Below are positions 1-38,430 of a stretch of 38,430 nt of DNA, in pieces. This stretch comes from Negativicutes bacterium (GTDB lineage Bacteria > Bacillota > Negativicutes > JAGOZY01), in the NCBI GenBank assembly GCA_017995975.1, contig JAGOHU010000003.1:1-38430 (forward strand), in the 5' to 3' direction. The notes under the pieces are model-generated. The model saw only the letters and a list, made by a program, of their open reading frames with translations. It ran no database searches and was not told where the DNA came from. Position numbers and translations under genes: made by a program. Each line of letters starts with the position of its first letter. Position 1 is the first letter of the stretch.

Positions 1-371
1 AACCATTGGAGGGTATCAATCATTAATCGATGCCAAAAGTCTGCTAAAAAAATTCATCTCAAAAAAATAGAATCGATCTGACCCTTTACAACTCAAAAAA
101 ACCAAAAGAGCCAGGCTATTACTTGTACTTCTGCACTTCACAAGACTTTTTACTATTCTCAAAACTGACTCGATCTCTCCTGCAATACCAGAGATTTTTG
201 TGAATACACACATGATAAATAAATGGATTCAATTAGACTCAGAGAATTCAACGCCAAAGGGAGTAAACACCACTCACAATCAGAATTGTAACCACTTAGC
301 TGAAACAGTAGCGTCAGAATTTTAATCGATAGTGCCAGTTTGCGAGCCCAGACCCTACATGCTAGAAAATT
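1..371. other. Intergenic or gene-end region, no recognised gene
   Basis: No gene can be supported here. A + strand frame entering from the left edge runs to a TAG at about 68-70 and could be the last 22 codons of a gene outside the window (tail reads IGGYQSLIDAKSLLKKFISKK-like), but it is too short to identify. The remaining AT-rich sequence contains open frames on both strands without a convincing ribosome binding site or recognisable protein. No transposon end or RNA gene was recognised. Confidence 0.3.
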
Positions 372-1109
372 TTATTTTACATAAGGAAATGATTCCAAGT
401 CCTTAATCACCTGTCCAATAATCTCCGAGCCAGTACCGTCGCCCCAACCGAGAATTTTTCCGGTTTCGTTCAACCGTTTTAACGAACAAATCGCTTGTTC
501 TTTTAAAGAAGAGTCGATAAATCCAGTGATTTTAATTTGCCCTAGAGCGACTCCATAAATCACCAAATCAGTTTGATGAATATTCATTTCCTCTTTCTCT
601 AGTTCTTCTTTCAGGTTAGTCAATTCTTTATCAACCACAGGAAGGTAGCTCAGTCCCCAGTCATTCTCAATAATTTGTTTAGGAATATCAGGAAAGAAAA
701 GCTCCTTTTTCACACTCCGAATAAACTCTTGTAAAAAACCTAAGGTGTCGCTTCCTTCATCGCTGCCAAAAGGAGCTTCTTCGTCACCGCAATCATAGTA
801 AAATTCTTCTCTAAAATGCGAAACAAAGTGGGGGTGAGTTGTTTTCGGATGGAGTCCGATTTCTTCATCATCAAAGTAATAGCGATCAATAAAATCAAAA
901 TCCTTTTGTTCAATGTACCCTTTTTTGATTTTCTCAGTAATTACTTTTTCCGCATTGATCCTGCACTCCTCTTCTGAATCCCATTCTTTCATTTGGAACT
1001 TACCGATTGTACCATACTTACCATAGTTCACCATGAAGTCGAAACCAGAATAATCAACCCACCAAAATTTGTCGCTTTTTTCATCTTGGTAGCGAAAAGC
1101 TCTCTTCAT
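372..1109 (-). CDS. WGR-domain protein
   Basis: A 245-residue soluble protein. Residues about 10-65 match the WGR fold, a small nucleic-acid-associated domain named after a Trp-Gly-Arg motif and known from PARPs and bacterial regulators; the core here is the variant NYGKYGTIG, preceded by a WWVDYSG strand. The remaining 180 residues are charged and unrecognised, with no PARP catalytic domain or helicase. Stand-alone WGR proteins occur in low-GC Gram-positives with unknown function. The start ATG follows a good AGGAGG-like site (GGAGGAAAAAATA before ATG). It lies downstream of the aminotransferase gene on the same strand, separated by a hairpin, so it may form its own unit or be reached by read-through. 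The domain call is fairly sure; the role is unknown. Confidence 0.7.
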   Translation of the reverse strand: MKRAFRYQDEKSDKFWWVDYSGFDFMVNYGKYGTIGKFQMKEWDSEEECRINAEKVITEKIKKGYIEQKDFDFIDRYYFDDEEIGLHPKTTHPHFVSHFREEFYYDCGDEEAPFGSDEGSDTLGFLQEFIRSVKKELFFPDIPKQIIENDWGLSYLPVVDKELTNLKEELEKEEMNIHQTDLVIYGVALGQIKITGFIDSSLKEQAICSLKRLNETGKILGWGDGTGSEIIGQVIKDLESFPYVK

Positions 1110-1122
1110 TATTTTTTCCTCC

Positions 1123-1160
1123 AGAAAAGCCGCAACCCAAAGGTCGCGGCTTCTCTTTTT
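1123..1160. terminator. Hairpin terminator, possibly bidirectional
   Basis: An 11-bp stem with one mismatch (AAGCCGCAACC paired with GGTCGCGGCTT, loop CAAA) at 1127-1152. On the + strand it is followed by a long T-rich run; on the minus strand by TTTTCTGG. It sits directly after the aminotransferase stop codon, and on the minus strand it probably ends that transcript just before the WGR gene. Confidence 0.55.
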
Positions 1161-1164
1161 TATT

Positions 1165-2403
1165 TTATTCTAATACTTCTTTAATTATTTTTGCAAGCCC
1201 GGGCAGTTGAGCTAATGGAGTCGCACAAGTAGCCACTCGCAAACCTTTTTCAAGTGGCAGAGTATAAATTTGTTTTTCCATCAACTTATCCACAGCTGCT
1301 GCTGAGTTAGTGGTAGGAATACTAATGAAGAAACCACCACAATAAGGAAGAATCTCAAGCCCTACTTGCGCTGCTTCATTCACAAAAATAGCAGATCGCT
1401 TCTCAATCAGCTCTTTAAATTCGGCTCTTTCTTTTTCAACTGCATCAAACAAAGCTTTATCTTCGTTAATCGTTGCGAGAATTTGCATTGCAGAGCGATT
1501 AATATTAGACCAAGTTCCACGGCTTGTTACATCCATTGCTACTTTAAATTCATCAATTGCTTCTTTGTCGCTTGAGATACCAATAATAGCACCAGTTCTT
1601 TGTCCATACAGTGTAAAAGACTTAGACATGGACACACTAAGCATGACGATCATATTGGCTGGCAAATTGCTGAATTTTTTCATGAATTCACGACATTTTT
1701 CAGCATCCCCAGCAAAATCAATGTAGGCAATATCTACAAGCAAAGCAATTCGCTTTCCTTTATTGGCTTGTCCCTTAAGCACATCCAGTACTGCATCCCA
1801 CTCACTATTAGTTAAGCTATAACCAGTAGGATTATGAGCCGGTGAGTTAATAATGGAAAGGAGACTGTCTTGACGGGCAAGAACTTCCAACACCTTGGCT
1901 TCAAAAGCAGGTACATTAAAAGTTTTCTCTTCTGTATAAAATGCAAACGTACCAAATTTACGCATCGCATCACCAACCAGAGTAGTATAAGCTCCCCAGT
2001 ACCAATCAGAAGAAATCACTGTATCTCCCAATTCGGAATAGTTCCAAATCGCATGATGGAGTGCTCCTGTTCCGCCAGCAGTTCCGATCGCCGCAGTATA
2101 TGCCTCTGGTCGAGATTGTCGGAAAGTTACATCTTGAATTCCGGATAAATATTTCGGTAACCCATCAATAGGTGCATAAGCTGCAATATCATTTGCTGGA
2201 AGATTACGATAGATTTTTTCAACGGTTGGCAAAAGAACCATGCTTCCTGTTTCGTCTAAAATAGATCCAACTGTTGCGTTAAGCACTTTATCTTTTCCAT
2301 ATTTAGCTGCTGCCTCAATAGCCAATCCGTTCAACTCAAAAGCTTTGTCTCCACTTTTTTTCCCTCGGGCGTGCGATGCTGCTATTTGTACCATTTTCTC
2401 CAT
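1165..2403 (-). CDS. Aspartate/aromatic aminotransferase-like PLP enzyme (fold type I)
   Basis: A 412-residue class I/II aminotransferase that would move an amino group between an amino acid and a 2-oxo acid in the cytosol. Visible landmarks: NPTG at 191-194, D224 and Y227 in VDIAYIDF, the PLP-binding lysine K261 in SMSKSF, R269 in GQRTG, and a C-terminal LRVATCA segment holding the probable carboxylate-binding arginine. The layout most resembles the aspartate/tyrosine aminotransferase group, but the substrate cannot be read from sequence. The first ATG (2403) is directly next to the AAAGGGG ribosome binding site; the second ATG (2394, protein starting MVQIAAS) has a normal spacing of about nine bases and is the better start. 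It probably has its own promoter in the 83 bases upstream, which are AT-rich. Confidence 0.85.
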   Translation of the reverse strand: MEKMVQIAASHARGKKSGDKAFELNGLAIEAAAKYGKDKVLNATVGSILDETGSMVLLPTVEKIYRNLPANDIAAYAPIDGLPKYLSGIQDVTFRQSRPEAYTAAIGTAGGTGALHHAIWNYSELGDTVISSDWYWGAYTTLVGDAMRKFGTFAFYTEEKTFNVPAFEAKVLEVLARQDSLLSIINSPAHNPTGYSLTNSEWDAVLDVLKGQANKGKRIALLVDIAYIDFAGDAEKCREFMKKFSNLPANMIVMLSVSMSKSFTLYGQRTGAIIGISSDKEAIDEFKVAMDVTSRGTWSNINRSAMQILATINEDKALFDAVEKERAEFKELIEKRSAIFVNEAAQVGLEILPYCGGFFISIPTTNSAAAVDKLMEKQIYTLPLEKGLRVATCATPLAQLPGLAKIIKEVLE

Positions 2404-2486
2404 CCCCTTTTCCTATTGGTCTACATATAATATATTTAGAAAATTCGCTACCTTTGACCAGAATCCTTCTCTTAGTAAATATATTT

Positions 2487-2903
2487 TTACAAGCCTAAAG
2501 GTTTTTTGGCTAACTGATCTGCTCGTTCATTTCCGAGAACTCCAGTATGAGCAGCTTCTTTGAAAAAAGTAATCTTCATCTCCTGCCGTCTTTGGATGAT
2601 AAAATCACGATAATATTGAGTCATCCAATTCTTCGCTTTCCACTCCCCATCAGCCCAAGCAGATACACCTTGATAATCGTGGTGAATTCGAATTTCCTTA
2701 AGTCCTTCTTTTTGAGCCCACAAAACAGCTCGCATTGCAGCCGAAAGCTCACCTGCTACATTTCGCATTGCAGCAGCTTCTTCGTGAGTACCTAGTCCAC
2801 AGTCAGCAAAGATTTCTACCCCTTTATCGTAAGCAGCAAATCCCCACCCATATTCTCCCATACGTTTGACTGTATGAGAACCATCCACAAAAATCTCGAT
2901 CAA
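2487..2903 (-). CDS. Ribonuclease H (RNase HI fold)
   Basis: A 138-residue protein with the RNase H fold that cleaves RNA in RNA:DNA hybrids. The four acidic catalytic residues are visible: D7 in IFVDGS, E52 in AGELSAA, D76 in IHHDYQG and D129 in GNERADQLA, plus H119 before the last one (AAHTG). The length is near the RNase HI minimum, so there is no extra hybrid-binding domain. The start is TTG at 2903, preceded by AAAGGGGCGATT. It lies just downstream of a strong terminator that closes the gyrA transcript, so it probably uses a promoter in the short gap. Confidence 0.85.
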   Translation of the reverse strand: MIEIFVDGSHTVKRMGEYGWGFAAYDKGVEIFADCGLGTHEEAAAMRNVAGELSAAMRAVLWAQKEGLKEIRIHHDYQGVSAWADGEWKAKNWMTQYYRDFIIQRRQEMKITFFKEAAHTGVLGNERADQLAKKPLGL

Positions 2904-2925
2904 AAGAATCGCCCCTTTTATTTAG

Positions 2926-2962
2926 AAAAAAAGCCCTACTAACAAATAGCAGGGTCTTTTTA
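2926..2962 (-). terminator. Intrinsic terminator of the mutY-gyrA unit
   Basis: Read on the minus strand, ACCCTGCTA pairs with TAGTAGGG around a short T-rich loop and is followed by seven T. It lies about 110 bases beyond the gyrA stop codon and just before the RNase H start. Confidence 0.8.
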
Positions 2963-2997
2963 AGTTAACTATCGATTACCCGAAAAGTTATCAGTCA

Positions 2998-3055
2998 TTA
3001 ACCAATGATGTTTTATGAAAACCCCTATTTAAAAGGATTTTACCAGATTGGTTAA
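2998..3055. repeat. Short inverted repeat in the gyrA 3' flank
   Basis: TTAACCAAT at 2998-3006 is repeated inverted as ATTGGTTAA at 3047-3055 with 40 bases between. There is no T-run, so it is not a standard terminator. It could be an RNA stem in the gyrA 3' untranslated region; function unknown. Confidence 0.4.
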
Positions 3056-3071
3056 CGACCATTTACTTCAA

Positions 3072-5519
3072 TCAATCATCCTTTGCTTGATCCACTGCAG
3101 CCAAAGCAGCAATCTTTTCTTGATCATTCATACGCATTAATCGTACCCCTTGGGTATTTCGACCTACCACAGAAATTGCATCCATATCCATACGAATCAC
3201 TTTTCCTTCAGTGGAGATCAAAACAAGATCTTGATCCGGGTATACAATTCGACTTCCAACGACCGGACCAGTTTTGTCAGTGACTTTAAGGTTTATTACC
3301 CCTTTGCCACCTCGCCCTTGCTCTCGGTACTCAGAAACTTGAGTTCTTTTACCGAAACCATTTTCTGAAACAGTGAGAACTTCTGTCTCCTCTGTTCTCA
3401 CTGCATCCATAGCCACCAGCTCATCCCCTTTGCGTAAGGAAATCCCTCGGACTCCTTTTGCAGTACGGCCTAGCTCACGAATGCTATCAGCTGGGAATTG
3501 AATTGCCACACCATTTCGAGTTGCCATAAAGATTTTATCTTCTTTTTCGACTCGCTTCACTCCAATCAAGGAGTCATCATCATTTAGATTGATTGCAATG
3601 ATTCCTGTTCGGCGAATTTTAGAAAAGCTCGAAAGGGCTGTTTGTTTTACAATTCCTTTACGAGTTGCCATAAATAAGGTTTCGTCATCGGCAAACTCTT
3701 TTACTGGAATGAGAGCAGTTACATACTCTGTTTTTTCCAAAGTAATCAAGTTTGGCATTGCACTACCTTTCGCATTTCGGCCTGCTTCTGGCAATTCATA
3801 GGCTTTCAAAGGATAGACTCGCCCTAAATTAGTAAAGAAGAGCAAAGTCGAATGAGTCGTTGCAATATAGAGATGTTCAATCAAATCTTCTGCTTTCGTG
3901 CTCATCCCTTGCACTCCAACTCCACCACGCCGTTGGCTACGGTAAGTCGTCATTGGAGTTCGTTTGATATACCCACCGCGAGTTAAAGTAATTACTGCTT
4001 CCTCATCGGGGATCAAATCTTCAATATCTAATTCAGCCATATTTTCTGTGATCTCACTACGACGAGCATCGCCAAAGCGTCTTTTCACTTCTGCCAAATC
4101 CTCTGTAATGATTGCTAGCACTTTGCCCTCATCAGCTAAAATACTACGCAAATACGCAATGGTCTCCATGGTATCTTTCAAATCGTCTTCAATTTTCTGA
4201 CGTTCCAGACCAGTCAATCTTTGGAGACGTAAATCTAAAATCGCTTGAGACTGACGCTCAGAAAGAGAGAACTTGCTCATCAATTGTTCTTTTGCGGTCT
4301 CACCATTTGGAGCATTACGGATCGTCGTAATGACTTGATCCAGATGATCCAAAGCAATTTTTAAGCCCTCTAAAATATGGGCTTTATCCAATGCCTTATT
4401 CAGGTCAAACTGAGTTCGGCGAGTAATGACTTCTTTTTGATGATTTAAATAATGAAAAAGTACCTGCTTTAAATTTAGAACTTGAGGCTTTCCGTCTACC
4501 AAAGCAAGAGTATTCACCCCGAAAGTATTTTGAAGAGCTGTATGTTTATAAAGAAGATTTAAAATAATTTCTGGATAAGCATCCCGACGAAGCTCGATCA
4601 CGATCCGCATTCCGCTGCGATCGGACTCATCCCGCAGATCCGTAATTCCATCAATTACTTTATCCCGCACTAATCCAGCAATATTTTCAATGAGCCGAGA
4701 TTTATTCACCATAAAAGGAATTTCGGTAATAATAATCTGGGTCTTTCCGCCACTCATATCTTCGAAATGAGCTTTGGCACGCATGATTACACTGCCTTTT
4801 CCTGTATGGTAAGCATTTTTAATTCCTGTACGACCCAAAATTTGGGCACCAGTAGGAAAGTCTGGCCCTTTGATATATTCCATCAATTCATCAATTGTAA
4901 TCTCAGGATTTTCGATCATTGCCAGCAAGCCATCGATTACTTCACCCAAATTATGAGGTGGAATATTGGTGGCCATACCTACCGCAATACCAGAAGAACC
5001 ATTCACCAGTAAATTCGGAATACGAGCTGGCAAAACCAAAGGTTCTTTCATAGACTCATCATAGTTGGGACCAAAATTAACTGTATCCTTATCAATATCC
5101 CGAAGCATTTCTTCCGCAATTCGAGCCATACGAATTTCCGTATATCGCATCGCAGCAGCTGAGTCACCGTCGACAGAACCAAAGTTGCCGTGACCATCTG
5201 CCAAAGGATAACGACTCGAAAAGCTTTGAGCCAGTCGAACCGCTGCATCATAAACAGAGCTATCGCCATGAGGGTGATACTTACCAAGTACATCCCCGAC
5301 CAGACGAGCTGATTTACGATACGCCTTTCCTGGGGTCATTCCAGACTCATCCATCGAGTAGAGGATACGACGATGTACCGGTTTCAATCCATCTCGTACA
5401 TCAGGAAGTGCACGAGCCACAATTACACTCATTGCATAATTGATGTAGGATTCCTGCATTTCTGACTCAATACGTTTAGGTAAAATATGCCCGGCAGTAA
5501 ATAAACTTTCTTGACTCAT
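3072..5519 (-). CDS. gyrA: DNA gyrase subunit A
   Basis: An 815-residue type IIA topoisomerase A subunit, the strand-cutting partner of GyrB, which introduces negative supercoils. The catalytic tyrosine is Y126 ([10 protein letters not shown]). The quinolone-determining region reads [10 protein letters not shown], with S87 and D91 at the positions equivalent to E. coli S83 and D87, so it has no classical resistance change. The GyrA box QRRGGVG (about residue 535) and the C-terminal beta-pinwheel repeats separate it from ParC. gyrB is not in the window. The start ATG lies one base after the mutY stop, so the two are almost certainly co-transcribed and translationally coupled; the ribosome binding site is inside mutY. 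Confidence 0.97.
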
Positions 5520-5520
5520 A

Positions 5521-6639
5521 CTAAAAACTCACCATTCTTTCCTTATCCTTATCACCAAAACGAAGGCTTTTTTCTCCATTTTGCAAAAAATTAGCTATTT
5601 TACTATGAGGTCCAGCCCAAAGTATTTTTTCTGGCTGGTTCCACTCATGCCAAGCCCAGTCCTCAGGCAGATGAATTGGACTTTCCGTTAGCTTCGCTTC
5701 AAACCCTCGCAAGTCCCACTTCTGATGGCTAAAAATATGATCGACTCCGCAAAGGAGCCCTTTGATCTCTACTTCTACTCCGGCTTCAGCAAAACATTCC
5801 TGCAAAGCTTGAACCCCTTGGTCTTCCAAATTTTCAACTGTAGGAAATTCCCACATCTTGGCCAATAATCCTCGCGAAGGTCTTTTTCGTAAAAGAACTT
5901 TCCCTTGATCGATCAAAACTCCGGCCACTAAAAATTTCAATTTAGGTGGCTTCGGTGGACTCTTTTTCGGAAACTCCACTGGATTTCCTTTTTTGTAACC
6001 CCAACACATTTCGTGAATTGGGCAGTCCATACATCGAGGTGAGCGAGGACTACAAAGAGTCGCCCCTAGCTCCATCAAAGCCTGATTAAAGTCACCGGCT
6101 TGATCTACCGGTATCATTTGGCTCACGACTTCCGAAACGATCTTTCGAGTACTTGCCACGTCAATGGGCTCACTGATGGTAGAAAATCGAGTAATCACCC
6201 GATAGACATTTCCATCCACTGCTGGTTCAGGTAAACCATAAACCAACGATAAAAGAGCTCCAGCTGTGTAAGGTCCCACTCCTCTGAGCTTCTCGACTTC
6301 CTTCCGTTCCCTTGGTAGCTTGCCACCATAGACTTCGACCAGTTCTCGCACTCCAGCTTGTAAATTGCGAGCCCGGCTATAATAACCCAAGCCTTGCCAC
6401 AAGCTAAGCACCTCTTCTTCGGTCGCAGCCGCCAGTGCTTCTGGCGTTGGAAAAGCGGTCAAGAAACGTTCGTAATAAGGCCGGACCGTCTCTACCCGGG
6501 TCTGTTGAAGCATCGTTTCCGAAATCCAAATTGGATAAGCTTCTTTTGTATGACGCCAAGGAAGATCTCTTTTCACCTTCTGATACCAGCGAACTAAAAG
6601 CTCTCCGGCCTTTTGAAAATCTTGCTTCTCTTTGGTCAC
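5521..6639 (-). CDS. mutY: Adenine DNA glycosylase MutY
   Basis: A 372-residue base-excision repair enzyme that removes adenine mispaired with 8-oxoguanine. The N-terminal glycosylase domain has the catalytic E41 ([11 protein letters not shown]) and D142 ([10 protein letters not shown]), the helix-hairpin-helix [12 protein letters not shown] at 118-129, and four iron-sulfur cysteines spaced C-x6-C-x2-C-x5-C (C196, C203, C206, C212). The C-terminal 140 residues match the Nudix-like 8-oxoG recognition domain ([20 protein letters not shown]). The start is GTG at 6639 after GCAGGAAAAAAT. It precedes gyrA with a one-base gap. This is an unusual partner for gyrA, which more often follows gyrB near the origin. 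Confidence 0.95.
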
Positions 6640-6849
6640 ATTTTTTCCTGCCTTATCTCCAATTTATTCGATCTCCATCCCATATTATACCTCGAATTAG
6701 ACCTAAAATACAGGATTTTAATTCTTTTTTTAAAAAGTAGCTCCCCAACTCAACGAACCTTCCAAAAAATTAAAAGCCAAGCCTCATATCAAGGACTCGA
6801 CCAGTATCATTGACCCGCCCTGTCTACTTTTCCTTTACCTGCAACCAAC

Positions 6850-7812
6850 CTAGGGCTTGCTCAATGGAAAGATATGAGGAAGATCAATACCCGCATAAGG
6901 ATAATTACGGTATAAAGAATCTTTTACTAATTCTACAAACAAAGTGACATCTTCACTTAAGTCATATTTTTTAAGATGAATCCAACCGAGTAAGATTTGT
7001 TTATCAAATCCTCGCAAAGGAATGGCTGTAATTTCTTCCGGAATAATTTGAGGAATCAAGTAACCAGTGCCGATATTAAAGCTATCAGTATTACTAATAA
7101 TATTATTTGTGGTCCCCCGGTCAGAAGTATAAATAATCTTCGGATGATTTTCAATTCCTGTAAGCTCTTCGGTAAGCATGGAGTGATTTTCATTATTTTG
7201 CTCATACAGAATCATCGGATATGCCTCAAGATCAGTGATATCAATAGATGTTTCTCCTCCTAAGGGATGACTTTTTCGAATAAAAACATGAGGAGCTACC
7301 GAAGCCAAAGGCTGAAAATCAATGCCCCATTTATCCAGAATTTGAGTAATAAATTTTTTGTTTTGTGGTGTTAAACACAGGATTCCAAGGGCACTCCTAC
7401 GATAGTAAACATCCTCAATGGCCATCAAAGTCTTGGACTCTTTTATCCCATAAGTATATCTCTGGGGAGCCATATTTTTTACAAAATTAATGAAAGCTTC
7501 TGCTACGAAAGCATAATGCTGGCACGATACCTGAAATTGATGTAGAGGAACTCGTTGCTCTAAGGCATAACGCGATTTGATCGCATCTGCTTCTTCAAGC
7601 AATCGTTTGCCCAACTGAAGAAATTCGATTCCATCTGCCGTAAGAGATATGCCTTGATTAGAGCGTTCAAATATTTGAATAGCCAACTCCCGTTCTAATT
7701 CTTTAACTGCTGTGCTTAATGTGGGTTGAGAAATAAAAAGGCTCTGAGCCGCTTTATTTAAAGACCCTTGATTGGCTATTTCTAAGACATATCTGATCTG
7801 TTGTATCTTCAT
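6850..7812 (-). CDS. LysR-family transcription regulator
   Basis: A 320-residue LysR-type regulator: N-terminal winged helix-turn-helix (residues 1-60, with AAQSLFISQPTLSTAVKELE) and a periplasmic-binding-protein-like effector domain (about 90-300). It faces the sulfur-amino-acid operon across 222 bases, the classic arrangement for a LysR activator of the divergent operon. A TATAG-N7-CTATA dyad in that gap fits a LysR binding box. The effector is probably linked to the substrate of the lyase or hydrolase (an amino acid or derivative); this is inferred from context only. The start ATG follows AGGATG-rich sequence. Confidence 0.88.
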   Translation of the reverse strand: MKIQQIRYVLEIANQGSLNKAAQSLFISQPTLSTAVKELERELAIQIFERSNQGISLTADGIEFLQLGKRLLEEADAIKSRYALEQRVPLHQFQVSCQHYAFVAEAFINFVKNMAPQRYTYGIKESKTLMAIEDVYYRRSALGILCLTPQNKKFITQILDKWGIDFQPLASVAPHVFIRKSHPLGGETSIDITDLEAYPMILYEQNNENHSMLTEELTGIENHPKIIYTSDRGTTNNIISNTDSFNIGTGYLIPQIIPEEITAIPLRGFDKQILLGWIHLKKYDLSEDVTLFVELVKDSLYRNYPYAGIDLPHIFPLSKP

Positions 7813-7860
7813 TACTTTAAAACATCCTTTCCTAGATTCAGTAAATGTTTCCCCTTTTGT

Positions 7861-7877
7861 TATAGTTTTTGTCTATA
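7861..7877. promoter_or_regulatory. Probable LysR-type operator
   Basis: TATAG at 7861-7865 and its inverted copy CTATA at 7873-7877 with a 7-base spacer. The dyad lies between the divergent LysR gene and the lyase operon and has the T-N11-A form typical of LysR recognition sites. Confidence 0.45.
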
Positions 7878-7924
7878 GCGATACTTGTAAAAAATATTAA
7901 CATATTTTTAGGAGGAATGATATC

Positions 7925-7972
7925 TTGGAAAAGAGTTATCTGGCAATTGCAACAATTCAGGCATTTCTTTAG
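7925..7972 (+). CDS. Possible 15-residue leader peptide
   Basis: A TTG codon nine bases after a perfect AGGAGG (7910-7915) opens a short frame, MEKSYLAIATIQAFL, then stop. It sits in the leader of the sulfur-amino-acid operon, about 60 bases before the lyase start. A weak pairing (AGGCA with TGCCT) follows, with a T-rich run at 8003-8008. It could be a leader peptide coupled to attenuation or simply a remnant of an older gene start. There is no clear run of one amino acid. Confidence 0.3.
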   Translation: MEKSYLAIATIQAFL

Positions 7973-8034
7973 CCAGAAAATCGCCTATTGCCTCTTTAGT
8001 AATTTTTTCGATTAAATGATTGGAGGATTTTATC

Positions 8035-9228
8035 ATGAAAAAAGGATTAGCCACAAGAATGATCCATGCCGGGGAGAATGAAATCGCAAAAAAAGTCGCC
8101 CAATCGGTCTCAGTCCCAAAAGTAATGCCAATCTATATGAGCAGTGTTTTCAGCTTTGATGATGTTGCTTCTCTTGATGCGGTCTACGATGGAACTCAGC
8201 CCGGATATGTCTATACTCGAATGTCCAACCCAGGTACCGACTGCGTCGAAGAAGTATTGACTGCTGCGGAAGGCTCGGATGGAGCAATCGTTTTTAGCTC
8301 TGGTATGGCTGCGATCATCACGGCTTTTATGGCGAACGTAAGCACCGGGGACCACATTATCTCCTCTCCTGTTTTATATGGCGGTGTTTATGATTATTTG
8401 AAAAACGAAATTCCACGCTTTGGCGTTGAAGTCGATTTTGTGGACTTCATCCATGATGATATTGAGAAGTACATCAAGCCAAACACAAAAATTATCTACA
8501 CTGAGACAATCACCAATCCACTGATGGAAGTAATGGATCTAGCCAAAACTGCCGAAATTGCCCACCGACATGGCGCAAAAATGATTGTGGATAATACTTT
8601 TGCTACCCCAGCAATTTGCCGGCCCCTCGAATTTGGCGCTGATATCGTGGTCTATAGTGGTACAAAATATCTAGGTGGACATAGTGACATCATCAGTGGA
8701 GTCATTACCGCAAATAGCGAAAATATCACTCAAATCAAACGTTATGCAACTCTTTATGGAAATAACCCAAGCCCTTTTGATGCGTGGTTGCTCACTCGGA
8801 GCTTGCGTACTCTTGAATTGAGAGTCGAAAAACATAGCCAAAATGCACAAAAACTTGCGGAATATTTAGCCCAACATCCAAAAGTAGAAAAAGTCTATTA
8901 TCCGGGCTTAAAGGATTCACCTTTTCATGAATTAGCCCAGAAACAGTTCGAAAATGGCTGGTGCAGTGGCATGCTCAGTGCAGATATCGTAGGAGGCGAA
9001 AAAGGAGCTAGTGACTTTATTGCTGCCTGTGAAAGTGTCAAATTTGTTCCAAGTTTAGCTGGAGTCAGCACAAGCATTTCCTATCCTGCCAAGACATCAC
9101 ATCGAGCCTATTCAGCAGAAGAATTAGCTCACTGTGGTATTTCGATGGGTCAATTGCGCTTCTCAGTAGGCCTAGAAAAAATTGAAGATATTATCGAAGA
9201 ATTTGAACGAGCTTTTTCTAAAATTTAA
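8035..9228 (+). CDS. Methionine gamma-lyase/cystathionine lyase-family PLP enzyme
   Basis: A 397-residue enzyme of the Cys/Met-metabolism PLP family, which breaks or exchanges the gamma or beta bond of sulfur amino acids. Landmarks are Y60 and R62 (YTRMSNPG, phosphate binding), Y115 (VLYGG), D186 (IVDNTF) and the PLP lysine K211 (YSGTKYLGG). Methionine gamma-lyases have a cysteine after the LYG motif (Cys116 in the Pseudomonas enzyme); here G117 stands there, so homocysteine, cystathionine or another substrate is possible. The ATG at 8035 has a TTGGAGGA site six bases upstream and is preferred to an in-frame TTG at 8020 that lies within that site. It is first in a four-gene operon. The product is probably 2-oxobutyrate, ammonia and a thiol or sulfide. 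Confidence 0.85.
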   Translation: MKKGLATRMIHAGENEIAKKVAQSVSVPKVMPIYMSSVFSFDDVASLDAVYDGTQPGYVYTRMSNPGTDCVEEVLTAAEGSDGAIVFSSGMAAIITAFMANVSTGDHIISSPVLYGGVYDYLKNEIPRFGVEVDFVDFIHDDIEKYIKPNTKIIYTETITNPLMEVMDLAKTAEIAHRHGAKMIVDNTFATPAICRPLEFGADIVVYSGTKYLGGHSDIISGVITANSENITQIKRYATLYGNNPSPFDAWLLTRSLRTLELRVEKHSQNAQKLAEYLAQHPKVEKVYYPGLKDSPFHELAQKQFENGWCSGMLSADIVGGEKGASDFIAACESVKFVPSLAGVSTSISYPAKTSHRAYSAEELAHCGISMGQLRFSVGLEKIEDIIEEFERAFSKI

Positions 9229-9263
9229 CTCTTGCAAAATATCAACAAATCTTGGAGGTTCAC

Positions 9264-10042
9264 TTGGAAGAAAAAGGATTAAGCCTAGTCGCAGCGTCAG
9301 CCACAAAAAAAGTGGCCTATTCAAAAAATATCCCTCAGTACTTCATCTACTCTGCCATGGCTGGAGCTTGCTGCGCTTTAGGGATGGCCTTGGCCTATAG
9401 CGTCGGCTCCTCATTTTATTTTAATAGCCCAACTGCCGGAATGTCTTCCCTTATCATGGGCATCACTTTTGCTCTTTCCTTTACTCTTATCGTTTTTTCT
9501 GGTGCCGAGCTTTTTACAGGCAATATGATGACCATGACCATCGGAGCTCTCACTCGTTCGATTACCCTAAAACAGGCTCTCACTCTTTTAATATTTTGCT
9601 ATTTCGCAAATATTTGCGGAGCGATTGTCTTCGGCTGGCTCTTCGGGGCCACCGGGTTATTAGACGGAAAAGTCGGCCAATTTCTGGTTGCATCTTGTGA
9701 AAAAAAGATGGCCCTACCTTTCAACCAAGCCCTTACGAGAGGAATTTTATGTAATATGCTGATCTGCATGGGCACCTGGGCCACGATAAAATTAAAATCC
9801 GAAACGGCTCAGATGATTGTTTTGGTTTGGGTTGTACTCGGCTTCGTAGCCACTGGTTACGAGCATAGTATCGCCAATACAGCACTTTTTACAATGGCTT
9901 TTTTAGCTCCCCAGACAACCGTGGAATTTCCTTAGCTGGAGCCTTTTCCAATCTACTCCCGGTGACCCTTGGAAATATCATCGGCGGTTCCTTATTTGTC
10001 GGTTTCGTCTACTGGTATTCCGGCCGATCTCTAAAGTCATAA
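9264..10042 (+). pseudogene. Formate/nitrite/hydrosulfide channel (FNT family), one-base frameshift
   Basis: An FNT-family membrane channel (expected about 258 residues, six membrane helices). The family motif GAELFTGNMM and the GYEHSIAN segment are present. The frame stops at a TAG at 9933-9935, but the missing last helix is plainly encoded one frame back, as GISLAGAFSNLLPVTLGNIIGG through YWYSGRSLKS, ending with TAA at 10040-10042. The switch falls after a run of six T (GGCTTTTTTAGC, 9899-9904): one extra T joins the frames as MAFFSSPDNRGIS. It is either a true mutation, a sequencing error in the run, or slippage (T TTT TTA is a possible slippery heptamer). TTG at 9264 is the likely start, five bases after GGAGG. 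In this operon it may release formate or sulfide; that is inference. Confidence 0.85.
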
Positions 10043-10108
10043 CAATAAATCTATTTATTAGTGCCTTTTCACTTTTTAAGCAATAAAAGAAAGAAGGGAA
10101 GTAAAAAA

Positions 10109-11302
10109 ATGATCAAAGAAAAAATTTGGGTAGCCACAGACAAGTATTTTGACGCTATTGTACAGACCGCAAGTGAAATGATTCAAATTCCGAGTAAATC
10201 TGGTGAAGAAAAAGCAATGGCTGATTACACCATTCAAAAGATGAAAGACCTAGGCTACGATGAAGTTACTGTGGATGACTATGGCAATGTAATCGGTCTC
10301 ATGAAAGGCCAAGGCGGCGGAAAGTCACTGATGTTCAATTGTCACCTTGATATCGTCGATGAAGGTCCCCATGAAAACTGGAAATACCCTCCTTTTAGTG
10401 GTGCTATCGCCGAAGGAGCCATTTGGGGTCGTGGAGCTAGCGATACAAAAGGAACTTTCGCGATCCATCTCTATCTTCCTCATATTTTGAAGCAAGAAGG
10501 TCTGATGACCAAAGGCGATATCTATGTAGTCGGAGTAGTCCATGAAGAAGACGCAGGCTTTGGGTCAATGATGATGGCTGAATATGGCTTCCACACAGAT
10601 TATGCTGTTGTTGGTGAAGCCAGTGAAAATGACCTGGCAATCGCTTGCCGCGGTCGAGTTGGGATTGAAGTCACAATTTCCGGAAAATCTTGTCACGCAA
10701 GTGTTCCTCATGAAGGAGTCAATCCTTTCTCCTTTTTAGGTGGATTTTTATTAGGCCTCAATGATTATAAAGTAAGCAAAAACCCAAAATATGGTCAATC
10801 CCTCATCTCAGCAACCCGAATTTCCTCTTCCGAGCCTGGCACCAATGTAGTTCCAAATTCCATTCGAGTAAGCTTGGATTATCGAAGCGTCCCTGGCGAA
10901 ACAAACGACCAAGTCATTGCTCAGCTAAATGAAATCGCTGCTCGTTGTGCAGTCCCCGGAATTACAGTAGAGATTCAGCCAGCCTATATCCCAATTTCTT
11001 GCTATACCGGTGCTACTGGAAACGGAATCATGGGCGAACCTCCTTATAGTATTGACGAAGATAGCGAAACTGTAACCGTTGCAAAAGCTGCTCTCGAAAA
11101 TGTTTTTGGTCGTACTATCAAGACCAAGCCTTGGGCTTTTGCAACTGACAGTGGTCATTTTTCTCAGCTCGGTATTCATGTTCTTGGTTTTTCTCCTGCA
11201 GAAATAAAAAAATGCCACACCGTAGGTGACAACATTCAGCTAGATATGCTCAAAGAAGGCATCGCTGGCAATCTGGCTTTAGCCAAAGCACTCTGCGACT
11301 AA
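10109..11302 (+). CDS. M20-family metallohydrolase (YgeY-like peptidase/deacylase)
   Basis: A 397-residue zinc hydrolase of the M20/ArgE/DapE family. Metal and catalytic residues are visible: H79 and D81 in NCHLDIV, D112 in GASDTKG, E146 and E147 in VVHEEDAG, E170 in VGEASEND, and a late HTVGDN motif. The dimerisation lid runs from about 180 to 290. It most resembles the YgeY group, hydrolases linked to purine and selenium catabolism in enterobacteria, but in this operon an N-acyl amino acid or dipeptide is as likely. ATG at 10109 follows GAAGGGAAG and is preferred to an earlier in-frame start. It lies between the FNT channel and the carrier, all on the + strand. Confidence 0.85.
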   Translation: MIKEKIWVATDKYFDAIVQTASEMIQIPSKSGEEKAMADYTIQKMKDLGYDEVTVDDYGNVIGLMKGQGGGKSLMFNCHLDIVDEGPHENWKYPPFSGAIAEGAIWGRGASDTKGTFAIHLYLPHILKQEGLMTKGDIYVVGVVHEEDAGFGSMMMAEYGFHTDYAVVGEASENDLAIACRGRVGIEVTISGKSCHASVPHEGVNPFSFLGGFLLGLNDYKVSKNPKYGQSLISATRISSSEPGTNVVPNSIRVSLDYRSVPGETNDQVIAQLNEIAARCAVPGITVEIQPAYIPISCYTGATGNGIMGEPPYSIDEDSETVTVAKAALENVFGRTIKTKPWAFATDSGHFSQLGIHVLGFSPAEIKKCHTVGDNIQLDMLKEGIAGNLALAKALCD

Positions 11303-11347
11303 CCAATCGAAATTAAATCAGTATTTATTTCTAGAGGAGGACATAAA

Positions 11348-12745
11348 ATGACCAAAAAAGCTGCTGAAAAAAAACCACTTGTCATTAATCCCTACGTATT
11401 GCTCTTCTTTATTATTGTCGCTTGTGCCATTGCGGCCTACCTTGTGGAGCCAGGTGCCTATGATCGGGTCGTATCAAATGGCCGTAGCTATGTTGTCCCT
11501 GGTACCTACCATGCAATTGAACGGCCTGCTATGTCATTTTTTGACATCTTCCGTGCTGTGCCAAATGGTTTGATCAACTCGGCAAGCATTGTTTTTCTAG
11601 TGTTGCTAGTAGGTGGATCGATTGAAGTTTACAACCAAACTGGCGCCATCCCGATGGGAATCACTCGATTAGTTAGCTTAGCTGGCCAAAAAGGTGGCAC
11701 CCTAGTCATCATCATTCTCTTCTGGATTTTCGCCATATTAGGTGGCTTTTTAGGCTGGATTGAAGCCTCAATTCCTTTCGTACCTCTCGTAATTCCAATC
11801 ATCTTAGCTCTCGGTTTTGATGCGATCACTGCGGTAGGAGTTGTCATTCTCGGTAGCATGGTTGGCTTTGCAATTGGGCCCACCAATATGTACACCATTG
11901 GAATCGCTCACCAAATTGCAGAGCTTCCTATGTTTTCAGGCTTTGGACTGCGTCTCATTGCCTATCTGGTCTACTGTAGCATTGCCCTTATATACTTGCT
12001 TATTTATGCAAAGCGAGTCAAAAAAGACCCAAGCCGTTCGCTAGTTGCAGATATCGATGTTTCTGATATCAAATTGGACTACACAACCGACAAAGATAAA
12101 AAGCTCAGCCTTTCCCAAATTCTCTCACTTCTCTTGCTGTGCGGAACCTTTGTTTTGGTAGTTTATGGAATGATGAAGCTCAAGTGGAATATCAATGATA
12201 TGTCTGCCGCATTTTTAGCCACCGGCATTGCAGCTGGTATACTGGGCCGGATGTCTTCTGCTGACATTGCTACTGCCTTTGTAACTGGCGCCAAAGGCTC
12301 TCTCGGAGGAGCTATGATTGTTGGGGTAGCCCGTGGGGTAGAGTGGATTCTGACAAAAGGCGGACTGCTAGATCCTTTGATCAATAGTCTTTCTGGCTAT
12401 CTAAGTGATCTACCTGTGCTAAGCTCTGCAGTCGGTATTTTTGTCATCGTAGTCCTTTTGACTGGACTAGTCGCTTCTGGAAGTGGCAAAGCTGTCGCTT
12501 TGATGCCAATTATTATTCCTCTTGCCGATTTGGTCGGACTCTCTCGCCAAACCGCTACCTTAGCTTATCAATTTGGTGATGGGGTCTCCCATATGGCCTA
12601 CTTCACCTATGGAACGCTACTCATCTTCCTTTCCTATGGGAAAGTCCCCTATACTAAATGGATGCAATTCATTTGGCCACTCTTACTCATCTTCTTTGTA
12701 CTCGCAATCCTTTTCTTATATATTGCGATCTCAATTAATTATTAA
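11348..12745 (+). CDS. YfcC-type C4-dicarboxylate/amino-acid carrier
   Basis: A 465-residue integral membrane protein of the YfcC/ArgE-associated DcuC-like carrier family, with about 12 hydrophobic helices and two internally related halves, each with a glycine-rich re-entrant segment (VILGSMVGFAIGPTNMYTIG near 165-184 and LLTGLVASGSGKAVALMPI near 376-394). Family members take up C4-dicarboxylates, amino acids or small peptides with protons or sodium. It follows the M20 hydrolase by 45 bases with a strong GAGGAGG site, and a terminator closes the operon, so it probably imports the substrate that the hydrolase and lyase break down. The exact cargo cannot be read from the sequence. Confidence 0.85.
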   Translation: MTKKAAEKKPLVINPYVLLFFIIVACAIAAYLVEPGAYDRVVSNGRSYVVPGTYHAIERPAMSFFDIFRAVPNGLINSASIVFLVLLVGGSIEVYNQTGAIPMGITRLVSLAGQKGGTLVIIILFWIFAILGGFLGWIEASIPFVPLVIPIILALGFDAITAVGVVILGSMVGFAIGPTNMYTIGIAHQIAELPMFSGFGLRLIAYLVYCSIALIYLLIYAKRVKKDPSRSLVADIDVSDIKLDYTTDKDKKLSLSQILSLLLLCGTFVLVVYGMMKLKWNINDMSAAFLATGIAAGILGRMSSADIATAFVTGAKGSLGGAMIVGVARGVEWILTKGGLLDPLINSLSGYLSDLPVLSSAVGIFVIVVLLTGLVASGSGKAVALMPIIIPLADLVGLSRQTATLAYQFGDGVSHMAYFTYGTLLIFLSYGKVPYTKWMQFIWPLLLIFFVLAILFLYIAISINY

Positions 12746-12757
12746 TCCCAAACAAAC

Positions 12758-12804
12758 AAAAAGGCTTCTTCTAACAACATCAGGTTGCTAGAAGAAGCCT
12801 TTTT
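12758..12804 (+). terminator. Strong intrinsic terminator of the lyase-carrier operon
   Basis: AAAAAGGCTTCTTCTA pairs with TAGAAGAAGCCTTTTT around a 15-base loop. The A-run on one side and T-run on the other let it work in both directions, ending this operon and the facing alcohol dehydrogenase transcript. Confidence 0.92.
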
Positions 12805-12861
12805 CAGTACACAATAACCTACTTAGCAGCCAATCAGATCCCCATCCATTTCAAAAAATTC

Positions 12862-14040
12862 TTAATGACTCGGGTGAGAAGAATAAGCCATTTCCAAAAT
12901 AGCTAAAATATCTGTTTCATTTACTTTACGGATATTATTTTGCACATTCCTTTGCTTGGAAGCCAGATGAGCAATTTTTGGCAAATCTGCTTTCGGTATA
13001 CCTAGCTCTTCAAGAGTAGCAGGGATACCCAAGTCACCCCGAAGCATTTCCACTGCCTCGACTGCTGCATAGGAAGCCTCCAAGACAGTTAATTGATCGA
13101 TTGGCTCTCCCATGGCTTTGGCTATACGAGCAAATCGAGCAGGTTCAGCAATTCGGCTATATTCCATCACATAAGGAAGCATAACCGCATTAGCTACCCC
13201 ATGGGGCACTCCATATTGGCCACCGAGAATATGAGCCACTCCATGGACCGCTCCGGTTCCAGGGCCTAAGAAGCCAATTCCGGCCAACATACTTGCAATC
13301 AACATCTCTCCTCGGGCTTCCACATTGCCACTATGACCAACTGCTGGGCGGAGCCATTGAGATATCCGAGTGATCGCCTCTAAAGCAGCTGCATCACTGA
13401 TAGGGTTCCGATTAATTGAAAGAAACCCTTCGATTGCATGAGTCAACGCATCCATTCCAGTGGCCGCAGCAATTGCTGGTGGCATTGTTAATTGAGGTTC
13501 TGGGTCAAGAAACGCAATTTGAGGACAAAGCAGATAATGGCTGATGCTCAGCTTCTCCCCTGCATCTCCATCTTTCGCCACCGCCGCTCTTGATACTTCA
13601 CTCGCAGTTCCAGCTGTAGTGGGTAAGAAAAACATAGGACAAGCATTTTTGGTAGGCACTTTTGTACCTCTCACATAGTCTGTGATCACTCCACCACTAC
13701 CTAAAATTATATTAATAAATTTAGCTGCATCCATGGGGCTACCACCACCAAATGCAAAAACCAAATCTGGATTAAAGTCTTGTGCCAAAGCAACACCCTT
13801 TGTGATGGTCTCAAAGCTCGGATCTTGTTCTACCTCTGAGAACCACAGCACCTCCATCGAAGCAGCCGCAAAATCATCTAGGATTTCTTTTAAATAAGGC
13901 GACGTTTTGGTCGAACCGCTGCCAGTCACCACAAATACTTTTTTTACTCCGATCACTGTAGCTTCTTTCACCACATCTCTTCGGACTCCGATCCCACTCA
14001 CTACTCGTGTAGGAAACATAAATTGAAAATCCAACTTCAT
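12862..14040 (-). CDS. Iron-containing (group III) alcohol dehydrogenase
   Basis: A 392-residue NAD(P)H-dependent oxidoreductase that interconverts alcohols and aldehydes or ketones. The NAD-binding GGGSPMDAAK is at 98-107. The four metal ligands are in place: D197 and H201 (GMDALTHAIEG), H266 (AVHGVAH) and H280 (GVPHGVAN). The family includes butanol, 1,3-propanediol, lactaldehyde and ethanol dehydrogenases; the substrate is not decided. It lies 27 bases after the HAD phosphatase gene on the same strand, so the two probably share a transcript that starts near the divergent TetR regulator. Confidence 0.92.
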   Translation of the reverse strand: MKLDFQFMFPTRVVSGIGVRRDVVKEATVIGVKKVFVVTGSGSTKTSPYLKEILDDFAAASMEVLWFSEVEQDPSFETITKGVALAQDFNPDLVFAFGGGSPMDAAKFINIILGSGGVITDYVRGTKVPTKNACPMFFLPTTAGTASEVSRAAVAKDGDAGEKLSISHYLLCPQIAFLDPEPQLTMPPAIAAATGMDALTHAIEGFLSINRNPISDAAALEAITRISQWLRPAVGHSGNVEARGEMLIASMLAGIGFLGPGTGAVHGVAHILGGQYGVPHGVANAVMLPYVMEYSRIAEPARFARIAKAMGEPIDQLTVLEASYAAVEAVEMLRGDLGIPATLEELGIPKADLPKIAHLASKQRNVQNNIRKVNETDILAILEMAYSSHPSH

Positions 14041-14067
14041 CTTCTACCATCCTTCCACCCTACTAGT

Positions 14068-14694
14068 CTATTCATCTATGCTAAGTAATCTCCCCTTAAA
14101 GGTCTTTACGTCAGCCCAATCCAATAATTCTTTATCTCCTTGACTATCTCCATACGCATAGGTTTTATCAGGATTTCTTTCAGCCAACCACTCGGTTACT
14201 GCATCGAGTTTCTCCTGCCCAAAGCCATTATTACCACAAATTCGGCCAGTAATTCGCTCTTCTCCATCAACTTCAAGCTGGGCACCGCAAACTCCATCAA
14301 AATGATTTATCTCTGCCCAAGGCTTCAGATAAACCAATAGAGAAGCGCTCGCCAAAAGTAAAATGTGGCTTTCCTTTACATGCTCATCAATTTTCGCCAT
14401 CATCTTTGGCTTTTCCTTGGTGTGCAAAAAACTTTCCGCATAGGATTCACCCAGCTCTCTAATATCCCGAGCTGGCTTCCCTTTTAAAAAATAGCCAATC
14501 ACTTTTTCTTTTATCCTTCGATTATCAATGACCCCAAAAGCATAGCTTCCGAGCCAAGGTAAAAGAAAGAGCATCCCGCAGTAATACTTCCAACCACCGA
14601 CTACATAGCGCATAAAAGGCAGAAAAGAATCACCTGAAATAATGGTCCCATCAAAATCAAAAACAGCAACTGGAGTTCTCCCATTATTTTTCAT
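14068..14694 (-). CDS. HAD-superfamily subfamily IB phosphatase
   Basis: A 208-residue phosphatase of the HAD-IB type (SerB/PgpC-like). Motif I is FDFDGT with nucleophile D13 and acid/base D15; motif III/IV is YGDSQGDKELL near the end. A hydrophobic stretch at about 30-60 (WKYYCGMLFLLPWLGSYAF) is common in the PgpC-like branch that acts on phosphatidylglycerophosphate, so a membrane-linked lipid phosphate is possible; a soluble phosphate ester is equally open. The ATG at 14694 sits five bases after GGGAGG and is better than an upstream frame extension. It precedes the alcohol dehydrogenase and faces the TetR gene. Confidence 0.8.
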   Translation of the reverse strand: MKNNGRTPVAVFDFDGTIISGDSFLPFMRYVVGGWKYYCGMLFLLPWLGSYAFGVIDNRRIKEKVIGYFLKGKPARDIRELGESYAESFLHTKEKPKMMAKIDEHVKESHILLLASASLLVYLKPWAEINHFDGVCGAQLEVDGEERITGRICGNNGFGQEKLDAVTEWLAERNPDKTYAYGDSQGDKELLDWADVKTFKGRLLSIDE

Positions 14695-14892
14695 TTCATC
14701 CTCCCTTTCCGATACACCTATCAAATTAAGCTCATCTTTCAGTAGTTCGGCAAAAAAGCTCTATTTCCTACTATATCATTTGATTTTTGTTATCCACTTT
14801 ACTATTATACCTCAATTGACCTTTCTTTTTTGATTATCTTCGTGTACACTCATCCTATAGATACCTTTTTGGTTTTCGAGGAGGACAATAAG

Positions 14893-15444
14893 ATGGATGA
14901 AATTATTCTCACAACCTATCGGGAGTTAAATTACAAAGGAATCAAGTTCACAATGGACGATATTGCTGCTCAATTAGGAATGAGCAAAAAAACAATCTAT
15001 AAAATGTTTGCAAGTAAAAACGATTTAGTTCTTACTGTAGTGAATGCTTGGATTGCTTGTGCTGAAGAAGAAGAAAATAAAATACTGGCAGAAGGTATCC
15101 CCCTCCAGCAAAAAATTGCCAACTTTCTCTTTTTGGATGTGCCAGGGTTCGAATATCCGACCCTGCTTTTTTTTCGTGATATTACCCGACATCTACCTGA
15201 AGTAGAAAAAAGCCTTCATAATTTTTCTGAAAGACGAGATAAACTTCTAGTCAATCTTTTAGACGAATCAATTGAAAAAAAAATTATCCGACCAATTTCA
15301 ACAAAGTATACTGCGGATCTTCTCCACAATCTGTATATCGTAGCTATCGAAAGAGAAGTTCCAGCTCGCCACAATATGACTCTTGAAGAATCAATTCGGG
15401 CTGGAATTGAATTAATCATGCACGGAATTTTAATTAAAGAGTAA
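14893..15444 (+). CDS. TetR/AcrR-family regulator
   Basis: A 183-residue regulator with an N-terminal TetR helix-turn-helix (residues about 15-45: DDIAAQLGMSKKTIYKMF) and a helical ligand domain. The ATG at 14893 has GAGGAGG seven bases upstream; the frame is open further upstream but lacks a site there. It is divergent from the HAD phosphatase/alcohol dehydrogenase pair across about 200 bases and probably represses that pair and itself. A bidirectional terminator follows directly. The ligand is unknown. Confidence 0.85.
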   Translation: MDEIILTTYRELNYKGIKFTMDDIAAQLGMSKKTIYKMFASKNDLVLTVVNAWIACAEEEENKILAEGIPLQQKIANFLFLDVPGFEYPTLLFFRDITRHLPEVEKSLHNFSERRDKLLVNLLDESIEKKIIRPISTKYTADLLHNLYIVAIEREVPARHNMTLEESIRAGIELIMHGILIKE

Positions 15445-15445
15445 A

Positions 15446-15477
15446 CAAAAATCCCGCTTCATCAGCGGGATTTTTTG
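15446..15477. terminator. Bidirectional terminator between tetR-type gene and metQ
   Basis: AAAAATCCCGC and GCGGGATTTTTT flank a 7-base loop (TTCATCA). With an A-run before and a T-run after, it can end the TetR transcript on the + strand and the metNIQ transcript on the minus strand. Confidence 0.9.
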
Positions 15478-15618
15478 TTGTCATTTTGCATCAATTAGTA
15501 TCCTTTTTGTTGTTGCAAAAAATACACTGATTCTTAAAGCTAACTAAAGCAAGGATCAATTTGTTGCATTTTGGTTACAATGCCTTTTTCAACAGTCTAT
15601 CTTAAAACTACCTGCTTT

Positions 15619-16434
15619 TTACCAAGCTGGTAGAATACTGCCAGAAAAAGTGTCTAGAATGAATTTCTTTGTAGCTTCAGATTGATAAATTCCTACAAAT
15701 TTTTTCAGCACTGGATTGTCCTTGTCTTTTTCTTGCACTACAATCACATTCGCATAAGGAGATTCATTTTTTTCTACTGCCAAGGATCCTTTTTGTGGAT
15801 TCAGTCCAGCTGGCAAAGCGTAATTACTATTAATAATTGCTGCATCCAAGTCCTTCAATGATTGAGGAATTTGAGCTGCATCCAATTCTTTAAATTTGAA
15901 ATTTTTAGGATTTTCTACGATATCCTTTGGAGTGGCTTTCAGATTCTTGCTGTCTTTTAATTTAATCAGTCCCAAAGACTCGGCCAACAAAAGTGCTCGC
16001 CCTTCATTGCTCGGATCATTTGGAATTCCGATGGTAGCTCCTGCAGGAATATCTGCTACTGTCTTCACTTCATCTTTTTTCGAGTAAATCGCCATAGGTA
16101 GTAAAATACTATTTCCTACTGGAACGATCTTCAAGCCCCGATCAGCCACCATATTATCCAAGTAAGGCTTGTGCTGGAATATATTGATATCAATTTCTCC
16201 TTGGCTCAAAGCCACATTTGGCTGTACATAATCGGAAAATTCTACAATACGGACTTTTAGTCCCTCTTTTTCAGCTCTCTTTTTCACATCTTCTACTACT
16301 TGTGCATGAGGACCTGGAGTCACGCCAATCCGAATTTCTTTATCTATTGAAATTCCTGATTTTGTACCTCCGCAACCACCTAAAATTACCCCAACACTAA
16401 CTACTGCAGCAATCAATACAATCCATTTTTTCAT
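15619..16434 (-). CDS. metQ: Methionine ABC transporter substrate-binding lipoprotein
   Basis: A 271-residue NlpA/MetQ-family lipoprotein that binds methionine outside the membrane. It has a signal peptide (residues 1-20) with lipobox LGGC and the lipidated C21. The mature part has the family opening IRIGVTPGPHAQVVEDV and the DINIFQHKPYLDN segment. It is the last gene of metNIQ, 19 bases after metI. Expression is probably set by the upstream SAM-I riboswitch. Family and role are secure; D-methionine or a derivative could also be carried. Confidence 0.95.
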   Translation of the reverse strand: MKKWIVLIAAVVSVGVILGGCGGTKSGISIDKEIRIGVTPGPHAQVVEDVKKRAEKEGLKVRIVEFSDYVQPNVALSQGEIDINIFQHKPYLDNMVADRGLKIVPVGNSILLPMAIYSKKDEVKTVADIPAGATIGIPNDPSNEGRALLLAESLGLIKLKDSKNLKATPKDIVENPKNFKFKELDAAQIPQSLKDLDAAIINSNYALPAGLNPQKGSLAVEKNESPYANVIVVQEKDKDNPVLKKFVGIYQSEATKKFILDTFSGSILPAW

Positions 16435-16453
16435 TTTATATCCACCTTTCTAT

Positions 16454-17140
16454 TTATTGTCCTCTTCGTTTATAAATTCGATTTACCAGATAATCCCCAA
16501 AACTTTGGCACCCTTGAACAATCACTATCAAGATCACCACAGTGACAATCATCACATCTGGGCGAAATCGTTGATAGCCGTAGCGAATAGCCAAGTCTCC
16601 CAACCCACCACCTCCGATGGTGCCAGCCATAGCAGAATAACCGATCAGGCTCACAAACATCAAAGTAATACCTGCTAAAATTCCGGGCAATCCTTCAGGC
16701 AAGAGTACATTTCGGATGATCTGGATCGGCGAAGCACCCATCGACTGAGCTGCCTCGATCACTCCCGAGTCCACCTCGCGCAAAGCATTCTCCACCACTC
16801 GAGCCACAAAAGGCGCAGCCGCCAAAGTCAAAGGTACAATTGCCGCTTCAGTACCGATTGTAGTTCCTACGATGAAACGGGTTAACGGAATAATAGCCAC
16901 CATCAATATAATAAAAGGCACCGAACGCATAGCATTCACAATCATCCCCAACACTTGATTTAGTCTAGGAAATGGCGTCAGATGACCTCGACTCGTCACA
17001 GTCAGAAATATTCCCAAAGGAAGTCCCAAAGCACAAGCCAAAGCTCCAGAAATCACAACCATCACTGCCGTTTCACCTAAAGCAATGGATTGAAGCTCCA
17101 CCATTTCTATCCAATCAATACTCATTATCTCCTGCCACAT
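16454..17140 (-). CDS. metI: Methionine ABC transporter permease
   Basis: A 228-residue membrane permease of the MetI family with five to six helices and the ABC contact loop (EAAQSMGASPIQIIRNVLLPEGLPGI near 155). The ATG at 17140 lies eight bases after GGAGGT; a TTG at 17146 is also in frame but too close to that site. Its 5' end overlaps the last 26 bases of metN in another frame, which implies translational coupling. Confidence 0.95.
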   Translation of the reverse strand: MWQEIMSIDWIEMVELQSIALGETAVMVVISGALACALGLPLGIFLTVTSRGHLTPFPRLNQVLGMIVNAMRSVPFIILMVAIIPLTRFIVGTTIGTEAAIVPLTLAAAPFVARVVENALREVDSGVIEAAQSMGASPIQIIRNVLLPEGLPGILAGITLMFVSLIGYSAMAGTIGGGGLGDLAIRYGYQRFRPDVMIVTVVILIVIVQGCQSFGDYLVNRIYKRRGQ

Positions 17141-18206
17141 AGCCAAGCACCTCCACTTCTAAGCCTTTTCTTCGCACCGCATCCAATCCCTCCTGAATTC
17201 GGCCCTCCTCCGCATCCACCGAAACCACCATCGTCCCCTGAGGCCGACCTTGGATGTGATCAATATTTCCATAGATAATGCTAATATCCCACTGAAATTG
17301 GCGAATTAATGTAGCAATCATTGGTTCTTTTGTCGCCTCTCCCAAGAAGCGAATCCGTAAAAGCATGGAACACCCGGGCTCATAGTCGGGCAAAAATTCT
17401 TGATCTTTCAACGACTCAGGTAGTTCTAAGTTCATAATTGTATTTACAAATTCTCGGGTGGTTGGGTGGCCCGGCTTGGTAAACACATCATAAACATCAC
17501 CTTGCTCGATAATATAGCCATTCTCAATCACTGCCACCTGATGACAAATCTCTTTTACTACCTGCATTTCATGAGTAATTAAAACAATTGTCAAATTTAG
17601 CTTTCGATTAATATCCTGGAGCAATTCCAAAATGGATCGAGTCGTCTGAGGATCAAGTGCCGAAGTAGCCTCATCACAAAGCAACACTCCAGGCCGAGAA
17701 GCCAAAGCTCTTGCGATCCCGACCCGCTGCTTCTGGCCTCCAGAAAGTTGAGCGGGATATTGTTTCGCCTTATCCGAAAGACCTACCAAAGAAAGCATCT
17801 CTACCACTCGCTCTGAAATATCTGCCTTGCTCCAACCTGCAAGCTCCAAAGGAAAAGCAATATTTTCCTCCACGGTCCGAGAGGTTAAAAGATTGAAGTG
17901 CTGGAAGATCATCCCAATTTCTTTACGAGCTTGGCGAAGCTCCTGCTCGTTTAGTTCGGTCATCTCTTTTCCTGCCACTTTGACCTTACCATCAGTCGGT
18001 TTCTCAAGCATATTGATACACCGGATCAAGCTTGATTTACCAGCCCCAGAAAGACCAATAATCCCAAAAATCCTGCCCGCTTCAATTTGCAAACTAACTC
18101 CCTTCAAAGCCTCTACTTCTCCAGACAGGCCTTGGTAGGTCTTCTTCACATTTACAATCTCAATCATCGGTGATTGAATTTGATAAGTATTCATTGATTT
18201 CACCAC
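17115..18206 (-). CDS. metN: Methionine ABC transporter ATP-binding protein
   Basis: A 363-residue ATPase. Walker A is GLSGAGKS (51-58), the signature is LSGGQ (154-158), and Walker B is VLLCDEA with D178 and E179. The C-terminal 80 residues form the NIL domain that binds methionine and inhibits transport when the cell is full. The start ATG at 18206 has only a weak site, and the second ATG (MNTYQIQ, 18194) is possible. It is the first gene of metNIQ, directly after a SAM-I riboswitch and its terminator, so it should be switched off when S-adenosylmethionine is plentiful. Confidence 0.96.
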   Translation of the reverse strand: MVKSMNTYQIQSPMIEIVNVKKTYQGLSGEVEALKGVSLQIEAGRIFGIIGLSGAGKSSLIRCINMLEKPTDGKVKVAGKEMTELNEQELRQARKEIGMIFQHFNLLTSRTVEENIAFPLELAGWSKADISERVVEMLSLVGLSDKAKQYPAQLSGGQKQRVGIARALASRPGVLLCDEATSALDPQTTRSILELLQDINRKLNLTIVLITHEMQVVKEICHQVAVIENGYIIEQGDVYDVFTKPGHPTTREFVNTIMNLELPESLKDQEFLPDYEPGCSMLLRIRFLGEATKEPMIATLIRQFQWDISIIYGNIDHIQGRPQGTMVVSVDAEEGRIQEGLDAVRRKGLEVEVLGYVAGDNEY

Positions 18207-18224
18207 TTTCTTAAAAAATTTCCA

Positions 18225-18254
18225 AGAAAAAAGCCCTTGTCACAGACAAGAGCT
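18225..18254 (-). terminator. Riboswitch-controlled terminator before metN
   Basis: On the minus strand AGCTCTTGTC pairs with GACAAGGGCT (one G-T pair) followed by six T. It lies between the SAM-I aptamer and the metN start, the usual place for the expression platform. The AAGAGC at the aptamer's 5' edge may help form the alternative pairing. Confidence 0.88.
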
Positions 18255-18282
18255 TTCATTATTACTTTCATGAAACACTTCT

Positions 18283-18380
18283 ATCATCTGCCAGGAAAAA
18301 TTCCTGTGGAGTTGGCACCGTTTCCTTTCGGCCGGTTGCCGCAGCTTCATTGGGCCATTCCCTCCGCTGCTCTTGATGAT
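18283..18380 (-). ncRNA. SAM-I (S-box) riboswitch
   Basis: Read on the minus strand the conserved S-box core is plain: GCGGAGGGAATGGCCC, then AATGAAGC, CGGCAACC, and AAGGAAACGGTGCCAA. The outer stem is ATCATC (18375-18380) with GATGAT (18283-18288). It binds S-adenosylmethionine and then favours the terminator at 18225-18254, shutting off metNIQ. This regulator is typical of Bacillota. Confidence 0.95.
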
Positions 18381-18525
18381 GTACGTATGTACAACTATAT
18401 TCAATTTGTATAACCGATTATACTTCTTTCTATTCTCTCTGTCAATCCGAAAATTTTATTATTTTTCTTGATCATAACTTTAGTCTATCTTTAATCTGAT
18501 TCTTCCATTCTATTCTCACTAGGAA

Positions 18526-18558
18526 TAACTAAAGTCGTTTTCTTTAGTTAATTTTTTC
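18526..18558 (+). terminator. Terminator-like hairpin in a 450-base gene-free gap
   Basis: The gap 18388-18836 between the riboswitch and sfsA is AT-rich and holds no gene I can support. Its only clear structure is a perfect 9-bp stem, TAACTAAAG (18526-18534) with CTTTAGTTA (18542-18550), followed on the + strand by ATTTTTT. No + strand gene ends here, so it would terminate a short unannotated + strand transcript, or it is chance. Confidence 0.3.
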
Positions 18559-18836
18559 TTTTCACTTTTCTAATCAATTCACGAGTGCTGTTTTAAAAAT
18601 CTCCCTCATATCTAAAAATCACATTCATCAATTCTCTATCCATTTTCTCGATTCCTCGAAGCACATCATTTTCTTCCTCATTCTTTCTGTTTTCACAATC
18701 TGTTTCGGAAATAGCAAAGATTCGTCAAAAAAAATCTTCTATCCTTGCAAAATCAGATAAAAATCGGACTCAACAAGCGTGAACTCCTTTAGTATCAAGA
18801 CTTCTCAGCCTCTCAATCCATAACGGCCTCTTTTAT

Positions 18837-20027
18837 CTACTTTTTTTTATTTTGAATAGCTAACCTTCCGATTCGCCAAAAAAGCAAAAAATCGATAAAT
18901 CCTTGTCTTTTTCGGGGGTCTTCGGAAAATCCATACAAATGACTATCACAATCACAGTCTGAGCAGCCAAAACCATCAATTTTCCAATCTGCTAATTCTG
19001 ACAAATCAGTCGACAATGAGTGTTCAATTTCATCTTGAGTCCGAAAAGGAATTCCAACTGCCTGTTTTGCAATTTGTCTTAAATAATCTAAATGCCAATG
19101 GATTCCTTTTCGAATTCGCAAATGTCGATTCACCCGAGCGGTTAAGTTTTTCTTCGCAGACCCACAATAGACATACCAGCCTTTTGGAAATTCAACCAAT
19201 CCTAAAGAGCCAATTTGAATTTCCTGATCCTCTTCAATTTCTAAAAGAATAACATAGCAACCTTCATCATGATTTTCTTTTTCCGTCAGTTCCCATCGAA
19301 TAGGAATTTCATTAACCTTCGGAAGAATTTGCAACTCTTCATCCCAGCCAATAGCCACTACCACAATTGGGACATCCTCTCTCACCGCGACCATAGTCTT
19401 AGCAAAAGAAGGATCTGTATGATAATCTGGCGAAAACCATTTCGCTTGTAGCCACTGAGCCAAAAGAAGGACACCCACTTTTTGTCCACTCAGGGCTTCT
19501 TCTTGCAAGTGCAGTAAATGCCTTTCGCCTCTTTCGGTCGGTGCATCTGGAAACATGGCTCCATCGCCACCGAATAGAGTACACGACTTCACCTCAAGTA
19601 GCATCTCTTCACCTTTCGAATTTCCCAAAAGAAAATCAAAGCGGCTATTCCCTCTCTTCACTTCTCGTCGGATCATATGCCAGCTGGCCAGAGAAGGAAT
19701 CCGTTTCTCTTCCAATAAATCTTCTACCACTTGATTGCTATGACCTGTATCCACCATGATTGGCTGACCTTCACGCATAATTGCAATGAGAGACCATTCG
19801 GTTTTTCTTTCGCTCCCCCGATGATCCGCTAGTAAAACATCTACCTTGGGTAATAGAAGCTCCCATAAGCGACCTGGATTGGGTACATGAACAATCACTT
19901 CACTCCCATCTTCAAGCAAGCAGTGAGCTAGGAAGCGATTCGGTCTACGGAGAAATTTGGCCTTCACAAAAGTTGGGGGCCAAACTTTCTTTTCTTTTTT
20001 TATTTTTAATTGTTTCACGTGAAACAT
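18837..20027 (-). CDS. sfsA: SfsA nuclease-family protein fused to a DUF123/GIY-YIG-like domain
   Basis: A 396-residue protein, much longer than SfsA alone (about 230). Residues 15-245 are SfsA, a nucleic-acid-binding nuclease family first seen as sugar fermentation stimulation protein: HVPNPGRLWELL near 47-58 and the nuclease-like LLGNSKGEEMLLEVKSCTL core. Residues about 255-390 match DUF123, a GIY-YIG-like fold: CYVILLEIEE, YVYCGSAKKNLTARVNRHLR, HWHLDYL and a Cys-rich GCSDCDCDSHL. The gene opens with ATGTTTCACGTGAAACAA (MFHVKQ), which is a parS site. AGAGG abuts the ATG, so the GTG at codon 4 (20018), nine bases away, may be the true start. The fusion suggests a two-activity DNA or RNA processing enzyme. 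Confidence 0.85.
   Translation of the reverse strand: MFHVKQLKIKKEKKVWPPTFVKAKFLRRPNRFLAHCLLEDGSEVIVHVPNPGRLWELLLPKVDVLLADHRGSERKTEWSLIAIMREGQPIMVDTGHSNQVVEDLLEEKRIPSLASWHMIRREVKRGNSRFDFLLGNSKGEEMLLEVKSCTLFGGDGAMFPDAPTERGERHLLHLQEEALSGQKVGVLLLAQWLQAKWFSPDYHTDPSFAKTMVAVREDVPIVVVAIGWDEELQILPKVNEIPIRWELTEKENHDEGCYVILLEIEEDQEIQIGSLGLVEFPKGWYVYCGSAKKNLTARVNRHLRIRKGIHWHLDYLRQIAKQAVGIPFRTQDEIEHSLSTDLSELADWKIDGFGCSDCDCDSHLYGFSEDPRKRQGFIDFLLFWRIGRLAIQNKKK
20011..20026. other. parS centromere-like site (ParB binding)
   Basis: Perfect 16-bp palindrome TGTTTCACGTGAAACA, identical to the near-universal bacterial parS consensus. It overlaps the first codons of sfsA. ParB loads here to organise origin segregation, so the window is probably within the origin domain. 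A second identical site is at 22541. Confidence 0.93.
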
Positions 20028-20129
20028 CCTCTACAATTTATTTTAAATTCTTATTCTATTCTATCACTTTCTCAATAGTCATGGTAAAATATTGGTAGTA
20101 AAAAGATGAAATAGGTAGGAGGTTCTCAT

Positions 20130-20318
20130 ATGCCAACCATTACTATGGAAATCTATCCTGGCCGCACAATCGAACAAAAACGTGCAATGGTCAAAAAGGT
20201 AACCGAAGCCCTAGTAGAAACAATCAGCTGCAAGCCTGAAGCGGTTAAAATCATTATCCGTGAAATTTCGAAAGAAAATATTGCAGATAACGGAGTTCTA
20301 CACTGCGACAAAGCTTAA
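20130..20318 (+). CDS. 4-oxalocrotonate tautomerase-family protein
   Basis: A 62-residue tautomerase of the small 4-OT type. After start-Met removal the N-terminal proline (MPTITMEIYPGRT) is the catalytic base. The length and the pattern EQKRAMVKKVTEAL fit the family, which works as hexamers on keto-enol substrates. Good TAGGAGG site eight bases before ATG. It stands alone on the + strand between sfsA and the DNA-metabolism pair, with its own terminator. The natural substrate in such bacteria is generally unknown. Confidence 0.9.
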   Translation: MPTITMEIYPGRTIEQKRAMVKKVTEALVETISCKPEAVKIIIREISKENIADNGVLHCDKA

Positions 20319-20328
20319 TCACTACAGA

Positions 20329-20376
20329 GAAAGAGCCTTCTAATCAATAACGATTAGAAAGGCTCTTTCTTATTTT
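20329..20376 (+). terminator. Terminator of the tautomerase gene
   Basis: GAAAGAGCCTTCTAATC pairs with GATTAGAAAGGCTCTTTC (one bulge) around AATAAC, then TTATTTTTT on the + strand. It overlaps the last codons of the gene that converges from the other side. Confidence 0.9.
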
Positions 20377-21157
20377 TTGCATAACTATCTCTCTGCACCT
20401 CTTCTGCCGCCCCAGGCTTTTCGATCAAATGCTTCCAGTAGCGTTGAGGCATGAAGTTTTTCTGAGTCTTTCCATTAGAGCGTTCCCGAATCGCTACATG
20501 AGCATGATAAAGTTGCCAAAGCTTTTCAATTTCATCCTCCAAATCATCTTTCGGAACTTGCTCCCTTGGTAAATAGATTAGCTGATATTTACCTCCTTCG
20601 CCAAGTAGCGCCCAGTCTCTTTTTATATCATGAATCAGCCATCGTTCATTGGGTAAGCGTCTTGCAAAATGGCTTCCAAGTAGACCTAATACCCGATGAT
20701 CCGGTTCGACTTGAGCATATAATATCCCGGAAGATAGGCTGCGAAAACGAACCAATCCAAGCAAGCGATGATATTCTTTCCCCACCTTCTGCCGAAAATC
20801 TAACACCTTTAGTACTACTGGTTCGGTCAGGGAATAAGCTAAATTCTTCCCAGCTTGGTTTAAACCAAACAGAATATATTCATAAAGAAAAAATGGGACC
20901 GTCTCACCTTCAGCTAAATTACCATAATACAAAAAAGTGACCCCATAATCACCAAGTCGCTCACGAAGAAAGAGTGCGATTTCCTTGGCTCGATCCTTCT
21001 GAGACTCTATTTCAACTACTTCACCAAAATAAAGAAGACTTTGTTCACCTTCACGAAAGACTCCGACTACCTTCTCTTTCTCTTCCAAAGCTCTACCTAT
21101 AGCGCAAAGAATCCCTTCATAGCTACCATCATAGATATAGACTTTATCCTTATTCAT
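20354..21157 (-). CDS. TIGR03915-family putative DNA metabolism protein
   Basis: A 267-residue protein of the TIGR03915/DUF4130 group, always found beside the radical-SAM gene that precedes it here. Seen in the sequence: IYDGSYEGILCAIGRAL at the start, HRLLGLVRFRSL mid-protein and FMPQRYWKHLIEKP near the end. In other bacteria this domain can be fused to a uracil-DNA-glycosylase-like domain, hence the repair link, but its reaction is unknown. Its ATG overlaps the radical-SAM stop by four bases (ATGA-type overlap), so they are translated together. Confidence 0.85.
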   Translation of the reverse strand: MNKDKVYIYDGSYEGILCAIGRALEEKEKVVGVFREGEQSLLYFGEVVEIESQKDRAKEIALFLRERLGDYGVTFLYYGNLAEGETVPFFLYEYILFGLNQAGKNLAYSLTEPVVLKVLDFRQKVGKEYHRLLGLVRFRSLSSGILYAQVEPDHRVLGLLGSHFARRLPNERWLIHDIKRDWALLGEGGKYQLIYLPREQVPKDDLEDEIEKLWQLYHAHVAIRERSNGKTQKNFMPQRYWKHLIEKPGAAEEVQRDSYAKNKKEPF

Positions 21158-22452
21158 AATTGACCAGTCCGAGCACTTAAAAGGTTTGATAATAAAGGTA
21201 CATTCGGTGGGGACTCTTCAAAGAGAGAGATTTGATCCATTGGCTGTCGCTTCCGCTTATACTTACCAGTACTTTCAGCCAAAGCTTGGCGAATTAAAGG
21301 TTCTGTAAAACCATAAGCTCCTTTGTATTTACCCTCACAAGTAATAAAATGCTGAGCTCGCTTCATCACAATTCCAAGCTTAGGTAGATGTTCCCATCGC
21401 AGGGTCTGAGTTCGTCTTGCTGCTACAATACGATTTGCAGAGATCATTCCGATACCGGGCACCCTTAAAAGCATCTCATACTCAGCCCGATTAATCTCTA
21501 AAGGAAATAAATGCATTGATTCCAAAGCCCATTGGGTTTTTGGATCATAATCAATCGTAAAATTCCCATCGCCTGTGGTGAGCAATTCCTCAGCCTTAAA
21601 GCCATAAAACCGCAACAACCAATCCGCCTGATAGAGTCGATTCTCTCGCCACAAAGGCGGGCTTGGAAGGGCCGGAAGGCGACTATCTTCGACAATTGGC
21701 ACATAAGCCGAGTAGTAAACTCGTTTTAATTGAAAGTTCTTATAGAGCGACGAGGCTAGTTTCACAATATGTCGATCATTCTCACGGCTAGCTCCTACCA
21801 TCATTTGAGTACTTTGTCCGGCTGGATTAAAAAGTCTTTGTTTCCCCCTACGCTCCATATCTTCTCGCTTTTTCTGGATATAGCCCATAGGAGTCAAGAT
21901 ACTCTCCCTTGTTTTATCAGGAGCCAAAAGTGTCAGAGACTCAGCCGAAGGTAGCTCAATATTCACACTCATCCGATCTGCAAGAAAACCTGCTTGATCT
22001 AATAGGATTGAGCTTGCCCCGGGGATTGCCTTCATATGAATATAGCCATTAAAATTCATTTCATTTCGTAAAATTTGTACAGTCTGAATCATCAATTCCA
22101 TTGTATGATTTGGGTCTTTCACTACTGCAGAGCTCAAGAATAAACCTTCAATATAATTTCGCTTGTAGAATTCGATAGTCAATTCAGCAAGTTCCCTAGG
22201 TTCAAAAGTTGCCCTAGGCAAATCACTACTCTTCCGATTTAGGCAATAAATACAGTCATAAGCACATACATTACTTTGCAAAATTTTAAGCAACGATACA
22301 CATCGTCCATCATCAGACCAACTATGGCATATCCCCATAGAAGCCCCATTGCCTACCCCGCCTCGGTTTTGTCGATTACTGCCAGAGGAGGAACAAGAGG
22401 CATCATACTTGGCTGCATCAGTTAGTATCTGTAGTTTCTGTTCCAGATTCAT
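21154..22452 (-). CDS. Putative DNA modification/repair radical SAM protein (TIGR03916)
   Basis: Radical-SAM enzyme with the cluster cysteines C63, C67 and C70 (CAYDCIYC) counted from MNLEQ. A C-terminal helix-hairpin-helix (LRVPGIGMISANRIVAARR) suggests DNA binding. The family is paired with TIGR03915 proteins and proposed to act in DNA modification or repair, with no proven reaction. The frame is open to an ATG at 22536, but family proteins begin near MNLEQKLQIL, so ATG 22452 (AGGGCAGGG upstream) is the preferred start. A parS palindrome lies 89 bases upstream. Confidence 0.88.
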   Translation of the reverse strand: MNLEQKLQILTDAAKYDASCSSSGSNRQNRGGVGNGASMGICHSWSDDGRCVSLLKILQSNVCAYDCIYCLNRKSSDLPRATFEPRELAELTIEFYKRNYIEGLFLSSAVVKDPNHTMELMIQTVQILRNEMNFNGYIHMKAIPGASSILLDQAGFLADRMSVNIELPSAESLTLLAPDKTRESILTPMGYIQKKREDMERRGKQRLFNPAGQSTQMMVGASRENDRHIVKLASSLYKNFQLKRVYYSAYVPIVEDSRLPALPSPPLWRENRLYQADWLLRFYGFKAEELLTTGDGNFTIDYDPKTQWALESMHLFPLEINRAEYEMLLRVPGIGMISANRIVAARRTQTLRWEHLPKLGIVMKRAQHFITCEGKYKGAYGFTEPLIRQALAESTGKYKRKRQPMDQISLFEESPPNVPLLSNLLSARTGQL

Positions 22453-22540
22453 AAAAATACCCTGCCCTTTCTCCATAGTTTGCCTTAACTTTACACCTTT
22501 TCTAAAGCTAGGTCTTCTGGAAAAAAGACAGGGCATTTAT

Positions 22541-22556
22541 TGTTTCACGTGAAACA
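22541..22556. other. Second parS site
   Basis: Same 16-bp palindrome as at 20011, with the same two flanking bases on each side (AT before, TC after). It lies between the dipeptidase stop and the radical-SAM frame. On the minus strand it makes a seven-codon frame, MFHVKQ then TAA, beginning directly after the dipeptidase TAG. Confidence 0.93.
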
Positions 22557-22557
22557 T

Positions 22558-23502
22558 CTATTTTAAGACTGCATCCATCACCCGAATTGCATTAGTTGAC
22601 CAGATTTTCTCAATCTCACTTTCCTTAAATCCGTGCTTCATTAGACTTTGTTCAATTTTTCCCATATCTTCAATGGTTTTAAAGGTTGAACATACTGGAA
22701 TACCATCCAGATCACCACCTAAAGCAACTACATCAATCCCACCTACTTTAATAGCATGCTTCACATGAGCCACTGTCGCTTCCACCAGATCACTTTCTGG
22801 AGTAGGAGCATCGGTCAAAAACTTACTAAAAATATTGATCCCCATCACTCCGCCGGCCTCAGAAAGAGCCTTAATTTGCTCATCCGTCAAATTGCGAGTG
22901 TGTTTACAAAGAGCTTGGCAATTGGAATGGGTGGCTACAAAGGGTTTTGCGAGGGTTTTCGTCACATCCCAGAAGCCTGCTTCAGACAAATGAGATACGT
23001 CCGTAAGAACCCCAATGCGCTCCATTTCTTCAATCAATTCATGACCAAAAGTCGTCAAGCCTTTCATACCATGCTCAGCTCCATGAGGAAAACCAATTTC
23101 ATTGGGATAGTTCCAAGTCAAAGTAACAAACCGTACCCCTTGACGATAAAAATTATGAAGATTTCCGATCTCTCCTTCGAGAACTCCACCTTCTTCAATA
23201 GCAATCATTGCAGACATTTTATCGTGAAGTTTATTCTTTCGTAGGTCCGAAGCATTACCTGCCCAGAGAATTCGATCCTCATTGCGATCCAATTCTTGCC
23301 ACAGCCGTTGAAGCATATCATAGCCTCTAGCCGAAGCTGACTCGACCTCTTTCATATTTACAAATAAAGCAAATACCTGAGCCAAACTACCAGCTTTTTC
23401 CATCTTCGTTAAATCAATCGCAAAGTCATTTGTAGCCAATCTATATGTAGGATCATCCATCAATTTATCCACTGTATCGCAGTGTAAATCCACCATTCTC
23501 AT
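22558..23502 (-). CDS. Membrane dipeptidase-family (M19) zinc peptidase
   Basis: A 314-residue renal-dipeptidase-type enzyme that cleaves dipeptides, including D-residue ones in some members. Zinc-site residues are visible: H7 and D9 (VDLHCDTV), the bridging glutamate in IAIEEGG, the DVSHLSE and ATHSNC histidines, and GGDLDGI near the end. No signal peptide, so it is cytosolic. ATG at 23502 follows GGGAGACAGATAAT. It has its own probable promoter and a 230-base leader holding a terminator-like hairpin. Confidence 0.9.
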   Translation of the reverse strand: MRMVDLHCDTVDKLMDDPTYRLATNDFAIDLTKMEKAGSLAQVFALFVNMKEVESASARGYDMLQRLWQELDRNEDRILWAGNASDLRKNKLHDKMSAMIAIEEGGVLEGEIGNLHNFYRQGVRFVTLTWNYPNEIGFPHGAEHGMKGLTTFGHELIEEMERIGVLTDVSHLSEAGFWDVTKTLAKPFVATHSNCQALCKHTRNLTDEQIKALSEAGGVMGINIFSKFLTDAPTPESDLVEATVAHVKHAIKVGGIDVVALGGDLDGIPVCSTFKTIEDMGKIEQSLMKHGFKESEIEKIWSTNAIRVMDAVLK

Positions 23503-23573
23503 ATTATCTGTCTCCCTTATATTAAATATACCTACCCTAGAAATTCGCTATAAAACAAGAACTTCCTTCAAAA

Positions 23574-23735
23574 CAAAAAAGGAACTCTCTCGTAAGAGTT
23601 TGCAAACTTATAGTCCAAAGATATTATTTTACTGATTACTCCACACACAAAACCCAAGTATCAAATCATTCCGATAGACGAAAGTACTCGATAAACGGCA
23701 ACGATTCTACCCCTAAATACGCCTAAAGTAGGAAC
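23574..23735 (-). ncRNA. Candidate small RNA or attenuated leader upstream of the dipeptidase
   Basis: From a good promoter (TTGAAA, 17 bases, TATGAT) at 23770-23742, about 160 bases of non-coding sequence run to a hairpin AACTCT/AGAGTT at 23583-23600 followed by TTTTTTG. It then continues 70 bases to the dipeptidase start. No known riboswitch core (S-box, T-box GGTGGNACCGCG, TPP, purine, glycine) was recognised. It could be a separate small RNA or a leader with transcription attenuation. Confidence 0.4.
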
Positions 23736-23741
23736 AAGTAT

Positions 23742-23770
23742 ATCATATTAAGTAGAAAGCACTATTTCAA
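23742..23770 (-). promoter_or_regulatory. Sigma-A-type promoter
   Basis: TTGAAA (23765-23770 on the minus strand), 17-base spacer, TATGAT (23742-23747). It directly follows the terminator of the Sel1-repeat gene and reads toward the dipeptidase. Confidence 0.65.
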
Positions 23771-23801
23771 TAAAAAAAAGGAACTCTTTTGCAAGAGCTC
23801 C
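23771..23801 (-). terminator. Terminator of the Sel1-repeat gene
   Basis: On the minus strand GGAGCTCTT pairs with AAGAGTTCC around GCAA and is followed by eight T. The stem starts at the stop codon. Its sequence resembles the hairpin at 23583-23600, suggesting a local duplication. Confidence 0.88.
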
Positions 23802-25708
23802 TAAGCCATTGTTTTCAATTGTTCCAATTTTTCTTTGGCCGCAACATCTCCATATTCAAGAGCTTGCTCATACCAAAAACGGGCCTTCTCAATTTTTCCA
23901 GTATCGCGAAAGATATCGCCAAGCTTATCCGCCGCCAAGGGATACTTTTGATCTGCCGCATAAGTTAGATTGTGAATTCCTTCCTCTCTACGTCCCGAAG
24001 AAATCAATTCCAGTCCATATCGGTAAGAAGCTTCTGGATTTCCATTCTCAACTGCTTTTTTTAGCCAATAATGAGATTTTTCTTTATCCATCTCGACTCC
24101 TCGTCCCTGATCATAAAGAATACACAAAGCCATTTGGGCTTCCGGCAAACTACCTTCAGCGGCTCGAGTAAATAAGCGAATCGCTTCCTTCTCATCTGGA
24201 TCAACCCCAGAAGTTCCGTTAATATAATGGGTACCCAATCGATAGCAAGCCAGTAAATTCCCTTCCAAAGCAGCTTCACGAAGCCAAATCACTTCTTCTT
24301 CTGGGGTCCCAGCCTTTATTTTACCTTGAGCCAAAAGCTTACCCATCACTAATTTCGCTTCTAATAAATCACGTCGAGCTGCAAACTGAAACCAAGTGAT
24401 GGCTTCTTTTTCATCTTTTGGGACTCCACGACCTTTTTCATAGCATCGACCCAATAAAAACATACTGAGCCCATGTCGACGACGAGCCAACTCTTTTAGC
24501 CACACAATCGCTTCTTTATGCTTATCCGGGTCCGGCTGATCTAAAAGGGCTCGAGCCAGAAGACTCATCCCCTCAGTATCACCCTTAGCTGCTGCCATTT
24601 TGAAAAGAATCATAGCCCGGTTCTGGTTAGTCTTAATTCCTCGACCTTCCCAATAACGAAGCCCTAAAGCTACCGCAGCTCGAAGGTCTCCATGCTCCAC
24701 CGCTTTTTGGTACCAAAATACTGCACGAGCACTATCCATCGGCACTCCAAGACCCTCCGCATAAATATCACCTAGCTTGCACATTGCAAAGCCGTCGCTC
24801 TGATTGGCTGCTTCAGTGAGTAATTCTTTTGCTTTATCAAAATTCTGAGCCAGTCCCTCACCAGTCATATAAAGAGCCGCAAGGTTCGTTTGAGCTTCTA
24901 CTACTCCTAAATTTGAAGCATTTTTAAAAGACTCAACCGCCTTTTCAATATCAACTTCCATACCACCTTCGCCAAAAAGATACATGACTCCCAAACGGCA
25001 AATACTTCGGCCATCGCCATCCATTGCCCTTTTTAATACTGCATCTTTTGACTCATAGGGATCAAAGCCATCTCGAGGAAAATGAATTCCTTCAATGGGC
25101 ATATCCTCATCGGCGGGAACTCCATTTCGCCAAGGCGACCCTTGGGAACTTAGCTCATGCTCCAAGAGCCGCTCTAACTTCCCATCTAAATCTTCTCTCC
25201 GAACAATTTCCCAGTCCACCATCGCATTTAAATAAGCCCGGGCCTCTTCATGGCCCATCTGTTCTGCCTGATAAAAATATAAAGCCGCCTTATAAGGGTC
25301 TCTATGAGTCCCTAACGTTCCGCGCAAAGATAATAGACCTAGGCGAAAAAAGCCGTCCTCTAGGTCCATTCGCGCAGTTTGTTCATAGCGAAACAAAGCC
25401 TCATCCGGATCCTTAGATACTCCAAGCCCTTCCTCATACATCCAGCCAAGGACCAATTGACACCAGGGAATATCTTTTTTTGTTCCTTTTCGAAGCCATA
25501 CCTCAATTTGTTTTGAATTTTGAGCAGCCCAGCGGCGATTCTTGTAAGCCAGCATCGCAATGCCTTCCAATGCTTGACGAACTCCCTCACTTGCCAGTTC
25601 TCCATAAATTTCAGCCTTCTCATCCAAAGAAGTCACTCGATCTGCTCTTGCAAGCAGAGACTCTACTTCTCCTTCGGTGCTAAGCAAATTACGAATCCAA
25701 GATAGCAT
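23801..25708 (-). CDS. Sel1-like repeat (SLR/TPR) protein
   Basis: A 635-residue protein made of about a dozen Sel1-like repeats of 33-38 residues. Each reads roughly A-x-x-x-LG-x-x-Y-x-x-G-x-GV-x-x-D-x-x-KA-x-x-W-x-x-KAAE; clear units are SICRLGVMYLFGEGGMEVD, FAMCKLGDIYAEGLGVPMD and SMFLLGRCYEKGRGVPKD. No signal peptide or membrane segment, so it is a cytosolic scaffold. Repeats of this type bind partner proteins. It follows the coiled-coil membrane protein by 22 bases and is probably co-expressed with it; the two may form a complex. Confidence 0.85.
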   Translation of the reverse strand: MLSWIRNLLSTEGEVESLLARADRVTSLDEKAEIYGELASEGVRQALEGIAMLAYKNRRWAAQNSKQIEVWLRKGTKKDIPWCQLVLGWMYEEGLGVSKDPDEALFRYEQTARMDLEDGFFRLGLLSLRGTLGTHRDPYKAALYFYQAEQMGHEEARAYLNAMVDWEIVRREDLDGKLERLLEHELSSQGSPWRNGVPADEDMPIEGIHFPRDGFDPYESKDAVLKRAMDGDGRSICRLGVMYLFGEGGMEVDIEKAVESFKNASNLGVVEAQTNLAALYMTGEGLAQNFDKAKELLTEAANQSDGFAMCKLGDIYAEGLGVPMDSARAVFWYQKAVEHGDLRAAVALGLRYWEGRGIKTNQNRAMILFKMAAAKGDTEGMSLLARALLDQPDPDKHKEAIVWLKELARRRHGLSMFLLGRCYEKGRGVPKDEKEAITWFQFAARRDLLEAKLVMGKLLAQGKIKAGTPEEEVIWLREAALEGNLLACYRLGTHYINGTSGVDPDEKEAIRLFTRAAEGSLPEAQMALCILYDQGRGVEMDKEKSHYWLKKAVENGNPEASYRYGLELISSGRREEGIHNLTYAADQKYPLAADKLGDIFRDTGKIEKARFWYEQALEYGDVAAKEKLEQLKTMA

Positions 25709-25730
25709 AGCAAAATCTCCCCTTATCTAA

Positions 25731-26537
25731 TTACCAAAGAGGCTTAATTTTCAAAAATCCTTCTAACCAAACCCACCAGATTCCGAAAGCCGAGCCACCA
25801 ACAACCACTAAAAAGAACCCTAAAAGTATTCTCAATTTTGTTCTCTGGCTATCAGATTGACGCTCTAATACCCCAATTCGTTGCTCTGCTAAAATCAGCT
25901 CATCAGTCTGGTTGACCAAAGAACGAAGTTCCATCAGAATTTCCAATTGCCCAGAGCTCAATCTTTGTTCTACTTCTTTCATCGAACTTTCGAGCTGTTG
26001 ATTATTCTTTTCTTGTACCCAATAGAAAAACTTCTCCAACGCATTTTCTACAATCACCGGTGTTGTATTTTGGTTATATTCTAGCTGAGTACGACGAATC
26101 TCGCCCAATTGACTCTGAATATTTTTTAAATACTTTTCCGTCGCCTCATCCAAGACCGCCACAATCGGCTCACGGGAATGGGCAATTTCGTTTACCATTC
26201 GTAAAGGTTGAAAATTCTGAGACTCTTTCCGAATTTCAGAATGACCCTTCATTTCCGACTCTGCTTTTAAACCTGCCATCAAATCGCTAATAATTTCTGA
26301 AGCTGGCGGAGATTGCAAATTATCAACAGTGGTAGAAGCAATCGGAGCTTCTTTCACTGGATTTACGGAAGTAGGAGGGGCTTGTCTTACTGGTTTTTTG
26401 GGAACTGCTGAAACTGGACGTCTTGGAGTTTGTTTTTCATTTCCATCAGGAAAAATAATCCCTAAACCTTTACCACTTTCTTTTATCAAATCCCAAAAGC
26501 CACGCTTTTTGGTCTCAACTTTTGCTCGTTCGCCCAC
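25731..26537 (-). CDS. Hypothetical C-terminal-anchored coiled-coil protein
   Basis: A 268-residue protein I do not recognise. Residues 1-35 are basic (KKRGFWDLIKESGKGLGIIF); 36-75 are proline-rich and likely disordered; about 125-230 are helical, with heptad-like coiled coil; 234-256 form one membrane segment (LLGFFLVVVGGSAFGIWWVW) with a short tail. It looks like a tail-anchored protein with a long cytosolic arm. Start is GTG at 26537, eight bases after a perfect GGAGG. It is followed closely by the Sel1-repeat gene, and a promoter-like sequence lies upstream. Confidence 0.6.
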   Translation of the reverse strand: MGERAKVETKKRGFWDLIKESGKGLGIIFPDGNEKQTPRRPVSAVPKKPVRQAPPTSVNPVKEAPIASTTVDNLQSPPASEIISDLMAGLKAESEMKGHSEIRKESQNFQPLRMVNEIAHSREPIVAVLDEATEKYLKNIQSQLGEIRRTQLEYNQNTTPVIVENALEKFFYWVQEKNNQQLESSMKEVEQRLSSGQLEILMELRSLVNQTDELILAEQRIGVLERQSDSQRTKLRILLGFFLVVVGGSAFGIWWVWLEGFLKIKPLW

Positions 26538-26566
26538 AGCAACATCCTCCTTTTACATACACTACT

Positions 26567-26596
26567 ATTGTACAACCTTTGATAGGTAATAAACAA
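26567..26596 (-). promoter_or_regulatory. Probable promoter for the coiled-coil/Sel1 pair
   Basis: TTGTTT (26591-26596) and TACAAT (26567-26572) on the minus strand with an 18-base spacer, 30 bases before the GTG start. Confidence 0.45.
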
Positions 26597-26628
26597 TCTT
26601 TTTGTAACTTTTTTGTAACATGTCCACC

Positions 26629-27378
26629 CTAAATCCCTGCAGTAATTCCCCCATCGACTGTCCAAATCGCTCCATTCACAAAAGAGCTTTTTGAGGACAA
26701 TAAAAAGCAGATCACCTCAGCCACCTCTTCAGGCTTAGCAATTCGGCCTAGCGGATAAGCCAGCCCCATTTCTTGAGCTGCTTCCTCCGGGTTGGGCCTC
26801 AAAGCACATTGAGCTTGCCACAAAGGAGTCTCCACATCGGCTGGGCACACCGCATTCACCCTCACCCTAGCCAAAGCACCTTCCAGAGCCAAAGCCTTAG
26901 TCAAGCCAACAACAGCGCTCTTGCTAGCACAATAAAGCGCACAGCCTAAGTTTCCTGTGATCCCAGCATCAGAAGCTACATTCACGATCTGTCCTCCCCC
27001 GAGGGTATCCATGATCGCCAATGCTTTTTGGGATAGAAAAAAAGTACCTTTCAAGTTCGTATCCATCACATCTTGATAAATATCTGATGTAACTTTTCCG
27101 ATCGTACCTTCCCAATAGACTCCTGCCGAATTTACCAATCCGTCCAATCGGCCTTCTGTGAAAAGGACTTGATCTAGCCAAGCAAAAGCATCCCTCTCAT
27201 CCCGTACATCTACCGAAATAAAATTCGCCGACTCACCCAATTCTGCCAACGCAGCCATTCCTCTTTCCTTGCTTCTACCACCTAAGACGACCTTAGCACC
27301 ATACCCGATCAAAATCCGAGCAGTAGCCAATCCAATCCCAGAAGTTCCACCAGAAATTGCAATTACTTTCCCCTTCAC
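26629..27378 (-). CDS. Short-chain dehydrogenase/reductase (FabG-like)
   Basis: A 249-residue classical SDR that oxidises or reduces a carbonyl or alcohol with NAD(P). The cofactor motif is GGTSGIGLA (10-18); the catalytic set includes the serine in NVASDAG and YCASK with Tyr and Lys near 152-156; PADVETPL lies on the substrate side. The substrate is unknown; FabG-like reductase is the default, but no fatty-acid genes are nearby. Its ATG overlaps the end of the DctP-like gene by four bases, implying translational coupling. Confidence 0.88.
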   Translation of the reverse strand: MKGKVIAISGGTSGIGLATARILIGYGAKVVLGGRSKERGMAALAELGESANFISVDVRDERDAFAWLDQVLFTEGRLDGLVNSAGVYWEGTIGKVTSDIYQDVMDTNLKGTFFLSQKALAIMDTLGGGQIVNVASDAGITGNLGCALYCASKSAVVGLTKALALEGALARVRVNAVCPADVETPLWQAQCALRPNPEEAAQEMGLAYPLGRIAKPEEVAEVICFLLSSKSSFVNGAIWTVDGGITAGI

Positions 27379-28562
27379 GGTTTTTGTCCTCCTTGAGCTG
27401 GATTGGGTTTCGCCGGGGGAGTATTTTTTTGCGGCACCGGTGCCACCACTGGTGGCTGGACAGGTACCACTGTTCCTCCTTGAGGAACTGCTGGTTGTGC
27501 TGGTTGTGGAGCACTAGGTGCCTCCCAAGTCCTCACTCGAGGAGCCTCAGGCCTAGGTTCATAAAAGAATAACCCTCCTAAAGCTTGTCGAATTTCTTCT
27601 AAATAAATCAATTGATCTTTCGTCAACCCTCTCGCTTGAACACGAGCCAAGTAAGGGTAATCTGTTTCAGGAATCATGAAAGTCGATATTTCTCTTTGGC
27701 CAGCCATTTTGTCAAAATTAATCTTTTCAATCTTCTCTGGGTTCCATTGATTCCAAATTTTAGTAGCATCCATCAATTTTTGTTGCTCTTCCATAGGCAA
27801 GCTCAAAAAAAGTTCCCGATTCATCACCAGAAAAACCGGTTTCACTCCACCAATTGCGATTCGATAGGGACGTTTTGTGAAAAATCCCTTCCCAAGAATC
27901 CACTCAGAAGAAGTTAAAATCCCTTGCACAGTTCCAGTCAGATTTTCTGACTGCCAGATCCCAGCTGGTAAAGGTTTTAATTGAAAGTTAAATTCTTTCC
28001 AAATATTTTCACCAATTCCATAACCTGTAGTGGCGATCATTAATTTTTGGGTATTTTTGGGAAAGGTTTTCCCATCTTCGAGCCACAAAGAATCATTCCC
28101 ACCGGATAGCCAACCAATCACTTGAAAGCCTTTGGCATTCAAGTCTTGATTCAAAGACTGGTAAGCACTGCTCCCCATAAATTTATCCACTTCACTGTTA
28201 TCTTTAAAAAGAAGAGGCAAGCTTAAGACTTTTCCTTTATCCGAATAACGAGCCGCTTCATCCATCAGCATGAAAGCCAGATAAGGTTGCCCCACTCGAA
28301 CCGCATCCAAAACAGCTCCCTTTTCACCCAATCGGCCCAAAGGGTAAAGTGAGATTTCTACACTCGAATCCTTTTCTTTCAAATCTCCCACATAAGCAGA
28401 AACTGCCTGCCCTACTCCACTATCATTAGGTCCAGTCCAACCAATTTTTAACTGCACCGGCTCTCCAACAAAAGAAGAAAAATAAGGCGAAAAAAGCCAG
28501 CCCACCAGACCAACTAAAATAAGCAAAACACTACCCATCGTGACCCAGATTTTTTTTGTCAT
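27375..28562 (-). CDS. DctP-like TRAP solute-receptor fold protein with proline-rich tail
   Basis: A 395-residue exported protein. Residues 7-29 form an uncleaved membrane anchor or signal (VTMGSVLLILVGLVGWLF) without a lipobox. Residues 37-325 look like a TRAP transporter solute receptor (LKIGWTGPNDSGVGQAVSAYV opening, YPLGRLGEKGAVLDAV). Residues 340-395 are a proline- and alanine-rich tail, low-complexity and probably spanning the wall. No DctQ or DctM transporter gene is in the window, so it may be a sensor or partner rather than a classical receptor. It sits 25 bases after rsmG and overlaps the SDR gene. Confidence 0.7.
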   Translation of the reverse strand: MTKKIWVTMGSVLLILVGLVGWLFSPYFSSFVGEPVQLKIGWTGPNDSGVGQAVSAYVGDLKEKDSSVEISLYPLGRLGEKGAVLDAVRVGQPYLAFMLMDEAARYSDKGKVLSLPLLFKDNSEVDKFMGSSAYQSLNQDLNAKGFQVIGWLSGGNDSLWLEDGKTFPKNTQKLMIATTGYGIGENIWKEFNFQLKPLPAGIWQSENLTGTVQGILTSSEWILGKGFFTKRPYRIAIGGVKPVFLVMNRELFLSLPMEEQQKLMDATKIWNQWNPEKIEKINFDKMAGQREISTFMIPETDYPYLARVQARGLTKDQLIYLEEIRQALGGLFFYEPRPEAPRVRTWEAPSAPQPAQPAVPQGGTVVPVQPPVVAPVPQKNTPPAKPNPAQGGQKP

Positions 28563-28587
28563 CCGACTTCCCTCTTCTTTCTTTTCC

Positions 28588-29301
28588 TCATAAAGGACTC
28601 GAACCAGGCTTGCGAGGATATTTTTTATCCATCTCTTTTACTTTTTTCGTACCAATCAAAAGTCGTGGCTCGTCAGTCTCTGGAAAATCGATCTCCACCA
28701 CTTCTAAAATTTTTCCATAAAGTAACTCCAAAGCTCGCTTACTCTCTTCAAGCTCTCCCTGGCCTTTCGGCCCCTTCCAGGCCCAAAATACTCCACCAAC
28801 CTTCACAAAGGGTAAGCAATGCTCCAGCAAGGCTGGCAAACTAGCCACTGCTCTTGCCACAGCCACATCAAAAGATTCTCTCAAGCCCTTCTGATGGCCC
28901 CCATCTTCTGCACGACTATGAACAGTAGTAATTTTTTCCAGCTTCAAGTCCACAATCACTGCATCCAAGAAAGTCAGTCGTTTTTTCAACGAATCCAAAA
29001 GTACCACTTCTATATCAGGTCGGAGAATTTTGAGAACAATCCCTGGAAAGCCCGCCCCAGTTCCCACATCGATCAGACGGCAATCGGGCGGAAGTCGCTT
29101 TGCTCCCACCGCACTATCCAGCATATGCTTCACTGCCACTCCTTCCGGATCAGTGATCCCAGTCAGATTCATCTTTTCATTCCATTCTACCAACAATTCT
29201 CCATAACGAACCATCTGGAAAATTTCCTCTTCCGAAAAAGATAAGTCCAGCAAAATTCCTTTTTCAATCAATGCCGCTCGGCACACTTCAGACCAGCTCA
29301 T
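28588..29301 (-). CDS. rsmG: 16S rRNA (guanine-N7) methyltransferase
   Basis: A 237-residue RsmG (GidB) that methylates G527 of 16S rRNA using S-adenosylmethionine. The SAM site is DVGTGAGFPGIVLKIL (about 75-90), and the family patterns LNLTGITDPEGVAVKHMLDS and VAVARAVASLPALLEHC are present. Its ATG overlaps the mnmG stop by four bases, the classical gidA-gidB arrangement near replication origins. Confidence 0.97.
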   Translation of the reverse strand: MSWSEVCRAALIEKGILLDLSFSEEEIFQMVRYGELLVEWNEKMNLTGITDPEGVAVKHMLDSAVGAKRLPPDCRLIDVGTGAGFPGIVLKILRPDIEVVLLDSLKKRLTFLDAVIVDLKLEKITTVHSRAEDGGHQKGLRESFDVAVARAVASLPALLEHCLPFVKVGGVFWAWKGPKGQGELEESKRALELLYGKILEVVEIDFPETDEPRLLIGTKKVKEMDKKYPRKPGSSPL

Positions 29302-31184
29302 TTTTTCTCTCCTATCCCAGACCTACGTTGCCCTTCTAAAGCCACCAAAAGCACTCCAATATCTGCTGGGGATACTCCCGAGATACGTGAAGCCTGTCCA
29401 ACCGATCTAGGTCGGATCTGATCCAATTTCATTCGAGATTCGGTCGACAACCCACGGATCGATAAATAATCAAAGTCAGGAGATAATTTCTTCTCTTCCA
29501 ACCGACGTACCCGATCCACTTGAGCCGCCTGTTTTGAGATATAGCCTTCATAGCGAACCGATATCTCTATCTGCTCCCCAATCACCGGGTCCACCTCTTT
29601 CAAGCCAAAAGGAATCAATTCCTCATAACTCAGCTCAGGCCGTTTAATCATCTCTCGCCAAGCGGTGGTTTCCTTAATCGCTGACGTTCCCTTACTTTCA
29701 AGAAATTGGTTAAATTCTGGTGTGGCCTGCACCTTATTTTGGACAATCCATCCCATCATCTCAGCCAAAGTTTCCTCTTTTTTTAGATAAATATTCCAAC
29801 GAAAATCATCCACCAGCCCAATTTCCCGACCCTTTCGAGTCAACCGAAGATCGCAGTTATCATTCCGTAAAGTCAATCGATACTCAGCCCGAGAAGTCAT
29901 CATCCGATAAGGCTCCCGAGTCCCTTTGGTCACCAAATCGTCAACCAACACACCGATATAGCCATCAGACCGATCCAAAATAAAAGGTTCTTCTCCTGCC
30001 AGAAAACGGGCCCCATTGATCCCAGCCATCAAGCCTTGAGCCGCCGCTTCCTCATAGCCAGAAGTTCCATTCACCTGACCAGCCGCAAAAAGTCCCGGAA
30101 TCGACTTCACCATCAAAGACCCGTCCAATTGAAGCGGATCAATCACATCATATTCGATCGCATAAGCAGGCCGCATGATCTCCGCCTGCTCCAGTCCTGG
30201 CACAGTTCGCAAAAATTCCTTATACACTTCTACCGGCAAAGAGCTCGAAAAGCCCTGCACATAAAGCTCTCTCGTATCCATGCCTTCTGGCTCAATAAAA
30301 ATCGGGTGACTTTCTTTTTCACCAAAACGAACCACCTTATCTTCAATCGAAGGGCAATAGCGAGTTCCAGTCCCTTCGATCATGCCCGAATACAAAGGAG
30401 ATCGGTGCATATTATTTCGGATAATATCATGAGTCAATTGATTACTATGAGTAAGATAGCAAGGCTTATGCCCTAGAGGGGTAAAATCATCGGGCAAATG
30501 AGAAAATCGTCTCGGTTCTTCGTCCCCAGGCTGGATCACCATCTTTGAGTAATCCACAGACCTCTCGTCAATTCGGGCCGGAGTCCCCGTTTTAAAACGA
30601 AACAAATTCAGCCCCAATTTTCGCAACGATTCTGTGAGCTGTTCGGACCGCCGAAGCCCATTTGGCCCACTTTCTACCACTAATTCTCCAATAATAATTT
30701 TGCTCTGCAAATAGGTTCCAGTTGCTAAAATTACAACCGGAGCATAAAAGTTTTCCCCAGTTTCACATAGTATTCCACAGGCTTTTCCACCCTCTACCAG
30801 AAGCTCATTCACCATCAATTGCTTCACTTCCAGATTGGCCTGATTCTCCAAAGTTTTCTTCATACCTTGGTGATAATGAAGCTTATCCGACTGAGATCGT
30901 AGTGCATGCACCGCCGGTCCTTTTCCAGTATTTAAAAGACGCATCTGGATCGACGAACGATCTGCCTGAATCCCGATCTGTCCACCCAACGCATCAATTT
31001 CACGCACCAAGTGACCTTTAGCAGGCCCACCTATCGAAGGATTGCAAGGCATAAAGCCAATCGAATCCAGACTGCCTGTGGCAATCAAAGTATTGCAACC
31101 CAGCCGAGCTGCAGCCAAAGCAGCCTCACAGCCCGCATGACCAGCCCCCACTACAATCACATCAAATTTTCCTGACCCACTCAT
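29298..31184 (-). CDS. mnmG: tRNA uridine-5-carboxymethylaminomethyl modification enzyme, MnmG (GidA)
   Basis: A 628-residue FAD enzyme that, with MnmE, modifies wobble U34 of certain tRNAs. The FAD motif VVGAGHAGCEAALAAARLG opens the protein; PCNPSIGGPAKGHLVREIDALGG and NGTSGYEEAAAQG are family hallmarks. The frame extends to ATG 31205, but AAAGGAG lies inside that extension and ATG 31184 gives the standard length. mnmE is not adjacent here; a metallophosphoesterase is upstream instead. Co-translated with rsmG. Confidence 0.97.
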   Translation of the reverse strand: MSGSGKFDVIVVGAGHAGCEAALAAARLGCNTLIATGSLDSIGFMPCNPSIGGPAKGHLVREIDALGGQIGIQADRSSIQMRLLNTGKGPAVHALRSQSDKLHYHQGMKKTLENQANLEVKQLMVNELLVEGGKACGILCETGENFYAPVVILATGTYLQSKIIIGELVVESGPNGLRRSEQLTESLRKLGLNLFRFKTGTPARIDERSVDYSKMVIQPGDEEPRRFSHLPDDFTPLGHKPCYLTHSNQLTHDIIRNNMHRSPLYSGMIEGTGTRYCPSIEDKVVRFGEKESHPIFIEPEGMDTRELYVQGFSSSLPVEVYKEFLRTVPGLEQAEIMRPAYAIEYDVIDPLQLDGSLMVKSIPGLFAAGQVNGTSGYEEAAAQGLMAGINGARFLAGEEPFILDRSDGYIGVLVDDLVTKGTREPYRMMTSRAEYRLTLRNDNCDLRLTRKGREIGLVDDFRWNIYLKKEETLAEMMGWIVQNKVQATPEFNQFLESKGTSAIKETTAWREMIKRPELSYEELIPFGLKEVDPVIGEQIEISVRYEGYISKQAAQVDRVRRLEEKKLSPDFDYLSIRGLSTESRMKLDQIRPRSVGQASRISGVSPADIGVLLVALEGQRRSGIGEKK

Positions 31185-31223
31185 GTCCAACTCTCCTTTA
31201 TCCATTCAGCCAATTTATTCAAA

Positions 31224-32411
31224 TCAGCGACTCGTCCGTCGCAAAGTAAAGATCACCACTTCTTCTTGAGCCCCAAAGCGGATCGGAAACCACTCCCCAG
31301 CTCCACTCGTCACATAGCCCCAAAAGCCATCTTTCTCATAAAGTCCCCAATTATATTTCACAAAAGGATTCAAAGAGCGTCCCCCAAAGCCCACTTGCGA
31401 AGCATGAGTATGTCCCGATAGGGTCAGGCCCACCTTCTTATCAAAAGAAAGATCGAAAGCCCCCGGATGGTGAGCACCCAAGACCATATAGAGATCAGCT
31501 GGTTTTCTGCTCAGCACCCGATCCAGATCGCTTTCCGCTGCAGCCATATCAAAAGAAGCACCGCCTCCATCTCGAGAAAAGACATTCCCTTTCCAAGGAT
31601 AGTCCACCCCACCTAAATAAAAAGATGTACCTTGATAGGAAAGGGTCGCTCCCTCATTTCGGAGAAGGCGAACCTTTTGTTTCTCAAATTCAGCCATAAA
31701 AAGAGGCAAGCCTTGAAAATATTCATGATTCCCCAAGACAAACCAGACTCCCAAAGGAAAGTCTTTCTCTGCCTCTTTAAAAACCGTTACTGTATTAGGG
31801 ATCAAAGCAGTCGTATCGGCCAAGTCGCCAGTAAAAAAGAGCAAATCTGCCTTTCCCACTTTTGCTGCTTCAATTTGAGCCTTCACTTGATCCACATCTT
31901 CTGGGTAAATCACATGAGTATCTGATATTTGAGCAATCCTAAGTCCATTCAATCCTGCTGGAATTTCCGGCGAAGCAATTTCCACTTCCACCACTCGCCA
32001 AGAATCAGGAAAAATGCCAACCTTTAAAGAAATGCCCAAAGCTAAAATAACAAAAACCATCCCGATCTTTTGGAATAACCCCTCATTTGCCTGACCTTTA
32101 TTCTTCAAGACCCAACGACTAAAAGCAATACCACTCCACACAGGGAAGAAAACCAGCATCGCCACCTGAAAAATCATCCAGAAAGAGAAAAATTTAATCA
32201 TCCCTTGACGGAGCCAAAAATCAATTGGAATGCCTGCCCTTGCCTTTCCTTGGACGAAAAGGAAAAAGCCCACTGCCAAAGCTGAGACCAGGAGCCAAAG
32301 CAAAAGCCACTTCCACTTTTTATATTTTGGAAAACCAGTGACTAAAAAACGCCATCCTAAAGAGCAGATTGTCACCAGTACAAATCCTAAAAATATCATA
32401 AACATAACCAT
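31224..32411 (-). CDS. Membrane metallophosphoesterase (YkuE/YaeI type)
   Basis: A 395-residue protein with four N-terminal membrane helices (about 4-130) and a calcineurin-like phosphoesterase domain (about 155-390). Metal motifs are in order: ISDTH, FFTGDLAD, LGNHEYF, GAHHPG and LSGHTHASQVG. Relatives hydrolyse UDP-diacylglucosamine-like or other phosphate esters at the membrane; the exact substrate here is open. Good GAGG site before ATG. It sits 24 bases after the thiamine pyrophosphokinase gene and 39 before mnmG, in one minus-strand run. Confidence 0.9.
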   Translation of the reverse strand: MVMFMIFLGFVLVTICSLGWRFLVTGFPKYKKWKWLLLWLLVSALAVGFFLFVQGKARAGIPIDFWLRQGMIKFFSFWMIFQVAMLVFFPVWSGIAFSRWVLKNKGQANEGLFQKIGMVFVILALGISLKVGIFPDSWRVVEVEIASPEIPAGLNGLRIAQISDTHVIYPEDVDQVKAQIEAAKVGKADLLFFTGDLADTTALIPNTVTVFKEAEKDFPLGVWFVLGNHEYFQGLPLFMAEFEKQKVRLLRNEGATLSYQGTSFYLGGVDYPWKGNVFSRDGGGASFDMAAAESDLDRVLSRKPADLYMVLGAHHPGAFDLSFDKKVGLTLSGHTHASQVGFGGRSLNPFVKYNWGLYEKDGFWGYVTSGAGEWFPIRFGAQEEVVIFTLRRTSR

Positions 32412-32435
32412 AAAAAACCTCTTTTCAAAATAACC

Positions 32436-33164
32436 CTATAAACCCTTCTCTTCCCAACAGAAATAAAGAGCCGCCATACCTTCCGATATGGTAAATTCTA
32501 CCTCTTTCGAGCCTTCCGCCAGACGATTCGAGATTGGTGGCATCTCCAAAGCCTCCCAGTCTTTCCTCGGAAGCTTCCAGTGACAGCCCTTCAAGACAGC
32601 CCCACGGATCAAAGAAGTCAAAGGAATCATCGAAATGATCGGCGGCGTATTCTGAAAAGACACCTTAATCTTCTCGCCCCCTCGGATCAGTAGCATCGCT
32701 TCTTTATCATCCACCATCCCATAGACCTTATGCCCCTTATCTCGGCAAGAAGCTAAAGTGCGAAGATTACCGATCAAGTGATCCAGCCGTCCACCAAAAG
32801 CACCAGTCACCCAAAAATGACTCGTCTCAGGACAGCGCTGAGAGCTATCACTCAAAGCCAATTCAAGGTCTGTATATTCCTTATCTGCCGGATGCTGAGA
32901 AATAAAGACTCCCATCCGAGCCAACTGGGAAAGTTCACTTGAAAAAAGGGTATCAAAGTCTCCAGTCGCCCCGACTGGAACCGCCCCCACCTGTGAAATA
33001 TTTCGACAACCCCGATCAATACCCCACGCCTTACGGCCCCGCAGAGTCAATTTCAACCATTGAGATTCTGGCGATCGGCCTCCGGCAACCAGCACCATCT
33101 CATTTTGTCCATCCGGATATCCGGACACAGACCACCCTGGAAAGTGGATCGACCCTTTTGCCAT
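32436..33164 (-). CDS. thiN: Thiamine diphosphokinase
   Basis: A 242-residue kinase that makes thiamine diphosphate from thiamine and ATP. Motifs seen: GIDRGC (48-53), GDFDTL (68-73), DKEYTDLELAL (94-104) and GAFGGRLDHLIGNL (about 122-135), which hold the metal and ATP ligands of the thi_PPkinase family. Good GAGGTGATGAG before ATG. First gene of the run that contains mnmG and rsmG; divergent from the amidotransferase gene. Confidence 0.93.
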   Translation of the reverse strand: MAKGSIHFPGWSVSGYPDGQNEMVLVAGGRSPESQWLKLTLRGRKAWGIDRGCRNISQVGAVPVGATGDFDTLFSSELSQLARMGVFISQHPADKEYTDLELALSDSSQRCPETSHFWVTGAFGGRLDHLIGNLRTLASCRDKGHKVYGMVDDKEAMLLIRGGEKIKVSFQNTPPIISMIPLTSLIRGAVLKGCHWKLPRKDWEALEMPPISNRLAEGSKEVEFTISEGMAALYFCWEEKGL

Positions 33165-33345
33165 CTCATCACCTCTTTTTTATTAAAAATAGGACTAAAT
33201 CCTCACTTCAATCGTTTCAACCGTACTCTATATTATACCATAACCGAAAAGAGAGAACCCCAAAAAAGGAAAGTTTTCATTCATCTCGAAGTATTCAAAA
33301 AGACCCTTGGATAATCGAATAAGAGAGCGAAAGGAAGCGACGATT

Positions 33346-34062
33346 ATGACAAAAGTAAAAATCGGCCTATCCAGTTGTATTACCTGGCTCCCAAACGGCA
33401 CCGAAAGAGCCTATCTGAACCAAGATTATATTAAGTCTGTTGAAAAAGCAGGTGGAGTCCCTTTGATCCTACCGATCACAGACAATGTAGATATTATCAA
33501 AGCCCTTGCCGAGTCGATTGACGGACTTCTCCTTACTGGTGGTGAAGATATCAATCCTCTTCTCTTTGGCGAAGAGCCAGACCCCAAGCTTGGAGAGATT
33601 TGCGAAGCCCGAGACCGATTTGAGCTTCTCTTGTTTGGCGAAGTCTATCGGCTCAAAAAGCCTATCTTTGGCATCTGCCGAGGTCTCCAAATTATGACCG
33701 TAGCCCTCGGTGGCACCCTGTGGCAAGAAATTAGCCGCAAACCCGGCGACCTGATCAAGCACTCCCAAGAGGCAGACCGAAAAGTCTCCACCCACCACAT
33801 CAACATCCTACCAAATAGCCAACTCGAGCCGATCCTAGGCCTGAAAGCCCGAGTCAACTCCTACCACCACCAAGCAGCCAAAAGCGTAGGAACCACCGGC
33901 ACAGTCACCGCCACCGCCAGCGACCGCATCATCGAAGCCATCGACTGGAGCACCCCTCACCACTACTGCCAAGCCGTTCAATGGCACCCAGAAGCCATGA
34001 TCGACACCCACCCAGAAATGCTCAACCTCTTCAAAGACTTCATTCAACACTGCCAAAAATAG
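33346..34062 (+). CDS. Class I glutamine amidotransferase-like peptidase C26 (gamma-glutamyl hydrolase type)
   Basis: A 238-residue hydrolase of the PuuD-like C26 family, which cleaves gamma-glutamyl bonds (for example gamma-glutamyl-GABA). The triad is visible: C111 in FGICRG, H214 and E216 in QWHPEAM; LLTGGEDINPLLFG (62-75) is the family signature. ATG at 33346 has AAAGGAAG nine to ten bases upstream. The 3' half is notably C-rich on the + strand, matching the general strand bias here. No puu operon is visible. Confidence 0.93.
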   Translation: MTKVKIGLSSCITWLPNGTERAYLNQDYIKSVEKAGGVPLILPITDNVDIIKALAESIDGLLLTGGEDINPLLFGEEPDPKLGEICEARDRFELLLFGEVYRLKKPIFGICRGLQIMTVALGGTLWQEISRKPGDLIKHSQEADRKVSTHHINILPNSQLEPILGLKARVNSYHHQAAKSVGTTGTVTATASDRIIEAIDWSTPHHYCQAVQWHPEAMIDTHPEMLNLFKDFIQHCQK

Positions 34063-34150
34063 TCGTTGGAGAGATCAGCTATTTAAAGGATAAACGAAAC
34101 TTCATGACACTTCTCAAACTCCTAATGCAAAGAACCAAAATTACAAGCAA

Positions 34151-34309
34151 ATGCCCCATGTAGAAAAAATGATTAGGCTTGACTACAATCTTTCAAAAAG
34201 AAAGATTTGTAAGAAACCCATCTTTGCCTTAATGAGATGGAAAATAATGACATCGAATTTAGTCAAAAAAATGCAAGCTGAAGTGGAGAGAGAAATGAGC
34301 GAAAGTTAA
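34151..34309 (+). CDS. Possible 52-residue basic peptide
   Basis: An ATG frame of 53 codons with many lysines and arginines (LDYNLSKRKICKKP near the middle, acidic end EVEREMSES). There is no good ribosome binding site, and a 8-bp hairpin (AATCTTTC/GAAAGATT, 34187-34207) lies inside it. It resembles nothing I know. It may be a degraded gene in the repeat-rich gap 34063-34811. Confidence 0.2.
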   Translation: MPHVEKMIRLDYNLSKRKICKKPIFALMRWKIMTSNLVKKMQAEVEREMSES

Positions 34310-34368
34310 AATACAATTTTTCGCGAAACTTCCTTCGTTAAAAGCACGACCTCTATCAACACAAATCC

Positions 34369-34546
34369 TGTAGGGGATGGCGCCCTCGACATCCCACCTA
34401 TGATACTCTTCATTTATAGTTGAATGATTGATGCCAAACTCAAGATAACTCCTAAAACTTCTCTATCAATAAATAGCTGATCATGCCCAACATATACAGC
34501 CAGTTCAAATCCAGAAAACCGGATGTCGAGGGCGCCATCCCCTACA
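34369..34546. repeat. 178-bp element bounded by perfect 26-bp inverted repeats
   Basis: The left arm 34369-34394 starts TGTAGGGGATGG and the right arm 34521-34546 ends CCATCCCCTACA; the two are exact reverse complements over 26 bases. Each arm can also fold by itself (GGGATG with CATCCC). The 126 bases between are AT-rich and carry no gene. It looks like a non-autonomous palindromic repeat (MITE or REP-like). The arms are far more GC-rich than the surroundings. Target duplications were not evident. Confidence 0.7.
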
Positions 34547-34624
34547 ACCTTATTGGTCCTTTTCAAATCTAGTATGGTTCTCCACCAAAATTATCTAAGG
34601 TTATTTTTCCTACCTTGCAAATCT

Positions 34625-34712
34625 AACAAATCATTGCAAACCTTTATTTTATCAAATGCAATGATTTGTTACTGAGCAAGAGCAAATCAACCTAAATTAC
34701 GACTAATCGTAA
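34625..34712. repeat. Two inverted repeats upstream of the split DJ-1 gene
   Basis: AACAAATCATTGCA (34625-34638) is matched exactly by TGCAATGATTTGTT (34657-34670). Further on, TTACGA (34697-34702) pairs with TCGTAA (34707-34712). Neither is followed by a T-run, so operators or RNA stems in the DJ-1 gene's upstream region are more likely than terminators. Confidence 0.5.
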
Positions 34713-34811
34713 CGAATAAAAGTAAGTACCGATATGCAGGCATTAGAACCAGATAAAAATTTTAATTCTCTCCTAATCGCAAAATCTACATAAACGAGGA
34801 GGATTTCTTAA

Positions 34812-35583
34812 ATGTTAAAGATTGGTATTCCTATTTTCAAGGACGTAGAGTTGCTCCTACACTCAATCCGCTAAAGCGGGAGAGTAGTATGGAGCACTAC
34901 CGTAGTCTTAATGAATTCAAGAAAAACGATGAATGAATTTAGACCCAACGGTGAGAACTCGACTTCATCGGTCCTTTTGAGTTATTCCTACATTCGATCC
35001 ACTAAAGTGGGAGAATAGTATGGAACACTACCGTAGCCTTGGTGATTGAGGAGGCAAAGCCGAACTCAGAGCCTAGTCTCAACGGTGAGTGTTAAACTCA
35101 GTCAACAAAATCAAACCAGACAGCCTCCAAACCATCCTCATCGCCGAAACCCTCGATCCCGTCACCTGTTACAACGGCCTCAAAGTCATCCCCGACACCA
35201 CCCTCAGCGACTGCCCACCTCTAGACATTCTCCTCATCCCGGGCGGACAAGGTCGAAAAATCTATGCTAAAAAAGATAATTTCAAAGAATTTATCCACAG
35301 CCAAGCCAGAAATACTCAGCTCCTCACCTCAGTCTGCACCGGAGCCTTCTTCCTCGCCGAAGCAGGCTACCTGAAAGGCAAAAAAGCCACCACCTACCAC
35401 ACCGCCTTAGAAGAACTAGCCACCTTTGACGTCCAAGTCCTACAACAAAAATACGTCCACGATGGCAACATCATCACCGCCGCCGGAGTCAGCTCCGGTA
35501 TAAGCATGGCTTTTTATCTGGTCGAACACCTCTTTGGTAAAGAAATCGAACAGCAATGTAGAGAATGGATAGAATTTGATTAG
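34812..35583 (+). CDS. DJ-1/PfpI-family gene interrupted by two structured inserts
   Basis: Three in-order coding pieces make one DJ-1/PfpI protein: 34812-34850 (MLKIGIPIFKDVE), 34955-34981 (ELDFIGPFE) and 35089-35583 (VLNSVNKIKPDSLQT onward to TAA). Joined, they give 186 residues with the family order DFIGPFE (conserved Glu), ILLIPGGQG, the nucleophile Cys in SVCTGAFFLAEAG and TYHTALEEL. Such proteins are glyoxalases, proteases, deglycases or amidases. AGGAGG lies nine bases before the ATG. As written, translation from that ATG stops after 20 codons at a TAA inside insert 1 (34872-34874). The third piece also has a GTG start at 35089 but would lack the first strand and the conserved Glu. The exons show no decay, so either the inserts are recent or they are removed or bypassed. 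Confidence 0.8.
34851..34954 (+). mobile_element. Structured insert 1 (104 nt) in the DJ-1 gene
   Basis: Starts TTGCTCCTAC after a GAG codon and ends CAACGGTGA before GAACTC. Predicted helices: CTCC (34854-34857) with GGAG (34891-34894), ACTC (34861-34864) with GAGT (34882-34885), CCGC (34868-34871) with GCGG (34876-34879, loop TAAA), then conserved CACTACCGTAG and TCTT/AAGA (34906-34922). The in-frame stop TAA lies in the TAAA loop. Removing it joins the reading frame exactly. No protein is encoded in it. Confidence 0.7.
34982..35088 (+). mobile_element. Structured insert 2 (107 nt) in the DJ-1 gene
   Basis: Related to insert 1. Starts TTATTCCTAC after a GAG codon and ends CAACGGTGA before GTGTTA. 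Equivalent helices carry paired changes: TTCC/GGAA for CTCC/GGAG, ATTC/GAAT for ACTC/GAGT, CCAC/GTGG for CCGC/GCGG, CCTT/GAGG for TCTT/AAGA. The TAAA loop, the GA and AGTAT joints and CACTACCGTAG are unchanged, and the frame again meets TAA in the loop. The middle part is GC-richer (GGCAAAGCC, CTCAGAGCC) and the 3' part has seven extra bases. Confidence 0.7.
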
Positions 35584-35618
35584 ATTGGTAAATTTGAAAA
35601 AGAAAGTAGGCACTAAAA

Positions 35619-36140
35619 ATGACATGGATCCACGAATTCAAAAATAATGGCTCTGATTCTGCAAGATTTGTTCTAGGGTTAATATCGTCAAAACCATTAA
35701 TTTGTTTTGGAGTTAATCCAAGTACTGCAAAACCCGAAAAATTAGACCCTACAATGGAATCAGTAGACCGCATTACAAAAAATAATAACTTTGCTAGTTG
35801 GATTATGCTGAATCTATATCCACAACAAGAAACTAACCCTGATAAAATGCATGATGAACTTTCTAGCGATTTGCACAAAGAAAATTTAAAACATATCGAA
35901 AAAATCTTTGAACAATATCCAAAAGCAGTTATTTGGGCTGCATGGGGGGATTTAATAACTACCAAAAAATACCTAAAAGAAAATTTAGCTGATATTATTG
36001 AAATCTCTAAAAAATATGAATGTACTTGGGTTGCTATTAATAAAAAAACAAAGAATAACAATCCACCGCATCCCTTGTTTAAAAAAAGTACTGAAAAATT
36101 AACAATTTTTGATATTGATACATATCTAAAAAAGTTTTGA
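35619..36140 (+). CDS. DUF1643-family protein
   Basis: A 173-residue protein of DUF1643, a family of unknown function common in phages and mobile regions. Typical features: LICFGVNPSTAKPEKLDPTM, then NLYPQQ, then IWAAWGD near 107, and HPL near the end. Very AT-rich (about one third GC) compared with flanking genes, suggesting transfer. The start ATG has only a poor upstream site. It is followed after 25 bases by the ADP-ribosylglycohydrolase gene in the same direction with the same base composition. Confidence 0.85.
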   Translation: MTWIHEFKNNGSDSARFVLGLISSKPLICFGVNPSTAKPEKLDPTMESVDRITKNNNFASWIMLNLYPQQETNPDKMHDELSSDLHKENLKHIEKIFEQYPKAVIWAAWGDLITTKKYLKENLADIIEISKKYECTWVAINKKTKNNNPPHPLFKKSTEKLTIFDIDTYLKKF

Positions 36141-36165
36141 ATTATTTTGGAGGAAAGATATTTTT

Positions 36166-37086
36166 ATGGCAAACACCGAAATTTTAAACAAAGCTAAAGG
36201 TTCTCTAGTCGGTCTTGCAATAGGAGACGCATTGGGAACAACTTTAGAATTTTCTCACCGTAAAAGAGCAAAAAAAACACAAATAGAGATGGTAGGAAAT
36301 GGACCTTTTTCTTTGCCTGCTGGTTATTGGACCGACGATACTTCGATGGCCCTATGTTTGGCCGATAGTTTAATTGAAAAAGGATTTGATCCTAACGATC
36401 AAATGAAGCGTTATTTAGATTGGTATGAAAACGGCTACCGTAGTAGCACAGGTAAATGTTTTGATATTGGCAGGACCACACTCCGCTCTTTGGCCCTTTA
36501 TAAAAAATTTTCCGATCCTGCTGGCGGGATAGATGGCGATTTGGATGCAGGAAATGGCTCAATTATGCGATTAGCACCTGTAATCATATGGGCATTAAAT
36601 TATGGACTAGATAGCACAGTGGAATATGCAATGGCCAGCTCGAAGACCACCCATGGAAATATTGAATGTCTAAGCGCATGTGCGTATTTAGCGGAAATTA
36701 TTTTCAATCTAATTAGTGGAAAAACTAAAGAAGAATCCTTATTAGCATCATCACTTTATTCTAAAAATGCAGCAGGTAGTATCTTAAATTTTAGATTATT
36801 AAACCCAGACACAGCACCAAATTCAGGCTATGTAATTGATACCTTGAAAAGTGCTTTATGGGCTTTTTATACAACAACGACTTTTGAAAATGGCATAATA
36901 AAATCAATACAATTAGGTGGAGATGCAGATACAATTGGTGCTGTCTATGGACAAATTGCAGGTGCTTACTATGGATTAAATAACATTCCAATAAAATGGA
37001 GACAAAATTTATATTTGTATGACGAAATTACTGAAATAGGAAAAAAACTCTTAAACAAAAAAATATCGGAAGAATTATGTATTTGA
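36166..37086 (+). CDS. ADP-ribosylglycohydrolase (DraG/ARH family)
   Basis: A 306-residue magnesium enzyme of the ARH family that removes ADP-ribose from proteins, nucleic acids or small molecules. Metal-site motifs: GDALG (20-24), WTDDTSM with D57 and D58, GDLDAGNGSIMR near 126 and GGDADTIGAVYGQIAGA near 253. TTGGAGG site before ATG. Its AT-rich composition matches DUF1643 upstream, so they probably form a two-gene module. No ADP-ribosyltransferase (DarT, DRAT) is seen in the window. The substrate cannot be read from sequence. Confidence 0.93.
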   Translation: MANTEILNKAKGSLVGLAIGDALGTTLEFSHRKRAKKTQIEMVGNGPFSLPAGYWTDDTSMALCLADSLIEKGFDPNDQMKRYLDWYENGYRSSTGKCFDIGRTTLRSLALYKKFSDPAGGIDGDLDAGNGSIMRLAPVIIWALNYGLDSTVEYAMASSKTTHGNIECLSACAYLAEIIFNLISGKTKEESLLASSLYSKNAAGSILNFRLLNPDTAPNSGYVIDTLKSALWAFYTTTTFENGIIKSIQLGGDADTIGAVYGQIAGAYYGLNNIPIKWRQNLYLYDEITEIGKKLLNKKISEELCI

Positions 37087-37295
37087 AATTTAATCCTGAG
37101 TCACTAAGGCATACAGCTTAATTATCAATTACTACTACTGTATTTTTTTTAATCAGTGGCAATAAATTTGTTGAGTGGTTCACAACCGCTATTTTGCTTA
37201 AACTCATAATTGCTATAATAAACCGCAATATCTTACAAGCTTTTTCCTTCTTTCTAACCTATACTGAGTACCATAGGCAAATTTTAGGAGGAAAG

Positions 37296-38198
37296 ATGAA
37301 TCTTACTTTACTAGGTCATATCTCTGCAATCACTACAATTATTATCTGGGGTACTACTTTTGTATCCACCAAAGTTCTTCTCAATCAAGGCTTTACTCCC
37401 ATTGAAATTTTATTTTATCGTTTCTTGATGGGATTGATCGCTCTCTGGGTTATCCATCCAAAGCGAATGACTGGCACGAGTCGAGCTCAAGAGCTTTATT
37501 TCGCTGCTGCTGGTTTGTGTGGAGTGACTCTTTACTTTCTCTTTGAGAATATCGCCCTCACTTATACTCTGGCTTCCAATGTAGGGGTAATCGTCTGTGT
37601 ATCTCCCTTTGTGACTGCATTGTTGGCTCGACACTTTTTGGAAGCTGAAAAGCCGGGGCTCTTCTTTTATATAGGCTTTCTGATTGCAATTAGCGGTGTC
37701 TTCTTGATTAGTTTCAATAGCAACATGACTCTTGATCTAAATCCAATTGGGGACCTACTAGCCATACTGGCCGCTCTAGTCTGGGCGATCTATTCGATCC
37801 TCATAAAAAAGATCAGCACCTTTGGCTACAATACCATCGAAACCACCCGCACCATTTTTTTCTACGGAATCCTCCTAATGATTCCAGCCCTTTTCTTTTT
37901 AGATTTTAAATTTGAGATCACCCAATTCTATGATCTTACCAACCTACTCAATATCCTCTTTCTCGGACTCGGTGCTTCCGCCCTCTGCTTCGTCAGCTGG
38001 AGCTTTTCCGTAAAAATTCTCGGAGCTGTCAAAACAAGCGTCTACATCTACTCAGTCCCAGCTATCACAGTCCTCACTTCGGCCCTCATCCTTAAAGAGC
38101 CTATCACCCTACTCTCCAGCCTCGGAATGATCCTCACCATCATCGGACTCTTTATATCAGAAAGAAAATCCATACCCACCGCAATAAAAGAATTATAA
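37296..38198 (+). CDS. EamA/DMT-superfamily transporter
   Basis: A 300-residue protein of the drug/metabolite transporter family with ten hydrophobic helices in two EamA repeats (about 8-135 and 150-290). Opening LGHISAITTIIIWGTTFVSTK and the LKEPITLLSSLGMILTIIGLF end are typical. Members export or import metabolites; the substrate is unknown. ATG at 37296 lies eight bases after AGGAGG; the frame is open further upstream without a site. A TATAAT (37214-37219) upstream may be its -10 element, with a poor -35. Confidence 0.9.
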   Translation: MNLTLLGHISAITTIIIWGTTFVSTKVLLNQGFTPIEILFYRFLMGLIALWVIHPKRMTGTSRAQELYFAAAGLCGVTLYFLFENIALTYTLASNVGVIVCVSPFVTALLARHFLEAEKPGLFFYIGFLIAISGVFLISFNSNMTLDLNPIGDLLAILAALVWAIYSILIKKISTFGYNTIETTRTIFFYGILLMIPALFFLDFKFEITQFYDLTNLLNILFLGLGASALCFVSWSFSVKILGAVKTSVYIYSVPAITVLTSALILKEPITLLSSLGMILTIIGLFISERKSIPTAIKEL

Positions 38199-38298
38199 AA
38201 AATACATTATCCTCTTCTTCCTTATACTTAAATTACAATTTTAAGGCTTATTTTAACTGAAGATTTGAAAGTAATTAAGGCTAAAAATTTTTACCTGA

Positions 38299-38430
38299 TG
38301 TACTGGATAGGCAACAGTAAATCAGACAATTTTTTTAAGGTGTTGTGCACGATATTCGTTGGGTGTCAAATATCCCAACGTTCCATGAATTCGAACATTG
38401 TTAAACCAGTTCACATAATGAGCTAATTCG
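38299..38430 (-). mobile_element. End of an IS3-family (IS150-like) insertion sequence
   Basis: The transposase tail, plus a terminal sequence starting TGTACTGGATAGG at 38299, which resembles IS150-type ends (TGTACTG). The element continues past the right edge, so its length, other end and target duplication cannot be seen. Confidence 0.75.
38322..38429 (-). CDS. IS3-family transposase, C-terminal 35 residues (partial)
   Basis: Minus-strand frame cut by the window edge. It ends ELAHYVNWFNNVRIHGTLGY and then LTPNEYRAQHLKKIV, matching the end of the rve integrase core in IS3/IS150 transposases (W-x-N-x-R-x-H-G-x-L-G-Y-x-x-P). Stop TGA at 38322-38324. Only the tail is seen, so whether the transposase is intact is unknown. 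Confidence 0.88.
   Translation of the reverse strand, partial: ELAHYVNWFNNVRIHGTLGYLTPNEYRAQHLKKIV

Follow-up and report, generated by a model that had tools for sequence, protein, structure and literature searches.

In the window, that is, the whole 38,430-nucleotide stretch of DNA that was analysed, positions 34812-35583 carry a gene of the DJ-1/PfpI family that is split into three coding pieces by two structured inserts. The features of this locus and of the region just upstream are the following.

34214..34274, plus strand: degenerate third copy of the 3' hairpin of the inserts, belonging to a related subfamily and lying between genes on the upstream side of DJ-1 (match to covariance model R1 at 26.8 bits, window E 0.0003)
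34796..34803, plus strand: Shine-Dalgarno-like GAGGAGGA, 8 nt upstream of the start codon (sequence)
34812-35583, plus strand: DJ-1/PfpI gene, three pieces and two inserts (direct sequence reading)
34812..34850, plus strand: first piece (MLKIGIPIFKDVE), with the ATG at 34812 (translation; alignment with 14 relatives)
34851..34954, plus strand: insert 1, structured repeat, 104 nt (fold z-scores; match to model R1, 72.7 bits)
34955..34981, plus strand: middle piece, nine codons (ELDFIGPFE) including the conserved glutamate (joining; alignment with relatives)
34982..35088, plus strand: insert 2, structured repeat, 107 nt (fold z-score; match to model R1, 80.7 bits)
35089..35583, plus strand: third piece, 164 intact codons and the stop (sequence; PF01965 match)

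The unspliced reading frame meets a stop after 20 codons. Translated together, the three pieces yield a protein of 186 amino acids, MLKIGIPIFKDVE-ELDFIGPFE-VLNSVNK..., from 186 codons with no stops or frameshifts, with the catalytic residues retained and the ribosome binding site intact. This joined protein matches PF01965 with 106.2 bits over profile positions 2-164 of 165, compared to 90.6 bits over positions 26-164 for the downstream ORF by itself, and contains the full domain with the conserved Glu and the nucleophilic Cys; its nearest solved structures are those of isonitrile hydratase InhA. A search for uninterrupted homologues, proposed in the sequence-only reading of this DNA, identified 14 relatives of full length, encoded by other genomes within the class, which show 51-60% identity to the joined protein and cross both junctions without gaps (e.g. 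VEELDFVGPFEVL); the insertions are inferred from these relatives, none of which is an uninterrupted strain of the same species. The three-piece split is confirmed as real and well beyond chance. All the particulars that had been claimed for it stand, namely the lengths of the two inserts, the restoration of the frame upon their removal, the intact ribosome binding site, start and downstream frame, and the presence in the middle piece of the glutamate, which is kept in the alignment with the relatives.

The sole lesion of the gene besides the inserts is a C-terminus that, in the alignment, falls at least 6 residues short of those of the relatives. Relaxed selection was considered and not adopted: among otherwise invariant positions, 11 of 58 sites are changed in the DJ-1 gene and 5 of 60 in rsmG of the same lineage, the control, and this excess is not significant (Fisher p 0.11). 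The earliest start for the third piece by itself is GTG 35089, which is directly preceded by a stop codon and, as judged by inspection of the sequence, has no Shine-Dalgarno-like sequence upstream.

Both inserts are bounded alike (GAG^TT...CAACGGTGA^G, the 3' end being GGTGA with the cut before G), and no bases are gained or lost when they are removed. Across the first 67 nt they are 84% identical to each other, and the compensatory changes between the two are located in stems. Each is predicted to form two adjacent hairpins, at about 34852-34896 and 34898-34953 in insert 1 and at about 34985-35025 and 35029-35087 in insert 2, a fold that would place the insert ends close together. The RNA fold z-scores are -6.8 for insert 1 and -4.2 for insert 2, and insert 1 folded as single-stranded DNA has a z-score of -5.1. 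Target duplication is absent at both DJ-1 junctions, and so are terminal inverted repeats, the ends TT...GGTGA not being inverted repeats of each other. Every readable left flank in the subfamily of the DJ-1 inserts ends with AG, and wherever the left end of a type-1 copy is readable, it shows (G)AG-TT followed by the hairpin. Rfam scans of the window region and of 12 other loci assigned the element to no family; for intron families, no match came up with cut-offs of E 5 over 2 kb of the window region and of E 1 at the 12 loci.

The inserts are not unique to the DJ-1 gene but are copies of a dispersed repeat. Searches with BLAST and with R1, a covariance model built on the repeat's 3' hairpin, detected about 30 copies of this hairpin (31 at E<0.02) spread over many contigs of the host's 1.72-Mb draft genome, which is about 78% complete and in which the copies were located by search only; the degenerate copy at 34214-34274 resembles those of loci L110 and L111. 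It had been proposed to look for such inserts in relatives as well, and the hairpin is indeed found in 9 of the 381 genomes of the class, host included (8 of the 380 others), comprising the only other genome of the host's family that was searched and seven further genomes. Among these, G200, G296 and G301 hold 12-13 or more copies each, and the hairpin is also present in G090; outside the class, there are two weak matches in the same phylum. Mobile repeats typically show a distribution of this sort, patchy and with high copy numbers. The copies also cluster across the host genome, where 10 pairs of neighbours lie no more than 500 bp apart and 0.3 would be expected, so that two inserts in one gene are in keeping with the family. 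BLAST of the inserts against phages and against plasmids yielded nothing, and neither did BLAST of the peptide encoded by the element on contig C88 (see below) against phages. Two pattern searches were discarded: a 15-base pattern occurs in 69 stretches of genome contigs spanning unrelated phyla, a number not above what a word of this length would give by chance, and the 8 stretches detected in viral contigs were judged to be chance matches, with flanks that lack the 3' arm of the hairpin.

Covariation was assessed on 48 distinct sequences from several families. In this alignment, which was fitted to the model and therefore favours the structure, 88.5% of the cells are paired, a share that shuffling lowers to 67% and sliding of the partners to 37% or less; double-change cells number 169 against 52 in shuffles, and 16 of the 17 pairs show change on both sides. 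Because the effect is large and recurs in several families, the conserved fold of the hairpin is secure despite the fitted alignment.

Nearly all other copies in the host are intergenic, and in other genomes 28 of 31 copies lie outside any frame of at least 130 codons. An interrupted gene would also score as intergenic in this test, and hence the sequences on either side of each host copy were joined at many alternative cut points. No convincing second sense-interrupted gene emerged among them, the long spanning frames being located at gene ends or antisense. Of the copies in the subfamily of the DJ-1 inserts, about 5 of 6 fall in coding sequence, a bias that counts against the explanation by mobile repeats given below. 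On contig C88, the element or a related one lies antisense near the start of three paralogous signal-peptide proteins encoded in a tandem array (locus L011, 107-3697, where several paralogues carry the repeat near the start). Two of these three are traceable, and both are open in frame through the element; the third leaves the contig edge. The first paralogue reads MKSLVRLV-[SPLGLGSEFGFASSITKATVVLRTTLLLCKLRVGAT]-MVGVLL..., the second has a different version of the element, and neighbouring paralogues lack it. In the paralogue at 107..604 of this array, the likely ATG start is apparently out of frame, next to a run of seven T. For a related subfamily, comparison of L099 with L102 provides two near-exact pairs of empty and filled sites without target duplication, with about one base of ambiguity. 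Elsewhere, a repeat is nested in the hairpin of another (L092 on contig C212, minus strand; compare L099), and just downstream of it lies another insertion, which belongs to a related subfamily; a full copy lies within a larger palindrome between apparent phage scaffold and capsid genes (L012 on contig C22, 3836-3941).

The probable explanation of these observations is that the inserts are small (about 105 nt) structured repeats, probably mobile and non-autonomous, that hit the DJ-1 gene twice. The fold of the repeat, its short target ending with AG and the absence of target duplication are observed, and two separate insertions at the start of the gene would have broken the reading frame. Because target bases are neither duplicated nor lost, the gene is recovered exactly once the two units are deleted. 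The repeat might be moved as folded single-stranded DNA or RNA by an enzyme provided from another source, which presumably recognizes the fold of the element. For duplication-free insertion, a Y1 transposase is the enzyme that first comes to mind; PF01797, the respective family, is present in G200 and G296 but absent from the host draft, with its completeness of about 78%, and from G090, which is 99% complete, and this absence counts against the explanation. The DJ-1 gene would then be a probably recent disruption, possibly reversible through precise excision. A further point against this explanation is that the gene has no clear lesion apart from the inserts, and a long-dead gene would show decay; this condition fits a recent insertion but also continued use.

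The repeat family is apparently undescribed and belongs to a known general kind; its double insertion at DJ-1 is unusual. Rickettsia palindromic elements (RPE) are palindromes of about 100-150 bp inserted in frame in protein genes (PMC10969869). The repeat resembles them in being similar in size, structured, dispersed and located within protein genes (PMC10969869), and the two antisense copies on C88 are read through in frame as RPE are. However, the DJ-1 copies are out of frame (104 and 107 nt) and contain stops, the wider family is mostly intergenic, and the host is unrelated, the likeness to RPE being one of size, structure and placement. Insertion of IS200/IS605 elements causes no target duplication, a property shared by the repeat. 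Like REP sequences and BIMEs, it consists of high-copy, imperfect palindromes that are mostly intergenic. The features of REP sequences include a GTAG tag by the palindrome (PMC8266576). By contrast, the repeat has no GTAG or guide tetranucleotide 5' of the palindrome, its left end being (G)AG-TT, and is much longer, at 105 nt with two hairpins; the lack of a Y1 (HUH) transposase in the host draft and in G090 also sets it apart from REP and IS200/IS605. It differs from classical MITEs in that there are no terminal inverted repeats and no target site duplication at DJ-1 or at L099/L102.

The sequence-only reading had offered three possibilities, very small introns, bypass elements or structured mobile repeats, and the last of these is favoured by the roughly 30 mostly intergenic copies, the antisense copies and the nesting without duplication. 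It is unlikely that the inserts are instead removed from RNA, as a very small self-spliced or enzyme-spliced intron, such that full-length DJ-1 protein is made. The identical boundaries of both inserts, the exact restoration of the protein, the predicted two-hairpin fold that draws the insert ends near each other, and a gene free of other decay, in which the excess of changes at conserved sites over rsmG is not significant, all speak for such removal, and an element situated within a gene whose frame is restored by exact removal is reminiscent of IStrons and group I introns. However, no Rfam intron family matches the inserts in either of the above searches, no ribozyme core is recognizable, including one of group II type by the Rfam covariance models, and the repeat has no associated ORF. 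Group I ribozymes span 200-500 bp (PMC4227781), so that the inserts are about half the minimum length (PMC4227781). The position of the other copies, mostly between genes, speaks against a dedicated intron, joining of flanks gave no convincing second sense-interrupted gene, and the C88 copies are antisense to their gene, where they are kept as coding sequence and where splicing as the same RNA strand is impossible. The exact restoration had been considered hard to explain by chance, but insertion without target duplication already accounts for it and requires no removal from RNA. A spliced micro-intron at DJ-1 is therefore an unlikely reading of the sequence. Its broader form, in which the repeat would be a mobile RNA element, about half as long as the smallest group I introns, that is removed from sense transcripts, making its insertions harmless, and thus a new bacterial micro-intron, appears slightly less probable still; if sense copies were removed from RNA in this manner, no smaller intron-like element would be known from bacteria.

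Translational bypass of the inserts, as in phage T4 gene 60, has very little probability. The inserts are structured, both flanking frames are intact, and the first gap contains an in-frame TAA seven codons past the take-off site; as in gene 60 and the Magnusiomyces byp elements, a non-coding gap lies in an otherwise intact frame. Bypass by re-pairing involves matching take-off and landing codons (GGA/GGA in T4), a match that is not perfect in yeast mitochondria (PMC5009743). In the DJ-1 gene, take-off would occur at GAG, whereas both sites have TGA as the triplet preceding the resume codon, a mismatch that contradicts matched-codon bypass; furthermore, the gaps are twice as long as that of gene 60, two bypass events would be needed in succession, and the repeat also occurs in intergenic and antisense locations. 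About as doubtful as splicing is the use of DJ-1 in a shortened form of 164 residues, restarted at GTG 35089, or a regulatory role of the inserts. The downstream frame is open for 164 codons and still matches PF01965 at the score given above, but the short form would lack the first strand and the conserved glutamate, and the context of GTG 35089, with the preceding stop codon and no Shine-Dalgarno-like sequence, is unfavourable.

This family adds a structured repeat with strong covariation and no Rfam entry, probably mobile, that spreads in some bacteria of the class. Within genes it is found in two arrangements: on one strand it is read in frame, and on the other it splits a gene exactly. Duplication-free insertion makes reversible gene splitting possible.

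Several observations concern palindromes around the repeats. Near-identical cores lie within long outer stems at L183, L186 and L189 in G301 and at L118, L122, L127 and L132 in G200; the sequence of these stems varies by copy, with complementarity kept, a pattern that suggests insertion into existing palindromes or homogenized cores. Clearly palindromic flanks are confined to one other family (G200, G296, most G301 copies, G272 and G305) and the C22 copy. The flanks of the DJ-1 copies are not palindromic, and hence insertion into pre-existing palindromes was not adopted for them. On contig C75, a T-box leader was identified above the Rfam gathering score (L013, 10778-10969). Finally, just upstream of the DJ-1 gene, there is a perfect 26-nt inverted repeat (34369-34394 and 34521-34546, with 126 nt between the arms); near copies of its arm recur on contigs C135 (three, with 108 nt spacing) and C33 (two), which by sequence makes it a separate palindromic repeat family.
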